This document shows, piece by piece, positions 1-64,000 of a stretch of 64,000 bases of DNA. Position 1 is the first letter of the stretch; every line of letters starts with the position of its first letter. Origin of the DNA: Arenibacter sp. ARW7G5Y1 (GTDB lineage: Bacteria > Bacteroidota > Bacteroidia > Flavobacteriales > Flavobacteriaceae); contig NZ_QJJZ01000002.1 of NCBI RefSeq assembly GCF_003201775.1, positions 186,001-250,000 of the forward strand. The letters are read 5' to 3'. The position numbers were made by a program, and so were the translations under genes. A model generated the notes under the pieces. The model was not told the origin of the DNA, did not search any database, and was given only the letters and a program-made list of their open reading frames with translations.

Positions 1-531
1 TCCGTAGGGCACGGTAAGTTGATTGTAGACCAACTCGGTCCCTTCAATCTCTTTGTTATCCTCATATTTAATTTTGCCGTACTCTTGGCTAACCACTTTT
101 TCGCCTTCCTTGTTGGTAATGGCCGTGCGTTTATTTTCCTCTAATATCTGAAGACTTCCGTCCTCCAATTCCAAGGTAATCTCTGTAGCACTTTCTATTT
201 GGGCATTGGACCTAAACGAAGCGTCAACGTTTAAAATATGGTAAAGAAGAAAAGAGGTGCCCACTATTAAGAGCAGGACGGCAGCATATTTAAATATACT
301 ACGGCTCTTTCCAAAAGTCCATTTATTATTTATGGTAGTTTTCTTAAGAATACTGTCATAAGCTTTTTCTGAATCAATTGTACGCAATACGTAATCCAAT
401 TCTTGATTGGCTCGCACTGTGGCCTTAAATTCCTCTCGATTTTTTTTTGATTCCTTAAGCCAGTCCCGCAAGATTTCGGTTTCCTCTTCTGAGAGAGCAC
501 TAGTTAAATATTTAGCAATAAGTGTTTTCAC
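1..531 (-). CDS. FecR-family anti-sigma factor (C-terminus off the left edge)
   Basis: About 177 residues are visible, read leftward off the window edge. The N-terminal cytoplasmic part contains SALSEEETEILRDWL-type sequence, as in FecR N-domains that bind an ECF sigma factor. A single membrane segment follows (around residues 85-105, FKYAAVLLLIVGTSFLL), and then a periplasmic part with the FecR-like phrase ITLELEDGSLQIL. I start it at a GTG at 529-531; an in-frame TAA lies three codons further upstream, so no longer start is possible. FecR proteins transmit an outer-membrane transporter signal to the sigma factor; the usual SusC/SusD partners would be beyond the left edge. Family assignment is confident; the regulated transporter is unknown. 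Confidence 0.85.
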   Translation of the reverse strand, partial: MKTLIAKYLTSALSEEETEILRDWLKESKKNREEFKATVRANQELDYVLRTIDSEKAYDSILKKTTINNKWTFGKSRSIFKYAAVLLLIVGTSFLLYHILNVDASFRSNAQIESATEITLELEDGSLQILEENKRTAITNKEGEKVVSQEYGKIKYEDNKEIEGTELVYNQLTVPYG

Positions 532-672
532 TTTATATGATTATGAATTAGAAATGGGTACTTTTAGTTGTATGATACAAAAACCTGCATTTACCCCTAA
601 AGAGTATTCTAGTTTTTTTTTTTAATCTTTACATAACCGTACTTAGATTACAGAATTCGATCAAATCATTTT

Positions 673-1263
673 ATGGAGGAAAAAATCTTGTGGAAGCGCA
701 TCCAAAAAAGTGATAATAATGCTGTAAAAGAGCTTTTCGATTTGCATTATAGACCACTTTGTTCTTACGCTTTTCAGTTTACAGGCCTCATGGAGGATGC
801 GGAAGATATTGTTCAGAACGAATTTATAAAGCTCTGGACAAGAAGATCTGAACTACGGATACATACTTCTCTCAAGGCTTATTTGTACAAATCTGTTTAC
901 AACGCCTTTTTGCATCAAACCCGGAAAGTGAAAAAACAAGATGACTTCCTGGTTGCCTTAAAGTATGAAGCAATGTCCTATAGGGTTGATGAGGATGACA
1001 CAGTTTTTTTGGAGAAAATAGAAAGGATAAAAGGATTATTGGATCTTTTGCCGGATAAATGCAGGGAAATTTTGCTGCTTAGTAAAAGGGATGGATATCG
1101 AAATAGGGAAATCGCGGATAAATTGGGGATTTCCATCAAAACGGTGGAATCTCAGATAAGTATCGCTTTCAAAAAAATAAGAAATGGTTTTCTTGATAAG
1201 AATCTGCTTTTGTTTATCGTGTCAAAAAAAATCGGAAGGTGTATTGGCCGGTCTTGGCGGTAA
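673..1263 (+). CDS. ECF-type RNA polymerase sigma-70 factor
   Basis: A 196-residue extracytoplasmic-function sigma factor. Region 2 is visible at about residues 20-85 (LFDLHYRPLCSYAF, then DAEDIVQNEFIKLW), and region 4 with its helix-turn-helix at about 125-175 (LLDLLPDKCREILLLSK, then REIADKLGISIKTVESQI). It resembles the FecI-like factors of Bacteroidota. It is divergent from the FecR gene rather than upstream of it in the same operon, which is the common layout; about 140 bp separate the two starts. The pair probably works together, but this is inferred from proximity only. Confidence 0.9.
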   Translation: MEEKILWKRIQKSDNNAVKELFDLHYRPLCSYAFQFTGLMEDAEDIVQNEFIKLWTRRSELRIHTSLKAYLYKSVYNAFLHQTRKVKKQDDFLVALKYEAMSYRVDEDDTVFLEKIERIKGLLDLLPDKCREILLLSKRDGYRNREIADKLGISIKTVESQISIAFKKIRNGFLDKNLLLFIVSKKIGRCIGRSWR

Positions 1264-1427
1264 TCAAATGCCGTTCTTGGAATAGTTTTTTTCAAAAAGT
1301 ATATTGAACTCCGCCCACCTATATTTTGTTGGTTTTGCGTTGGGAGGTCTTTTTTCTGTAAACATTGTCTAGGACGCTGGTTCCATACCAAAATCCGTCC
1401 AAATATACAGCCGAGGATTTGGTTTTT

Positions 1428-2285
1428 CTAGGCCTTTTTCTTTCGATATTCCCTTGGGCTCATTCCCTTTACACTCGCAAATTGATTGTTGAAGTTGGAA
1501 AGGCTGTTAAAACCACAGTCAAAAGCTATTTCAATGATTTTTTTTTCGGTATTCAACAAAAGCTGACAAGCTTTGCCAACCCTAAATTCAATTAAGAATT
1601 TTGAAAAGGTCATATTGGTTCTTCTTTTAAAATACCTACAAAAAGAATTAGGGGTCATGTTTGCTATATCTGCCACTTCCTTCAGTGTTATACTCTTCTT
1701 ATAGTTGGACATTATGAATTCAAGACAATTATCCAAACGGTCATAATCCCTGTAGCTTACATCTGGAATGTAACCTTTACTACAAAGGACCTCAGATGTT
1801 TCAAACTGCGCCATTTCATTCAATAGTCTTATCGATGTTAGTATTCTGTCAATTCCCTTTTCATTATATGCCTGGAGCATTAAGTTCTTCAATTTTTCAG
1901 AACGATGACCGGAAAATCTTAGTCCCCTTTTAGCCTCGGTCAACATTCTCTTAATATCTGACATTTCTTCGATTGACAGAAATTCAGTACCGAACGTCTC
2001 TTCCTTAAAAAAAAGCAATAAACACTCGGAATACAGGCCTTTATTTTCATAATATTCATTGTGATTTCGCCAAAGATGTGGGGTATGGGAACCTACCAAA
2101 ACAAAATCTCCGGCATTAAATTGCTGAATACTGTCCCCTACAATCCTTGTTCCCTCACCATTAATGACGTACATAATCTCAATCTCTGGATGAAAGTGCC
2201 AAGGCACCACAAAATGATTTTGCTTGGCATGTCTCATATAAATTGAGGCGTTTATAGGGTTCACATGCTGAAAAAATATATCCAT
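1428..2285 (-). CDS. AraC-family transcriptional regulator with N-terminal cupin
   Basis: A 285-residue protein. The N-terminal part (about 1-130) is an AraC-type cupin ligand pocket (FVVPWHFHPEIEIMYVINGEG, then FNAGDFVLVGSHTPHLW). The C-terminal part (about 185-285) has the two helix-turn-helix motifs of AraC (ITLKEVADIANMTPNSFCRYF and IIEIAFDCGFNSLSNFNNQF), ending in MSPREYRKKK. The cupin suggests a sugar or small organic effector. It lies 3' of (transcribed away from) two metallohydrolase genes on the same strand and is a likely regulator of that group. A decayed relative lies at 9703-9990. Confidence 0.93.
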   Translation of the reverse strand: MDIFFQHVNPINASIYMRHAKQNHFVVPWHFHPEIEIMYVINGEGTRIVGDSIQQFNAGDFVLVGSHTPHLWRNHNEYYENKGLYSECLLLFFKEETFGTEFLSIEEMSDIKRMLTEAKRGLRFSGHRSEKLKNLMLQAYNEKGIDRILTSIRLLNEMAQFETSEVLCSKGYIPDVSYRDYDRLDNCLEFIMSNYKKSITLKEVADIANMTPNSFCRYFKRRTNMTFSKFLIEFRVGKACQLLLNTEKKIIEIAFDCGFNSLSNFNNQFASVKGMSPREYRKKKA

Positions 2286-2605
2286 AAATCACCATTTTAA
2301 TTGAACAATGTACTAAAATAATAATAAGTTGGATTAGGGATAATCCAAAATGAAATAATGAAGTGTTGGATATTCACAGACCTTACATTTATAAAATACA
2401 CAAATTGGGATTGTGATGAAATAATTGTGTCATCGAGAGAAAATAACTTAGGGCACCCTTCTGGAACCTGCGGTTGGACTTCAATATGGTATGATATTGA
2501 AACCCCTAACCTTTGGGCCTAGGAGTATTTCTTTAATTTTTGAAGGCCTTTCTCAATAAAACCAACGCTTTGGCCTTGATCATTGTTTGTATAAACAAAC
2601 TATGA
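2286..2605. other. 320-bp intergenic region upstream of the AraC gene
   Basis: No coding potential was seen on either strand. It holds a 20-bp palindrome close to the AraC start (annotated separately). The rest is AT-rich without a convincing hairpin terminator for the metallohydrolase gene that ends at 2606. Confidence 0.6.
2329..2348. promoter_or_regulatory. Perfect inverted repeat, candidate operator of the AraC gene
   Basis: Arms TTGGATTA and TAATCCAA with a GGGA centre, 44 bp upstream of the AraC start codon. A TAATCCAA half-site also occurs at 8380-8387, just upstream of the second metallohydrolase, and at 9078-9085 in the decayed region. The palindrome is seen directly; AraC binding is inference. 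Confidence 0.4.
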
Positions 2606-4273
2606 TTAGTCCATTTTAATTTCTTTACCCATGTGATCATAAAATCTTTTGGCCAATTTTAGTCTCTTTATAATTCCTGGGTCCTTCGTTTTTCCCTCTT
2701 TTACCTCTTCCTCGATGATATTGATCAATTGCAGTTGTTTTTTAATAATTTCAGGGGCTTTTTGAGCATTCCAAGTTGGTTTTCCATCTACTATATAATA
2801 TACCGGGGTAGTGTGGGCTACGGCACCATTATCGCAGTATACAACGGCGGCCAACCACTGGCTCCGATCAAGATGGTGTTCTAGGCCGATCGTGATGGCA
2901 TGGTCTTTTTCCGGATTCAATCTTTCTGTCAACAGGCCATCTGAATTATAAATACGGACACTTTCAATATTACCTATTTTTTCATGGGAACGGGCTTCTA
3001 CCCGAATATTGCTAACTGTGCCCCTGGAACGGATAAGCTCTGACCCAGGGAGCTCTCCATCGGCCTCTAAAAATATAATAGGACCATTGGAAACAAAGGT
3101 ATGGCCGTTCTTAAATCCTTCAAACCAGCTAGTTGAATTAAAATTGTCTCCGGTATAAACAAAAGTTCTTACCTCTCCCAAGGTAGATCCCCAAGGTATA
3201 TCACTACCCGCAGCGGCTGTAATTCGAAACCCTAAATTTAAGTAGTCGTAATAATCAAGGGTATTGATTTTCGAGAATTGCAGCAATTCTACAAAATCTA
3301 TCTCCCCAGTGGTTACATACCAAGGAAATCCACGAGGTAAATCGCAACCATTCCATGAAAAATGGGCATAACCAACGATGGCTCCCGGCTGATCGTGCAA
3401 TTGCTTAAAAACTAGATCATAATAATTATAGTTGGTATGGTCACTAATAAATTGATTTATATTTAAGCCTATAACATGGCCATAGGTACTTCGTGGTCCC
3501 TCCTGTCCCGAGACCAACCAGACATCCCCTTCATTGAGGTCGAATTCATCTCCAAAGCCTTCCTGTTTAAATGCTGTAGTTGCATCTATGTGATGCCCCA
3601 TTTCAAGAGTATTGACCAGATGGATGTCCACTGCCTTGCCATATTCCAACAAGAATTTTCTAAACGCTGGCCGGTTTGTTGGATGATGTACATGGATATC
3701 GCCAGAGTACCATCCTAGTTGGGGCATATCGATCCAACGTTCAAGTTGAAATGTCCTGGTAATTTCCTTATCGCCTTCCTTAACCTGAAACTCTTCCTTT
3801 ATGGGAATGTATTCATTACCGTGTTCCATGCTTATCTGCCATGTCCCTACGGGCAAGGTAATGGTAAAATCGCCCGATGTCTGGTAGGCCACTGGTTCCT
3901 CCCAATGTGGAATGGAAGCCAATTCCCCATAAACAAAACTCCTATCCTCATTATTACCTATGCCATTCATTTTACGCACCGGCCCTATCCAATTTTTATG
4001 GTCCCGGTATTCTATGCCTTCGTAAAAATCCTTTGTGCTGGACACCGTGTCTACAATGGCGGCATTAGGTGGGATTCTGACCTTGTTGTCCGTGAGGCTT
4101 CTTATGCATGCCATAACAGGTGTTATTGCGTTCGATTCCGATTCTACCACCCGAATATGCACTAGGGCCGTATTAACCGGTTTTGTTTGGGAATGTAAAT
4201 ACGTATGCAAGCCCAGTAAGGCAACAAACATCATTAAGTTATTTACAGCCCTTAACTTTATAATATTTGTCAT
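2606..4273 (-). CDS. CehA/McbA-family metallohydrolase (PHP-like), secreted
   Basis: A 555-residue protein with an N-terminal signal peptide (hydrophobic run about 10-28, then HSQ). The middle carries the metal-binding start of the CehA/McbA family, GWYSGDIHVHHPTN at about residues 184-197, after a beta-rich N-terminal domain. Further conserved phrases are GYAHFSWNG and AAAGSDIPWG. Characterised members hydrolyse carbaryl or other esters, but most have unknown natural substrates. The gene is on the same strand as the serine hydrolase (130 bp gap) and the second metallohydrolase. Substrate cannot be read from sequence. Confidence 0.82.
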   Translation of the reverse strand: MTNIIKLRAVNNLMMFVALLGLHTYLHSQTKPVNTALVHIRVVESESNAITPVMACIRSLTDNKVRIPPNAAIVDTVSSTKDFYEGIEYRDHKNWIGPVRKMNGIGNNEDRSFVYGELASIPHWEEPVAYQTSGDFTITLPVGTWQISMEHGNEYIPIKEEFQVKEGDKEITRTFQLERWIDMPQLGWYSGDIHVHHPTNRPAFRKFLLEYGKAVDIHLVNTLEMGHHIDATTAFKQEGFGDEFDLNEGDVWLVSGQEGPRSTYGHVIGLNINQFISDHTNYNYYDLVFKQLHDQPGAIVGYAHFSWNGCDLPRGFPWYVTTGEIDFVELLQFSKINTLDYYDYLNLGFRITAAAGSDIPWGSTLGEVRTFVYTGDNFNSTSWFEGFKNGHTFVSNGPIIFLEADGELPGSELIRSRGTVSNIRVEARSHEKIGNIESVRIYNSDGLLTERLNPEKDHAITIGLEHHLDRSQWLAAVVYCDNGAVAHTTPVYYIVDGKPTWNAQKAPEIIKKQLQLINIIEEEVKEGKTKDPGIIKRLKLAKRFYDHMGKEIKMD

Positions 4274-4402
4274 TCTATTACTTTTTATTGAAAAATCTAC
4301 ATTTCCTATTTTAGAACCTGGCCATTTCTACCCTAAATGGGATTTAAATGCTCCAACGCTTCCCTATAGGGAATTGATCTTTAGCCCTATCTGAGTTCGG
4401 TC

Positions 4403-5989
4403 CTAGTTGTCACTTTTGGCAAAGGAAACATCCAATTGCTGAACTTTGGGGTTCTTCTCCGGGGTCAATGTAAAAAATATTTCCACCAATCCCTTATCGC
4501 CCTCCAGTTTAAAGCGTCCCCTAAGTTGGTTGATCGGTTCCAATTTGGAAACGGAATTTATTTTTCCTGCTTTTTGTAAAATTTCTTCAATTTGGTCAAT
4601 GCGATGTTTTCGCGAGAAATCCAGGTAAAAATTTTCAGCCAAAAATTTATCTTCCATTTCTTGGTTCCAATTCCCGATCCATTGAGTCAACTGCTCTTGT
4701 CTTTGGTTCAATATTTCAGAAACCGGAAGTTGTCTTGGCTCCAGCCCCACTGTTTTGAAAAGTAATTTTCCAATATCATTTAAAGGCAATGGGCCTGTAT
4801 AGGTAAGATTTCCAAAGGCTATGATTCCAATTCCGTATTCTGGAAAAAATGAGTAACTGCTTCCATATCCAGGAAGCGCCCCACCATGTGATACCCGTTT
4901 AAGCCCGTTACAATCTTCGGTAATACCCAGACCATATCCGTAACTTGATATGGAAGGACATGTATCCCCATTAAAATCCCTGCCCTGGGCATTTAATCTG
5001 GGGAAATGGGGTCTGTGCATTTCCCTAAGTGTGCTTCTCTTTACAGGTCCATTGTCCTGATCGCTTCGGGGTGGCCAAGCTGAAAGATGAAAGCTTACAT
5101 ATTTGCCAAAATCTTCTATGGAGGTAATCAAGCCTCCAATAGCTCCAAAGGCACCGTCATGTAACATTGGCTCTTGCTTCCATTCCTCGTCTTCCCAGCG
5201 GTACCCGAGAACCAACTGTTCTTTGGGGATATTGGAATATTCCCAATAGGTTTCTTCCATACCAAGAGGCCGTAGGATATTATTGGTTATATAAGTCTGA
5301 TAAGGGGTCCTGGAGACCCTTGATATAATCTGTCCCAATAGGGCATAGGAAGTGTTGCTATACTCAAAAGCATGGGAAGGCGGATTGGCGAGGGACAGAC
5401 CATTTTTAATAAGATCGAATAGCATTTGTTCAGATTCATCCAATTGTCTGTCTCCCCAGGGATTATCTTCAGGGAGCCCGGATGTCATGGTCATAAGATT
5501 TTCAATATCAATGGATGGTGAGTCCGTGGTAAGATGCCTCATTGAACCCAACTCGGGGATGTATTTGACCACGGCGTCATCCAATGAAAGTTTTCCTTCA
5601 TCCCGTAATTTTAAAATGGCCATAGCCGTAAAACTTTTGGTTAGGGAGGCAATCCTAAATGAGGATTTAGTGGTAGCGGGTTGCTTGTTCTCCAAATTCA
5701 TAAGACCCATTGCCGAAGCTGCTACCAACTCGTTGTCTACCACAATACCATATGCTACTCCCGGAATGTTGTGCTCTTTCATATGCTCTCGTATCAAATT
5801 CTCCACTTCAGGTGCATGTTCCGTTATCTTTTTTCGACGGCTGTCCTGAACAAATTCCTGGGCTTTGTAAGAACTGGAATACAACATTTGCGTATTCTTA
5901 TCCTTTGGTTCTTCGGATTTCTTTGTGGTACAAGACCAGAGACTTGCCACTATACAACTACAGATAAAGTATTGATAAATGTTTTTCAT
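4403..5989 (-). CDS. Serine hydrolase, class C beta-lactamase family, lipoprotein
   Basis: A 528-residue protein of the beta-lactamase/penicillin-binding family. A lipoprotein signal ends in LWSC with the cysteine at residue 20. The catalytic SxxK is S115-L-T-K118 and the YxN motif lies in EYSNTSYALLG. A late HGGALPGYGSS segment matches the HxG strand of this fold. It sits between two CehA/McbA-type metallohydrolases on the same strand. Family members include esterases and D-amino peptidases, so antibiotic resistance should not be assumed. Confidence 0.88.
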   Translation of the reverse strand: MKNIYQYFICSCIVASLWSCTTKKSEEPKDKNTQMLYSSSYKAQEFVQDSRRKKITEHAPEVENLIREHMKEHNIPGVAYGIVVDNELVAASAMGLMNLENKQPATTKSSFRIASLTKSFTAMAILKLRDEGKLSLDDAVVKYIPELGSMRHLTTDSPSIDIENLMTMTSGLPEDNPWGDRQLDESEQMLFDLIKNGLSLANPPSHAFEYSNTSYALLGQIISRVSRTPYQTYITNNILRPLGMEETYWEYSNIPKEQLVLGYRWEDEEWKQEPMLHDGAFGAIGGLITSIEDFGKYVSFHLSAWPPRSDQDNGPVKRSTLREMHRPHFPRLNAQGRDFNGDTCPSISSYGYGLGITEDCNGLKRVSHGGALPGYGSSYSFFPEYGIGIIAFGNLTYTGPLPLNDIGKLLFKTVGLEPRQLPVSEILNQRQEQLTQWIGNWNQEMEDKFLAENFYLDFSRKHRIDQIEEILQKAGKINSVSKLEPINQLRGRFKLEGDKGLVEIFFTLTPEKNPKVQQLDVSFAKSDN

Positions 5990-6061
5990 TCTTAAAGTAT
6001 TAAAATTTAGTGCATTCTATTATCAAATAATATAAGGGTAATTACGTCAGTGCCGTGCACT

Positions 6062-8317
6062 TCAATAATCTTCCAGTATTCTTCTATATATTTCCTTGGC
6101 CTCTTCATAGTCTTTTTTTGCCATAATCCTATCTTTCTCGCTCATTAGCCCATGTTTTGATTGCCAACATACGTCTACGGCCTGTAAGCACCATTCGGCA
6201 CTTTTCTTGTTGGCTCTTATAGGTTTTCCATCAACTAAAACAAATATGGGATTGGTATGGGAGGAAGGATATATACGTAGGGCAGCCCAACTACTTTTCT
6301 CTATAAAGGTTTCAAATTCAACATCTTGTATGTTTCCATCAGCCTTTATCTGCTTTCTTTCTATGGCCTCCCCATTAACGATAAGTTCTACGGCAACCAT
6401 TATACTTTCGCCTATCCTGCTCCTTTCCAGTGTCCAAAATGGCTTCTGTGCCCATATATTTTTTTGAACATTTAAGGGTTTAACGGACGGATCCCTGACC
6501 TTATCAAGTAGGGCCGCTACTTTGGCCGATATTTTTATTTTTGAAGGTTTTTCCAAAGCAAGCTCACTGTTAAAAGTGCCGACCTCCAGAGTATCTACCT
6601 TAAAATCGAATAGATGGCTTTTTCCTTCCGAGGTATACGTTCGCCCCGATTTTATACCCTCTACCCAGTCAATAAAATTTAAATCTTGACCCAGCTTTGT
6701 ATAACTTCTGCCGTGTGCGACTTTTTCATCGCTCATACACGGAAAATCTGTTTCACCACTAATCCTTGTACGAAAACCATTGTTCAAGGTATGATACCAA
6801 ATATTTAATTCCCAACTGGGCGGGGTATCCATAGTGGATATAAAATCTACTAGATTATGGGCTACGGCAACAATGAATTCATTGGCTCCGATACCGTCAA
6901 ACCCGGGCATTTCGTAGTTGGGAAGCCTATCATCGCCCACGGCCAAACCCAAACCGGAATGGGCATATCCCGAAATGGCACCCTGTGATTTTGCCCATCT
7001 TAGTACAGGTAGGGTGTAACTTGGCCAATCCTCAATTACCTTGGTATTTGGATAATCCTGTTCCCTTAATCCTAGAAGGACAATATGACCTGCATGACCC
7101 GATGGGAAACCGGATACTTCCAGATCATAACGCATCAAATGTTTCTCTGTAGAGAGCGGATGTGTTTTGCCATCAAAAAATTGTTTCTGATGATAGTAGC
7201 CTGGTCCCCAATTAAGAATGCTCCCCATATTTAAACCCTCTCCGACCAAATGTTTAAATATGTCTTCAGGGTTAACCCCCTCTGTTGGGGAAGTGTAATG
7301 GGAGCATCCTGCGGCATGTATGTGATGATCTCCGGAATACCATCCTAGTTTAGAGGGATCTATCCATCTTTCCAAATTTATCGCCATACGCTGGCCTGGG
7401 GTGTCCGTAACCGTAAAATCTTTATAGAGGGTCAAATATTCCGGCCCGCGCCCATATTCCAACGAATAGTTGCCGGGAGGTAATTCTATGGTTTCAAGAT
7501 GACTTCGGTAAATCTGTTTTTGAAAGAAAAAATCAGGCGCCAAACGTTTCATTTGGCTGGGATAAATATGGCCTTGTTTATCCGAAATGGTCAACGAAGC
7601 CGTTGTTGGCTTAATGTTTTCGTCAAAGATTTCAAGTACAATTTTTTGGGAAGGGGCACAGTCGAAAAGCATACTCGTTTCATTCCTAAATCCAACATCC
7701 TGGGTTCCTTGCCCGCAATTAAAAGCAAACTTGGCAGCCCGTTTACCTGCATCCCTGCTGTATAATTGTAAAATAAAGTATTCCACTTCCAGCCCCGAAA
7801 GACGCGCTTGCATGGGGGGGCTGGTATAAAGGGATAGGTCTAGCCAACGATCCTCAATATCGGAGTGGGTTAAGGTTTCGCCCATACCCTCACTACCCAT
7901 ACCTTGCATGGCACCACCGTTGAAAGTACTTTTGGCCTGATCACTTTCTACCGCAAATTGGGCTGTAATGCCCGCTTGGTTGTCTATTTTTATTAAGAAA
8001 GTACTCCAACCATTTTGTGCCAATGTTTTTTCGGCAAACCCTGGTGACGCTTTTACCCTACTTTCCGGATTTATGTGAACATTAAATAAGGCATATTTAT
8101 CTAAAATCTTCTGTATTTTCTTGGTTTCGGCCTGCTGTAGAATAAGTTCCAAAATACTGTCCCTATCGTTTTCGGAAACTGGAGCTCCAATATACTCCAG
8201 ACTTTCCATTGTTCTTTTTACCTGAAAGTAAAATGGCTGTTTGTCTTGTGACCAAACATTGCCAAATTGGGCCAATACCATAACAAAGAGCAAACCTTTT
8301 GAAATAACATTATTCAT
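6062..8317 (-). CDS. CehA/McbA-family metallohydrolase, larger paralogue, secreted
   Basis: I start it at the ATG at 8317, which gives a clean signal peptide (MNNVISKGLLFVMVLAQFG, then VWSQ); an in-frame start 54 bp further upstream adds a charged extension that does not fit. The protein is 751 residues. The metal-binding motif is GWYSGDHHIHAAGCSHYTSP at about residues 320-340, and later GYAHSGLGL and GETDFPCMSD resemble the motifs of its neighbour at 2606-4273. The N-terminal 300 residues are beta-rich and unassigned. Together with the serine hydrolase between them, the two paralogues suggest one degradation pathway for an ester- or amide-linked compound; this is inferred. Confidence 0.82.
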   Translation of the reverse strand: MNNVISKGLLFVMVLAQFGNVWSQDKQPFYFQVKRTMESLEYIGAPVSENDRDSILELILQQAETKKIQKILDKYALFNVHINPESRVKASPGFAEKTLAQNGWSTFLIKIDNQAGITAQFAVESDQAKSTFNGGAMQGMGSEGMGETLTHSDIEDRWLDLSLYTSPPMQARLSGLEVEYFILQLYSRDAGKRAAKFAFNCGQGTQDVGFRNETSMLFDCAPSQKIVLEIFDENIKPTTASLTISDKQGHIYPSQMKRLAPDFFFQKQIYRSHLETIELPPGNYSLEYGRGPEYLTLYKDFTVTDTPGQRMAINLERWIDPSKLGWYSGDHHIHAAGCSHYTSPTEGVNPEDIFKHLVGEGLNMGSILNWGPGYYHQKQFFDGKTHPLSTEKHLMRYDLEVSGFPSGHAGHIVLLGLREQDYPNTKVIEDWPSYTLPVLRWAKSQGAISGYAHSGLGLAVGDDRLPNYEMPGFDGIGANEFIVAVAHNLVDFISTMDTPPSWELNIWYHTLNNGFRTRISGETDFPCMSDEKVAHGRSYTKLGQDLNFIDWVEGIKSGRTYTSEGKSHLFDFKVDTLEVGTFNSELALEKPSKIKISAKVAALLDKVRDPSVKPLNVQKNIWAQKPFWTLERSRIGESIMVAVELIVNGEAIERKQIKADGNIQDVEFETFIEKSSWAALRIYPSSHTNPIFVLVDGKPIRANKKSAEWCLQAVDVCWQSKHGLMSEKDRIMAKKDYEEAKEIYRRILEDY

Positions 8318-8450
8318 AATCTTTATTTTAAACAATAGTTCCAATTTCTTGTAACATAAAACAGAAGACAACTACAATTTAATCCAATAATTGGTTCCAA
8401 TTCCGGTACACTCAAATTTAATTGTTGCTTCACCAATTATGATCCAATGA

Positions 8451-8771
8451 TCAATTCAATTTAGAACACAGTTTTAGGCTATACTCCAATGTAGTCCAAT
8501 TTCCCCAAGACTCTATGGTATCCTTCATATATAAAAGGTCTGTACGGCCCTTGCTATATGCCTTCAGATTAAATGGTTTTCCCTTATATTTATAATACAA
8601 TCCCTTATAGGAGGCTTAGCCAAGCAAAGTCTTGGCAACCTCATGAGATAAGGGATGTTGGCCTCTTGCTATAGCATATAATAAATACCCCAGGTCCATC
8701 CCCGTACACCATTTGTTTTCCGGCACTGCCCTGATAGGGTTTGCCAATTTACAGAGTACAATCTCAAGGTG
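8451..8771 (-). pseudogene. Unidentified gene remnant with in-frame stop
   Basis: On the minus strand one frame stays open for about 105 codons apart from one TAA at 8616-8618, ending at a TGA at 8451-8453. The translation reads like real protein (ENKWCTGMDLGYLLYAIARG before the stop, KDTIESWGNWTTLEYSLKL after it). It has no start codon of its own at the proper place and I do not recognise the family. It is probably the 3' end of a lost gene. Confidence 0.35.
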
Positions 8772-9702
8772 TTACAGAGCAATTGAATCCTTATGACATG
8801 ATGGGCGGGCCTTTTCAAATTTACGTGTAAAACATTATCAAAATACTAGTTCTATTGCCTAAAATACTTGTGTATTTGGTATAGAATCTGCCTTTAAATC
8901 ACAATCACACCCAGCAAAGGGTATGACCATCTGAAACGGTATCATTTATCGTTTACCCTGGCTACTTTTTTATTGGATAAACAAAGGCGACGCACAAGGT
9001 TCTAAATATTTTTTCCCATGAATACTGGTTTTATATCGATTATATAGTTGGTAAACATTAGACCATAATTGAATATTTAATCCAAAAAATTTGATTTTTA
9101 ATTTTTTTCAAATGCCCAATTGGTCATCGGGCGTTTATAGGTAAAATACTTCAAGCACGACTTATAATCAATACAAACGTAAAAGAATGGGCCTTATAAT
9201 ACTTCTAGTAGATATTCATAAATTAACGGTATTTTACCCTTTATAGTGATTTTGTGGGTACTGGTATAAGGGTTTGGTAGTTTTGCCATTTGAGTGGATA
9301 TAAATTAAATATGTAACCACTATTGGGGCTGGGCAGTAGATTTATGCGTAATTATTCCATTATCGCAGAAACATCCCAATAGTAAATTGGATTTGACAAT
9401 AGAGTAGTCAATAAAGATAACTTCCCTGGTACTTAATGGGGAAATTTGATTGAAAAGGCAGCACAATTCTTCATTAATGGTTTTCTTATTTTTTAATGGA
9501 AGGCTATTTAAGATTAAATGAATGCCTTAGTGTAACGCTAATCTTGCTATAGGCGTGTTTGTAAACCCATTTGCGATAATTGGAGGAGTACTTAAATAGG
9601 GTAGAGGGGTATTTACTTCACAGGTTAAGAGATGTAGGGCGCTGCTTTGTCACTTGTTAAGGTATGTCAATCTGTTTACTTAATTATAGTCCATGTTATA
9701 GG

Positions 9703-9990
9703 TTCAGCGCTTTTTCCGATATCCCCTTGGACTCTCCTTATACATTCCCAAATTGATTGCTACAGTAGGAAGAGCATTAGAACCATGGTCAAATACTACT
9801 ACAATGTTTACTTGGGTATTCATCAAAAGCCGACAAGCTTTGCCAATCCTAAATTTTAAATAAGAGCTAAGAATTTGAAAAGGTAATCCGGGTGCTTCTT
9901 ATGCATTTCTAAAAATGAATTAGGGGTCATCTTTCCTATATCCGCCATTTTCTTTAGTATGTTACTTTTTTTATAGTTGGCCAATCCCTT
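9703..9990 (-). pseudogene. AraC-family regulator remnant (HTH region only)
   Basis: Minus-strand translation gives NYKKSNILKKMADIGKMTPN, which matches NYKKSITLKEVADIANMTPN of the intact AraC protein at 1428-2285. After a stop and frame changes, the end of the gene is still readable (INLGMYKESPRGYRKKR against the intact FASVKGMSPREYRKKK). The two loci also match at nucleotide level, for example around GACAAGCTTTGCCAA. The cupin half is gone. This is a decayed duplicate or relative of the intact regulator, and supports gene loss in this region. Confidence 0.8.
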
Positions 9991-10300
9991 CAACAAGTGG
10001 CCGCCCAAGGTCTTCTGCGAATAGTGGAAATGTACAAGGCAGGTACTCAATCTTGATAAGAGGTAACATACAGTTACTTTTTGAATATTCACTTGTAGTA
10101 TCAAATACCTTCATTTTATAAGTTTGTCGGGGACATCAATTACAAATGCTGTTTGAGAAAATTGTTAAATAACACAATAAAACGGCTATATATTTTTCCA
10201 AATAGGAGTTGAATCCATTGTTGTTTCTATTGAAGCTATCTATTTAGCAGTATATAGGAATTGGAAGCAGCTAAAGTTGTCATTCATTGTTTTTAGAAAT

Positions 10301-11278
10301 ATGGTACAGAATAAAATAGATTTAGGTTTTTTTCCAACTCCAGTTCAATATTTGAACCGGCTATCCCAAGAATTTCCAGATTATTCAATTTATATTAAAA
10401 GGGATGACAATACCGGATTAGCTTCTGGAGGCAATAAAACCAGAAAACTGGAATACCTGCTAAAACAGGCGTTGGACGAGCAATGCAATGCTGTAATCAC
10501 CGCAGGGGCCCAACAATCAAATCACTGTCGCCAAACTGCAGCAGCTTGTGCAATGATTGGTTTGGAATGTCATTTATTGTTGGGGGGCAATGAACCAACT
10601 AAATATGATGGCAATTTGCTGTTGTGTAAAATGTTGGGAGCCACCATTAGTTTTACGGGGGAAAATAGAAAAGGGGAGACAATAGCAGATTATAAGAAAT
10701 CTCTGGAAACCAAGAAGCGAAAATGTTTTGTGATTCCTTATGGAGGTTCCAATATTACTGGGGCTCTAGGTTTCGTTAATGCTGTAAAGGAGTTGAAAGC
10801 CCAATTAATTGGGAACAATTTGCAAATCGACTATATATTTTTTGCCTCCAGCTCTGGTGGAATGCAGGCTGGGTTAATGTTGGGCCTTGAGTTATATGGA
10901 TTAAATACCAAATTGGTGCCCATCAATATAGACAAGTCCGAAACCAATGGCATTCCATTGGAGGAAGTAGTGGCGAATATTTTAAATGACGGGGCCAAAC
11001 TACTTAATAGTTCCAAAAACTACGGTCCCCATAATATTCCCCTGAATAAGGATTATGATTCTGCAGGCTATGGGGTAGTTACCGATAATGAGCGTTATAG
11101 TATAAAGGAATTGGCTGTGAAGGAGGGGATTTTATTGGATCCTGTCTACACGGGAAGAGCTTTCTATGGGATGTTGGATTGTTTACAGAACAAGAGAATT
11201 AAAACCAATTCCAATGTGTTGTTTTGGCATACAGGTGGTTTGCCGGCAATATTCAAGTATGCTGAAGAAATTGTTTAG
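10301..11278 (+). CDS. D-cysteine desulfhydrase / ACC deaminase-like PLP enzyme
   Basis: I chose the ATG at 10301 (325 residues); a TTG 24 bp upstream adds an unlikely extension. This is a fold-type II PLP enzyme: the PLP lysine is K46 in SGGNKTRKLEYLL, followed by AGAQQSNHCRQTAAAC, a typical desulfhydrase/deaminase signature, and the C-terminal FWHTGG. The family converts D-cysteine to pyruvate, sulfide and ammonia, or deaminates ACC or other D-amino acids; sequence alone does not choose between them. A D-Ala-D-Ala dipeptidase and RidA follow on the same strand, which favours D-amino-acid catabolism. Confidence 0.85.
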   Translation: MVQNKIDLGFFPTPVQYLNRLSQEFPDYSIYIKRDDNTGLASGGNKTRKLEYLLKQALDEQCNAVITAGAQQSNHCRQTAAACAMIGLECHLLLGGNEPTKYDGNLLLCKMLGATISFTGENRKGETIADYKKSLETKKRKCFVIPYGGSNITGALGFVNAVKELKAQLIGNNLQIDYIFFASSSGGMQAGLMLGLELYGLNTKLVPINIDKSETNGIPLEEVVANILNDGAKLLNSSKNYGPHNIPLNKDYDSAGYGVVTDNERYSIKELAVKEGILLDPVYTGRAFYGMLDCLQNKRIKTNSNVLFWHTGGLPAIFKYAEEIV

Positions 11279-11509
11279 AGCCAAGGGGGATTTGGGAAGG
11301 GCTGTAAATAAATGAACAGCAGTGCCTGATAAATCCCAATGTAAAAATAATGCCGAGGAGTAAACTATTTGCCGGTTAATCAGTCTAGGAAGAAATTGCC
11401 CTTTGCCCAATGGCAACGATACAGGTTAGATATGATATGCGCTGCGAAATTATTAAAGGCACATATGGCTATAAACCGTTTGTAATTTTTTAACCATAAG
11501 GATAATTAT

Positions 11510-12184
11510 ATGAAAAGTATTAATGACCAAGTTATCTCTAAATTGATTCTTTGCTTTGTTTTTGTTTTAACACTGTTAAGTTGTGGAACCAAGCCTCCAC
11601 TTGAAAAAGGGGATTTTATAGCAACGGATTTAGTGGAACTTATTACGCTGGATTCCTCCTTTCAACTAGACATAAGGTACGCCTCCAGTAACAATTTTGT
11701 GGGAAAACCAGTTTACAAGGAAGCTCGGGCTTTTCTTCAGAGACCTGCCGCTTTGGCCTTGGTAGAAGCCTCCAAAGAGTTAAAGAAGCATGGTTATGGG
11801 GTCAAAATTTTTGATGGATATAGACCTTGGAGTGTTACCAAAACATTTTGGGATATCACTCCTAAGGAACAACGGAACTTTGTAGCCGACCCAAGTGAAG
11901 GTTCCCGCCATAATAGAGGCTGTGCCATAGACCTTACCTTGTATGAGTTATCGACTGGAGAGGAAGTAATTATGCCAAGTGAATATGACGAATTCAACGA
12001 ACGTGCTTATCCTTATTATGAAGGGGGCACCGATGAACAAAGAAAAATGAGAGATCTCTTAAGGTCTGTGATGGAAGCACATGACTTTAAAGTCTACGAA
12101 TATGAATGGTGGCATTTTGACTACAAGGATTGGAGAAAATATCGCATTCAAAATATTCCTTTTTCGAATATCAAAACTAATTAA
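11510..12184 (+). CDS. D-alanyl-D-alanine dipeptidase, VanX type (M15D), lipoprotein
   Basis: A 224-residue protein. A lipoprotein signal ends in LLSC. The zinc peptidase motifs of M15D enzymes are present: SRHNRGCAIDL (SxHxxGxAxD) at about 130-140 and EWWHF at about 199-203, plus DGYRPWSV. These enzymes release free D-alanine from the peptidoglycan dipeptide D-Ala-D-Ala. There is no vanH/vanA-type ligase near, so a catabolic or cell-wall recycling role is more likely than glycopeptide resistance. Confidence 0.92.
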   Translation: MKSINDQVISKLILCFVFVLTLLSCGTKPPLEKGDFIATDLVELITLDSSFQLDIRYASSNNFVGKPVYKEARAFLQRPAALALVEASKELKKHGYGVKIFDGYRPWSVTKTFWDITPKEQRNFVADPSEGSRHNRGCAIDLTLYELSTGEEVIMPSEYDEFNERAYPYYEGGTDEQRKMRDLLRSVMEAHDFKVYEYEWWHFDYKDWRKYRIQNIPFSNIKTN

Positions 12185-12306
12185 AGTAAATCTTTAAGTA
12201 TCATTGAAAGAAACTATTATTGTAGTCAATGCAGGGTTATGTGCTCCTAGAATGGTAGGTTCCATTTCTTGAAACATTGCCATAAAGGCTTTAAAAAAGT
12301 TTGAGA

Positions 12307-14295
12307 ATGAAAGGTAGAATATTTGGTTTAATTGCAATGATGTTCATACAGTCCACGGTCCTAAATGCACAGCTATTGCAAGGGCCATTGCCTACGGACA
12401 AAAATCTATCATTTGATATCTCCTCCAAGGAAAGTCACAGGTTTACAATACAACTGGAAGGGGAGCAACTTACAAACTTCGAATTGGTTCAAAAAGGGAT
12501 CGATGTGGTCATAACCACATATAATGTTGAAGGGCAGAAAATTAAAGATTTTGATAGTCCAAATGGTAAGTCTGGCTCAGAATTCTTCCATATCAAGTCT
12601 GATGTTGGAGGAATTTATGGTATTGAAGTTAAAGCCATTGATCAGAATGGTTTGGGCAGTTATGACATTGGTGTAATTCAATCAGAAACGCTAGCTGGCT
12701 CTCCGGAGCAACAGATGGAACAATTGCTTGCCCCGTGGGATAGGTCCTCTTCCCCTGGTTTTGCTGTTGCAGTAGTAGACAAAGGTGCAGTGGTTTATAA
12801 GAAAGGTTATGGAATTGCCAATTTAGAATACGACATTCCTATTGGTCCGGCCACAGTTTTTCATATAGCCTCTGTTTCAAAACAATTTACGGTGTTCGCC
12901 ATACTACTACTGGAAAGGGCGGGTATGCTAAGTCTGGAGGATGATGTAAGGAAATATATTCCGGAGCTTGCTGATTTTGGTGAGACCATTACACTTAGAC
13001 ATTTGGCATCCCATACTAGCGGATTAAGGGATCAATGGGATATACTGGCCATGGCAGGTTGGCGAATGGATGATATTATAACCACCGAACACGTTATGAA
13101 ACTTGTGGGCGCACAAAAGGAATTGAACTTTAAGCCGGGTGATGAATTTCTTTACTGTAATACGGGGTTTACTTTACTGGCCGAAGTTGTGGCGCGTTTA
13201 ACCAATATGTCATTTGCCGAATTTACCAAAATTAAAATCTTCGATTCCTTGAAGATGAAGAACACTTTTTTTTATGATGATTACGAAAGAATTGTAAGGA
13301 ACAGGGCGTATTCTTATCAAACGAGCGACACGGGATTGAAAAAAAGTGTTCTGAATTTTTCGAATGTGGGGCCCACAGGCCTTTTCACAACAGTGGAAGA
13401 TCTGAGTCTTTGGGCTATGAATTTTTCTGATCCTATAATTGGCGACAGCGAGATGTTTAAAACCATGGATACACCGGCAGTTTTAAACAATGGCGAATCA
13501 TTTGGCGGCGCCCTTGGCCAGTTTGTGGGCACCTATAAAGGACTGAAGGAAATACAACATGCGGGTAGCGATGCGGGGTACCGTTCTTATTTGACTCGTT
13601 TTCCGAACGAAGATTTGTCAGTAATAATTCTTAGTAATTCAGCAGATATTAAACCAGATTGGTTGGCCCATGAAATTGTGGATATATATCTTCAAAACAA
13701 AATTCAGATTCAGAGGAAGGAACCCTTGCCGAGTCCAAAACCAAGAGTTGGAAAATTATTAAGTAAAAAAAATGGGCTTCATAAATATAAAGGAAAATAC
13801 AAGTTATCATCAAACTCATTGATAGGCGTCGATATAAATAATGGCAAGCTAACCTATCAAATTGATGGAGATGGAAAACATCATTTGGAGGCTATTTCCT
13901 ACAACAAATTTTATGCAAAAAGTACCAACACCCAAATTCATTTTAATGCTGATGAACAAGGGATAATCAGGTCTATGAACTTAATAATGGGAGGTAAAAA
14001 TTCCAAGGCTCAAAAATTGGTTACAACCCAACTTCAGGATTTTACGGGAAGTTTTTATAGTGGGGAATTATCAACTACCTATACCATCCAACTGATTCAG
14101 GGAAAACTAATAGTGAAACACCAGAGAATCCAGGATTTTGAATTATTCCCCTTAGGAGAAGATGCTTTTAAGGCCCGACCTTGGTTTTTTAAGAATATTA
14201 AGTTTATAAGAAACAAGAATAATGAGATAATTGGATGTAGGGTGTCTTCGAACAGAGCTAAAAATGTAGCATTTAAAAAAATAGTAACTCCCTAA
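12307..14295 (+). CDS. Secreted serine hydrolase, class C beta-lactamase family
   Basis: Start set at the ATG at 12307, two codons after a TTG, giving 662 residues and a signal peptide ending VLNAQ. Residues about 25-120 form a beta-rich N-terminal domain. The beta-lactamase/PBP domain spans about 135-450, with SxxK at S189-V-S-K192, YxN in FLYCNTGFTLL, and a late QHAGSDAGYRS segment. The C-terminal 180 residues are beta-rich, as in D-aminopeptidase-like relatives. It follows the D-Ala-D-Ala dipeptidase by about 120 bp. An activity on D-amino-acid-containing peptides would fit the neighbours but is not shown by sequence. Confidence 0.87.
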   Translation: MKGRIFGLIAMMFIQSTVLNAQLLQGPLPTDKNLSFDISSKESHRFTIQLEGEQLTNFELVQKGIDVVITTYNVEGQKIKDFDSPNGKSGSEFFHIKSDVGGIYGIEVKAIDQNGLGSYDIGVIQSETLAGSPEQQMEQLLAPWDRSSSPGFAVAVVDKGAVVYKKGYGIANLEYDIPIGPATVFHIASVSKQFTVFAILLLERAGMLSLEDDVRKYIPELADFGETITLRHLASHTSGLRDQWDILAMAGWRMDDIITTEHVMKLVGAQKELNFKPGDEFLYCNTGFTLLAEVVARLTNMSFAEFTKIKIFDSLKMKNTFFYDDYERIVRNRAYSYQTSDTGLKKSVLNFSNVGPTGLFTTVEDLSLWAMNFSDPIIGDSEMFKTMDTPAVLNNGESFGGALGQFVGTYKGLKEIQHAGSDAGYRSYLTRFPNEDLSVIILSNSADIKPDWLAHEIVDIYLQNKIQIQRKEPLPSPKPRVGKLLSKKNGLHKYKGKYKLSSNSLIGVDINNGKLTYQIDGDGKHHLEAISYNKFYAKSTNTQIHFNADEQGIIRSMNLIMGGKNSKAQKLVTTQLQDFTGSFYSGELSTTYTIQLIQGKLIVKHQRIQDFELFPLGEDAFKARPWFFKNIKFIRNKNNEIIGCRVSSNRAKNVAFKKIVTP

Positions 14296-14422
14296 TTGGC
14301 ATAAAAACCGAAAAAAACAAGGGTGTTGATTAGAAGCCCACAAAAAAAAACGGATATCATAGACATTGTATTGTTCTATCCGACTTAGGCTTATTAAAAA
14401 TTAAAAACAATAAAACTTGAAC

Positions 14423-14800
14423 ATGAAAAAAGCAATTAAAAGTGAAATGGCCCCGAAGGCTATAGGTCCTTATAATCAGGCCATCGAGTGTAACGGAATG
14501 GTTTTTGTCTCGGGACAGTTACCCTTAAATTTAAATTCCGAAATGCCACAAAATGTCGCGGATCAAACAACGCAGGTTTTGAAAAATTTGGAATATGTTT
14601 TATTTGAAGCTGGGTTGAGTTTTGATAACGTGGTGAAAACCACATGCTATTTGACCGATATGGATGATTTTGCAGAAATGAACAAAGTGTATTCCTCCTG
14701 TTTTCAGAATGTACCGCCAGCAAGGGCTACAATCGCGGTGCGTTCATTGCCTCTTAACGCCTTGGTTGAGATTGAATGTATAGCAATTAGACCAAGTTAA
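14423..14800 (+). CDS. RidA-family enamine/imine deaminase
   Basis: A 125-residue protein from the ATG at 14423 (a TTG two codons earlier is less likely). It shows the RidA signature: GPYNQAIECNGMVFVSGQLPLN at the start, the conserved arginine in PPARATIAVRSLPLNALVEIECIA at the end. RidA hydrolyses reactive 2-aminoacrylate-type enamines made by PLP enzymes. The PLP enzyme at 10301-11278 can make just such an intermediate, so co-location is metabolically sensible. Confidence 0.93.
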   Translation: MKKAIKSEMAPKAIGPYNQAIECNGMVFVSGQLPLNLNSEMPQNVADQTTQVLKNLEYVLFEAGLSFDNVVKTTCYLTDMDDFAEMNKVYSSCFQNVPPARATIAVRSLPLNALVEIECIAIRPS

Positions 14801-14921
14801 ATTGCTGATAATAGTTTGTTTTTTGTGGTAAACCGGGAATATGGGGCTGCTATCTGCTTTGGGAATTTATCACAATAACTTGCAGGTCCAGTAATCTTCC
14901 AGAAAATTTTGATCGAACAAA

Positions 14922-14954
14922 AATATGCCTTCAAATAAAATTTGAAGGCATATT
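14922..14954. terminator. Bidirectional terminator between ridA-like and ThuA genes
   Basis: A 14-bp perfect stem (AATATGCCTTCAAA / TTTGAAGGCATATT) with a TAAAA loop, followed by CTTTTA on the plus strand. It lies between two convergent genes. Confidence 0.75.
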
Positions 14955-15012
14955 CTTTTATAGCATCTTAAATTAGGACTTAATAGGTAAGGGGTTTAAC
15001 CAAGGTATTATA

Positions 15013-15837
15013 TCAATCATTTACGGATTTGTCCACCGCATATAGGATGCCTCCTAACACATGTTTTAAGAAATACTCTTCGGAGTAAGATTCCTCCGTG
15101 TGCCCCAAGGCGGTATAGAACATTCGTCCACCTTCAAATGGTTTGTACCAGGCAATGGGATGTTTATCTTTGTGATTCCCACCTTCATAGGTGGTTTCGT
15201 CCAGTGAAATGAGGACGTGGAAGTCTTCATCTATCCAACGAAAATTGTACCATTCGTCAAAGCGTTTCCATGTTTTTGGTAAGTGCTGTGTTGACAAATG
15301 ATTGGTGTCGTTAACGATAAGGGTAGCCTCCTGTGGTTCTGGATGTCCATTAAAATAGCCGCCGATCATTCTGCCAAACCAGTCCCATTCATATTCTGTT
15401 GTAGATGCCCCGTGGATTCCAATAAAGCCTCCACCGGCTTGCATATATTCCCTAAAGGCAGTTTCCTGTTCCGTATTGAAAACATTTCCACTAGTGTTAA
15501 GGAACATGATACCATCATACTCCTGAAGTTTTTTGTGGTTGAACCATTCTGAATTTTCAGTGGCATCTACCTTAATCCCATTTTGGGCACAAAGGTTTTT
15601 GATTGCCTCTATGCTAACTTCAGTAGATTCGTGGCGGAAATCTTCGGTCTTTGAAAAAATAAGCAACTTTTTGGGCGACATATTCTGACACTGTATGTAA
15701 AACGGTGCTAAACATACCATGCAGAGGATCAGTAATGTGCTTTTTGGTTTCGTTAAAAAAGGTTTGAAAATCCCAAATATTTTTTCGCTCCCGAGTATCT
15801 TGACATGCATGTTGCTGATATTGGATTTTTTTTTCAT
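15013..15837 (-). CDS. ThuA-domain protein (trehalose-utilisation family), exported
   Basis: A 274-residue protein. The N-terminus carries a membrane/signal segment (about 33-47, STLLILCMVCLAPFYIQC). The rest is a ThuA, class I glutamine-amidotransferase-like fold: KKLLIFSKTEDFRHEST, YDGIMFLNTSGNVF, GGGFIGIHGAS and FYTALGHTEESYS. ThuA proteins are linked to oxidised sugar metabolism in several bacteria. The gene lies 120 bp after the PQQ dehydrogenase on the same strand and is probably the last gene of that operon. Confidence 0.88.
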   Translation of the reverse strand: MKKKSNISNMHVKILGSEKIFGIFKPFLTKPKSTLLILCMVCLAPFYIQCQNMSPKKLLIFSKTEDFRHESTEVSIEAIKNLCAQNGIKVDATENSEWFNHKKLQEYDGIMFLNTSGNVFNTEQETAFREYMQAGGGFIGIHGASTTEYEWDWFGRMIGGYFNGHPEPQEATLIVNDTNHLSTQHLPKTWKRFDEWYNFRWIDEDFHVLISLDETTYEGGNHKDKHPIAWYKPFEGGRMFYTALGHTEESYSEEYFLKHVLGGILYAVDKSVND

Positions 15838-15957
15838 TTTACTTAAAATTAAGTTTATTAAACATTGTATCGGTTTGGCAATATACAGGCATGTTCTACA
15901 AACCTGTACCCGTCTGCCAATCCCAAAGCGTACGGATCGTTCCCTGTGATGGTTCCA

Positions 15958-18162
15958 TCACTTGGTTTCTGTGGCGGCGCTGCTAACCTTAAGGAATTCC
16001 AGGATGGCGTCGGCCTGTTCTTTGGATAGGACATCTTTGAAACTTGGCATTCCTTTGGTTAATCTACTACCATTCATTAGTATATTTTCAAATTCCTGTT
16101 CTACTCTAACTTTTAATGGCATTAGCTTTGGTGCTCTACCCGTGTCGTGACAGCCGGCACAGTTCATATCAAATAATTCATGTCCCAGTTTAATATCGGC
16201 TTTCGAGTAGTCCTCTATGCCACTCCTTCCCACAAGCTCGTCTTGCCGATCAAGTAAAGGTCTTTTAGGTACATCTCCCCTGCCTATTTTAAAAGCTACT
16301 ATACGACCCTTATTGCCATAGAGGTAATCTGCATTGGTTTCCTGGTCGCCACTGACACCTGCCATGAGTGCAACAAATTGTTCATTTCCAACTTTATAGG
16401 TCATAGGGGCCGCTATAATACTGGTCCCAACATCAATATCATGAAGAAGTTCGCCTGTAGAAGCATCGTATATCTTAAGGAATCCATCTATACCGCCTTG
16501 AAAGACCAAATTGCCTTTTGTGGTCATTACACTGCCGTAGCGGCGATCTAGTCTTAATGTTTTTTTGGGATAGGTTATTTTGGCTTCCCAAACTACTTTT
16601 CGCTTTATGGGATCCCAGGCCTTAAGGAAAGATCTAGGTGAGGAATCCGGTTCCCCTTTTATGATTTCCTCAATGGGAGGCCAATCCTCGGGGAATGAAC
16701 CATTGTCGTAAGCTGACCTTAAAATAGCTCCAGTATTCCAGCCTTTTTCCTTTACCTTAAATGGTGTTTTTTGGGCACTGTATATCTGACCGGCCTCTGT
16801 TGTGGGAATATAAACCAAACCCGTTTCAGGGTTAAAGGCCATAGGATTCCAATTATGTCCCCCTTGACTACTGGGGAAAATGAGTTTAGGGGTTTGTCTA
16901 TAGTCGCCTTTGCCCGTTTCTACGGGTTTTCCGGTTTTTAAGTCCACATGGCTGGCCCAATTAATATATACGTAGGGATCGGCAGAAATGAGTTCTCCTG
17001 TTTTTCTATCGATTACATAGAAAAAGCCATTTTTTGGAGCCTGCATTATAACCTTTCGGTCACGACCATCAATAGTTAATTCTGCCAGGATCATCTTTTG
17101 GGTAGTGGTATAGTCCCAGTTGTCGGCAGGAGTAGTTTGATAGTGCCATAGGAGCTGTCCATTATCGGGGTTGATGGCCAATATACAATTTAAGAAAAGG
17201 TTGTCTCCACCGGCCGGACTTCGGAGATGTCTGCTCCACGGAGCTCCATTGCCAGTGCCTACGTATAGGATATTGAGCTCAGGGTCATAGGCCATACCAT
17301 CCCATGCAGTGCCTCCCAAGCCATTTTCCCATACGCTATTGGGGTCCCAAGTCTTGGCTGCCATTTCCAATTCCGGATGCTCAAAGCCTTTTTTAGGATC
17401 TCCAGGTACGGTATAGAATCTCCAGGCCAATTCCCCACTTTTACTGTTATATGCAGAGATATATCCCCGTGCGTTGTATTCCCCCCCGCTATTACCAATA
17501 ATAACCAAATCCTTTGCAATATATGGTGCTCCCGTACTGGAGTAGCCTTTTGTTCGGTCTACAATGGTGTCTACCCGCCAAACCTGCTCTCCTGTGCCGG
17601 CATCCAATGCATACAGGTAACCGTCCACAGAGGCAACATGCACAAGGCCTTTCCATACAGCAACGCCGCGGTTAGGGCCTGCACAACAATGGTTGTCAAA
17701 GACTTCCGCTGCTATCTCAGGTTTAAATGACCATAACAATTCCCCATTGACAGCGTTTAGTGCGTAAACATTGCCTTTATTTCCAGAAGTAAATAGAATA
17801 CCGTCGACCACTATGGGTGTAGCTTGAAATGCAGTTTCAAAATCTATGTCGTACTGCCAACCAAACCCCAAGTGATCAATATTTTTTTTATTGATGTCAT
17901 TTAGTGGTGAATAATAGGTTTGCTTATAATCACGTCCACCCGTTAGCCAGGATTCGGGTTCGTTATCAGCATTTAAAATACGTTCTTCGGTTATGTTACC
18001 TATTGTTTTATTTTTAGGGTTGCACCCAACAATACCTATAAGAATTAATAATATACAAATATTACAAATTGGCCTACGAACTTTGGGTATCATTAAAAGT
18101 TTCATTAAAGTATTTTTTAATACAGTACGTTTTTCTTGTAAAGTAGGAAGGCTATTTTTCAT
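15958..18162 (-). CDS. PQQ-dependent alcohol/sugar dehydrogenase with C-terminal cytochrome c
   Basis: A 734-residue quinohaemoprotein. Repeated propeller blades (YALNAVNGELLWSFK, YALDAGTGEQVW, and others) fill residues 65-640. The vicinal cysteine pair C159-C160 in HCCAGPNRG is the ring-disulfide motif of methanol/ethanol-type dehydrogenases. The C-terminal domain binds haem c through C668-A-G-C671-H672, with GMPSF giving a likely axial methionine. The first ATG overlaps the upstream stop by 11 bp (translational coupling); a second ATG at 18105 would give a neater lipoprotein signal ending IVGC. It acts in the periplasm or outer envelope face. No PQQ synthesis genes are in the window. Confidence 0.9.
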   Translation of the reverse strand: MKNSLPTLQEKRTVLKNTLMKLLMIPKVRRPICNICILLILIGIVGCNPKNKTIGNITEERILNADNEPESWLTGGRDYKQTYYSPLNDINKKNIDHLGFGWQYDIDFETAFQATPIVVDGILFTSGNKGNVYALNAVNGELLWSFKPEIAAEVFDNHCCAGPNRGVAVWKGLVHVASVDGYLYALDAGTGEQVWRVDTIVDRTKGYSSTGAPYIAKDLVIIGNSGGEYNARGYISAYNSKSGELAWRFYTVPGDPKKGFEHPELEMAAKTWDPNSVWENGLGGTAWDGMAYDPELNILYVGTGNGAPWSRHLRSPAGGDNLFLNCILAINPDNGQLLWHYQTTPADNWDYTTTQKMILAELTIDGRDRKVIMQAPKNGFFYVIDRKTGELISADPYVYINWASHVDLKTGKPVETGKGDYRQTPKLIFPSSQGGHNWNPMAFNPETGLVYIPTTEAGQIYSAQKTPFKVKEKGWNTGAILRSAYDNGSFPEDWPPIEEIIKGEPDSSPRSFLKAWDPIKRKVVWEAKITYPKKTLRLDRRYGSVMTTKGNLVFQGGIDGFLKIYDASTGELLHDIDVGTSIIAAPMTYKVGNEQFVALMAGVSGDQETNADYLYGNKGRIVAFKIGRGDVPKRPLLDRQDELVGRSGIEDYSKADIKLGHELFDMNCAGCHDTGRAPKLMPLKVRVEQEFENILMNGSRLTKGMPSFKDVLSKEQADAILEFLKVSSAATETK

Positions 18163-19396
18163 TGGTTCGTTTAGTGTAAATCATTTCCAAAAATTTTTCA
18201 ACTGCTTTTTCTGCGAAGATCGGGTCATTAATATTGGCATCAATTTCTTCAATATCAATTTCAGGACTGAGGTTGCTCTTTAAAGCATCCAGAAATGCTT
18301 GGTCCGCCTGTGGATCCCAAAACAATTGTGGTTCATCTTTTTCATTTATTGAATCGAGCATAGAATACCCCTTGGTCGGTATAACAAATGCTATTTTTCC
18401 CTTTGCAGCATTGGCCTTTTGAGCAAATATTTTTCCCAGTTCCCGGTTTTCGTCTACAGTGGTCCTCATCAAAGTAACATTGGGGTTCCACTGATAGAAC
18501 AATCGGTTGTTGTACTTTGAATTGATGGTTTCGGGGCTTCCAAAATTGCACATATCAATGCATCCCGGGGCTATAAGATGGGGGATGCCCATTTTTCCTG
18601 GGGCTTCAAGCCTTTCATTTCCTGCGTCGAAGACCCCGCCACATAAGGTGTCGGCCCATTCAGTGGTGGTCAGGTCCAATACACCTTCTATGACTCCATC
18701 GTTAACCAATTTTTCCATGGTTTTGCCACCTGCTCCAGTAGCGTGAAATATGAGGACCTCAAAACCTTTTGAACTGAGCATATCGCGGCAGCGATCGATA
18801 CATGGCGTGGTATTTCCAAACATGGAGGCAGCAACTATGGGCTTTCCTTTCTCGATTTCCAATTTTACATCAAGCATTCCTGCCAATGCAGCTGCGGCAT
18901 TGGTCAGGAAAATTTTACTTATGGTATTTATCCCGGCTATATCGGTCAAGGAGGGTGCCAAAATAATATCACTGGTCCCCAAGTAGGGGCCAACATCCCC
19001 GGATGCTACTGTAGAGATGCATATTTTGGGCATTCCGAAGGGCAGCGATCTCATGGCGGCCGTGACCATATTTGTACCTGCCGTGCCACCCATTCCTATT
19101 ATGCCGTCAAATTGCTCTTTTGTGTGTAAACCTTTGGTTATCTCACTGGCGCCATTGGACATAACTGCAATTGCCTTGCCCCGGTCATTTGCTTCACGAA
19201 GGGTCGAGAGATCGGTTCCGGCAGCCCTTGCTACTTCCTGGGCGTCTATATCAATTTGAAATAGATCGGTAGCACCCATAACTCCGGTATTGATAGTAAT
19301 TACTTGGAATCCTCTTTTTATAAAAAGGTCTATCACGAATTTGTATTCGATCGCCTTAGTATCAAAAGCACCAATGACTACAATTTTTTTAGACAT
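18152..19396 (-). CDS. Tm-1-like ATP-binding (UPF0261) protein
   Basis: A 414-residue protein matching UPF0261 along its length: [18 protein letters not shown] at the N-terminus, [22 protein letters not shown] with a glycine-rich nucleotide-binding look, [13 protein letters not shown], and [22 protein letters not shown]. In tomato, Tm-1 joins this domain to a TIM barrel in one protein that blocks a tobamovirus replicase; the bacterial biochemical role is not established. Here the two halves are adjacent genes overlapping by 8 bp with the TIM-barrel gene upstream. It lacks any sign of being a defence gene; metabolic context is stronger. Confidence 0.93.
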
Positions 19397-20243
19397 TTTT
19401 TGGCTTGTTTTGTTTAAAGCTGATTTGTTTAAACCTTTTGATTTGATTGGTTATGGCCGTTTCGGTAGGGAGTCGCTCCATTGAACTGGCTCCGTAAAAC
19501 CCATCGACCCCTATTACCCGGTCCATGATATATTGGGCATCCTCAGGTTCTGCAATGGGACCACCATGACATAATACTATGACTTCCTTGTTCAAGTTTT
19601 TACAAGTGTCGACAATCTCCTGAATATCCAATACACATTGTTCCATGGATTTGGAAGTTTGGGCGCCTATTTTTCCTTTCGTGGTTAGCCCCATATGCGC
19701 AACTATGACGTCCGCACCAGCTTCGGTCATTAGCTTGGCTTCAGTGGGGTTAAATACATAGGGGGTCGTTAGTAATTCTAAACTTCTCGCTGCCTTTACA
19801 AGTTCTACTTCCAACATATAACTCATACCGGTCTCTTCCAAATTGGCCCTAAATCCCCCATCTATCAAACCTACCGTTGGGAAATTTTGAATACCGGCAA
19901 ACCCCATTCTTTTAAGGTCCTTTAAAAATGAATCCCGCAGCATAAATGGATCTGTCCCGCAAACCCCGGCCAATACGGGGGTATGTTTTACTGCTGGAAG
20001 GATTTCATAAGCCATTTCCTTGACAATGTCATTGGCATTGCCAAAAGGCAATAAACCTGATAACGAACCTCTGCCTGCCATCCGATAGCGACCGGAATTA
20101 TAGATAACGATAAGGTCTATACCTCCCGCTTCTTCACATTGGGCGGAAATTCCTGTGCCGGCTCCCCCCCCGATTATGGGTTGCCCTTGGGCGATTTTTT
20201 CTTTGAGACTCTCAAGAATCTCCATTCTAGTTTGTGTATTCAT
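19389..20243 (-). CDS. PEP-hydrolase-family TIM-barrel protein
   Basis: A 284-residue protein of the family once called TIM-barrel signal transduction protein, now PEP hydrolase-like. Key phrases: [17 protein letters not shown] (24-40), [19 protein letters not shown] (48-66), [12 protein letters not shown] (121-132), AHMGLTTKG with H183, and [11 protein letters not shown] with H226. It is first in the leftward operon and has a sigma-54 promoter 30 bp upstream. Its sequence resembles the N-terminal half of the divergent regulator at 20452-22197, which has asparagine and tyrosine in place of H183 and H226. The true substrate is unknown. Confidence 0.9.
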
Positions 20244-20272
20244 TTTTTTAAAACGTTAAGTTACTCCCAATT

Positions 20273-20288
20273 GGCAATAACTGTTCCA
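20273..20288 (-). promoter_or_regulatory. Candidate sigma-54 (-24/-12) promoter of the TIM-barrel operon
   Basis: On the minus strand the site reads TGGAACAGTTATTGCC: GG and GC are exactly 10 bp apart, and 9 of 12 consensus positions of TGGCACG-N4-TTGCW fit. It lies 30 bp before the start codon at 20243, and the neighbouring divergent gene encodes a sigma-54 activator. Confidence 0.75.
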
Positions 20289-20395
20289 TTTCTAATCTGT
20301 ATATCTGTTAAATATATAAATTACTTATTATCAGATATTTAATATTTCAATTATTTTAATTTTAATTTTTTTTTACAATTTTAACGAAAAAGAAG

Positions 20396-20434
20396 TGTTA
20401 CCTTAGTTAACATTTTGTATCTATAAAGGTAACA
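20396..20434. promoter_or_regulatory. Inverted repeats, candidate activator-binding (enhancer) sites
   Basis: TGTTACC at 20396-20402 and GGTAACA at 20428-20434 are perfect inverted copies, 32 bp apart start to start (three helical turns). A third partial arm (GTTAACA at 20406-20412) forms TGTTA-N7-TAACA with the first. They lie about 110-160 bp upstream of the sigma-54 promoter, the usual distance for an enhancer, and just before the regulator start, which would allow autoregulation. Confidence 0.55.
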
Positions 20435-20451
20435 TTTTATGTAAACTTTGA

Positions 20452-22197
20452 ATGGCTGTGTTTTCACTAAAAAATCTTGTTCGGGATACTTCAAAAATCT
20501 CATCGCCCATCATTTCAGTGGTGGCCGGAAATGGTCAAATAACCAAGTCCGCAGTGGCCTCAGGAGCCGATATGATAATAGCCCTAAATGCAGGGTTGTA
20601 TCGAAACATGGGCTTCGGTTCCCTTGCGGCCTTTATGCCATACGGTAACGCAAATGATCAAACCGAACAATTGCTGAGACAACATATCCTGATTCATACA
20701 AAAAATACTCCTGTGGTGGCTGGGGTTTTTGCCGCTGATTCTACCCAGCCCATTAGAAACCGATTGGATAGGTTAAAGGAACTTGGGGTGGAAGGCATAA
20801 CAAATTGGCCAGCAGTTGGATTCATTGATGGTAATTTTAGGTCCCACTTGGATGCGGAAGGAATCGACATATATAGTGAAGTGGAAATGCTGAAACAGGC
20901 AAAGGAATTTGGGTTTGTTACCTTCGGTTTTGCCCTGTCGGCCGAAGAAGCTTTCATATTTGCAAAAAATGGTGTTGATGCATTGATACTTAATGTAGGA
21001 CTTACTTTTGAAATTCAGGATACCATAGAAAAACGCAATCAATTACAACTGTCCATTACCAAGGCAAAAGAGATGTTGTCTAGAGTACATGAATCGGGAC
21101 GCGAACCCTTTTCCCTCATTTATGGCGGTTCCATCACTGAGCCTGAAGATTTTGTAGAGTTTTTTAAACAAGTTCCGATAAAGGGTTATGCGGGAGGGTC
21201 GGTTTTTGAGCGTTTCCCTGTAGTGGAAACTGTCAACACCAGGGTAAGAAGCTTTAAAAGTATATTTCTGGAAGATCATGGAACGAATCATCCTGAAAAA
21301 TTCGGAACCTTAATCGGGTCTTCGCCAAAAATGAAGAACCTGTTCAAATTAATACAGAAGATCGCCCCATATGATGTAAATGTGTGTATTGGGGGTGAAT
21401 CCGGTACAGGTAAAGAACTTGTGGCCACTCAAATCCATATGCTCAGTTCAAGGAAAAACAATCCGTTCATTACGGTCAATTGTGCCGCTATTCCCGATAC
21501 TCTTGTGGAAAGTGAGTTCTTTGGCTATGAAAAAGGAGCATTTACCGGGGCCACATATCGAAAGTTGGGCAAATTTGAACTTGCCAATAAAGGGACACTG
21601 TTTTTAGATGAAATAGCCGATTTAAGTCCACACGCCCAAGCTGCTTTGCTTAGGGTAATACAACAAGGGGAGATTGTTACACTGGGGGGGCAAAAACCAA
21701 TTCCCGTAGACGTAAGAATTCTTTGTGCCTCCAACCAAAACCTTGAGGAACTTGTTAAGGAGGATAAATTTAGATTGGATTTATACTTTCGTCTCAGTGC
21801 CATTACGATCAGCATTCCCCCCCTAAGGGAAAGAATAGGGGATATTCCCCTATTGGTAGCAAACATACTCAATAAACTCTCCATAAAATTTGACAAAAAA
21901 TTATTGGGTACTACCAAAGATTTTATGGATCAGCTCAAAAGTAATTACTGGCCCGGAAATGTTCGGGAACTGGAACAGGTGGTAACACGACATTCATTAA
22001 TTGAGGATAGCCCAATTTTACAAGGGGATTCCACGCTTTTTGGAGAAATGACTTTCCCTCAACAGGTGGTAACCTTGGATAAATACCAAAAAGCGCAAAA
22101 AGCCTTGATCGAGGCAGGATATAATAAATCCAAGGCCGCACTGGCATTGGGTATAAGTCGCAAAACACTTTACCAATGGCTTGAATCAAATAATTAG
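20452..22197 (+). CDS. Sigma-54 activator with TIM-barrel (PEP-hydrolase-like) sensor domain
   Basis: A 581-residue protein. Residues 1-275 are a TIM barrel related to the enzyme at 19389-20243 (NAGLYRNMGFGSLAAFMPYG, WPAVGFIDGNFR, YGGSITEPEDF). Residues about 285-520 are an AAA+ sigma-54 interaction module: Walker A GGESGTGKE near 313, the sigma-54 loop GAFTGA near 362, Walker B TLFLDEIADL near 384. A Fis-type helix-turn-helix closes it (NKSKAALALGISRKTLYQWL). The intact GAFTGA predicts true sigma-54 contact. H183 and H226 of the enzyme are N181 and Y224 here, so the barrel may sense rather than catalyse. Likely target: the divergent operon. Confidence 0.93.
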   Translation: MAVFSLKNLVRDTSKISSPIISVVAGNGQITKSAVASGADMIIALNAGLYRNMGFGSLAAFMPYGNANDQTEQLLRQHILIHTKNTPVVAGVFAADSTQPIRNRLDRLKELGVEGITNWPAVGFIDGNFRSHLDAEGIDIYSEVEMLKQAKEFGFVTFGFALSAEEAFIFAKNGVDALILNVGLTFEIQDTIEKRNQLQLSITKAKEMLSRVHESGREPFSLIYGGSITEPEDFVEFFKQVPIKGYAGGSVFERFPVVETVNTRVRSFKSIFLEDHGTNHPEKFGTLIGSSPKMKNLFKLIQKIAPYDVNVCIGGESGTGKELVATQIHMLSSRKNNPFITVNCAAIPDTLVESEFFGYEKGAFTGATYRKLGKFELANKGTLFLDEIADLSPHAQAALLRVIQQGEIVTLGGQKPIPVDVRILCASNQNLEELVKEDKFRLDLYFRLSAITISIPPLRERIGDIPLLVANILNKLSIKFDKKLLGTTKDFMDQLKSNYWPGNVRELEQVVTRHSLIEDSPILQGDSTLFGEMTFPQQVVTLDKYQKAQKALIEAGYNKSKAALALGISRKTLYQWLESNN

Positions 22198-22423
22198 TCC
22201 GTTAAATGGGTCATCTCTTATATCCTTTGGAGGAAGAAAAAGAAAAAGGATAGGAATTGAAGTATCCTGTAGATAGCTTGTTTAATGTTTCTTATACACA
22301 ATTAAAGCTTCTTTGACTGAAGCCAAAAAAAAAAAAAGTGGCCAAAGTATTATGGTTTATGGCGATTAGCAAAGATTCATTTTATTTTGCACCAAGTTTG
22401 ACCCATCCAAAAATGAACTACTG

Positions 22424-22897
22424 ATGAAACAAATAACTGTAATTAAGGGAGATATTTTACAACGCAAAGGAGATATAAACACTAAGGCGTATATTGTTGA
22501 AAGTGGTTTACTGCGTAGCTATTCTATTGATGATAAAGGGAAGGAACACATTTATATGTTTGGACCGGAAAACTGGTTAGTGGCCGATATTTGCGAGTCC
22601 AACACCCCTTGCCAACTTTATATAGATGTAATTGAGGACGCTGTCCTGACAGTGGCTTCCAAAGAGGAGTTAATGGAAAGAGGTCCGGACATTGATGCTC
22701 TGTTGAGACGATTAAATACAATGCAGGCCAGGATTATAATGTTAATGAGTTCCAATGCTTTGGAGCGATATGAACATTTTGTTCAAACCTATCCAAACAT
22801 TATCCAACGGGTACCTCTAAAAATGATTGCCTCTTATTTGGGAATTACACCCGAAGCTTTGAGTCGTGTTCGACATCAACTAACCCAAAGAAAATAA
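22424..22897 (+). CDS. Crp/Fnr-family transcriptional regulator
   Basis: A 157-residue protein, shorter than the usual 190-230 because the cyclic-nucleotide-like domain starts late (IKGDILQRKGDINTKAYIVESGLLRSY). The C-terminal winged helix is complete (LKMIASYLGITPEALSRVRHQL). The recognition helix has E144-x-x-S147-R148, the FNR pattern known to read TTGAT half-sites. Only two cysteines are present, so an FNR-type iron-sulfur sensor is not evident. A perfect TTGAT-N4-ATCAA box lies 14 bp after its stop, before the next gene. Confidence 0.9.
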   Translation: MKQITVIKGDILQRKGDINTKAYIVESGLLRSYSIDDKGKEHIYMFGPENWLVADICESNTPCQLYIDVIEDAVLTVASKEELMERGPDIDALLRRLNTMQARIIMLMSSNALERYEHFVQTYPNIIQRVPLKMIASYLGITPEALSRVRHQLTQRK

Positions 22898-22910
22898 GCC
22901 TATTTCATTT

Positions 22911-22926
22911 CTTGATGTACATCAAG
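22911..22926 (+). promoter_or_regulatory. Perfect FNR-type box upstream of the DoxX gene
   Basis: CTTGATGTACATCAAG contains the exact TTGAT-N4-ATCAA consensus. A TTTG -7 half-element follows at 22952-22955; the box centre is 36.5 bp from its G, which places the box near -41, a class II activation position. Confidence 0.8.
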
Positions 22927-22979
22927 GCAGGGGTTCTCCAAATGAGGGAGTTTTGTGCCATCAAATAAATATAAGAGAA

Positions 22980-23387
22980 ATGACAAATCAAAAAAACAAC
23001 AAGGCAATTCATATAGTATTGTGGGTTGCACAGGGATTATTGGCAGCTATGTTTATCATGGCGGGTTTAATGAAGGCATCCCAGCCTATTGAAGTATTGG
23101 CGGAATCAGTTCCGTGGGTAACGGAGGTTTCCTCCGGTTTGGTACGCTTTATTGGAATTAGTGAATTATTAGGGGGCTTAGGTTTAATAATACCTTCCAT
23201 TTTTCGATTCAAAACCTTTTTAACTGTTTGGGCTGCTCTTGGTCTTGCTGCAGTAATGGTATTGGCTGCTGGATTTCATGCCTCACAAGGTGAATTTTCC
23301 GCTATCGGAATGAATATTGTATTACTTGCAATTGCTTTATTTATTGCTTGGGGCAGGAGTAAAAAAACACCAATTCTGGCCAAGTAA
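22980..23387 (+). CDS. DoxX-family inner-membrane protein
   Basis: From the ATG at 22980 (135 residues, preceded by AAGAGA), rather than a GTG 27 bp earlier. Four hydrophobic segments are seen at about 12-30, 48-70, 75-95 and 100-120, with LLAAMFIMAGLMKASQP and ISELLGGLGLIIPSI as in DoxX/DoxX-like proteins. Some DoxX proteins act in oxidative or thiol stress complexes, but the role here is unknown. An FNR-type box lies 54 bp upstream, so expression probably follows oxygen or nitrogen-oxide status. Confidence 0.85.
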   Translation: MTNQKNNKAIHIVLWVAQGLLAAMFIMAGLMKASQPIEVLAESVPWVTEVSSGLVRFIGISELLGGLGLIIPSIFRFKTFLTVWAALGLAAVMVLAAGFHASQGEFSAIGMNIVLLAIALFIAWGRSKKTPILAK

Positions 23388-23549
23388 AAAACACGGTTCT
23401 TTATTGCTCCTTTACAATTTAAGTATGATATCAATGAAAGTTGCCAACATCCCATAAGAGGTATTAAGGGATTTGTCCAATGTATTGGCATGTAGATTCA
23501 AGTTGCCCATTGCTACTACTTCGGGTTGTTTTTCCTAAATTTACTGCCT

Positions 23550-23993
23550 ATGGAGAAGAGCAAAATTAAAAATATATTTGTGTCAGGAGCAATAAGCCCG
23601 GAGTTCATTGCCAATTCCATTGCAAAGCACCAGTCCAAAACCACTATTGGGGCACACGATATCTTTTTGGGCCAGGTACGGGCAGATCCAATTGATGGGC
23701 AGGAAGTGGCCGCTATAGAATATACGGCCTATGAGGAAATGGCCAATCAGAAATTCCACGAAATCAGGGAAGCTACCTTTGCCAGGTTTAACTTAAGCTG
23801 TATGCACATCCACCACAGTTTGGGTAAGGTAAATGCGGGAGAAATATGCCTCTTTGTTTTTGTGTCATCGCCACACCGAAAAGAAGTTTTTGAGGCCATG
23901 CACCATGTGGTGGAAGAGATAAAAAATCAGGTTCCCATTTTTGGTAAGGAACTGTTTGAGGATAATTCCTATCAATGGAAAGTAAATAAGTAA
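23550..23993 (+). CDS. moaE: Molybdopterin synthase catalytic subunit
   Basis: 147 residues from the ATG at 23550; a TTG-type start 24 bp earlier is less likely. Typical MoaE phrases: HDIFLGQVRAD, AIEYTAYEEMA, IHHSLGKVNAGEICLFVFVSSPHRKEVFEA and the C-terminal PIFGKELF with the catalytic lysine. It inserts sulfur into precursor Z with MoaD. It ends two bases before moaC. moaA, moaD and mogA are not in this window. Confidence 0.95.
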   Translation: MEKSKIKNIFVSGAISPEFIANSIAKHQSKTTIGAHDIFLGQVRADPIDGQEVAAIEYTAYEEMANQKFHEIREATFARFNLSCMHIHHSLGKVNAGEICLFVFVSSPHRKEVFEAMHHVVEEIKNQVPIFGKELFEDNSYQWKVNK

Positions 23994-23995
23994 AA

Positions 23996-24427
23996 ATGGT
24001 AGATATTACCCATAAAAAAGCAACCTTGCGTACAGCTGTAGCACAAGCTATAGTTCAAGTAAGTTCGGCAGATACCATTAGCGCAATACATAATAAAACC
24101 GTGCCCAAGGGCGATGTGTTTGCCATGAGCAAAGCGGCCGGTTTATTGGGGGTTAAAAAGACGGCAGACCTTTTGCCGGACTGTCATCCCTTACCTATAG
24201 AATTTACCGATATTTCCTATGCTATTGACGGTCTTCGGATTACGGTTTTGGTTACGGTGAAGACTATCTACAAAACCGGCGTTGAGGTAGAGGCCATGCA
24301 CGGCGCCAGCATAGTGGCCCTAAATATGTACGATATGCTAAAGCCCATAGACAAGGGCATCGAAATACAGAATATTAAATTATTGAGAAAAACGGGAGGT
24401 AAGTCCGATATAGGTAGCGACCTATAA
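23996..24427 (+). CDS. moaC: Cyclic pyranopterin monophosphate synthase
   Basis: 143 residues. MoaC hallmarks are present: MSKAAGLLGVKKTADLLPDCHPLP and VEVEAMHGASIVALNMYDMLKPIDKGIEI, then LLRKTGGKSD. With MoaA it makes the first molybdopterin precursor. It follows moaE by two bases, so the pair is co-transcribed and probably translationally linked. Confidence 0.96.
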   Translation: MVDITHKKATLRTAVAQAIVQVSSADTISAIHNKTVPKGDVFAMSKAAGLLGVKKTADLLPDCHPLPIEFTDISYAIDGLRITVLVTVKTIYKTGVEVEAMHGASIVALNMYDMLKPIDKGIEIQNIKLLRKTGGKSDIGSDL

Positions 24428-24473
24428 TTTTCCAGTCAATAATATTTAACAGTTACTTAAGAGAATCTGTGCA

Positions 24474-24481
24474 TATCTTTG
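24474..24481 (+). promoter_or_regulatory. -7 promoter element (TATCTTTG)
   Basis: A perfect TAnnTTTG element only 4 bp before the GTG start at 24486. If used, the transcript would be almost leaderless. No good -33 TTTG was found at the matching distance. Confidence 0.4.
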
Positions 24482-24485
24482 TGGT

Positions 24486-24860
24486 GTGAAAAAAACAAGG
24501 CACTTGCTTTTTTTTAGGATTCTAGCGCTTATACTTTTATTAGCTATGGGCCAGGTCTCTATGGCTACCACCAAGGAGGCCAAAGAAGTTAAGGCCGGGG
24601 TTCAGGGTGAGATCCAAACGGATCATCATCTAAGCTACCAGATGCCGAACTCTGGGCATACTATGCTCCTGGCGGATGGCAATTATCAATTGCCAACAGT
24701 TAACGAGCTAAGGCCCAATCTCAATTTATTTTCCCCTAGTACTATAAGTTGCCTTTCCGTACTCAAGGAAAAGGAGCTTATGTCCCTAAAAAGGGAGGTC
24801 CAAATTATTGCTAGTTTGGACGCGCTAACCATTATCTACCCCTTTCACACCTTTTTATAA
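24486..24860 (+). CDS. Small secreted protein of unknown function
   Basis: 124 residues starting at GTG. A signal peptide is clear (LLFFRILALILLLAMGQVSMAT). The mature part has no recognised domain; it includes QTDHHLSYQMPNSGH and NELRPNLNLFSP. It follows moaC by 58 bp and may have its own promoter. No family name is offered. Confidence 0.6.
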   Translation: MKKTRHLLFFRILALILLLAMGQVSMATTKEAKEVKAGVQGEIQTDHHLSYQMPNSGHTMLLADGNYQLPTVNELRPNLNLFSPSTISCLSVLKEKELMSLKREVQIIASLDALTIIYPFHTFL

Positions 24861-24982
24861 GTTTTTCCATTAGTCGCACAAAATTCCAGAATAACCAATT
24901 TTGGAAATTCCCCCATGGCATACATTGGTTATGGCTGGAGGGAAGACAATTAATAAATGGAATAATTATAAAAAAATATATT

Positions 24983-25492
24983 ATGAATATATCAATGTTG
25001 TTGGTATCAGCTTTATTGGTGCTTTGCACCATCATACCTTTTGTAGTCCTCAATAAATCGGGAAAAGGGGATTTAAAAATAATGTCCAAGGAGATTAAAA
25101 ACTTAATGGTACAATCAAAACTGAAACTCGATTTAAAGGAAAGCTGGGGCAATACTTTCATTGGCCTGGATTCAGAGAATAAGAAACTTGTTTTTTCAAA
25201 AGTATTTGATGGCATTGTGGCGCTGGAAAATATTGATCTCAATACAGTTTCAAATGTCAAAATAGTAAAGAAGACCCACGTGGTCAAGTCCAAAAACAAG
25301 AAGGAGTTGGTTTTGGAAAAATTGGATTTGGAGATTAGTTTTTTAGATACTGAATTAGCAGCCAAGACCCTTAACTTTTATGACATCAACAGTATTTACA
25401 TGGAGGATTATGAACTTGTCCGGGCCGAAAAATGGAATACTGCCATTAATGGTGTTTTAAAAGCAACTATAGAAAGGGCCAAGGTGGCCTAA
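24983..25492 (+). CDS. Membrane-anchored protein of unknown function
   Basis: 169 residues. A single N-terminal membrane segment (MLLVSALLVLCTIIPFVVL) is followed by a lysine-rich soluble part with alternating hydrophobic pattern (WGNTFIGLDSENKKLVFSK, LDLEISFLDTELAAKTLNFYD). I do not recognise the family. A strong terminator hairpin follows. Confidence 0.6.
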   Translation: MNISMLLVSALLVLCTIIPFVVLNKSGKGDLKIMSKEIKNLMVQSKLKLDLKESWGNTFIGLDSENKKLVFSKVFDGIVALENIDLNTVSNVKIVKKTHVVKSKNKKELVLEKLDLEISFLDTELAAKTLNFYDINSIYMEDYELVRAEKWNTAINGVLKATIERAKVA

Positions 25493-25523
25493 TTTCCTAG
25501 GTTTTTTATTAGTTAACATAGTT

Positions 25524-25578
25524 AAGGGCAATCTGTATTTTGGAAAATAGACTTTTCGGAATGCAGATTGCCCTTTTT
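25524..25578. terminator. Bidirectional terminator between convergent genes
   Basis: Stem AAGGGCAATCTG / CAGATTGCCCTT with a 28-base loop and a TTTTT run on the plus side, placed between the gene ending at 25492 and the one ending at 25614. Confidence 0.75.
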
Positions 25579-25613
25579 AATGCCATATATTTTTGCAGGC
25601 AAAGGATTTAGAA

Positions 25614-26336
25614 TTACTCCCGTTTTGTCCAAATTTCATTTAAGGGGTCGCCCTTACTGCTTTTACCGGTATGGTGCCAATCCTTGCCGTTTAACTCATA
25701 ATTGAAGGATAGCGCCGCTCCCACCCGGGAATTGTCCCTGGAGAAATAGTTTATATTTTCTATGTATTTGCCATTGGTAGCGTTATAGGTTCCGCCCCCG
25801 CTGCCAAAAAATTCAAAGGTTTCGGTATTATAGGCAATCCATTGAAAGTGACCGTTCAACAAATATTTCATAGTCTTTCTTGGTCTGGACGTATCCCTTC
25901 TTTGCTCCCCTTGCTCCGTTACCCTTCCGGTCATTAACCACTTGCCGTCCAAATCCTGGGTGCCAAGTTTGGTGGGCGTAAAGGTCATAGGCTTTGTGCC
26001 TTGGAGTATCAATTTCCCTTTTTGTAGCCTATAGGGAATATTTATACTGGTAATTTTATCTTCTTTATGGTTGGAGTTAAACTCGAGGTCAACCATCAGC
26101 TTATTGCCAGAGGTAGAGTAGTATCCCCCCATCGTTTTTATAAATTCTGCAGGCGACTCTTTATAGATGGTATGTACGTAATAATCCGCGTCCAATTTCA
26201 GCTCGTGATGAAGGGTGCCATCCTTGTTTTTTTCCTCAAAATGATAAACGTTGGCCGGTATTTGGGCCGTAATTGTATTGAAAAAAGTGAGGAAGAGGGC
26301 AAGGCCAATAAAAATATTGATTTTTTTAAGCTTCAT
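25614..26336 (-). CDS. Secreted protein, unknown function
   Basis: 240 residues with a signal peptide (INIFIGLALFLTFFNTITAQ). The rest is beta-rich with repeated threonine/glycine motifs (GKLILQGTKPMTFTP, FEFFGSGGGTYNATNGKYIENI). Proteins of this type are common in flavobacteria and may adopt a lipocalin-like barrel, but no function is known to me. A single gene, convergent with 24983-25492. Confidence 0.6.
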   Translation of the reverse strand: MKLKKINIFIGLALFLTFFNTITAQIPANVYHFEEKNKDGTLHHELKLDADYYVHTIYKESPAEFIKTMGGYYSTSGNKLMVDLEFNSNHKEDKITSINIPYRLQKGKLILQGTKPMTFTPTKLGTQDLDGKWLMTGRVTEQGEQRRDTSRPRKTMKYLLNGHFQWIAYNTETFEFFGSGGGTYNATNGKYIENINYFSRDNSRVGAALSFNYELNGKDWHHTGKSSKGDPLNEIWTKRE

Positions 26337-26798
26337 AACTATCTGGTTTTTATTTAAAAATAGTCAAGAAAAGGTTAAAAATCAACGCTTTGGGTTTAAT
26401 TTTTAGTTAATTTTTTACTATTTGGAAAATTCATTTTTTACTTCGACGTAAAATTTTTTAAAACGCTTGTTTTTTCATTTTTTTTGTTTTCATTTGTCAC
26501 ATCAATTTAGCCTTAAATTTTATATTGATATTAGCATCTAGTTGAGTATAATGAACCATATTTACAAATTTGGATTTCTGGCAGCAGCAAGGTTTATGTC
26601 GCTGAAATTTAACGGTATAGGTAGCCCGAGTTTGCTTGGTGTTCCAAATTTTTCTTCCATAGTGTGCAGTCAGCATGACTATTTTTTTATTCCTACCACT
26701 GAAAAGCAGATAATTGTTTAGGGATTTAGTTATAATTTCCAATATTATTTGCATTTGGCGATGCTATTTACTTATTTACAATTCATATATTTATTTAA
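26337..26798. other. 460-bp intergenic region before the polyamine operon
   Basis: AT-rich, with long T runs near 26450-26490. An open frame at 26497-26754 on the minus strand is low-complexity and not convincing. No hairpin terminator or riboswitch was recognised. Confidence 0.5.
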
Positions 26799-28256
26799 AT
26801 GAACACGAAGTACATTAATCTGATAGATCAGACCTACTATTTTCCACAGGAAGAGTTTTCTTTGGATGGTGAAAACCTAAAGTTCCATGGAATACCCCTT
26901 ATGGATTTGGTAGCGCAATATGGTAGTCCTTTGAAGTTTACCTATTTGCCTAAAATTTCGGAAAATATCAACAAGGCAAAGGAATGGTTTAAAATAGCCA
27001 TGGAGAAAAACAATTACAAAGGCAAATACCACTATTGCTATTGTACTAAAAGTTCCCATTTTAAGCCGGTTTTGAACGAGGCATTAAAGAATGATATCCA
27101 TATAGAGACGTCTTCGGCCTTTGATATTAATATTGTTGAAAAATTAAAGGAAAACGGAAAGATCAAGGATAATACCTATATCATATGCAACGGATTTAAA
27201 AGGGATCAATATATTGTCAACATAGCTAATCTTATAAATCAAGGTCACCAGAATTGTATTCCCATTATTGATAATTACGAGGAAATTGACCTTTTGTCCG
27301 ATGTCATCAATGATACTTTTAAGGTGGGAATCAGAATTGCATCCGAAGAGGAGCCAAAGTTCGAATTTTATACTTCTCGATTGGGGATAGGATATAAAAA
27401 TATTGTACCTTTTTACGAGAACCAAATTAAGGACAATGACAAGGTAGAATTGAAAATGCTACACTTTTTTATTAATACCGGTATTCGTGACAATGCCTAT
27501 TATTGGAACGAACTGGTGAAATGTTTAAAGGTGTACGTAAGGCTTAAAAAGATTTGTCCATCCTTGGACAGCCTCAATATTGGTGGTGGTTTCCCCATTA
27601 AAAACTCTTTGGCTTTTGATTACGACTACCAGTACATGATAGATGAGATCATAAACCAAATTAATATTGCCTGTCAGGAAGCGGATGTTGCAGTCCCAAA
27701 TATTTTTACCGAATTTGGTAGTTTTACGGTAGGTGAGAGTGGTGGTGCCATTTATGAAATACTATATCAGAAGCAGCAGAACGATCGGGAAAAGTGGAAT
27801 ATGATCGACTCTTCCTTCATTACCACCTTGCCGGATACCTGGGCCATTAATAAACGTTTTATTATGTTGGCCATTAACCGTTGGCAAGATGAATATGAAA
27901 GGGTGTTGTTGGGCGGACTAACCTGCGATAGTGATGACTATTACAATAGCGAGCAAAATATGAATGCCATTTATTTGCCCAAGTACAGAAAGGATAAACC
28001 GCTGTATATTGGATTCTTTAATACAGGTGCCTATCAGGAGACCATTGGGGGTTATGGCGGGTTGCAGCATTGTTTAATACCGCATCCGAAACATATTTTA
28101 ATAGATAAGGACGAAAACGGAAATATAACGACCAAATTATTTAGTGAACAACAAAAGGCAGAGGATCTGCTTAAAATTTTGGGATATGAAATGAATCTTA
28201 GCGGCAATAGTGAAGTTAGCGAACCCGTTGAGCAGAAAATTAAATCTGACTTTTAA
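26799..28256 (+). CDS. Arginine decarboxylase (PLP, alanine-racemase fold)
   Basis: 485 residues. The PLP lysine lies in YHYCYCTKSSHFKPV at about residues 78-83, followed by the barrel (HIETSSAFDINIVEKL, LNIGGGFPIKN, FTEFGSFTVGES). The C-terminal half has the substrate motif CDSDDYYN and IGFFNTGAYQE. This is the flavobacterial SpeA-like decarboxylase that makes agmatine. It is directly followed (20 bp) by agmatinase and a deoxyhypusine-synthase-like gene. An alternative would be another diamine-acid decarboxylase, but the agmatinase neighbour argues for arginine. Confidence 0.88.
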   Translation: MNTKYINLIDQTYYFPQEEFSLDGENLKFHGIPLMDLVAQYGSPLKFTYLPKISENINKAKEWFKIAMEKNNYKGKYHYCYCTKSSHFKPVLNEALKNDIHIETSSAFDINIVEKLKENGKIKDNTYIICNGFKRDQYIVNIANLINQGHQNCIPIIDNYEEIDLLSDVINDTFKVGIRIASEEEPKFEFYTSRLGIGYKNIVPFYENQIKDNDKVELKMLHFFINTGIRDNAYYWNELVKCLKVYVRLKKICPSLDSLNIGGGFPIKNSLAFDYDYQYMIDEIINQINIACQEADVAVPNIFTEFGSFTVGESGGAIYEILYQKQQNDREKWNMIDSSFITTLPDTWAINKRFIMLAINRWQDEYERVLLGGLTCDSDDYYNSEQNMNAIYLPKYRKDKPLYIGFFNTGAYQETIGGYGGLQHCLIPHPKHILIDKDENGNITTKLFSEQQKAEDLLKILGYEMNLSGNSEVSEPVEQKIKSDF

Positions 28257-28276
28257 AATCAATAAACTTTAAACAA

Positions 28277-29221
28277 ATGAACACAACTAACAATTACGCT
28301 GGCATACCAGACGAGTTTGCGCAATTGGAAAAGGCAAAGGTAGTTTTAATTCCTGTGCCTTATGATGGAACCAGTACCTGGGGAAAAGGGGCGAACAAAG
28401 GGCCAAAGGCTTTTTTGGAAGCGTCGGAAAATATGGAATTGTATGATATAGAAACCGATACGGAAGTCTATCAGCAAGGGATATATTTGGCGAATTCCAT
28501 AGATGAGGACAGTTCTCCGGAGGCTATGGTCAATGAGGTACACAGGGTTACCAAGGAGTATATAAAACGCAATAAGTTCGTTACCCTTTTCGGAGGCGAA
28601 CATTCTATCTCCATAGGTACCATTAGGGCTTTTAATGAGTGTTTTGATAACCTTACCGTGTTGCATATAGATGCACATGCAGATTTAAGGAAATCATACG
28701 ATGGCAGTAAATTCAATCACGCCTGTGCTGTTCATGAGGCAAGTCAGACCACCAACCTTGTTCAAGTTGGGATACGTAGTATGGATGCCATTGAAAAAAC
28801 CTTTATGGATGAGGAAAAAACTTTTTTTGCCCATGATATGGTTAACGATGAATATTGGACAGATAAGGTAATAGATCTAATGACGGACAATGTCTTTATA
28901 ACTTTTGACCTGGACGCATTGGACCCATCCATTATGCCGTCTACCGGCACTCCGGAGCCAGGGGGGCTGTTTTACTATGAGACCTTGGAGTTTCTAAAGC
29001 AGGTGTTTGAGGATAAAAATGTGGTAGGATTTGATATTGTTGAACTTTGTCCCAATAATACGGATAAATCTTCCGATTTCCTTGCGGCCAAATTATATTA
29101 TAAAATGCTGAGCTATAAGTTTATGAGCGAGGCAGTAGGGGATGAATACGACAATACGTATGACGTTGATTCCAAAGTGGGAGGCAATAACATTTTAAAA
29201 TTCGACGATGACGAAGACTAA
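28277..29221 (+). CDS. speB: Agmatinase (ureohydrolase)
   Basis: 314 residues. The binuclear manganese ligands of the arginase/agmatinase family are all visible: GGEHSISIG, HIDAHADLR near residue 130, and TFDLDALDPSIMPSTGTPEPGG near 215. It converts agmatine to putrescine and urea. Its last 14 bp overlap the start of the deoxyhypusine-synthase-like gene. Confidence 0.92.
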   Translation: MNTTNNYAGIPDEFAQLEKAKVVLIPVPYDGTSTWGKGANKGPKAFLEASENMELYDIETDTEVYQQGIYLANSIDEDSSPEAMVNEVHRVTKEYIKRNKFVTLFGGEHSISIGTIRAFNECFDNLTVLHIDAHADLRKSYDGSKFNHACAVHEASQTTNLVQVGIRSMDAIEKTFMDEEKTFFAHDMVNDEYWTDKVIDLMTDNVFITFDLDALDPSIMPSTGTPEPGGLFYYETLEFLKQVFEDKNVVGFDIVELCPNNTDKSSDFLAAKLYYKMLSYKFMSEAVGDEYDNTYDVDSKVGGNNILKFDDDED

Positions 29222-30185
29222 AGGGGAAATTTCCAATTTTATTGAAAAGTATTATTTACATTTTAATGCGGCCGCTTTGGTGGATGCTGCAAAGGGATAT
29301 GAAGACCAGCTAAAGCAGGGGTCCAAAATGTTGGTTTCCCTGGCGGGAGCCATGAGTACAGCAGAATTGGGAAAAATATTTGCCGAGGTTATCCGGCAGG
29401 ATAAGGTGCATATCGTTTCCTGTACAGGTGCCAATTTGGAAGAGGATATCATGAATTTGGTGGCCCATTCGCATTATAAGCGTGTGCCCAATTACCGAGA
29501 TCTAACCCCTCAGGACGAGTGGGATCTATTGGAGAAGGGCTTAAACAGGGTAACGGATACCTGTATCCCGGAGCATGAGGCATTCCGAAGACTGCAAAAG
29601 CATATTTTTGAAATTTGGAAAAAAGCAGAGGACGCCGGAGAAAGATATTTGCCACATGAGTTTATGTACAAATTGTTGCTTTCCGGGGTTTTGGAAGAAT
29701 ATTACGAGATAGATATCAAGGACTCGTGGATGTATGCCGCTGCTGAAAAGAATCTGCCCATAGTTTGCCCAGGTTGGGAGGACAGTACCATGGGGAATAT
29801 CTTTGCCTCTTACGTGGTAAAAGGGGAGTTAAAGGCCAGTACTATGAAGTCTGGGATTGAATATATGACCTTTCTGGCAGATTGGTATACCGCCAATTCT
29901 GAAAAAGGGATCGGATTTTTTCAGATTGGTGGTGGCATTGCGGGAGATTTCCCAATCTGCGTGGTGCCTATGTTGTACCAAGACCTTGAAAGGACCGATA
30001 CACCGTTTTGGAGTTATTTCTGCCAAATAAGTGACTCTACCACAAGTTATGGTTCCTACTCGGGTGCTGTGCCAAATGAGAAAATTACCTGGGGAAAATT
30101 GGATATAAACACCCCTAAGTTTATTATTGAAAGTGATGCAACCATTGTTGCGCCCTTAATTTTTGCATACCTATTAGACATGTAG
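29208..30185 (+). CDS. Deoxyhypusine-synthase-like protein, possibly homospermidine-forming
   Basis: 325 residues. Family marks: SLAGAMSTAELGKIF near the NAD site, VSCTGANLEEDIMN, PIVCPGWEDSTMGNIFASYV, QIGGGIAGDFPIC, and the active-site lysine K297 in EKITWGKLDIN. In eukaryotes and archaea this fold modifies eIF5A with spermidine; bacteria have no eIF5A, and some homologues are thought to make homospermidine from putrescine instead. The position right after a putrescine-making enzyme, with a 14-bp overlap, supports the latter. Activity is inferred from context. Confidence 0.9.
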   Translation: MTKTKGEISNFIEKYYLHFNAAALVDAAKGYEDQLKQGSKMLVSLAGAMSTAELGKIFAEVIRQDKVHIVSCTGANLEEDIMNLVAHSHYKRVPNYRDLTPQDEWDLLEKGLNRVTDTCIPEHEAFRRLQKHIFEIWKKAEDAGERYLPHEFMYKLLLSGVLEEYYEIDIKDSWMYAAAEKNLPIVCPGWEDSTMGNIFASYVVKGELKASTMKSGIEYMTFLADWYTANSEKGIGFFQIGGGIAGDFPICVVPMLYQDLERTDTPFWSYFCQISDSTTSYGSYSGAVPNEKITWGKLDINTPKFIIESDATIVAPLIFAYLLDM

Positions 30186-30188
30186 TAT

Positions 30189-30503
30189 ATGGACAATTTA
30201 AAAAGAGTTATTGTAGACTTTAAAAAACTTACTCCTGAAGTTTTGAAACTTTTGGTTGAGAAGTATCCAGATGGGTACGACGATCTTAATATCATCTCCT
30301 TCAAGAATGCACAAGGGGAGCGTATTGAGGCCGTTGAGGTAACCACCGAGGATACCAAATACCTGGTTAAGATTAGCGCCAAGTTGGAAAAAACAATGGC
30401 CAATTACGATGAGGACGATTATGAGGATTTTGATGATGACGATCCAGAGGCCATTCCAGATGTGGATTTGGAAGGAGTAGAGGGAGAGGATGACGATGAT
30501 TAA
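30189..30503 (+). CDS. Small acidic protein, conserved in flavobacteria
   Basis: 104 residues beginning 3 bp after the previous stop. The first 70 residues are ordered (VDFKKLTPEVLKLLVEKYPDGYDD). The C-terminal 35 are almost all aspartate and glutamate (DEDDYEDFDDDDPE, GEDDDD). A nucleic-acid-mimic or ribosome-associated role is possible, but nothing in the sequence proves it. It lies between the polyamine genes and the RMD1-like gene. Confidence 0.75.
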   Translation: MDNLKRVIVDFKKLTPEVLKLLVEKYPDGYDDLNIISFKNAQGERIEAVEVTTEDTKYLVKISAKLEKTMANYDEDDYEDFDDDDPEAIPDVDLEGVEGEDDDD

Positions 30504-30506
30504 CCA

Positions 30507-31289
30507 ATGATGTTTGAGGTTGTTGCCGTTCATATAGCATCTTCGATCAATATTAGGCAATGCAAATCCCAATTGCCATTGGAAATATTGTTTTCGGACA
30601 GTGATGAACTCTATTTGAAAAATGGCGAAAAAAAATTCGTTTATATCTTTCAATACGGTCTAATATCCTTTTTTAATCATTCCGAGGATGAAAAATCGAA
30701 GATTCTAGACGCTCTATCCACCATTACCAAAGAGAAAAATACTCCCCAATTTACAGAAACAATGCAAGTAGAAATAATCGAAGGCCACCAAAAGGTGGCT
30801 TTCGATAAAGTAATCTTGCCCAGTTTTGATGCCGAGTTTATTAGATTGGTAATGTTGAATACTTCCCAATCGGTGGCCTTGGACCAATATTCTGAAATTA
30901 CACAGCAGTTATTGGAGGAAACCAATGAACATACCCAATATTTGGAAAAGAAGGGAAGGCTCAATATTTCGGGCATCAAGCTCAGGCGGTTTATAGGGAA
31001 GGTATTGAATATTAAAAATCAGATATCTGAAAACCTGTATATTTTTGATGAGCCGGACAGTACTTGGGAAAATGAGCAGCTGAACAGATTAAACCTGGAA
31101 CTAAAGCAAACTTTTGACCTAAAGATCAGGTACAGGAATATACACGAACAATTGGGGATCATTAAGGAAAACCTAGAGCTTTTTAAAGATATCTGGGACC
31201 ATAGGGAAAGCAGTAGGTTGGAGTGGGTCATTATTATTCTGATCCTGGTAGAAGTTTTGGATCTTTTTGTATTTAGATTGTTGAGGTAA
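30507..31289 (+). CDS. RMD1/YagE-family (DUF155) membrane-anchored protein
   Basis: 260 residues. The N-terminal globular part (KKFVYIFQYGLISFFNHSEDEK) leads to a helical middle (LSTITKEKN onwards, RNIHEQLGIIKENLELFKDIWDHRESSRLEW) and a C-terminal membrane segment (VIIILILVEVLDLFVFRLL), the classic DUF155 layout. Yeast members act in mitochondria; the bacterial role is unknown. It begins 3 bp after the acidic-protein gene, so the whole run 26799-31289 is probably one operon. Confidence 0.85.
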   Translation: MMFEVVAVHIASSINIRQCKSQLPLEILFSDSDELYLKNGEKKFVYIFQYGLISFFNHSEDEKSKILDALSTITKEKNTPQFTETMQVEIIEGHQKVAFDKVILPSFDAEFIRLVMLNTSQSVALDQYSEITQQLLEETNEHTQYLEKKGRLNISGIKLRRFIGKVLNIKNQISENLYIFDEPDSTWENEQLNRLNLELKQTFDLKIRYRNIHEQLGIIKENLELFKDIWDHRESSRLEWVIIILILVEVLDLFVFRLLR

Positions 31290-31468
31290 ATTGTAATTGA
31301 TCTTTTTACTACCTTAGTTAAAGCATCAAGATTAAAATGGGCGCATTATACTTGGCCTAAATAATTCTTGAAACCTCACGATGATAATTGGGAGGGGATA
31401 TGTAAGGCGAATTGCACCCGATAAAGGTGTCGGGAAACCCTCATTTAATAAGAATTAAATATAAGCAG

Positions 31469-31885
31469 ATGAAAAATGCACCCTTCCACATGTCATTGCC
31501 TTGTCTAAGTATAAGCAAAACAGAGGATTTCTATGTAGACGTTATCGGTGCCGAATTGGGAAGACACTCTTCCCGATGGCTGGATATCAATTTGTTTGGA
31601 AATCAGATTACCTTCACTAAAGCCGGTAATTTTAATTTTACATTTAAGACTTATAAGTTTGAAGATACAGTATTGCCTTCTTTTCACTTTGGAGTAATAG
31701 TGGATGAAAGCACTTGGGATAATTTGTATGCCAAATTAACAAAGTCGCATTACGATCTTACGACCGAAGTAGTTTTTTTAAAGGACAAGGTAGGCGAGCA
31801 CAAGTCTTTTTTTATTCAGGATCCCAATGGTCATATGATAGAATTTAAATGTTTTAAAAAGCAGAAAGAAGTATTTTTATCCTGA
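31469..31885 (+). CDS. VOC-superfamily protein (glyoxalase/dioxygenase fold)
   Basis: 138 residues from the ATG at 31469; an in-frame TTG 57 bp earlier adds a non-conserved tail. Beta-alpha-beta-beta-beta halves can be seen (PFHMSLPCLSISKTEDFYVD, FHFGVIVDESTWDNLYAKL, SFFIQDPNGHMIEFK), with the metal-type glutamate in MIEFK. Single gene between two unrelated neighbours; substrate unknown. Confidence 0.8.
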   Translation: MKNAPFHMSLPCLSISKTEDFYVDVIGAELGRHSSRWLDINLFGNQITFTKAGNFNFTFKTYKFEDTVLPSFHFGVIVDESTWDNLYAKLTKSHYDLTTEVVFLKDKVGEHKSFFIQDPNGHMIEFKCFKKQKEVFLS

Positions 31886-32005
31886 TATTTAGGATTTTAG
31901 CCAAAATATACTGCTGTTTAATAATTTAATAATCATTTATTTTTGATTCCCGGGGGTCAAGGGTTTTATTTTGCAATTAATTAAAAAGAAAATATAGAAA
32001 TAGAA

Positions 32006-33382
32006 ATGAAGTATAAGGACCTGGATATTATTGGTAGCGAGGAATGGTGTGTATTTGAGGATTTGGAGATTCCCGCTATAAAGGCTAGGGTAGATTCCGG
32101 GGCAAAAACCTCCTCCATACAGGCAAATAATATAAAAGTGTTTACCAAAGGGGCCCATGAATGGGTAAAGTTCGAGGTTAATCCCCTTCAGGACAATAGG
32201 GGTATCAATATAGATTGCAAGGCACGTTTGGTAGACCGTAGAACAGTAAAGAGTTCTTCGGGGATATCGGAGGAACGGTATGTTATAAGGACCCCTGTAC
32301 GTGTTGGCAGTCTTGTATTTGAGATAGAACTCACCTTGGCCAATAGGGATACTATGGAATATCGTATGCTTTTGGGAAGGGAGGCGCTCAATGAACGTTT
32401 TGTGGTAAACCCAGCCGTAAGTTTCACTATGGGGGAGTTTACAGCAGCAGAAATAAGCCAAAAATATGCTTCCCATTTTAAAGAAAAAACAGGGCTTAAA
32501 ATTGCATTGTTGGCCAGTAACCCATTATTGTATAGCAACAAGAGAATAATGGAAGCCGGTGAGGCTTTGGGCCACGATATGGTGTTTTTAAATGTGGAGC
32601 ATGCCTATATGAAATTGGATGCCAATTCCCCAGAGATAAGATATAGGGGTGGGAACATATTAAATGAGTTCGATGCCATTATACCCAGGATAAAACCGGC
32701 GGTTACCTTTTACGGTTGTGCTTTGATAAGGCAATTCGACAATCTTGGGGTGTACTGTTTAAATTCGGCGGAAGCCATAACCCAATCCAGGGACAAATTG
32801 TTCGCATCCCAATTATTTTCCAAAAACGACATACATATCCCCATTACCGGATTTGCCAAATCTCCCATGGATACCAAAGATCTTATCAGGATGGTCAATG
32901 GGGCACCTTTGATTATAAAATTATTGGAAAGTACCCAAGGCAAGGGAGTGGTACTGGCAGAAACAAACAAGGCGGCAGAAAGTGTTATCAATGCCTTTAA
33001 AAGTGTGCAGACCAATATTTTGGTGCAAGAGTTCATAAAAGAGGCAAACGGCCAGGATATACGCTGTTTTGTGGTAAATGGAAAAGTTGTGGCCTCAATA
33101 CAGCGGCAAGCTGAAAAGGGTGAGTTCCGTGCAAATCTGCACCAAGGCGGGAAGGCATCCATTATAAGAATTACTTCCGAAGAAAGGAAGTTGGCCGTAA
33201 AGGCGGCCAAAGTTTTAAACCTAGCCGTTGCCGGAGTGGATATTATCCGTTCCAACAAAGGACCTTTACTACTTGAAGTTAATTCATCGCCAGGTTTGGA
33301 GGGTATTGAAAATGCTACTGGAAAGGATATTGCCAATATTATGATCCGGGCAATAGAGAGTAAGATTAAATTTAATGGTTAG
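32006..33382 (+). CDS. RimK-family ATP-grasp ligase fused to RimB-type protease-like domain
   Basis: 458 residues. Residues about 1-150 are the retropepsin-like domain ([15 protein letters not shown] with the DSG motif, and [14 protein letters not shown]). Residues about 165-458 are an ATP-grasp ligase like RimK ([18 protein letters not shown]-binding [17 protein letters not shown], and [18 protein letters not shown]). RimK adds glutamates to ribosomal protein S6; the partner domain may trim or oppose this. The two-domain fusion is common in flavobacteria. Confidence 0.92.
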
Positions 33383-33462
33383 TAGCTGATTTTTGAATTA
33401 AAACCTAGTTAAATATAAATGCTGCAGAAGCTGGCGTTTATTAAAATTTGTACCTTCGCCCT

Positions 33463-33957
33463 ATGGGAAGAATATTGCTTTACGTCATTGTTTTTATTTT
33501 GTTGGGCTCTTGTAAACAGCAGGTAGCCATAGAGGCCACGGAAGATAAGGCAGATGTCTTTTTCAGTGTGGATTCGCTCCCCAAGCCCAAAGAAATTAAT
33601 GCAGAGGCCATGGCACTTATAAAAGAGTGGCAGGAGTTCAATGTCTTGGAAACCACTTTTGAATCGTTGTATCGCGTGGCGAATAGGGAGGATTTGGAAT
33701 TGGTCATTGAAGATTTGATCGAGAAGCAAAAAACACTGGAAGCATCTACCTATCCCGTATTATTTGACAAGCCACAGATTAAAAGCAGACAAAAGGTATT
33801 TAAGACCTATATTCTTAAAACAAAGGGGAATTTGGAGTATAGGGTTGGAACCAAAGCTTCTACCATAGAAATGATAGACGCCTATAATGCATTTAGGAAC
33901 CAGTTCAATGTTATCGTTAATAGCCAGTTGGACACTATTTTGATTTTAAGTGAGTAG
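33463..33957 (+). CDS. Small lipoprotein of unknown function
   Basis: 164 residues from the ATG at 33463, with a TACCTTCG -7-like element 5 bp upstream. A lipoprotein signal is clear (ILLYVIVFILLGSC). The mature part is helical and charged (AEAMALIKEWQEFNVLETTF). No family recognised. Its last 8 bp overlap the next gene. Confidence 0.7.
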   Translation: MGRILLYVIVFILLGSCKQQVAIEATEDKADVFFSVDSLPKPKEINAEAMALIKEWQEFNVLETTFESLYRVANREDLELVIEDLIEKQKTLEASTYPVLFDKPQIKSRQKVFKTYILKTKGNLEYRVGTKASTIEMIDAYNAFRNQFNVIVNSQLDTILILSE

Positions 33958-34450
33958 GACCCTGTTGTTTATATCGATGATCCTTATGACCTTTCAGATG
34001 AGGTCCCAAATGCAAGGGGATAAAATGGAAATAGGGAACATTTTTGATGCCTGGCACAGAGCGGCGGGAAGTGCCGATTTTGATGCCTACTTTAATTTAA
34101 TGACTTCCGATGCTGTGTTTATTGGAACCGATGCTTCCGAAAATTGGCAAATCGAAGAATTTAAGGCCTATGCAAAGCCTCATTTTGATAGGGGTAAGGC
34201 TTGGAACTTTAAAGCTGTGGAGAGACAAGTGTATATTGATACGGAAGGGAACTATGCATGGTTCGACGAATTATTGGATACCCAAATGAAACTATGTAGG
34301 GGTTCCGGGGTACTTAGGAAAGAGTCCGGGGAGTGGAAAATAGCCCACTATGTTCTGTCTCTTGTGATTCCCAATGAAAATGTTTCCGAGATAATCCTGA
34401 TGAAACAGGAAAAGGATGATAGTATTATCAAAGATTTGACAAGGCAATAA
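33950..34450 (+). CDS. Secreted NTF2-like (SnoaL) fold protein
   Basis: 166 residues starting at a GTG that overlaps the previous stop (an ATG at 33977 is the alternative). A short signal peptide is likely. The body is an NTF2/SnoaL-like fold: FDAWHRAAGSADFDAYFNLM, DAVFIGTDASENWQIEEFKA, GNYAWFDELLDTQ, and the closing strand GEWKIAHYVLSL. It is probably co-expressed with the lipoprotein gene before it. Ligand unknown. Confidence 0.82.
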   Translation: MSRTLLFISMILMTFQMRSQMQGDKMEIGNIFDAWHRAAGSADFDAYFNLMTSDAVFIGTDASENWQIEEFKAYAKPHFDRGKAWNFKAVERQVYIDTEGNYAWFDELLDTQMKLCRGSGVLRKESGEWKIAHYVLSLVIPNENVSEIILMKQEKDDSIIKDLTRQ

Positions 34451-34458
34451 ACTGAAAA

Positions 34459-34497
34459 GCATAAAAAAACCACTGCTGAACAGTGGTTTTTTTATGC
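34459..34497. terminator. Strong bidirectional terminator
   Basis: A 17-bp perfect stem, with an ACCACTG/CAGTGGT core flanked by A and T runs and a CTGAA loop. It lies between the convergent genes ending at 34450 and 34528. Confidence 0.9.
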
Positions 34498-34527
34498 TCC
34501 ATTGCAATCGGTACGGAAATTGCTGGA

Positions 34528-35238
34528 CTATTCCTTAGTTTCGGTTTCCTTATTCTCTAGTTTGTCTTTCCTAGACTGTAAAGCTTGTCTACTTAGACTG
34601 GCCAAATTAAAATTGGGGTCTATTTTTAAAGCTTCATCAATGGTAGCCAAAGCACCATCTATATTGCTCTGATCCTTATTGAATTCTACCAGGGCCTTCA
34701 GGTGGATAAATGCGGCCTTTAAAGAAACTTCGTATGGTTGTTGCCTTTCATAAAAGGCATATTTCATATCGTCTTTTGCATTGGCAATCCCAAACTCAAT
34801 ATTGGCAGCTGCACCTTCATTGTCACCGGTCTGAATTTTTAGATCTGCCAATTCGTATGCCAAATACGGATTTGGTTCCCTTTTATTAAGAATTTCAAAC
34901 TGTTCCAAAGCCCTTTTTGGTTGGTTCAAGGCCTTTAAAGAAATGGCTTTTACCTGTACGGCCAAATCCGAGTCCGATTCGTTTTTTTCAATTCCAATCG
35001 TGTTTAACGCTTGTAAATGCTGATTGTCCGTGGTATAAATGTACGCCAAGGTGTCCTTGCGCTCTTTACTGGGTGCAAGTATGTTTAAGTGGGTAATGGC
35101 GCTAATAACTCCATTGATATCCCCCTGTTGTCTCATTTGGTCATAATAGGCCTCATAATGCTTGAGCAACTCACTTTTTGTCTGTGAATTTGCCGTAAAT
35201 CCTACCATTACTAGGAGGATCAGTACTATTTTCTTCAT
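34528..35238 (-). CDS. Secreted TPR-like protein
   Basis: 236 residues with a signal peptide (VLILLVMVGFTANSQ). Helical repeats with TPR spacing follow (ALNQPKRALEQFEILNKREPNPYLAYELADLKI, then ALATIDEALKIDPNFNLASL). A TAGTTTTG -7 element is visible at 35259-35266 on the same strand. Probably a periplasmic or surface scaffold; partner unknown. Confidence 0.8.
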   Translation of the reverse strand: MKKIVLILLVMVGFTANSQTKSELLKHYEAYYDQMRQQGDINGVISAITHLNILAPSKERKDTLAYIYTTDNQHLQALNTIGIEKNESDSDLAVQVKAISLKALNQPKRALEQFEILNKREPNPYLAYELADLKIQTGDNEGAAANIEFGIANAKDDMKYAFYERQQPYEVSLKAAFIHLKALVEFNKDQSNIDGALATIDEALKIDPNFNLASLSRQALQSRKDKLENKETETKE

Positions 35239-35320
35239 TGTTCTAATTTTTGGTGTGCCAAAACTAGTAAATTATTTCTAACCATTTGTTAAGGAATGTC
35301 TTAAACCTTGGATAGCTAAC

Positions 35321-35350
35321 AAAAAAGGATGCCATTCGGCATCCTTTTTT
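35321..35350 (-). terminator. Terminator of the gene at 35375-35749
   Basis: A 13-bp stem (AAAAAAGGATGCC / GGCATCCTTTTTT) with an ATTC loop, placed 25 bp after the leftward gene. Confidence 0.85.
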
Positions 35351-35374
35351 ATAATATGGTTGGGTTGGTCCTTC

Positions 35375-35749
35375 TTAAACAACGGTGAGCGTAACATTCC
35401 TGTTTTCGTAAGCCCGAATAAGTCTTGCATAAAATGCAATACTCACATTGTCCTTGTCCAAACTGGAACTTAAAAATTCCTTTAAATTCTTAAAAAGAAA
35501 ATTTGCCCTAAGAATAGGTAGGGTAGAATTCACTTTTTTTGGGTCATAACAGCTGTCGTCCATAACAATATCCATAATGACTCTTTTTCGGTGGTAATCT
35601 ATGGATACATCTGCAGCATTGTAATATTTTTTTAATATGGCAACATGCAGATTTTGAAATTTTTGGGACATTTTGCTTTTGGAGCAGCTTTTGGAAATTA
35701 AGTTTTCAATTTCGGTAAGCACTCTTGTTTTTAGACCTGAATTTTCCAT
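35375..35749 (-). CDS. Conserved hypothetical protein
   Basis: 124 residues, no signal peptide. Mixed alpha/beta pattern (FQNLHVAILKKYYNAADVSIDYHRKRVIMDIVMD). I do not recognise the family. It has its own terminator and is probably a single-gene unit. Confidence 0.6.
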   Translation of the reverse strand: MENSGLKTRVLTEIENLISKSCSKSKMSQKFQNLHVAILKKYYNAADVSIDYHRKRVIMDIVMDDSCYDPKKVNSTLPILRANFLFKNLKEFLSSSLDKDNVSIAFYARLIRAYENRNVTLTVV

Positions 35750-35871
35750 GATAATTGTATTTATTCGTTTACTTAAAGGTACGGACTAATCGGTAAACGG
35801 TTAATAATCAAGGATGTAATTTAACCTAAAGCAGGTAACTTTGTTGTGAAAGTTCAAAATTGTGTGGTGTA

Positions 35872-36681
35872 TTAACCTACAATTGAAGTGTTAAAAGGGT
35901 AGGTTTTAACATTTAAATACTTACTTTCAATGCTTTTGTTTCCTATTTTTTCTGAATCTTGGGTGTAACTTGGGGGTAAAAGTCCTCTTTTTATAGCTTC
36001 TGAAGTATAATAAGTCTCCTTTGTTGGATGGTGGGGGTACACCCCATTTACAACTTTATTTTTCCATTTCCCATTTATGGCCATCTTGATAATTCCAATA
36101 CAGTCATTAAGATGGATTAGATTCACAGGGTCGTTGCCATTGTTAAGATTGGTTTTTCCTGCAAGATATGTTACTGGGTGCCTTGAAGGGCCAATTAGGC
36201 CCCCAAACCTTATAATGGTAGTATGCAGGAGCACGTCGTTCAAAAAAATATTTTCTGCGGCCAGAAGTTGCCTGCCCGATTCTGTTTTTGGTCGGGTAGG
36301 GGAGTCTTCTGTGACCTGTCCGGCCACATCACCATACACAGAGGTGCTGCTTATGAAAATTATCCGGTCTAAGGTGGTGTTTTTTATTTTGTGGTATAAA
36401 TGGTGCATTTTTTTAATATAGCTCTCCATGGGGCCCGAGCGCAATTTTGGGGGAACGTTTATGATCAGCAGTTCCAATTCTGCTAGAAAGCTATTGATAT
36501 CCCCTATAATCCCATTCTCTGATAGATCAATTATAAAAGGGGTGATAGTGGCTTTCTGCAAATCCTTGATTTTGGAATCAGAGGTGGTAGTGCCATATAC
36601 CGTATGTTGCCCCTCTATTAAGGATTTGGCTAGTGGCAAACCTAACCACCCACACCCTAATATGCCGATCTTTATACTCAA
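35872..36681 (-). CDS. NAD(P)-binding SDR-like epimerase (YeeZ type)
   Basis: 269 residues. It starts with a TTG: the Rossmann motif IGILGCGWLGLPLA begins at residue 5, so no later start is possible, and the TTG overlaps the upstream stop as TTGA. FISSTSVYGDVAG carries the SDR serine and tyrosine. The family resembles sugar epimerases but substrates are unknown. It is translationally coupled to the M28 peptidase gene. Confidence 0.82.
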   Translation of the reverse strand: MSIKIGILGCGWLGLPLAKSLIEGQHTVYGTTTSDSKIKDLQKATITPFIIDLSENGIIGDINSFLAELELLIINVPPKLRSGPMESYIKKMHHLYHKIKNTTLDRIIFISSTSVYGDVAGQVTEDSPTRPKTESGRQLLAAENIFLNDVLLHTTIIRFGGLIGPSRHPVTYLAGKTNLNNGNDPVNLIHLNDCIGIIKMAINGKWKNKVVNGVYPHHPTKETYYTSEAIKRGLLPPSYTQDSEKIGNKSIESKYLNVKTYPFNTSIVG

Positions 36682-38960
36682 AATCTTATCTTTTTGCTAA
36701 TCAGAATGGCATCGTTTAAAACAAATGGCATGGGGATATTGTCTTCCGGCCTGGGAGGAACAGTAAACAATGGATTGTTCAATAGATCGTTGGAAGCCTC
36801 GTAAAGGCTAAGTTCCAGATCGCTCTCCTTGGGGATCGTGATCTGTAATTCGGTATAATCGTTATTGCTGATATAGTGGGTAACCAACTTATTGTTTTTC
36901 CTGTTCTTTAGATAGTAGTCGGATAGTTCAATTTTATTTATTTGAGCCTCGATAATGTCTACATCATTCGTAAATATTTCCAAACGGTTTGTATTTCGCT
37001 GGGGCGTAATACAAATTTCCAATTTTCTATGGTCCCCAATAATGGTATCTAAGGTAGTTTCTATTTTAGGAGGGGCAATATTTTTTACTGGGGCTTCGGA
37101 TATGTAACTAAACCCTGTTCCATATTTGCTGCTTAGGGCATCGTAGTTGGCGTTGTTGGGCTGTGTTTTGTTTACATCTATGTACTGTGCTGTCCAACTG
37201 GATAGGACATGGTCATAGGTAGCCCATTGCGCAGTGTTTTTATCCGCATCGAGAATATAGACCAGGCTGGTGGGTTTTGCATTTTCCTTATTAAAACCAG
37301 AAGAGAAGTGGGCGGACAAAAGAAAACCGAAACACAGTACGAGCAATAAATAGGCCAGGCGTTTTTTGTTTTTAAAGGGACCAAAAACGGGAAGTAATAA
37401 GAAAAAGGTCAATGAGGTTAAAAGGGTAGCGGTAATCATCATTTTAAGGCCAAGACCTACTGGAAACATTTTAATTAGAGGGGAATAGATCCATATGGCG
37501 GGTAATGTTAAAAATAACAATACGTACGGACTGGGCGATTTTTGGTGTGTTAGTATGAGTAAGGAGGCCAGCAAAGCAAATACGGGTATTATAAAAAAGC
37601 TGGCACCTTTTAAATGTATGGCGACCAAGGTACAAAGAGTAAGCCACAGAAATAATGGGGCAATCAGTAGGTTCTGTGTCTTGGCCTTTCCAATTTTATG
37701 ATAGGCCCAAAAACCGACTGCCACGGAAAATAGTACAAAAGCCGCTATGTAGGCATAACCGTTATAAGTAAAACCATGAAGTATATCCTGATATTGCGGG
37801 TAGATATTCTTAAGTGCGGTCCAGCCGAAATGGCCTACGATCCCGTTAATGGCCAAAATTAGGAAGAGGGGAACAAATCCCCTTCCAATTTCCTTGATTT
37901 CCAAGGAACTATTTCTTAGCCCGAGGAACAATAGTGTTAAAAAGCCCACTATGGCAAGTGCAAGCATAGGGAAAATCCAATCGAAAGGATAGGAGACCAA
38001 CCTAAAGAATGGAATATTGAAATAGATGGAATCGTTTGGGCTTTTTAGACCGGTAAGGTCAGAGTTGCCAAAATGCTTTAACAAGGGCATCAGATAACTT
38101 CCTTGGTGGGCAAGGGTATTGCGGTCTAAACGCTCATAATTATCGCGTGCGGTATGGTAGTCATAATGGTCGTCAATAAAGGCGAAATTGAGGCCTTCTA
38201 TGTCCATATCTTCCCGGAAGACGGTAAGGTCGGTATCATTCGGGAGCATTTTGTAAACACTATAGACCAAGGAATTGGCCGCAGGATATTTCGGGTTTGC
38301 CTTTATAAATTCATCAATGACCCTCGCATTGCCTCTATTGGTTTCCAGTAGCATATAGGACGGCCCTCCGCTGCCCCGGGCCTCAAAATTTAAAACCAAT
38401 CCTATTTCCCCTACCCATGGATGATTGTTTACAAATAGATCTGCCCCGTTAAGTCCTAGTTCCTCAGCATCGGAAATTAGGATAATGATATCGTTTTTGG
38501 GAGGGCTGTTTTGCTTTAGAAAAGCTCGCACGCCTTCCAGTATGGTAGCCACCCCACTAGTGGCATCGCTGGCGCCCAAAGATGAATGGGGATTACTGTC
38601 GTAATGTGAAAGTAAAAGAAGGGCCTTTCCCTTTTCACTGCCCTTTATCCGGGCCAATATATTGGTAGCACTGCTAAAATTGCCCCAGTCCCCTGCGGTA
38701 TATCCTTGTTGGGTTGTGGTTTCCAATCCCAGCTTGGTCAGTTCCGAAATAATATAATCCCTAACCTCTGAATGCGCCGGGAAACCCACGGCATGTGGCT
38801 TTTCGGACATGTTTTTCACATGTACCAGTGCTCTATCCGTTGAAAATGAAATATTCTCAAGATTGGCATCCGGAGTGTAGCTTGGCATAGAGGCTTCAAA
38901 GCTCCAATAAATGGCAAGCAAAAGTAGTAGAAGGGTTATGGGAGAAGAATATCGCTTCAT
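36678..38960 (-). CDS. M28-family metallopeptidase with C-terminal membrane domain
   Basis: 760 residues. One N-terminal membrane segment anchors it. The zinc aminopeptidase domain (about 40-300) shows LLLLSHYDSNPHSS, LGASDATSGVATIL, DAEELGLNGADL and DDHYDYHTARDNY, giving the His/Asp/Glu/His metal ligands. From about residue 325 to 560 there are eight or so membrane helices, as in ER-type M28 peptidases (Fxna-like), then a soluble C-terminal domain. Peptide substrate unknown. Confidence 0.9.
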   Translation of the reverse strand: MKRYSSPITLLLLLLAIYWSFEASMPSYTPDANLENISFSTDRALVHVKNMSEKPHAVGFPAHSEVRDYIISELTKLGLETTTQQGYTAGDWGNFSSATNILARIKGSEKGKALLLLSHYDSNPHSSLGASDATSGVATILEGVRAFLKQNSPPKNDIIILISDAEELGLNGADLFVNNHPWVGEIGLVLNFEARGSGGPSYMLLETNRGNARVIDEFIKANPKYPAANSLVYSVYKMLPNDTDLTVFREDMDIEGLNFAFIDDHYDYHTARDNYERLDRNTLAHQGSYLMPLLKHFGNSDLTGLKSPNDSIYFNIPFFRLVSYPFDWIFPMLALAIVGFLTLLFLGLRNSSLEIKEIGRGFVPLFLILAINGIVGHFGWTALKNIYPQYQDILHGFTYNGYAYIAAFVLFSVAVGFWAYHKIGKAKTQNLLIAPLFLWLTLCTLVAIHLKGASFFIIPVFALLASLLILTHQKSPSPYVLLFLTLPAIWIYSPLIKMFPVGLGLKMMITATLLTSLTFFLLLPVFGPFKNKKRLAYLLLVLCFGFLLSAHFSSGFNKENAKPTSLVYILDADKNTAQWATYDHVLSSWTAQYIDVNKTQPNNANYDALSSKYGTGFSYISEAPVKNIAPPKIETTLDTIIGDHRKLEICITPQRNTNRLEIFTNDVDIIEAQINKIELSDYYLKNRKNNKLVTHYISNNDYTELQITIPKESDLELSLYEASNDLLNNPLFTVPPRPEDNIPMPFVLNDAILISKKIRF

Positions 38961-39173
38961 AATATGTCGTAAAAACTTAAAAGTAAGAAATTATCCCTGT
39001 ATTACATGATGGACTGTGCTATAACCAATGAATTATGATTTTAAAAAGGTTGTGATATTGAATTATATGGAACAATTTTAAGGGATATTTATCAATACAA
39101 CTGATTAAATATTAAATAGTTGTGTAATTCTTTAAAAAAGACTATCTTACAAATTAACCTAAAAATAAACGAT

Positions 39174-39638
39174 ATGGGAATAAAAAGTTTTCAGGGAGTT
39201 CGCAGGGTCGTAAAAAAGGAATTTGATGCTCCCATTTTAGTAGAGGACTATATGACAAAAAAGCTGGTCACCTTTAGTCCTGATCAATCTATTTTAACGG
39301 TTATGGAACATTTGGCCAAATACCATATCTCTGGGGGTCCTGTATTGGATAACAACGGATTTTTGGTGGGTATCATCTCGGAAGCGGATTGTATGAAACA
39401 GATTTCGGAAAGCCGCTATTTTAACCAGCCTATATTGGACAAGAGTGTAGAGCGATTTATGACAAAGGAGGTAGAGACCATACCTCACGATATGTCCATT
39501 TTTGATGCTGCCGGTATTTTCGACAAGCATAAAAGAAGAAGATTGCCAGTTATGAAAAACGGCATATTGGTGGGGCAGATAAGTCGCAAGGATATTGTAA
39601 TAGCAGCCCTTAAATTAAGCGGACATAACTGGAAATAG
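39174..39638 (+). CDS. CBS-domain pair protein
   Basis: 154 residues from the ATG at 39174; a TTG 54 bp earlier is unlikely. Two CBS domains fill the protein (VEDYMTKKLVTFSPDQSI and GGPVLDNNGFLVGIISEAD, then VERFMTKEVETIPHD and RRRLPVMKNGILVGQISRKD). Such stand-alone pairs bind adenine nucleotides and regulate partners. No partner is evident nearby. Confidence 0.92.
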   Translation: MGIKSFQGVRRVVKKEFDAPILVEDYMTKKLVTFSPDQSILTVMEHLAKYHISGGPVLDNNGFLVGIISEADCMKQISESRYFNQPILDKSVERFMTKEVETIPHDMSIFDAAGIFDKHKRRRLPVMKNGILVGQISRKDIVIAALKLSGHNWK

Positions 39639-39700
39639 GAAGCTGTTTCGTTTCCTGTGGATGCTTATGGCTTTCATAAGATTGAATGCAATGTATTTTT

Positions 39701-39738
39701 ATGCCCTTGTTCTATATTGAAAAATAGTTCAGGGGCAT
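39701..39738. terminator. Probable terminator between CBS gene and the zinc-ribbon gene
   Basis: An ATGCCCTTG / CAGGGGCAT stem with one G-T pair, extended by CTAT/ATAG, lies between two convergent genes. A T-rich stretch follows on the plus strand. Confidence 0.5.
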
Positions 39739-39749
39739 TTACTTTTGGG

Positions 39750-40100
39750 CTATTCCCTCTTCACTATCATATAATAATCATTATCCAACGGAAGATATCC
39801 CAGATCGTATACGAAAAAATAGGTAGTTCCCTTTTTGGTCGTATATAAATTGGTGATATACTCAAAATCGAAACCCTTGTCCATTAATCTTGTCTTGGTT
39901 GTTTTGGTTTTGCCGTCGGTTAGGCGATAGCTATCCAGGATTCTGTAGTTCTTGCGCAAGCGGTTATTGATGTTCCTGACCAGGTTTTTACTGTCTTTGT
40001 TCAGCTTATTATTATAGGCATTCCTACAATAGTCCGAGCAGAATTTCTTGTCTATCCTGCCCAAAATTTTAACCCCACATTCCAAGCATTTTTTTTCCAT
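39750..40100 (-). CDS. Small zinc-ribbon protein, unknown function
   Basis: 116 residues. The N-terminus has C-x-x-C and C-x-x-x-C pairs (KKCLECGVKILGR, KKFCSDYCRNAYNN) typical of zinc ribbons with HNH-like or DUF2116-like look. The rest is basic. It lies 8 bp after the acyltransferase-like gene on the same strand. Nucleic-acid or protein binding is possible but not shown. Confidence 0.75.
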   Translation of the reverse strand: MEKKCLECGVKILGRIDKKFCSDYCRNAYNNKLNKDSKNLVRNINNRLRKNYRILDSYRLTDGKTKTTKTRLMDKGFDFEYITNLYTTKKGTTYFFVYDLGYLPLDNDYYMIVKRE

Positions 40101-40107
40101 TGCTGTT

Positions 40108-40716
40108 TCAGTTGTCTTGTTCTATAAGTTCCAATCGTTTTACCACGTAACCCATGGGCAATAAGGTACCTGGTGAAAGTACGGCATTAGCTCCTATTTT
40201 AGAATGGTCGCCGATCAAGGCGCCGAATTTTAAGGTTCCAATATTGGTTCTCACACCGTTTACTTGGGCCCATATGGTCTTGTCCGATCTTTCGTTATAG
40301 TGGTTGGCAACCAGGGCTCCCGCCTCAAAATTTACATGCCCACCTATAATGCTATCTCCTATAAAATTAAAGTGGGCCATGGCGGAATTGTTGCCAATTA
40401 TACTGGATTTGACCTCGACACCTGGGCCTATCCGTACTTCTTGGTCCAAAAAAACCCCATCGCGGAGATAGGCGTGGCTCGCAATAAAACAGTTTTCGGA
40501 AATGATGAGGGGCTCTTTTAACACTGCCCCCTTTTCTATAATTGCGGTTTTATGGATGGCAATATTGCCCGTAACGGTATAATTGTCAGAATCCAGTTGG
40601 ACGATCTTCTTGGATATTATGGATGATAGGGACTGGGTAATCTCCCATGGTGATATTCCTTTCTGCTTGGGAAAAAGGGTGTAAAAATGTGCTATGTATG
40701 TATCTATAGCAGTCAT
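40108..40716 (-). CDS. Left-handed beta-helix (hexapeptide) transferase-like protein
   Basis: 202 residues. Hexapeptide repeats are visible from about 55 to 190 (IAIHKTAIIEKGAVLKEPL, VRIGPGVEVKSSIIGNNS, IGDHSKIGANAVLSPG). Members are acyl- or nucleotidyl-transferases of sugars. Starts 4 bp inside the end of the VOC gene (ATGA overlap), so the two are coupled. Confidence 0.85.
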   Translation of the reverse strand: MTAIDTYIAHFYTLFPKQKGISPWEITQSLSSIISKKIVQLDSDNYTVTGNIAIHKTAIIEKGAVLKEPLIISENCFIASHAYLRDGVFLDQEVRIGPGVEVKSSIIGNNSAMAHFNFIGDSIIGGHVNFEAGALVANHYNERSDKTIWAQVNGVRTNIGTLKFGALIGDHSKIGANAVLSPGTLLPMGYVVKRLELIEQDN

Positions 40717-41099
40717 TTTTGGTATAGTTCAATAGGTAAATTGTCCGGGTCAAAGATGAAGGTGAACTTTTTTTGGGTATACTCGTCAACGCGTATAGGT
40801 TCTGCCTTAATGCCCTTTTCTGATAATTCCAATAGCTGGGAAGCCAATTCGTCTACCTCAAAGGCCAGGTGCCTTAGACCGGTTGCTTCCGGCATGGTAG
40901 ATCTGGGCGGAGGTTTGGGAAAGGAGAATAGTTCAATGATATAATTTCCGTTCAATGCCAAATCCAGTTTGTAGGAGTCCCGTTCTTCCCTATAGGTCTC
41001 GTGTAAAGGTTCCAGGCCTAAATCTTCCACATAGAACTTTTTGGATTTTTTATAGTTTGAACATATGATGGCAATATGGTGTACTTTATTTAGGGTCAT
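40713..41099 (-). CDS. VOC-family metalloprotein, SMU1112c/YaeR type
   Basis: 128 residues. The signature HHIAIICSNYKKSKKFYVEDLGL at the start and GLRHLAFEVDEL and PDNLPIELYQK later match the YaeR subgroup of glyoxalase-like proteins. Metal-binding His and Glu are present. Its start overlaps the previous gene's stop by four bases. Confidence 0.9.
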   Translation of the reverse strand: MTLNKVHHIAIICSNYKKSKKFYVEDLGLEPLHETYREERDSYKLDLALNGNYIIELFSFPKPPPRSTMPEATGLRHLAFEVDELASQLLELSEKGIKAEPIRVDEYTQKKFTFIFDPDNLPIELYQK

Positions 41100-41584
41100 T
41101 TTTTATAGTTAAAGGCAACCTCCTCTTTGGAGCCATTTTTCTGTTCAAGTACAACATAGATATTGATTTCGGAGTCATTGATTTTTTCGAAGGTAAAATC
41201 ATCAAAATAGACCTTATTGCCTTCTATTTTTACCAATTTAAAGTCTACCGTCTTGTCCTTTTCCTCCCAACCTGTCAAGTTGCCATTAAAGTGCTTCAGT
41301 CTAAGGATAAGGGATTCCTCTTCCTGCCTAATGTGCCCAACCTCATACAAGGCCACTTTGTCATCCACGACCAACTTAAACACGAACATCATGGAGTCGC
41401 CCAGCGGGGGACTCCAAATTTCTTCGGTTATTCCGCCAAAGGCTTCTCCTTTCCAATGGCCTGCTATCCATGAAACATCGGCTAAGGTGGCATTGGGGGA
41501 GGTATTGCCGTCCGTATAGGAAATGGTGTTCTGACCAAAAGATGGCAAATACGCGGTAAGCAAGAGTATTAAGGTCCACTTCAT
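41096..41584 (-). CDS. DUF6265-type secreted protein
   Basis: 162 residues with a signal peptide (TLILLLTAYLPSFGQ). The mature protein begins with the family phrase VSWIAGHWKGEAFGGITEEIW and continues as a beta-rich, lipocalin-like body. Function unknown. First of a run of ATGA-coupled leftward genes (41584 to 40108). Confidence 0.82.
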   Translation of the reverse strand: MKWTLILLLTAYLPSFGQNTISYTDGNTSPNATLADVSWIAGHWKGEAFGGITEEIWSPPLGDSMMFVFKLVVDDKVALYEVGHIRQEEESLILRLKHFNGNLTGWEEKDKTVDFKLVKIEGNKVYFDDFTFEKINDSEINIYVVLEQKNGSKEEVAFNYKK

Positions 41585-41654
41585 GTGTAAATTGGTTTAG
41601 GAACCAATAAGATACAAATTATCCGTTTACAAACGATTAATTTTTTACGCTGGT

Positions 41655-42227
41655 TTAGGTTATTTGAATGTTGTATTTCTTTAATAACCCCAAAACACCT
41701 TGCTTGGAGAATTTGGCTTTGGCAATTTTGTTCTTTTCGGGATCCATGGTAAAGTTGAAGGCTGTACGGAAATCGGCTTTTTCCAAGTTGCAATTTTCGA
41801 AGAGGGCACTTTCAAGATTACAACAGTCGAATATTGTTTCGGTTAAGTCGGTTTCCGCAAAATCCACCGAAATCATTTTACAATTGTCAAAGGTGGTATT
41901 CTTTAGTTTTAATTTATAAAAAGAAGATAGGTTTAGGGTACATTCAAAGAAGTTGAAGGAGAGTAGAAAATCATTGCAATGATCAAAGTGGATTCCCAAA
42001 AGTTTACACCCTTTAAAATCCGTTTCCTTAAAGGTGGTATTTTTTAGGTTTACATTGCTTAAATCACAATCGGTAAAAACGCATTCCATAAATGCGATGT
42101 TGGATATGTCCGCTTTGGAAAAGGTACAGGAGTCAAAAATGCAGTTCTCATATTCTCCTTTGGATAGTCTATGGGAGGTAAAATCGATTCCCTTAAAGGT
42201 CTGGTCCGTAATAAATTGGGTATTCAT
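41655..42227 (-). CDS. Pentapeptide-repeat protein
   Basis: 190 residues made of A(D/N)Lxx-like pentapeptides (FEDCTFSKADISNIAFMEC, VNLKNTTFKETDFKGC, FAETDLTETIFDCCNLES). The fold is a right-handed quadrilateral beta-helix; some relatives (Qnr) mimic DNA and protect gyrase. Length fits the Qnr range, but many are unrelated to resistance and no other evidence exists here. Confidence 0.85.
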   Translation of the reverse strand: MNTQFITDQTFKGIDFTSHRLSKGEYENCIFDSCTFSKADISNIAFMECVFTDCDLSNVNLKNTTFKETDFKGCKLLGIHFDHCNDFLLSFNFFECTLNLSSFYKLKLKNTTFDNCKMISVDFAETDLTETIFDCCNLESALFENCNLEKADFRTAFNFTMDPEKNKIAKAKFSKQGVLGLLKKYNIQIT

Positions 42228-42352
42228 CTTATTTTTCTAATTTTTGGCAATTTAATATCCACCATTGGAAGGATAGGCCAAGGAGAGGATTATTATTGGC
42301 ACAGGAACAGCCTGCTACTTCCTTTGAAATAGGTTCCTCCTTGGATTTCTTA

Positions 42353-42727
42353 TTAAATGGAAACTACAAACAACTGTAATAATAGCGCTATGATGGCCGG
42401 GAGGGCTTGGACAACAAATATCTTTTTGCTTGCAGACCAGGCACCGTATACACCTGCAATGGCTACACAGCTTAGAAAGAAAATGGCAACGTTGGTACTC
42501 CAAACCGGGTCTTTGATGAAAAATGTCCATATGAGCCCGGCGGCCAGAAATCCGTTGTACAGTCCTTGGTTGGCAGCCAGACCCTTTGTGGGTTTAAACA
42601 TGTTTTCAGGGAGTGCTTTTCTAAAGGTTTTTTTGCCCAAGGTTTCCCAGGCAAACATTTCCATATATAAAATATAAAGGTGCTCCAAGGCTATGATGCC
42701 TATAAGAATGTTTAATACGATCTCCAT
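42353..42727 (-). CDS. DUF1304 family membrane protein
   Basis: 124 residues, four membrane helices (ILIGIIALEHLYILYMEMFAW, GLYNGFLAAGLIW, VAIFFLSCVAIAGVYGAWS, ALPAIIALLLQLFVV). The phrase NQGLYNGFLAAGL is a DUF1304 mark. Function unknown. Confidence 0.88.
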   Translation of the reverse strand: MEIVLNILIGIIALEHLYILYMEMFAWETLGKKTFRKALPENMFKPTKGLAANQGLYNGFLAAGLIWTFFIKDPVWSTNVAIFFLSCVAIAGVYGAWSASKKIFVVQALPAIIALLLQLFVVSI

Positions 42728-42850
42728 ATTTCAATTTTTGTAAGGATTATTTATTCCTAAATATAAGGGATTCCATTGATTAATTGTTGTTATAGGGCAT
42801 TGTATTGATCGGAGGTTTAGGAACCATTGGAGAGGGAACTATATATAAGT

Positions 42851-42880
42851 TCAAACGACTACAAACGATTACAAACGAAA
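42851..42880. repeat. Three 10-bp tandem repeats (CAAACGA core) upstream of ssb
   Basis: CAAACGACTA, CAAACGATTA and CAAACGAAAT follow one another with a period of exactly 10 bp, one helical turn, 115-145 bp before the ssb start. A single related TACAAACGATTA occurs near 41630. A TAAGTTTG -7 element lies at 42920-42927. They look like a protein-binding array. Confidence 0.55.
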
Positions 42881-42994
42881 TTAAATACTTGTTAACCGAA
42901 TAACGCTTAGAGGGGTTACTAAGTTTGTTCCATCAAAAATCATTAATTGTTTAACCATTCCCGGAGTGGATTCGGGATTTAAAAATTATGTATT

Positions 42995-43327
42995 ATGAAC
43001 GCACTTAGAAACAAAGTACAGTTGATCGGAAACTTGGGTAACGATCCAGAAATTATTAACCTGGACGGCGGTGGAAAATTGGCTAAATTCGCCATTGCTA
43101 CCAATGAAACGTACAAAAATGCCAAGGGAGAAAAAGTAACGGATACCCAATGGCACAATATTGTGGCCTGGGGAAAGACAGCGGCAATTGTGGAAAATTA
43201 TCTCAATAAGGGCAAGGAAGTTGCCGTTGAAGGAAAATTGACCACTCGGTCCTATGAGACCAAAGAAGGGGAAAAAAGGTATATCACCGAAATTCGATGT
43301 AATGAACTCCTGATGTTGGGGAAATAG
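42995..43327 (+). CDS. ssb: Single-stranded DNA-binding protein
   Basis: 110 residues. The OB fold is clear (RNKVQLIGNLGNDPEI, KFAIATNETYKN, TQWHNIVAWGKTAAIVENYLNKG, VEGKLTTRSYE). The usual acidic C-terminal tail (DDDIPF) is missing, so it may be an accessory rather than the main SSB. Confidence 0.92.
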   Translation: MNALRNKVQLIGNLGNDPEIINLDGGGKLAKFAIATNETYKNAKGEKVTDTQWHNIVAWGKTAAIVENYLNKGKEVAVEGKLTTRSYETKEGEKRYITEIRCNELLMLGK

Positions 43328-43364
43328 ACAGCTGTGCCTACCAGAAAGTCTGTTCCGGATATAT

Positions 43365-43412
43365 AAGAAGCAAGCTGATGGCTTTTTTCAAAGGGCTGTT
43401 GGGTTGCTTCTT
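43365..43412 (+). terminator. Possible terminator of ssb
   Basis: AAGAAGCAA and TTGCTTCTT form a 9-bp stem with a 30-base loop, followed by TTGCTTTTTT. The long loop lowers confidence. Confidence 0.45.
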
Positions 43413-43593
43413 TTGCTTTTTTGGGAAGGTATTTCCTTGCAATTACTTTTTTCGCGCTTAATTAGTATAAAGTTGCTAATTAACAATGGTCATTTCGATC
43501 GACCGGAGGAAGGAGAAATCACAGAAGTAACTGGAATTAAATATTACAGTGGATGTAATATCAAATCCCTCCATAACTGCCTGATAGGCTTAT

Positions 43594-45490
43594 CCAAGGG
43601 AAGGAGTCCTTGTTATCGTCATTGCTTGTCTATTTTGGTTTTAGCCTATGTCGTCATCGGTACCTTAAGAGACAAATTCCATAAGCTCCCCAATAATTAA
43701 TCAATTTTATAAGGATATAACTTTCTGTTCTTGCTAAAAGCTAAGGAAACTGGAATTTTAAAAGTTCCTTGTGCGACTTCTCAATCGCCCCAAAAAAGGG
43801 CTTATGTCGAAGTGACAAAAAGTCCTCCCCCTAACCCCCTCCAAAGGAGGGGGGGAAATTCCAGCTCAAATGTATATTTGCCATATTCTAACAAATTCCC
43901 TCCCCTTGGGGGAGGGTTAGGGAGGGGTCCAAGGGAAGGAGTCCTTGCTATCGTCATTGCTTGTCTATTTTGGTTTTAGTCTATGTCGTCATCGGTACCT
44001 TAAGAGACAAATTCCATAAGCTCCCCAATAATTAATCAATTTTATAAGGATATAACTTTCTGTTCTTGCTAAAAGCTAAGGAAACTGGAATTTTAAAAGT
44101 TCCTTGTGCTACTTCTCAATCGCCCCAAAAAAGGGCTCAGGTCGAAGTGACAAAAAGTCCTCCCCCTAACCCCCTCCAAAGGAGGGGGGGGAATTCCAGC
44201 TCAAATGTATATTTGCCATATTCTAACAAATTCCCTCCCCTTGGGGGAGGGTTAGGGAGGGGTCCAAGGGAAGGAGTCCTTGTTATCGTCATTGCTTGTC
44301 TATTTTGGTTTTAGCCTATGTCGTCATCGGTACCTTAAGAGACAAATTCCATAAGCTCCCCAATAATTAATCAATTTTATAAGGATGTAACTTTCTGTTT
44401 CTTGCTAAAAGCCTTAGGAAACTGGAATTTTAAAAGTTACTTGTGCGACTTCTCGTCGTCCTGGAAAAGGACTCTGTCGAAGTGACAAAAAGTCCTCCCC
44501 CTAACCCCCTCCAAAGGAGGGGGGAAAATTCCAGCTCAAATGTATATTTGCCATATTCTAACAAATTCCCTCCCCTTGGGGGAGGGTTAGGGAGGGGTCC
44601 AACGGAAAAAGTCCTTGCTATCGTCATTGCTTGTCTATTTTGGTTTTAGTCTATGTCGTCATCGGTACCTTAAGAGACAAATTCCATAAGCTCCCCAATA
44701 ATTAATCAATTTTATAAGGATATAACTTTCTGTTCTTGCTAAAAGCTAAGGAAACTGGAATTTTAAAAGTTCCTTGTGCTACTTCTCAATCGCCCCAAAA
44801 AAGGGCTCAGGTCGAAGTGACAAAAAGTCCTCCCCCTAACCCCCTCCAAAGGAGGGGGGGAAATTCCAGCTCAAATGTATATTTGCCAAATTCTAACAAA
44901 TTCCCTCCCCTTGGGGGAGGGTTAGGGAGGGGTCCAAGGGAAGGAGTCCTTGCTATCGTCATTGCTTGTCTATTTTGGTTTTAGCCTATGTCGTCATCGG
45001 TACCTTAAGAGACAAATTCCATAAGCTCCCCAATAATTAATCAATTTTATAAGGATATAGCTTTCTGTTTCTGGCTAAAAGCTTAGGAAACTGGAATTTT
45101 AAAAGTTACTTGTGCGACTTCTCGTCGTCCTGGAAAAGGACTCTGTCGAAGTGAGAAAAAGTCCTCCCCCTAACCCCCTCCAAAGGAGGGGGGAAAATTC
45201 CAGCTCAAATGTATATTTGCCATATTCTAACAAATTCCCTCCCCTTGGGGGAGGGTTAGGGAGGGGTCCAAGGGAAGGAGTCCTTGTTATCGTCATTGCT
45301 TGTCTATTTTGGTTTTAGCCTATGTCGTCATCGGTACCTTAAGAGACAAATTCCATAAGCTCCCCAATAATTAATCAATTTTATAAGGATATAACTTTCT
45401 GTTTCTGACTAAAAGCTTAGGAAACTGGAATTTTAAAAGTTCCTTGTGCTACTTCTCGTCGTCCTGGAAAAGGGCTCATGTCGAAGTGAC
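43594..45490. repeat. 335-bp tandem repeat array, five units plus a partial, with inverted C/G-rich core
   Basis: Units begin at 43594, 43929, 44264, 44599, 44934 and 45268 (period 335, last 334). Each has a core of two opposed C- and G-rich arms (CCTCCCCCTAACCCCCTCC and GGAGGGTTAGGGAGGGG) around an AT-rich loop, so single strands could fold into a long hairpin. Two sub-types alternate (CAATCGCCCC versus CGTCGTCCTGG before the arms), in order A, A, B, A, B, B. Each unit also contains a GTCGAAGTGAC motif; a related GTCATTTCGA motif flanks the array on both sides (43492 and 45500 region). Short open frames in it (SPPPNPLQRRG) are chance. The rest of 43328-45720 holds no gene. Confidence 0.9.
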
Positions 45491-45720
45491 TGCCAATGTC
45501 ATTTCGACCTAATGGGAGAAACGTAAGGTTCACGAATACCCTTAGATAGAGTTGACATGAGCTAAATCACACAAGTTGCTCTAATTTTGATGGACAAGTC
45601 TTCAAAAAGGAAGATTTTGGATTAGTGTACAGTTCGCTATTCTACATTTGTATGAACGTGCCGCACCTATCAGAAGAAAATTAAATAGGCAATTGCGGCA
45701 ATGTTAACGTGAATAAAAGA

Positions 45721-45915
45721 TTATGCCACCTTTTTCATCAGATCAAAACACGGACAGCGATTGCACCTTTTGGATTCCGACTTTTTATACTTTTCACAGC
45801 ATTTGGTTTTACAGCCATTTGGTACCATTTCCTTTAAAGCAGCTTTTAACTCCTTTTTTAAGGCTTTTTGCAGCTTTTTTTCGGTTTTCCTGTGCTGTTT
45901 CTTTTTTTTACCCAC
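45721..45915 (-). CDS. Small cysteine-rich basic protein, conserved in flavobacteria
   Basis: 64 residues from a GTG at 45915. A TTG start at 45942 is ruled out because it lies inside a TACTTTTG -7 element. The N-terminal half is a lysine-rich helix (KKLQKALKKELKAAL); the C-terminal half has six cysteines (CKTKCCEKYKK, CNRCPCFD), suggesting a metal site. Function unknown; it is a common small protein in the family. Confidence 0.65.
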   Translation of the reverse strand: MGKKKKQHRKTEKKLQKALKKELKAALKEMVPNGCKTKCCEKYKKSESKRCNRCPCFDLMKKVA

Positions 45916-45939
45916 TCTAGATCGGAATAAGAATCTGGG

Positions 45940-45947
45940 CAAAAGTA
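45940..45947 (-). promoter_or_regulatory. -7 promoter element (TACTTTTG) of the cysteine-rich gene
   Basis: Perfect TAnnTTTG on the minus strand, about 25 bp before the GTG start at 45915, which it helps to decide. Confidence 0.55.
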
Positions 45948-46032
45948 TTTATTTTAATTAAATCTAAATAAGATTAAATGTTAAATTTAGTTGAGGGGTC
46001 AATATTTTTAAAGCAGTAGGTTTTTTGAATTG

Positions 46033-46051
46033 CCCCGCCGAAAAGGCGGGG
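46033..46051. terminator. G+C-rich hairpin downstream of ferritin
   Basis: CCCCGCC / GGCGGGG with a GAAAA loop, followed by GTTTCATGTTTT on the plus strand. Probable terminator at the end of the leftward ferritin gene, though the T run is on the plus side. Confidence 0.5.
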
Positions 46052-46107
46052 TTTCATGTTTTATATCCCAAGGTCCCTGCTAGTCTGTGAAAGTACACTT
46101 CCCTTGT

Positions 46108-46623
46108 TTATTGAGGTGGAATGGCTGCACTATTGGCAGTAATCTGCTGTATGTCACGATCAAACAAATACAGGCCGCCTTTGTCGTTCCCAATAAGATT
46201 TATCTTGTCCAAAATATTTCGAGCCAAGGCCTCCTCCTCAATTTGTTCGGCTACATACCATTGAAGAAAATTATGGGTAGCATAGTCTTTTTCCTGCAGG
46301 GTTACATGTACCAGTTCATTAATGCTATTGGAAACAAAAATTTCATGGTCCAATAGCTCGTGGAACATTTTTTGGAAACTACCAAAGTCGGTTTTAGGTG
46401 CTTTAAGTGAAGAAACAAATGCGTGCCCACCCCTTTCATTGATGTATTTTACCAGCTTAAGCATGTGCAAACGTTCCTCATCCGATTGGTTGTACATAAA
46501 TTGGGCAATACCCTCCAGCCCTTTGCCTTCGGCCCATGAGGCCATGGATAAATATACTTGTGAAGATTCGGCCTCTATACGGACCTGTTCGTTCAATGCT
46601 TTTTCTAGTTTTTCGGATAACAT
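46108..46623 (-). CDS. Ferritin
   Basis: 171 residues. The four-helix iron-storage protein with ferroxidase ligands is clear: EKALNEQVRIEAESSQVYLSMASW, then QSDEERLHMLKLVKYINERGG (E, E, H), and FLQWYVAEQIEEEALA. Stores iron as ferric oxide in a 24-mer. Single gene. Confidence 0.95.
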   Translation of the reverse strand: MLSEKLEKALNEQVRIEAESSQVYLSMASWAEGKGLEGIAQFMYNQSDEERLHMLKLVKYINERGGHAFVSSLKAPKTDFGSFQKMFHELLDHEIFVSNSINELVHVTLQEKDYATHNFLQWYVAEQIEEEALARNILDKINLIGNDKGGLYLFDRDIQQITANSAAIPPQ

Positions 46624-46692
46624 ATCTTTGAATTTTAACTAAAGTTACAAATAAAAGGTACTTTGTGCCAGTTCTGTGGCTAAGATTGGGAG

Positions 46693-48816
46693 TTATTTGT
46701 GCAAGGCCAATTGAATCCTTTTTCTGGGAATATCAACTTCCATGACCTTTACAATGATTTGCTGGTGTAAACTAACATGTTCGTTCACATCTTTCACAAA
46801 ACTATCGGATAGGTTGGAGATATGGATCAGTCCACTTTCCTTGATTCCTACGTCTACAAAACAGCCAAAATTGGTAATGTTGTTCACTATTCCCGGTAAT
46901 AATTGCCCCTCTTTTAAGTCGGAAATGGTTCTGATGTTTTGGTTAAAGGTAAATACCTTTGCTTTTTCCCTAACGTCCAGCCCAGGTTTCTCAAGCTCCT
47001 TTATTATATCCTGAAGGGTGGGCAAACCTACATTTTCCGTACAGTATTTATTAAGATCGATCTTTTTGAGGACTTCCTTGTTACCTATTATTTCGGAAAG
47101 GGCCACTCCCTGGTCTTTTAGCATTTTTTGGACAAGGGAATAGCGCTCTGGATGCACTGCTGAATCATCCAAAGGATTTTTAGCTTGCTTGATCCGTAAA
47201 AATGCTGCTCCTTGCTCAAAGGCCTTTTCTCCCAAACGGGGTACTTTTTTTATTTCGCTCCTACTGGTAAAGGCGCCTTTTTCGTTCCTATAGGCCACAA
47301 TGTTTTCCGCCAGTTTGGGACCAATTCCCGAAACATAGCTCAATAGGGGGACGCTGGCCGTATTAATGTTTACACCTACGGTATTTACACAACTTTCCAC
47401 CACTGTGTCCAGCGAATTTTTCAATTGATTCTGGTCCACATCATGCTGATATTGTCCCACCCCTATAGATTTGGCATCTATTTTTACCAACTCGGCCAGC
47501 GGATCTGCCAGGCGCCTTCCAATGGATACGGCTCCCCTAACGGTAACGTCGTAATTGGGAAATTCCTCCCTGGCAATTTTTGAAGCGGAGTAAATGGAGG
47601 CTCCGGCCTCGCTAACTACAAATACCTCAATATTATTTTTGAATTGGATCCGTTTTATTAATTGCTCCGTTTCCCTAGAGGCGGTACCATTTCCTATGGC
47701 GATGGCTTCAATCTTATAGGCATCCGCCAAACTGCTGATTTTTTTTATGGCCCCCGTACTGTCATTTTGCGGTGCATGGGGGTAAATGGTCTCATTGTGC
47801 TCCAAATCGCCTTGAGCGCTAAGGCAAACTACTTTACAGCCCGTTCTGAAGCCAGGATCTATGGCTAAAATTCTTTTTTCCCCCAAAGGCGATCCCAGCA
47901 ATAGTTGTTTGAGGTTTTTGGAAAAAACCTGAATGGCAGACTCATCTGCTTTTTCCTTGGCAGATTTTAGGATTTCATTGGAAAGGGAAGGGAATAGCAA
48001 TCGTTTATAGGCATCCTGTATGGCCAATTGGAGATGGGGGGCGGTGGCATTATTGTTTTTGATGACCCTATACTCCATATTGGAGATGGCCTTTTCATCG
48101 TCAATTTCAATCTTAACACGGATAAAACCTTCATTTTCTGCTCGCAGGATAGCTAGGAGTCGGTGCGATGGACATCGATTCAGGGGTTCGCTCCATTCAA
48201 AATAATCCCTAAATTTTTGGGCCTTGTCATCCTCCTTTTTACTGGCAACGACCTTGGTGGAAATCAGGGCGAATTTTTCCAATTGGTTCCTGATCTGATT
48301 TCTTATATCGCTGCGCTCATTGATCCATTCCGAAATTATATGCCGGGCTCCCTCCAGGGCATCGTCTTCGTTGGGCACGGCATCATTGATATATTTGGAG
48401 GCTTCAAAATCGATTTCATCGGTCCGTTGGGCCAATATAATTTTTGCCAAGGGCTCCAGGCCATTTTTTTTAGCGGTTTCTGCCTTGGTTTTGCGCTTTT
48501 TCTTGAAGGGTAGGTATAGATCTTCCAAAGTGGTAAGATCTTCTGCCTCATTTATTTTTTTGGCCAATTCGGGACTTAATTCTTCCTGTTCCTCTATGGC
48601 TTTAAGGATGGCCGACTTCCGTTTTTCCAAGGCTTCAAACTGCGATTTGAACTGTACAATGGCGCCAATTTGTACCTCGTCCAAATTTCCGGTTCGTTCC
48701 TTTCGGTATCGGGAAATAAAGGGTACGGTACAATCCTCATTTAAAAGGGCTACCGTATTTTCTATGCCTTTTAATGGGAGTTGGGTGTTTTTTGAAATGT
48801 AGGATATAAGATTCAT
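46693..48816 (-). CDS. tex: Tex-family RNA-binding transcription accessory protein
   Basis: 707 residues. N-terminal Tex domain, YqgF-like RNase H fold near 318 (ILAIDPGFRTGCKVV), helix-hairpin-helix near 500 (YVSGIGPKLAENIVAYR), and S1 RNA-binding domain at the C-terminus (LLPGIVNNITNFGCFVDVGIKESGLIHIS). Length matches the family. Involved in transcription-associated processes. Confidence 0.95.
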   Translation of the reverse strand: MNLISYISKNTQLPLKGIENTVALLNEDCTVPFISRYRKERTGNLDEVQIGAIVQFKSQFEALEKRKSAILKAIEEQEELSPELAKKINEAEDLTTLEDLYLPFKKKRKTKAETAKKNGLEPLAKIILAQRTDEIDFEASKYINDAVPNEDDALEGARHIISEWINERSDIRNQIRNQLEKFALISTKVVASKKEDDKAQKFRDYFEWSEPLNRCPSHRLLAILRAENEGFIRVKIEIDDEKAISNMEYRVIKNNNATAPHLQLAIQDAYKRLLFPSLSNEILKSAKEKADESAIQVFSKNLKQLLLGSPLGEKRILAIDPGFRTGCKVVCLSAQGDLEHNETIYPHAPQNDSTGAIKKISSLADAYKIEAIAIGNGTASRETEQLIKRIQFKNNIEVFVVSEAGASIYSASKIAREEFPNYDVTVRGAVSIGRRLADPLAELVKIDAKSIGVGQYQHDVDQNQLKNSLDTVVESCVNTVGVNINTASVPLLSYVSGIGPKLAENIVAYRNEKGAFTSRSEIKKVPRLGEKAFEQGAAFLRIKQAKNPLDDSAVHPERYSLVQKMLKDQGVALSEIIGNKEVLKKIDLNKYCTENVGLPTLQDIIKELEKPGLDVREKAKVFTFNQNIRTISDLKEGQLLPGIVNNITNFGCFVDVGIKESGLIHISNLSDSFVKDVNEHVSLHQQIIVKVMEVDIPRKRIQLALHK

Positions 48817-48836
48817 GGGGACTATGCTTTAGATAA

Positions 48837-48976
48837 GGTCTTGACTCCGCTGGACCTGACATTGATATTCAATATAATTATTTCATTACAAAAGCGACAT
48901 GGTTTAAAAGGAATTGTTGACCCTCGTAAACAAGTGGGCAAGGTCCAGGTCTATGAGGTCGAGCGGAGCCGAGGTC
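48837..48976. repeat. Inverted REP-like pair between tex and metG
   Basis: TTGACTCCGCTGGACCTGAC at the left and AGGTCGAGCGGAGCCGAGG at the right are near-inverted copies of a dispersed motif seen in Bacteroidota intergenic DNA. The interval is AT-rich and has no gene. Confidence 0.5.
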
Positions 48977-51060
48977 TAATTGATAGCCTCCCCGTTGTTA
49001 ACCCCATCTTCATCCGGATTGACAAATACCAATTTGCCATCGGTGTTTTCCGTCATCAGGATCATGCCCTCACTTTCCACTCCACGTAAGGCCCTGGGGG
49101 CCAAGTTTACCAAAACGGTTACTTTTTTGCCTACGATATCTGCCGGTGAAAAACTTTCCGCAATTCCAGATACTATGGTTCTGATGTCCAGGCCTGTATC
49201 CACTTTTAAAACCAAAAGTTTTTTTGCTTTCGGCATTTTTTCGGCTTCAATAATGGTGCCTACGCGCATATCCAACTTTGAAAAATCATCAAAGGTTATG
49301 GTTTCTTTTTGTGGGGCTACTTCTTTGTTCATGTTTTCGTTTTCTTTTTTGGTCGCTTCCAGTTTGTCCAATTGCGCCTGTATGGTTTCGTCCTCAACTT
49401 TGCTGAACAATAACTCGGCTATATTTATCTGATGTTCTGCCGGGAGCAATACTTCCTTTTCCGATATGTCTTTCCATTCAAGCGAGCCTTCGGTTGAACT
49501 TTGGGAAATATTGAGGATTTGTTTCAGTTTAGCAGCGGTAAAAGGGAGAAAAGGTTCGCTCAATACAGCCAAGGCCGAGGCTATTTGAAGGGCGACGAAC
49601 ATAATCGTCTTAACCCTTTCCTCATCCTGTTTAATTACTTTCCATGGCTCTTCATCGGCCAAATATTTATTGCCGAGTCGCGCTAAATTCATAACTTCCT
49701 GTCCCGCCTCACGGAAACGGTATCTTTCTATGGAACTGGAAATGATTCCGGGATACTTTTTCAGCTCGGACAGTGTTTCCTTATCAACTTGGCCGTATGC
49801 ACCCGGGGAGGGAACAATTCCATTGTAATATTTGTTGGTAAGCACTACAACCCGATTGATGAAGTTCCCGTAAATGGCCACCAGTTCATTGTTGTTTCTC
49901 GCCTGAAAATCCTTCCAGGTAAAATCGTTGTCCTTGGTTTCTGGCGCATTGGCGGTCAGGGTATATCTAAGTACATCCTGCATATTGGGAAATTCCTCCA
50001 AATACTCATGTAGCCAAACGGCCCAATTCTTGGAGGTTGATAATTTGTTGCCTTCCAAATTTAAAAATTCGTTGGCTGGGACATTTTCCGGTAAAATAAA
50101 ATCGCCATGTGCCTTTAGCATACTCGGGAATATAATACAGTGGAATACAATATTATCCTTGCCTATAAAATGTACCATTTTGGTATCCTTGGCCTTCCAA
50201 TAAGGTTCCCAGTCCTTACCTTCCCTTGCGGCCCATTCCTTGGTAGAGGAGATATAACCAATAGGGGCATCGAACCAAACATACAATACTTTGCCTTCCC
50301 CCCCTTCTACCGGGACCGGAATTCCCCAGTCCAGATCGCGGGTTACTGCCCTAGGCTTTAGTCCGTCATCGATCCATGATTTGCATTGTCCATATACATT
50401 GGGTTTCCAGTCATTTTTATGGCCTTCCAGAATCCAAGTTTTTAAAAAATCTTCGTAACGGTCCAATGGTAGGAACCAGTGCTTGGTTTCTTTTAGGGAG
50501 GGTACTGCCCCTGAAATGGTCGACTTAGGATTTATAAGGTCAGTGGCATTTAATGTGGAGCCACAATTTTCGCATTGATCCCCATAAGCCTCTTCATGGC
50601 CACATTTAGGGCAAGTGCCAATTACAAATCTATCGGCCAAAAACTGTTTTGCCTCTTCGTCGTATAATTGTTCGGTGGTTTCCTCGATAAAATCTCCTTG
50701 TTCATATAATTTCACAAAGAAATCGGAGGCCGTTTTATGGTGAACTTCCGCAGATGTTCGTGAATAGTTGTTAAAGGTAATTCCAAAATCCTGAAAGGAT
50801 TGCTTAATAATGCCGTGGTATTTGTCTATTATGTTTTGGGGGCTTACACCCTCTTTTTTGGCTTTCATGGAAATGGCCACCCCGTGTTCGTCGCTTCCAC
50901 AAACGAAAGCCACATCATTTCCATTTAATCTCAAATATCTGGCATAGATATCCGCGGGCACATAAACCCCTGCCAAATGACCTATATGTATAGGCCCATT
51001 GGTATATGGTAGAGCTGCGGTTATGGTATATCTGGCTGGATTCTGAAGGTTCTGCGACAT
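48976..51060 (-). CDS. metG: Methionyl-tRNA synthetase with C-terminal tRNA-binding domain
   Basis: 694 residues from the ATG at 51060. HIGH motif in [14 protein letters not shown] variant KLSTSK near 330, zinc site [19 protein letters not shown] near 150-170. A C-terminal EMAP-like tRNA-binding domain ([20 protein letters not shown]) starts near 590. A TTG at 51081 overlaps the -7 element and is rejected as start. Confidence 0.96.
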
Positions 51061-51078
51061 TATTTGTGGATTAGGCTG

Positions 51079-51086
51079 CAAAAATA
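51079..51086 (-). promoter_or_regulatory. -7 promoter element (TATTTTTG) of metG
   Basis: Perfect TAnnTTTG about 19 bp before the metG start codon on the minus strand. No clear -33 TTTG. Confidence 0.5.
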
Positions 51087-51194
51087 AAGATTTTTACTTG
51101 CAGCTGGCATATTCCTTCAAAAAATAAGCCCTCGTTACCCTGAAAAGAATTCAGAATTTACGAAGGCCTTCTTGCATAGTAAGTAGGGGTGTCT

Positions 51195-52910
51195 TTAAGC
51201 TACCATTATGGATTTACTAAGTTTTTGATCCTGGACCTGTATTCTGTATATGTACTTCCCTGAAGCCAAATAGGTCGAAAGTCGCTCCCTCACATTGATC
51301 TCAACAGAACCTTCGAACATTATTTCGTTAAATACCGATCCTAAATATTGGCCCATAATGTTGAACAATTGGATGTCTACATGTGCGCTAAAGGGCATTT
51401 CCAGATAAATGTGTGGAGTGGAATCAGTAGGGTAAAAAGGTTTGTGCACAATGGCATTTATCAACTCCTGGCTTGGATTTTCCTCTATGGGGTCTGTTGG
51501 AGTTGGGGGAGTGGGGTCTCCGTCGCTATAAACGATATCGGGGAAATCTACTCCGCTACAGTTAAAGCCCAGGTTTACCGGGGTATATGTATATCCGTCC
51601 ATTATGTGTTGTTCCACTAGGGGAATATCCACACAAAGCCATTCTGCCAGTACGGTTGCGTAGAGGTTTCTGAAATCCATAGTGTATTCCAGGTTGCCCC
51701 TACTATTGGGCTCGTCCAAGGCGGGATGGTCGCCCACAAAAGCACTACCGTTTAACCCAGAGCCAAAAAATAGGGTGGGGGCGGCTTTTCCATGGTCGGT
51801 TCCATTGGACCCATTTTCGAAAATCCTTCTACCAAATTCGGAAAAAGTCATACTCAATACCTTGTCGTCCTGCTGTGTAAATGCAAGGTCATCATAGAAG
51901 TTGTCAACGGCAATGGACAGTTGCGTCATTAAGCGTTCGTGTACCAAGGGTTGATTTCCATGGGTGTCAAAACCTCCCATACTGATCATGTAGACCTTGG
52001 TGCCAAGGTTACCTTTGATCAATCTGGCCAGTAATGCCAATTGTCTGGCAAAACCATTGTCTTGATATTCAATTTGGTTTGAGCCGCGCATATAGGCTTC
52101 GTGTATGGTGCCAGCGTATTCATTGGTTACGTTGGATACACCTCTAAGAAATTTAATCTGATCGCTGTACATGCAATTGTCAAAGAGGGAATCCTCTACG
52201 GAATATTGCAGTCCAGTTTCCGCAATTTGTTCCAACTGATCTATATTGTTGGTTACAAAGGCGTAATTGGTCTCTTCTCCTTCAAAAACCAAACTTCCGT
52301 AGTTTCCAACTTGGATAGCAGCAGGACCCTCTGGTCGGCTACCGGGAAAATCCGATAAATAATCCGGATATAGATGTTCAAAATGTCTTCCCATCCAACC
52401 GGTATCCCTTCCACTGAAACCAGTAGTGCTTAGGTCGGTATTGGCAAAAATATCGGAACCTGTAAAGTGGGACAGGCTTTGGCCTTCATAACCTACACCA
52501 TGTACCGCTTTAAACTGACCTTCGCCCCACATGGGTTCCAAAGATTTCATATAGGTTGGTACCCCAAATTCATCTGTTAATCTCAGTATTTTACTCTCCG
52601 GAAGGTAAATATTGGGCCGTGCATTGGCATAGATGTCATATTGTTCAATGGGGATGATGGTACTAAGTCCATCATTTCCGCCCGACAAACGAATTAAAAT
52701 TAAAATATTATCGGTTTCCGCCATGGCTATAGCCGAGGTCAGGGGTGATGGGGCCGATGCTGTTAGATAGTTGCTCCCCAGCATCATGGATCCGGAACCG
52801 GCAATACCAAGGGCTTGAAGAAAGGAACGTCGACTCCAGGTCTTATGTTCCAAATCGTGACCATCATGGTCTTTGCCTTTATGGGGTGATTTATGATGAG
52901 TATCGCACAT
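51195..52910 (-). CDS. DUF1501 protein with twin-arginine signal and T9SS-type C-terminal domain
   Basis: 571 residues. A twin-arginine signal is present (SRRSFLQALGIAGSG, R27-R28). The body is a DUF1501 sulfatase-like fold (ILILIRLSGGNDGLSTIIP, SMGGFDTHGNQPLVHER, FSEFGRRIFENGSNGTDHG). The C-terminal 85 residues are a beta-rich type A sorting domain (VDIQLFNIMGQYLGSV, SGKYIYRIQ). It lies 11 bp after the DUF1800 gene, its usual partner. Enzymatic role unknown. Confidence 0.92.
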   Translation of the reverse strand: MCDTHHKSPHKGKDHDGHDLEHKTWSRRSFLQALGIAGSGSMMLGSNYLTASAPSPLTSAIAMAETDNILILIRLSGGNDGLSTIIPIEQYDIYANARPNIYLPESKILRLTDEFGVPTYMKSLEPMWGEGQFKAVHGVGYEGQSLSHFTGSDIFANTDLSTTGFSGRDTGWMGRHFEHLYPDYLSDFPGSRPEGPAAIQVGNYGSLVFEGEETNYAFVTNNIDQLEQIAETGLQYSVEDSLFDNCMYSDQIKFLRGVSNVTNEYAGTIHEAYMRGSNQIEYQDNGFARQLALLARLIKGNLGTKVYMISMGGFDTHGNQPLVHERLMTQLSIAVDNFYDDLAFTQQDDKVLSMTFSEFGRRIFENGSNGTDHGKAAPTLFFGSGLNGSAFVGDHPALDEPNSRGNLEYTMDFRNLYATVLAEWLCVDIPLVEQHIMDGYTYTPVNLGFNCSGVDFPDIVYSDGDPTPPTPTDPIEENPSQELINAIVHKPFYPTDSTPHIYLEMPFSAHVDIQLFNIMGQYLGSVFNEIMFEGSVEINVRERLSTYLASGKYIYRIQVQDQKLSKSIMVA

Positions 52911-52921
52911 AATGGTCGGTT

Positions 52922-54430
52922 TTATTTAAGTTGAAATTCGGGTTGTCTTGTAAGGTGTCTCAACAATAGATAAACTTGAAGAGGTACTGATGGGTAAAAG
53001 CTCAATACCCAGGTTGAATTCCCGCCCGGGTAAAAATCCGGACTGTAATATTCTTCTGGGACGTCTTCTATGAGAAAGGCAGACATCGCATTGTCAAAGT
53101 CCTGTTGGGTAAACATTCCTTTGGGCGTAATTTTATCTATAATAGCCTGTACAACGATCTCTGGGTTACTGGTATTGCTATTAGCGGGTCCAACGGCGTC
53201 CATGGCGAATGTTGTAAATTGGTCAGGGTTGTCCTGGTAAAAACCATCCATTATAGTCTCCATGGTAAGCCAACGTCCAATCATAAAATTGGTATTGATC
53301 CAATCCCTGTTTCGCTGCCATCCCGCAACATCAAAAGGATCAAATAAATCTTGCCCCAACATTCCACTATAGTTTATGGCACTGCCAAGGGTAGTATCGT
53401 TATAGGCAAAGCCAGTTTCTTTAATGGTATTCAGGTATAGATCGAACGGACTTTTAATAATAACACCTATGGCTTCATCGTCAAAAAAGTGTTGACTTTT
53501 AAAAAGCTGGCTTAAGACTGGTGCCAATTCAAAATTATTGCTGATAAAGGTTGCGGTTAGACCATCAATAATGGTCTTTGCATTATTGGCTTCATCCGTA
53601 GAATCCGGGTGTACAAAAAACTCGTATAATTTTTTACAGATGAAATAGCCTATTTCGTTGGCCCTTTCTTCAAAAAGAATGTCTATAACGTCATTATACC
53701 CCCAATTGCCCGTACGGCCAAAAATAGTTTTGCTCTCTGAATTAAATTTGGAAGCATCAAACGTTACCTGCTCACAGCCTAGTTCCCCTCTTTCCACGTA
53801 TCCGGAAAGGGCTTTGGCAGTTTCAACTATATCCTGTTCGGTATATCCATTTCCCTCGCCCAAGGTAAATAGTTCATAAAGTTCCCGGGCATAATTTTCG
53901 TTGGGGTTACTACCATTGTTATACACGCCATCCAAATAATAGAGCATGGCACTGGTAAGGCCAATTTCACTGACAAAGGTCTTAAAATTGCCAATAGCGT
54001 TGCGCTGAAGGCAGTTGATATAATGGTAGAGGAATGAGTTGCAATTGTAAACGTCCAGTTCAGTTACGAAATGATTGCTCCAAAAAAAACTAAGACGGTC
54101 CCGAAGGTTGTTTTCTAGTAAGTCATTGGTATAGGCCAACTTAAATTCTTCCTGTTGAGACCTTATCATTTGGCCTCTCGCGTCATCATCTTCAGGATAA
54201 TTGCTATTGTTCCAGTCTGCCCAGATGGGGGCAGCCAATGGGGGCATGTTCTGCGCTTCGGAAATGAGAGAATTAACCAAAGTACCGGCAGTTTGGCCAA
54301 TAGCTTGATTAATGGTCTGGACGGAGGCGCTAAAACCCAATCTTCTATATAGATGTTGAGCCCTTTGTCCATCCAATGGGGTGGTATAGGGGGCCAAACT
54401 AGAAGTATTACAGTTTATGAAAAATTCCAT
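52922..54430 (-). CDS. DUF1800 protein
   Basis: 502 residues. Typical DUF1800 phrases: RAQHLYRRLGFSAS, RDRLSFFWSNHFVT, NENYARELYELFTLGEGNGYTEQDI and SPFDLYLNT. No export signal is visible. It is almost always next to DUF1501 genes, as here; the two presumably make one secreted or surface system of unknown purpose. Confidence 0.93.
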   Translation of the reverse strand: MEFFINCNTSSLAPYTTPLDGQRAQHLYRRLGFSASVQTINQAIGQTAGTLVNSLISEAQNMPPLAAPIWADWNNSNYPEDDDARGQMIRSQQEEFKLAYTNDLLENNLRDRLSFFWSNHFVTELDVYNCNSFLYHYINCLQRNAIGNFKTFVSEIGLTSAMLYYLDGVYNNGSNPNENYARELYELFTLGEGNGYTEQDIVETAKALSGYVERGELGCEQVTFDASKFNSESKTIFGRTGNWGYNDVIDILFEERANEIGYFICKKLYEFFVHPDSTDEANNAKTIIDGLTATFISNNFELAPVLSQLFKSQHFFDDEAIGVIIKSPFDLYLNTIKETGFAYNDTTLGSAINYSGMLGQDLFDPFDVAGWQRNRDWINTNFMIGRWLTMETIMDGFYQDNPDQFTTFAMDAVGPANSNTSNPEIVVQAIIDKITPKGMFTQQDFDNAMSAFLIEDVPEEYYSPDFYPGGNSTWVLSFYPSVPLQVYLLLRHLTRQPEFQLK

Positions 54431-54621
54431 AATTTATTCCGCATTTGATAGGTTACTAGTAAGGGGTCATTGCATAACGCAAATTCTAATAAGAAATTAT
54501 GGCTCTTACGAAATTTTCGTTATACTGCATAACAAATTACGTGGTTTATGGAAATTTGGACGACAGTATGTTAGGTTTTTCGACAAAATGCACGTTTTTT
54601 GATAAATAGAATTGAAATGTT

Positions 54622-54981
54622 ATGGCAAAGCATAATGAATTGGGAAAAGAGGGAGAGCAATTGGCGGTCGACTATCTAACAGAAAATGGATATAAGGTAG
54701 TTCATAGAAATTATAGGTATTTGAAAGCAGAGATAGATATAATTGCAAGAAAAGGTGATATTTTGGCCATTGTGGAAGTAAAATCGCGGAGTTCCGATTA
54801 TATACAACCCATTGCCGACACGGTTACAGAAAAGAAAATTAAACTCTTGGTCATGGCTGCCGATCATTATATTATTAGCAAGGATCTTGAAGTGGAGGCT
54901 AGGTTCGATATTATTACCATATGTAAAAATGGGACAAAATTTAATATTGAGCACTTGGAAAATGCGTTTTATCACTTTTAA
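54622..54981 (+). CDS. YraN-family (UPF0102) endonuclease-like protein
   Basis: 119 residues. The Holliday-junction-resolvase-like core is visible (GEQLAVDYLTENGYKVVHRNYR, EIDIIARKGDILAIVEVKSR). Length and motifs fit UPF0102. Role in DNA maintenance is assumed but not demonstrated. Confidence 0.93.
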   Translation: MAKHNELGKEGEQLAVDYLTENGYKVVHRNYRYLKAEIDIIARKGDILAIVEVKSRSSDYIQPIADTVTEKKIKLLVMAADHYIISKDLEVEARFDIITICKNGTKFNIEHLENAFYHF

Positions 54982-55032
54982 TTATTTGTTTTATTTGTAA
55001 CAATTTGTTATTTTTACCAAAAGTTTAAGGAA

Positions 55033-55692
55033 ATGAAGACTATTTCATCGGTCGTGGAAGACTACATTAAAAAGAAACCTTTTTTGCAAAGTGCTTTGGC
55101 GCAGGGTATTATAAACTTAACATCGCTTTCCAGGATAGTAAAACCTGAAATAGAAGGTGAGTTGGGCAAGGATATTCGCAATGGCGCTATTGTAATGGCC
55201 TTAAAACGTCTTTCCGATGATTTGGAGTTTCGAGCTACCCATAAAATTATCAAAGTTTTAAAAAATATAGGGGAAATTACGGTAAGGTCATCATTGACCG
55301 ATTTTACCTTTTTGGTATCCGAATCCATCTTGGAAAATCAGACTGTTTTGTTAAATGAGGTAAATAGGAATAAGGATGTTTTCTATACCTCCTCAAGAGG
55401 GGTCAACGAACTCAATATTGTCGTCAGCAATATTTTGGATGAGGCTGTGGAAGAATTATTCAAGAATGAGAAATGTACCCAGAAGGCCGAAAACCTCTCT
55501 TCCATTACCGTAAAATTACCAGCGGAAAACGTTTCCGTACCCGGTATCTATTACTTTATTTTTCAACGCTTGGCCTGGGAGGGAATTGTTTTATATGAAG
55601 TAATTTCCACAACCAATGAATTTACTATTATTGTGAATGATGAACAGGTAGATGTGGCCTTTAAAACCATTAAGGACCTTAAAACCTTGTAA
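55033..55692 (+). CDS. ACT-domain-like protein of flavobacteria
   Basis: 219 residues. The N-terminal part is helical (VEDYIKKKPFLQSALAQGIINLTSL); the C-terminal part looks like ACT-type regulatory folds (SVPGIYYFIFQRLAWEGIVLYE, FTIIVNDEQVDVAFKTIK), as in aspartate kinase. No kinase domain is present. Often mislabelled aspartate kinase. Probably a small-molecule sensor. Confidence 0.75.
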   Translation: MKTISSVVEDYIKKKPFLQSALAQGIINLTSLSRIVKPEIEGELGKDIRNGAIVMALKRLSDDLEFRATHKIIKVLKNIGEITVRSSLTDFTFLVSESILENQTVLLNEVNRNKDVFYTSSRGVNELNIVVSNILDEAVEELFKNEKCTQKAENLSSITVKLPAENVSVPGIYYFIFQRLAWEGIVLYEVISTTNEFTIIVNDEQVDVAFKTIKDLKTL

Positions 55693-55780
55693 GGCATCCA
55701 TGTGGCAATTGGTTAATGGAAGAATGTTTCAATGTGTAAATGTGATAATATAAAAACGTATTGTCTCCAATTGCAGAGTG

Positions 55781-57112
55781 TTAATTATTCCCTTTTAAGA
55801 ATTTCACAACCTCTTGGTAATCATCCGGATTGGCAACGATGCGCTTTTCATTGTCCAGAATGTAATAAGTAGGGGTCTGGTGAATATCGTAAATTTCCAC
55901 ATACGGACTTTCCCATTTCCCCAATGCAATGCCATGTATAAAGGCAGGCAGTTTGGCCGATTCCTTTTTCCATGTTAGATCGTCATCCTCCAGGCCAATA
56001 GCAATTACCCTTACTCCCGAAATATCTTTTATTTTTTTATGGAGTTCTGGAAGTTGTCGCAGGCAATGCGAACACGTACTGCTCCAAAATACGATTACAT
56101 AATTTTTTGACCCGGTGAGATCACTGAGTTTTTTGGTCTTACTGTCCTCTTTCCATGTAATTTCTGGGGCTATAGCTCCCAATCGAAGTCGATTTTGGAT
56201 TTCTATCTTTTTTAGGAGTTCGGATTTATTGGTTTCGGTTGCCAGAGATTTTAGATAATTATAGTAAATATAATCGGCCACATTGTGTAAATTATCATAG
56301 GATGCCTGTGTCCATAGGCTATTGAACAACTCTACCTTGTTTTTGGCGCTAACATTTTCCAAAACGTGGGCCAATTCCTTTACATTCTCTATTATTAACG
56401 GCTCTTTTTCCTTAGTGGGAATTTGATGTTGGGGTAGGGCCGTAAATACATAATTTACTACTTTGCCCTTTAAAAATTCGGATCCCAACAGCACGGGATC
56501 GTTGAAGTCCAAGGCATCAAAGTAATGATTCTTTTTATGTTTTATATAGGTTTCAGCCTCCTCATAGCCAGAAGGGATATAGGGTCTGTTAGCCGAAATA
56601 AAATGTCCGCAGAGCATTCCTTGTGATTGGGTTTCGAATGATTTTTGTACCTCGGCCAACTTCTTGTTGAGGTGTAGAAATAGGTTGCGATCTGTCTTTT
56701 GTTCTGAATAAAACTGGGTAATTTGTTGCTCCAGCAAATGGATTTCTTTAAAGTATCTGGTATATAACAGGTTTTCGGTGGAAGCCGTAAAAGACAGGCC
56801 CTTTTCTGAGTCAAAGGAGAGTACAATATCTTCTTTGCCATTATAGATAAAATCAAAATAGAATTCCTCCTGTGGCACTGCATATACCAGTCTATACATG
56901 CCGGCTTGGGCATTTGCCGGAATATTTAAGGAGAAGGCCCCGTTCTTGACCGCTGTGTCCGCTATATAATTCTGATGGTCTGGATTTAGTTTATAGGCAA
57001 TTAACCATTTGTAATCGTCGGCCGGGGATAAATTGCCTGATACGCTGTGTTGGGCTTCCGAAAATAGTGTGAAACATAGGGTTAATAGAAAAAATGCATT
57101 TTTTGGTTTCAT
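55781..57112 (-). CDS. TlpA-like thioredoxin-fold thiol:disulfide protein
   Basis: 443 residues with a signal peptide (AFFLLTLCFTLFSEAQ). The N-terminal DUF4369-like half is beta-rich. The C-terminal thioredoxin domain (about 315-443) carries the redox motif C-S-H-C in WSSTCSHCLRQLP, and cis-proline in HQTPTYYIL. Acts in the periplasm. Confidence 0.9.
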   Translation of the reverse strand: MKPKNAFFLLTLCFTLFSEAQHSVSGNLSPADDYKWLIAYKLNPDHQNYIADTAVKNGAFSLNIPANAQAGMYRLVYAVPQEEFYFDFIYNGKEDIVLSFDSEKGLSFTASTENLLYTRYFKEIHLLEQQITQFYSEQKTDRNLFLHLNKKLAEVQKSFETQSQGMLCGHFISANRPYIPSGYEEAETYIKHKKNHYFDALDFNDPVLLGSEFLKGKVVNYVFTALPQHQIPTKEKEPLIIENVKELAHVLENVSAKNKVELFNSLWTQASYDNLHNVADYIYYNYLKSLATETNKSELLKKIEIQNRLRLGAIAPEITWKEDSKTKKLSDLTGSKNYVIVFWSSTCSHCLRQLPELHKKIKDISGVRVIAIGLEDDDLTWKKESAKLPAFIHGIALGKWESPYVEIYDIHQTPTYYILDNEKRIVANPDDYQEVVKFLKGNN

Positions 57113-57128
57113 CTATTTTTGAGTGTTT

Positions 57129-60100
57129 TTATGGGACTGTTACTCCGGCTTTAGGGATAAGGGAATCGAAGGGTTGAATGGATTTGTATGCCTTGTCCAA
57201 AGAATCTATATGTTCAAAGACCAGTAATAAGCGCAAACCATTTCGGGTCTGCTTTTCCTTTAGTTTTGCCAGCTTGGGATGGGCTTGTACAAATTGTAAT
57301 ACGGCGGTAAAGGAACTGCTTTGGTAAAAATCGGATTGCTGGTCCGCTATAAAATAGCCGATCATTTTGCCCTTCTTCATTACTATCTTTTCCAGACCAA
57401 TACTGTTGGCTATCCATTTAATACGAACCGAGTTTAACAAATCCTCTGCCTGGGTGGGGAGTTCCCCAAATCTGTCGACCAGTTCTGTTTCATATTTTTG
57501 TAAACCTTCCTCATCGGAAACCTGGTTCAGTTCGGTATAGAGATTTAGGCGTTCGGTAATGTTGTTGATGTAATCATCAGGGAATAGCAATTCAAAATCG
57601 GAATCTATCTGGGTTTCCTTGACAAAGATCTTTTGTTTACCGCTAACTTCCTCATATAGTTCCTTGAATTCGTTTTCCTTAAGTTCGTCTATGGCTTCGG
57701 CCAATATTTTTTGATAGGCATCAAAGCCTATTTCATTGATAAATCCGCTTTGTTCTCCTCCCAGTAAATCCCCTGCACCCCTAATTTCCAAATCTTTCAT
57801 GGCAATATTGAAGCCGCTGCCAAGATCTGTAAATTGTTCCAGGGCCTGAATTCTCTTACGGGCATCATTGGTCATTACATCATAGGGTGGGGTAATAAAA
57901 TAACAGAAAGCCTTTTTGTTGCTTCGGCCTACACGTCCCCTCATTTGATGTAGGTCGCTTAGGCCAAAATTATTGGCATTATTGATAAAAATAGTGTTGG
58001 CATTGGTAACGTCCAGACCGCTTTCCACAATGGTCGTAGAAATCAGCACATCGAACTCACCATTCATAAAGGCCAACATAAGGGTTTCCAATTTTTTACC
58101 ATCCATTTGCCCGTGGCCAATGCCAATTTTGGCATCTGGCACCAGTCTTTGGATCATTCCGGCAACTTCCTTAATATTTTCAATCCTGTTGTGGATAAAG
58201 AAGACTTGCCCACCTCGTTGGATTTCGTAGGAAATGGCATCGCGAATAGTCTCTTCGTTAAAGCGGATAACCTCACTTTCTATGGGGTATCTATTGGGCG
58301 GTGCCGTATTGATGACCGATAGATCCCTTGCGGCCATTAAACTAAATTGAAGCGTTCTTGGGATGGGTGTGGCGGTAAGCGTTAGGACATCTACATTTTC
58401 CTTAATGGATTTTAATTTGTCCTTTACCGATACCCCAAATTTTTGTTCCTCATCCACGACCAACAAGCCAAGGTCCTTGAACTTCACGTTTTTGTTGACC
58501 AATTGATGGGTGCCAATTATGATATCTACCTTGCCAGCTGCCAGATTTTCCAAGGTCTCTTTTTTCTCCTTGGCGGTCCTAAACCGGTTTACATAATCTA
58601 CGGTTACCGGCATTTCCTTTAAACGTTCCGAAAAAGTACGGTGGTGCTGAAAGGCCAAAATGGTAGTGGGTACCAATACGGCAACTTGCTTTCCATTGTC
58701 CACAGCCTTAAAGGCAGCTCTTATGGCGACTTCCGTTTTTCCAAAACCAACATCCCCGCAAACGAGTCGGTCCATGGGTCTTTCGCTTTCCATGTCTTTC
58801 TTGATGTCCTCGGTAGACTTGCTTTGGTCCGGGGTGTCTTCGTAGATAAAGGAAGCTTCCAGTTCGTGTTGTAAGTAGCTGTCCGGGCCATATTGAAACC
58901 CTTTTTCCAATCTTCGCTTGGCGTAAAGTTGGATAAGGTCGAAAGCAATTTTTTTAACGCGCGATTTTGCCTTGTCCTTGATTTTTTTCCAAGCCCCGGA
59001 ACCTAGTTTGTATATTTTTGGGGGAGCACCGTCCTTTCCATTGAATTTCGAAATTTTGTGCAATGAATGGATGCTTACATAAAGAATGTCCCTTTCCCCG
59101 TACATTAGCTTTATGGCTTCTTGTTTCTTGCCTTCAACGTCTATTTTTTGAAGGCCTCCAAATTTTCCAATTCCGTGGTCTATATGGGTAACATAGTCCC
59201 CAATTTCCAATTTGTTGAGATCCTTTAGGGTAATGGCCTGTTTTTTGGCGTAGCCGTTTTTTAAATGGAATTTTAGATAGCGCTCAAAGATTTGATGGTC
59301 TGTATAACATGCAACCTTTAAATCCTGTTCTATAAATCCTTGGTAGAGTGGTAGGACAATGGTTTTGTAATGGACTTCCTTTCCTACTTCATCAAAAATA
59401 TCATGGAACCTTTTGGCTTGCTGCTCCGTAGCGCAAAACAGGTAATTGGTAAATCCGTTTTTATAATTATCGTTAAGGTTTTCAATCAACAAATCGAACT
59501 TTTTGTTAAATGAAGGTTGTGGCTTTGTGTTGAACACGATTGTCTCCGGATCACTTGAAGCTTTTGTGCCTCCATCAATCTCTATCAAACCAAAATCTGC
59601 CAACTGTTGTTTTAATAAGTCGGAATTGCAGAACAATTCCTGAGGTTTGGTATGTTGTATTTCTTTGGACAGTTTGGTAAAAGCCTCTTCTGCCTTTTCA
59701 AAAAATGAATCCAACCTAGCGTATAGCAAACTAAGGTTCTTGCTAAAGATAAGGGTGTTAGGGGATATGTACTTTAGGAAGCTCTCCCGGTTTTCGTCCA
59801 GGAACTTGTTTTCCACATTGGGAATGATGGTGATCTTTTTAACCTTTTGTGTAGACAACTGGGTTTCCACATCAAAAGTTCGAATACTCTCTACCTCGTC
59901 TCCAAAAAATTCAATTCTATAAGGTTCATCGTGGGAAAAGGAAAATACGTCCATTATGCCACCCCGAACTGAAAATTCTCCGGGTTCCGTTACAAAATCG
60001 ACCCTTTTAAACTTGTATTCGAACAATACCTCATTTAAAAAGTCTAGTGAAAGGGTGTCCTCCAGTTTAATTTTTAAGGTATTTTTTTCCAGTTCCTTTC

Positions 60101-60512
60101 TGGTTACCACTTTTTCAAAAAGCGCATCGGCATAGGTTACGATAATGGCCGGTTTTTTTCTGGAATTGATGCGGTTAAGTACTTCTGCACGTAAAAGTAC
60201 ATTGGCATTGTCCGTTTCCTCAATTTGGTAGGGCCTTCTATAACTTCCGGGGTAAAACAGTACGTCACTGTCACCAATGAGCTGTTCCAGGTCGTTTAAA
60301 TAATACGCAGCTTCCTCCTTGTCATTTAAGACAAATAGGAACGGTACTTCGGATTTGTGAAATATTTCTGCAATAACAAAGGAGAGGGCAGAACCGTTAA
60401 GTCCTTTGATATTTGTTTTAGTTGGGGATGTCGCGGAGGTGCTACTCTGGAAATTGGCAATAAGGGACCTCAGTTTTCCCAATTGGGGAGACTGTGCGAA
60501 CAGTTGTAACAT
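57129..60512 (-). CDS. mfd: Transcription-repair coupling factor
   Basis: 1127 residues from the ATG at 60512. UvrB-like N-terminal part, CarD-like RNA-polymerase interaction domain around 435-500 (LEIGDYVTHIDHGIGKFGG), then the translocase: Walker A GDVGFGKTEVA near 585, DEEQ box near 690, motif VI region MRGRVGRSNKKAF, and TRCF C-terminus. Removes stalled RNA polymerase at lesions. Confidence 0.97.
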   Translation of the reverse strand: MLQLFAQSPQLGKLRSLIANFQSSTSATSPTKTNIKGLNGSALSFVIAEIFHKSEVPFLFVLNDKEEAAYYLNDLEQLIGDSDVLFYPGSYRRPYQIEETDNANVLLRAEVLNRINSRKKPAIIVTYADALFEKVVTRKELEKNTLKIKLEDTLSLDFLNEVLFEYKFKRVDFVTEPGEFSVRGGIMDVFSFSHDEPYRIEFFGDEVESIRTFDVETQLSTQKVKKITIIPNVENKFLDENRESFLKYISPNTLIFSKNLSLLYARLDSFFEKAEEAFTKLSKEIQHTKPQELFCNSDLLKQQLADFGLIEIDGGTKASSDPETIVFNTKPQPSFNKKFDLLIENLNDNYKNGFTNYLFCATEQQAKRFHDIFDEVGKEVHYKTIVLPLYQGFIEQDLKVACYTDHQIFERYLKFHLKNGYAKKQAITLKDLNKLEIGDYVTHIDHGIGKFGGLQKIDVEGKKQEAIKLMYGERDILYVSIHSLHKISKFNGKDGAPPKIYKLGSGAWKKIKDKAKSRVKKIAFDLIQLYAKRRLEKGFQYGPDSYLQHELEASFIYEDTPDQSKSTEDIKKDMESERPMDRLVCGDVGFGKTEVAIRAAFKAVDNGKQVAVLVPTTILAFQHHRTFSERLKEMPVTVDYVNRFRTAKEKKETLENLAAGKVDIIIGTHQLVNKNVKFKDLGLLVVDEEQKFGVSVKDKLKSIKENVDVLTLTATPIPRTLQFSLMAARDLSVINTAPPNRYPIESEVIRFNEETIRDAISYEIQRGGQVFFIHNRIENIKEVAGMIQRLVPDAKIGIGHGQMDGKKLETLMLAFMNGEFDVLISTTIVESGLDVTNANTIFINNANNFGLSDLHQMRGRVGRSNKKAFCYFITPPYDVMTNDARKRIQALEQFTDLGSGFNIAMKDLEIRGAGDLLGGEQSGFINEIGFDAYQKILAEAIDELKENEFKELYEEVSGKQKIFVKETQIDSDFELLFPDDYINNITERLNLYTELNQVSDEEGLQKYETELVDRFGELPTQAEDLLNSVRIKWIANSIGLEKIVMKKGKMIGYFIADQQSDFYQSSSFTAVLQFVQAHPKLAKLKEKQTRNGLRLLLVFEHIDSLDKAYKSIQPFDSLIPKAGVTVP

Positions 60513-60542
60513 TGAAGATTTTGTCAACCGTAAATTTTATTG

Positions 60543-60574
60543 CAAATATAAACCTTGATTATCCTTTTTACAAA
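60543..60574 (-). promoter_or_regulatory. mfd promoter with -33 and -7 elements
   Basis: TTTG at 60571-60574, a 20-bp spacer and TATATTTG at 60543-60550 on the minus strand: the best complete Bacteroidota-type promoter in the window. It supports the ATG at 60512 over a TTG at 60527. Confidence 0.75.
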
Positions 60575-60605
60575 AGATGACAGGGAATTAAAATTTGAAT
60601 ATGTT

Positions 60606-61310
60606 TTAATTCACCAATTCCATAATTTTGGATACCGTTTCCTTATTGTTGACTCCTAGCCCTTCTTGCTGATAGGCCAATTCCCCTTCTTGGTCAAAAA
60701 CGCTTATGATATTGGAATGTGAAAAATCCATAGGCGATATTTTTTTGTAGTTGACCGCCAATACTGCCGAAAATTCACGGGTATCCGCTTCCGAACCTCT
60801 TAGAAACACCCATTTTTCAGAGTCCATTTGATTTTCCTGTGCAAATTCCTTTAAACGCTGTGGCGTATCTGTTTCAGGGTCTATACTGACAAAAACAAGG
60901 GTAACCTGGTCTTTTTTATCCTCGGGGATTTGCTCTTCTATACCTCTCATGTCTGCAACCAATCTGGGGCATGCCGTCTGACAAGAGGTGTAGATCATGA
61001 CCATGACCAATACATCGCCTTTCAGCGACTTCAATTGTATTTCCCCATTGTTCTGATTGGTCCATTTGGAAGGAAGATTATAAATGGACATATCGGAGAT
61101 TTCACCTTCTTTTTTGGAGTTCAGGGCCAGTAGTTGTAGATCCATTTTACAAACGCCGCATGTACCGGGTTTATCATAGGTCTTGTCTCCCTCACAATGC
61201 ATGGGACATTGGTATTTTTCCGCTGTTGTTTTGGTTGAATTTTTTGTATTGCACCCTATAGGATGTATTGCCAAAAAGCATATCAATCCAGCATGGAGAA
61301 TTTTTTTCAT
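60606..61310 (-). CDS. SCO-family copper protein with heavy-metal-binding N-domain, lipoprotein
   Basis: 234 residues. A lipoprotein signal ends in PIGC (C20). A short metal-binding domain (CPMHCEGDKTYDKPGTCGVCK) precedes the SCO domain, with copper ligands C110-x-x-x-C114 and a late histidine in MDFSHSN. SCO proteins deliver copper or act as thiol-disulfide reductases. In this operon it probably serves the copper nitrite reductase. Confidence 0.9.
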   Translation of the reverse strand: MKKILHAGLICFLAIHPIGCNTKNSTKTTAEKYQCPMHCEGDKTYDKPGTCGVCKMDLQLLALNSKKEGEISDMSIYNLPSKWTNQNNGEIQLKSLKGDVLVMVMIYTSCQTACPRLVADMRGIEEQIPEDKKDQVTLVFVSIDPETDTPQRLKEFAQENQMDSEKWVFLRGSEADTREFSAVLAVNYKKISPMDFSHSNIISVFDQEGELAYQQEGLGVNNKETVSKIMELVN

Positions 61311-61314
61311 TTCC

Positions 61315-62118
61315 TTAATAAGTTACGTTTTTGTTGTTTTTCCCTTTCGCCTGCACACATCGGAATCCCAAATTGCGTATGGCATAATTGGCCTTTAAAC
61401 TTCCCCTAAAAGCGTAACGCATGAAGGCGGCATAGTTCATCAAGTCCGATGCTCCTACCGCGGCACTTCCACAAAAAAGATTACTGTCCTTGTCCACATC
61501 CTTTCTGGATTCACCGGAAATTAAAACGGAATTAAAGTCCATCGTCCACTCCCATACAAGGCCGTGAAGGTCATAAATACCCCAATAATTTTTAAAGGTG
61601 GAGCCTATGGAATTGTTAAATGTTTTTGGAGCTTCGTACCAATCCAGAATAAGTTGATTATAGGATTCCTTTTTACGAGCATCTGGATTGCTTTTATCGG
61701 CCATAGCGGCATATTCCCACTCATCAACCGTTGGTAATCTTTTTCCTTGGCATTCACAATATTTTTTGGCGGCGAACCAAGAAACGTTGGTTACCGCTGC
61801 ATCGGCGGCCAACTGGTTTCCAAAGGAATTATCACTTTCCCAATTCACCAAGTAATTGCCATCTGCAAATAAGCGCTTAACCTTACTTTTTTTCCATTCA
61901 GGGTATTCCAGGACAAACTGTAAATACTCCCTGTTGGTTACTGGGTAGATGTCCATCGAAAACGTCTCTACGGTAACGGCTGTTGAATCTACACCATATA
62001 GGGGAATATAAGTCCCTCCTTGAACGGTAACCATATTTTCTGATTGGGCGGAAACAATATTTACTGTTATGATACCGATCACTGTAATGGCTACTTTAAA
62101 AAAGGGACTTATGTTCAT
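61315..62118 (-). CDS. Formylglycine-generating-enzyme-family (SUMF1) protein
   Basis: 267 residues from the ATG at 62118. It has a signal peptide and the SUMF1 fold: FSMDIYPVTNREYLQF, VTNVSWFAAKKYCECQGKRLPTVDEWEYAA, DLHGLVWEWT and NLGFRC. The catalytic cysteine pair of true FGE is not evident. Encoded between nirK and SCO, with short gaps, so a role in NirK maturation is plausible. Confidence 0.88.
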   Translation of the reverse strand: MNISPFFKVAITVIGIITVNIVSAQSENMVTVQGGTYIPLYGVDSTAVTVETFSMDIYPVTNREYLQFVLEYPEWKKSKVKRLFADGNYLVNWESDNSFGNQLAADAAVTNVSWFAAKKYCECQGKRLPTVDEWEYAAMADKSNPDARKKESYNQLILDWYEAPKTFNNSIGSTFKNYWGIYDLHGLVWEWTMDFNSVLISGESRKDVDKDSNLFCGSAAVGASDLMNYAAFMRYAFRGSLKANYAIRNLGFRCVQAKGKNNKNVTY

Positions 62119-62138
62119 TTTATTGTTATGCAATTATG

Positions 62139-63599
62139 TTATTTATTTCTTACACTTTTAACCATGGCTGGAGTGACGTCCTTTTTGGAATTGCCCCAAC
62201 TGTTGTACACATAGGTCAGTACATTGGCAACCTCTTCGTCAGATAAGGTCTGCGCGGTCATAACACTGTTGTATTTTTGTCCGTTCACGGTTATTTCACC
62301 TGTTTTTCCGTGCAATACTATATCTATAGCGCGATTAACATCGGCATTCAGGTAATCGGATTTCGCCAAGGGCGGGAAAGCGTTGGCAATACCTTGGCCC
62401 TCTGCTTGATGGCAGGCAAAACAGGTTTGCATATAGGTGGCTTTTCCAAACTCCATCTTTTCCTCCATTGATTTGGCGGGAATTTCGGACTCCACAACGC
62501 CATTGGTCGATGGCATTTTTTGTATCCCACTACCTTCGGGCAGGTATATTCCATCTTCCAATTCTCCGGAATAGATAGTCTTATTTTTTTCGCCCTGCAC
62601 CTTCAACATTCCCAATGCACCTTTATTAAATGCTCTGAAAATGGAATGGTCTACCAGGATAAAGGTTCCGGGAACATCTACTTTAAATTCTACTATAGCG
62701 GCCCCACCGGCGGGGATTAAGGTGGTTTGCACATTTTCATTGATCAAATCGCCACCTTCAACATGCACCTTGTCAAAAATCTCACCAATTACATGAAAGG
62801 AGGATACCAGATTTGGTCCACCGTTGCCAACGAACAGGCGTACTGTTTCTCCCACGTTGGCTGTAATTGCATTATCCCCGGTCAAGGCGCCCATTTTACC
62901 ATTGAAAACCACATAGTCTGCGCGTTCATCCACCGCTTTTTGCATATCAAAAGGTTGTAAGCCTCGCTCCCCATTGGCACCTTTGGTATAAAAGTCGCCT
63001 TGCATAATGTAATATTCCTTATCCACCAATGGCAATCCACCTTCCGGTTCTACTAAAATTAAACCGTACATTCCGTTGGCAATATGCATACCAACCGGTG
63101 CGGTAGCACAGTGATAAACGTACAGCCCAGGATTTAAGGTTTTAAAGGAGAATACTTTCTCGTGTCCAGGGGCTACAAAAGAAGATTCTGCACCGCCTCC
63201 AGGGCCCGTAACCGCGTGTAAATCAATATTATGGGGTAATTTATTTTCTGGGTGATTTTTTAAGTGAAATTCAACCTCATCACCAACCCTTGTTCTTATA
63301 AAGCTTCCTGGTACGGTACCTCCAAAAGTCCAATAAACATATCGAACGCCATTGGTCATTTCTCCTTCCTGTTCCAGGATTTCCATATCGACCTTTAGCA
63401 ACTTGGCCTTTCTGTCGCCAACGGGGGTTGGTACATGTGGAGGGGATGTTAATTCTGCAATCATTTCACGATTCGCTGGAATATCCGCTGTGCTTTCATA
63501 AACTTTCTTTTCCTTTTTTGCACATGAGAGGATCAGGCTTCCAAATCCTACTGCCAATATTAGGGAGAGGAATATTTTTTTTGTCAGTTGTGTGTTCAT
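62139..63599 (-). CDS. nirK: Copper-containing nitrite reductase with C-terminal cytochrome c, lipoprotein
   Basis: 486 residues from the ATG at 63599, lipobox LILSC (C26). All copper ligands are seen: type 1 H123, C164, H172, M177; type 2 H128, H163 and H318. The catalytic pair D126 and H269 is present. A cytochrome c domain closes the protein (C393-F-A-C396-H397). It reduces nitrite to nitric oxide on the outside face. First gene of the operon. Confidence 0.96.
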
Positions 63600-63658
63600 A
63601 AAAATATGTTTTGGTTGTACATTCAAATAATAAAGGATATTTTAGTCTTTTATTAAGG

Positions 63659-63666
63659 CAAAAATA
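63659..63666 (-). promoter_or_regulatory. nirK -7 promoter element (TATTTTTG)
   Basis: Perfect TAnnTTTG on the minus strand, 59 bp before the nirK start. No -33 TTTG is present at the right distance; the FNR-type palindrome lies there instead, as expected for an activator-dependent promoter. Confidence 0.65.
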
Positions 63667-63686
63667 ATTGCCATTGATAAATAATA

Positions 63687-63704
63687 ACATGACAGTTGTC
63701 ATGT
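63687..63704. promoter_or_regulatory. FNR/DNR-type palindrome upstream of nirK
   Basis: ACATGACA and TGTCATGT are perfect arms around GT; the core is TGAC-N4-GTCA, like NO- or oxygen-responsive Crp/Fnr sites. The centre is 36.5 bp from the G of the -7 element, the same as at the doxX promoter. Confidence 0.75.
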
Positions 63705-63781
63705 TTAAAATTAAGTACTGAAATTAAGTGTTTTACAAGGGTCAATTGCAAATACTAAATTATACTGGGTATAATAAAGCC

Positions 63782-63803
63782 TGTCCTAATGCTAATTAGG
63801 ACA
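63782..63803. promoter_or_regulatory. 22-bp palindrome, candidate operator near the right edge
   Basis: TGTCCTAAT and ATTAGGACA are perfect arms around GCTA; a further TTGTCCTATG half-site lies at 63821-63830. A TAAGTTTG -7 element at 63896-63903 points right, so it may regulate a gene outside the window. The rest of 63600-64000 has no gene. Confidence 0.5.
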
Positions 63804-64000
63804 CTGTTTTTTGATAGAAGTTGTCCTATGTAAATTTTTAGGTCGATTAGTACGAAGAGGGTATAGTAAAAAGAATTATAAAAGGAAAAACTTTATAAGT
63901 TTGCTTGGGTTTTTTAAATCTTAGCAGGGAATATTTTATTAAGGTGCCATTTATAGTGGTAAATGCACACAATGGATTGCCAATATCTTTAGTGCAATAA

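Follow-up and report, generated by a model that had tools for sequence, protein, structure and literature searches.

Within the 64,000-nucleotide stretch of Arenibacter sp. ARW7G5Y1 DNA analysed here (the window), a gene for a small Crp/Fnr-type regulator is followed by an FNR-like box and a doxX-like gene, and about 40 kb away nirK is preceded by a box at the same distance from its promoter element. The initial annotation took the identical spacing to point to a single activator class for both promoters. The locus raises the question of which protein reads the box before doxX, and whether the same protein reads the box before nirK.

The regulator, its candidate operator and the doxX promoter

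The regulator gene (22424..22897, plus strand), recognized as an open reading frame and through PF00027, a structure model and Foldseek, encodes 157 amino acids from the ATG at 22424. The product scores 30.9 bits against the CRP/FNR superfamily beta-roll family PF00027 (cut-off 27.5), and the Pfam search returned no HTH family. The structure model (mean pLDDT 89.7) has the CRP/FNR fold with a beta-roll, a dimer helix and a C-terminal helix-turn-helix ending in the recognition helix; this helix (residues 143-156) is the last element of the protein, with no wing after it in the model. It carries E144, A145, S147 and R148, of which the initial annotation had correctly read E144, S147 and R148 from the translation. 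Among the 50 Foldseek matches listed, FNR and CRP structures match the model with probability 1.00 and TMq of 0.68-0.87. The best relative of solved structure by sequence is 3dn7 (E 7.3e-19; 194 aa, entry name 'Cyclic nucleotide binding regulatory protein'), for which we know of no operator, and among named genomes the nearest relative, at 92% identity, comes from Arenibacter echinorum (Flavobacteriaceae).

Excerpts of PMC4505428 give Glu-209, Ser-212 and Arg-213 as the main contacts of FNR to the FNR box; the E, S and R of the present regulator lie at the equivalent positions, and its box, as that of E. coli FNR, is TTGATN4ATCAA. The class II geometry predicted for doxX and the fold, which in the model is shared with the A. 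fischeri FNR structures, add to the likeness. Unlike FNR, the regulator appears to be local, lacks a wing in the model, scores 23.7 bits against the NCBIfam Fnr model (cut-off 228) and starts at the beta-roll, without the N-terminal cluster-binding cysteines. Its two cysteines, C57 and C63, lie within the beta-roll; the open frame extends 18 codons upstream of the ATG, with one cysteine and without a usual start codon, and the close relatives L058-L061 and L065, with their start codons deduced, likewise begin at the beta-roll. The helix motif is common to many paralogues. The genome has 22 PF00027 matches, of which L001-L005 and L011 were excluded from the module set on account of other architectures; among its 16 small Crp/Fnr paralogues nine have ExxSR and a tenth ExxCR (E and R in 10/16). 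ExxSR was rejected as sufficient evidence because it is generic among these paralogues.

The candidate operator TTGATGTACATCAA (22912..22925), which sequence and module comparison mark as the putative site of the adjoining regulator, lies 14 bases after the regulator stop codon. It is the exact TTGATN4ATCAA noted in the initial annotation, and forms a full dyad, spacer included, centred at 22918.5. The -7 promoter element GAGTTTTG (22948..22955, plus strand; consensus TAnnTTTG, from the sequence and excerpts of PMC9723704) predicts a transcription start at about 22960; its TTTG occupies 22952-22955, with the G 36.5 bp from the box centre. As the flavobacterial sigma-A box TAnnTTTG sits at -12 to -5, a position carried over from what excerpts of PMC9723704 describe for F. 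psychrophilum, the predicted operator centre falls at -41.5 of doxX, the class II position. The inferred target is the gene for a doxX-like membrane protein (22980..23387, plus strand; PF13564), which is the neighbour in L058 and L384-L388 as well.

Two further features of the neighbourhood deserve mention. The genes moaE and moaC (23553-24427, plus strand) lie directly downstream of doxX. A sigma-54 activator is encoded at 20452-22197 (plus strand), with an N-terminal half that matches the PEP_hydrolase-like family PF09370 at 250 bits; a separate, adjoining gene (19389-20243, minus strand) looks similar by eye, and the sensor domain of the activator may have been recruited from a neighbouring enzyme.

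Operator layout behind small Crp/Fnr regulators

Relatives of the regulator often have related but different boxes right behind their stop codons, before unrelated genes. The small regulators of this genome and the family-genome loci gave 202 training loci, or 199 after three identical proteins were dropped. When perfect 5-4-5 inverted repeats were sought downstream of these 199 regulators irrespective of their letters, TTTG followed at 36.5 in 50 cases. No other distance between 19.5 and 58.5 had more than five, and the three controls (upstream, reverse-strand and shuffled) had no more than one at 36.5. With only four of the five pairs required, 90/199 modules qualify at 36.5 versus 3-13 at twelve other spacings. 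The same preference recurs in further loci: 58 held-out modules of other families (69 loci, L285-L353, less 11 of the regulator's own family) have 14 boxes at 36.5 and 0-5 at other spacings, and the clade of the regulator as represented in named genomes (the named clade) has 38 boxes at 36.5 and at most two at any other distance. These counts indicate a layout held by many such regulators, not all. A box score built on the fixed T/A positions, the dyad and TTTG, in which bases 3 and 5 could be any letter, placed boxes downstream of 162/257 regulators at threshold 7 (two control regions had 16 and 18) and of 216/257 at threshold 6.5 (74 and 91 in the controls); in this genome a box reaches threshold behind 9/16 small regulators.

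The genes behind relatives of the regulator were read by eye as doxX, pirin-like, SnoaL-like, FMN-reductase-like, CDGSH-type and other Fe-S-like, YceI-like, RibA-like and glycosylase-like, the doxX of the window being the one target checked by family search (PF13564). These neighbours suggest that the signal might be redox, Fe-S or electrophile stress. In the named clade, the 64 threshold boxes among all 80 loci have in common an ATTTC before the box and a TGCATA directly after it, which in the target promoters spans about -34 to -29. The window has GGCA where the clade has TGCA; this TGCA may act as a -33 promoter element or provide an additional contact.

Covariation of the recognition helix with the operator

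With protein columns of more than 30% gaps skipped, the column of E144 is the best predictor of base 3, clearly so for the right half of the box, the promoter-proximal one (0.72 bits; next column 0.53), and by a narrow margin for the left half (0.34 versus 0.32 bits), and the columns of A145 and R148 best predict base 5 in both halves. Across the 162 boxes, the residues at 144 and 148 go with distinct letters at base 3 of the right half: E..R with G (39/40), V/I..R with A (34/36), T..R with T (19/20), Q..T with C (5/5), Q..R with A (3/3), and E with any residue other than R or K at 148 with A (16/17); E..K is divided between A (29/37) and G (8/37), and G occurs without E144 behind one S..R and one F..R protein. 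The initial annotation had named E144-x-x-S147-R148 as the known FNR code for TTGAT, and in these boxes the link of E144 and R148 with a TTGA half holds for the promoter-proximal side, in 39/40 E..R boxes and, as detailed below, 10/10 in the own clade. The distal half is looser, with G in 17/40 and A in 22/40 E..R boxes and T in 12/20 T..R boxes; for V/I..R and most other classes both halves agree, and the doxX box is symmetric, this comparison being one between halves that are not independent, since the box selection favours dyads. In E..R boxes the distal half frequently reads TTAAC or TTACC rather than TTGAT, with TCAA kept in the proximal half; this systematic asymmetry may have a bearing on class II activation.

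When regulators were paired by identity outside the helix, agreement at base 3 was higher with the same residue 144 than with a different one up to 60% identity (0.47 versus 0.34 below 25%, 0.49 versus 0.20 at 25-35%, 0.47 versus 0.21 at 35-45% and 0.80 versus 0.17 at 45-60%); above 60%, where 21 pairs differ, there was no gain (0.89 versus 0.90). Phylogenetically independent pairs, taken from the tree, were few and did not reach significance, and on average none went the wrong way for G at base 3: seven pairs on supported branches gave about 4.8 in the predicted direction and 0 in the other (median p 0.06), and a second tree gave four (median p 0.125).

The residue-base rules and the box selection rule were fixed before the held-out modules were searched. 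The 58 modules gave 14 boxes under the preset selection rule, eight of them covered by a residue-base rule: five agree with it (one E+R and four T+R), a V+R box agrees in a single half, and two disagree, one each of T+R and E+K. A looser test, which asks for the predicted right half within 70 bases and was framed after the held-out boxes had been seen, supported RTCAA for E+R (13/17 against 11/41, p 6e-4), GTAAA for T+R (9/16 against 5/42, p 1e-3) and the rule for E with a small residue (2/2, p 0.047) in the other families. For V/I+R it was not significant (4/12 against 7/46, p 0.16), and upstream control regions gave nothing. The rule E+K to ATTAA failed this test on the training set itself (5/10 against 83/189), and two held-out EFLSK regulators have, by eye, TTGAA boxes contrary to it.

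The clearest test of the code, at the level of sequence, is offered by the named clade. Its 80 loci (L384-L463), less five that share the last 90 residues with a training protein, left 75 modules, encoding proteins non-identical to those of the training set (which did include other clade members), and these yielded 60 boxes. Base 3 of the right half is G in 10/10 E..R boxes, A in 26/26 E..K boxes, A in 11/11 boxes of E with other residues (nine E+{A,S,T}, one E..H, one E..N) and C in 11/11 Q..T/R/V boxes (nine Q..T, one Q..R, one Q..V), these last with C in the left half in 4/11. One Q..S protein goes with T, and one EALSK protein, read by eye, with A; For E..R, E..K, E+{A,S,T} and Q..T these letters agree with the prediction; E..H, E..N, Q..R, Q..V and Q..S had no preset rule. 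The preset base-5 rule, TTAAG for E+{S,A,T}, failed here, with T rather than G in 8/9 boxes, and base 3 held. These E+{S,A,T} regulators have A at residue 145 instead of F, H or Y, so that the failure is consistent with column 145 governing base 5.

A more direct comparison comes from doxX itself. Its orthologues behind EALSR regulators (L058, L384-L387) have the box TTGATGTACATCAA, and those behind EYLSD regulators (L073, L081), which are 81 and 75% identical doxX genes, have TTAAGGTATCTTAT and TTAAGATACCTTAA. The target being the same and the box differing with the type of regulator, the box follows the regulator. Suitable boxes for comparison with TTGATGTACATCAA are TTAATGTACATTAA and TTCATGTACATGAA: according to the code, R148K should move the preference at base 3 from G to A, and E144Q/R148T from G to C. 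Taken at the level of sequence, comparison across the modules establishes the box, its position, its geometry and its covariation with the helix.

Local Crp/Fnr regulons have a reported precedent in other bacteria: Kazakov et al. in 2013, to judge by the title, reportedly described singleton regulons of Crp/Fnr and other families in Desulfovibrionales. Part of the code is likewise familiar. Excerpts of PMC2610375 describe CprK of Desulfitobacterium, with Val-192 in place of FNR Glu-209, as binding the dehalobox TTAATN4ATTAA, one strand of the same base pair having T in place of C; the A found here with V/I..R (34/36) matches this case, and the E/V part of the code is, as far as these excerpts go, already known from FNR and CprK. 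CprK has its own features, a chlorophenol ligand and an ordered C-terminal tail contacting DNA, and the pairings of T with T and Q..T with C, the changes at 148 and the association of 145 with base 5 go beyond it. According to excerpts of PMC4052901 and PMC5045206 that cite them, Desai et al. (2009) derived residue-base correlations in the CRP/FNR family by comparative genomics and built retargeted proteins; overlap of the present code with their rules is possible. Excerpts of PMC2978694 (Camas et al. 2010) describe a two-residue, two-base code which, like ours, was read from local regulation, there in the LacI family and not in Crp/Fnr. HcpR was set aside as a model, as the excerpts of PMC12750200 gave no operator position. 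A search limited to open-licence literature found, among the papers listed, none on local Crp/Fnr modules of Bacteroidota or their code, and no description of the Bacteroidota module layout at -41.5, of the pairings T-T and Q..T-C, of the substitutions at 148 or of the link of 145 and 148 to base 5.

Two box classes and the probable reading of the doxX switch

The genome (5.73 Mb) contains 27 copies of the perfect TTGATN4ATCAA against seven for a reversed-pattern control, and in the window boxes with up to one mismatch show no excess (15 versus 12.7 expected). The doxX copy alone has TTTG at 36.5; a genome regulon of this sequence was rejected, as the other 26 lack TTTG at that distance and 21/27 fall, by a simple ORF call, inside open reading frames. 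The genome-wide enrichment of box-to-TTTG spacing that the initial annotation had proposed looking for does appear with the shorter core: TGAYN4RTCA followed by TTTG after 26-28 bases has 41 matches against four for a backward-read control, 28 of them with the 27 bases that correspond to 36.5, six with 26 and seven with 28. All 28 sites at exactly 36.5 were inspected, and the 25 that are intergenic by the same simple call divide by their outer bases into four TTGAYN4RTCAA sites and 21 [ACG]TGAYN4RTCA[TG] sites. The four are the doxX box, boxes directly behind the small E..R regulators L015 and L022 (so that three of the four lie directly behind such regulators), and TTGATCATAGTCAA (L464; 1503-1516, G000 C26). 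The latter lies, 36.5 from TTTG, between two genes without an adjoining regulator. The stop codon of L009, an E..R regulator with no box of its own behind it, is about 1.3 kb away, and the gene that follows TTGATCATAGTCAA has no Pfam match.

The second class includes nirK (62139..63599, minus strand), a copper nitrite reductase with a C-terminal cytochrome c domain (PF00034; TIGR02376 above cut-off). Its box ATGACAACTGTCAT (63689..63702, minus-strand reading) and -7 element TATTTTTG (63659..63666, minus strand), with TTTG ending at 63659, are again 36.5 apart, as the initial annotation had measured for both promoters. The box has the [ACG]TGAYN4RTCA[TG] form, conserved in other promoters, and the doxX box does not have it. 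Among nirK promoters taken from 30 of 39 matches listed, 23 (the present one included) have this form, 16 of them at exactly 36.5, none has TTGAY...RTCAA and seven have neither. From the two classes, a response of doxX to oxygen or nitrite is not expected on sequence. Among 38 of the 41 core matches, for which neighbouring genes were examined, nirK-class sites lie beside hemN (which passes its NCBIfam cut-off), a putative CcoI-like copper ATPase (only the general P-type ATPase model reached its cut-off), universal-stress-like genes recognized by eye and, as a divergent pair, L003. This last encodes a regulator with N-terminal cysteines, an NCBIfam Fnr score of 106.9 bits (cut-off 228), and E and R in the corresponding helix; the cysteines, together with the divergent boxes beside its gene, suggest that it is the likely reader of the nirK-class boxes. 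Two observations may be added here. The nirK region (60606-63599, minus strand), comprising nirK with its fused cytochrome c, an FGE-sulfatase-type gene and a SCO1/SenC-type gene, looks like one unit. Contig C9 of G000 has, at about 53000-141000, a cluster of many nirK-class boxes, several in divergent pairs, with universal-stress-like genes and two response-regulator/CRP fusions (L001 and, by eye, L004).

It is possible, if rather doubtful, that the doxX box is a shared target, read by the local regulator and also by L003 in low oxygen or by other E..R paralogues: it contains the core of the nirK class, L003 and 10/16 small paralogues have E and R, and the TTGAY...RTCAA site at L464 is not directly behind any regulator. 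That a box reaches threshold behind just 9/16 small regulators, with E and R in 10/16, makes such cross-binding conceivable; against a role for L003, the outer T...A of the doxX box occurs in 0/21 nirK-class sites. Local regulators are often autoregulatory, which favours a protein that represses doxX or a box that serves the regulator gene itself. We regard this as unlikely, as the box lies downstream of the regulator gene, TTTG stands at a fixed distance on the target side (50 versus at most five), and -41.5 is, for CRP and FNR, the position of a class II activator. A single FNR-class regulator, local or global FNR, acting on doxX and nirK through one box type is very improbable: the identical spacing and common core TGAYN4RTCA do speak for the single activator class of the initial annotation, but a common regulator was rejected on box class, as the outer bases separate four sites from 21, nirK promoters belong to the second class in 23/30 cases and to the first in none, and the doxX box changes with the neighbouring regulator.

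Very probably, then, the doxX module is a local switch, with nirK under separate control. The 157-aa regulator would bind as a dimer to the palindrome TTGATGTACATCAA behind its own gene, where E144 and R148 would recognize the G:C pair at the third position of TTGAT, and from -41.5 would activate, rather than repress, doxX as a class II activator, presumably in response to a redox or electrophile signal. The nirK box, of the same geometry, would most likely be the site of a cysteine-bearing FNR-like regulator encoded elsewhere in the genome. For the window, the control of doxX is thereby set apart from that of nirK.

There is a larger pattern behind the doxX module than the initial annotation suggested. 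The switch would be one of many Bacteroidota modules of a small regulator, an operator and a neighbouring target, in which the operator varies with residues 144, 145 and 148. These genomes are rich in small Crp/Fnr regulators, which are almost unstudied in the literature searched. We lean towards the view that Crp/Fnr switches with a single target are very numerous in the Bacteroidota and share one fixed promoter layout and a legible code (144 with base 3; 145 and 148 with base 5), in which R148K-like substitutions give a new operator in nature. If so, the operator and target of an unstudied regulator could be read from its last 15 residues. The fixed operator position and the helix-to-box code would allow such predictions for many regulators at once, and the modules would provide a natural substitution series for the joint change of regulators and their sites, as well as matched regulator-promoter pairs for laboratory use in Bacteroidota.
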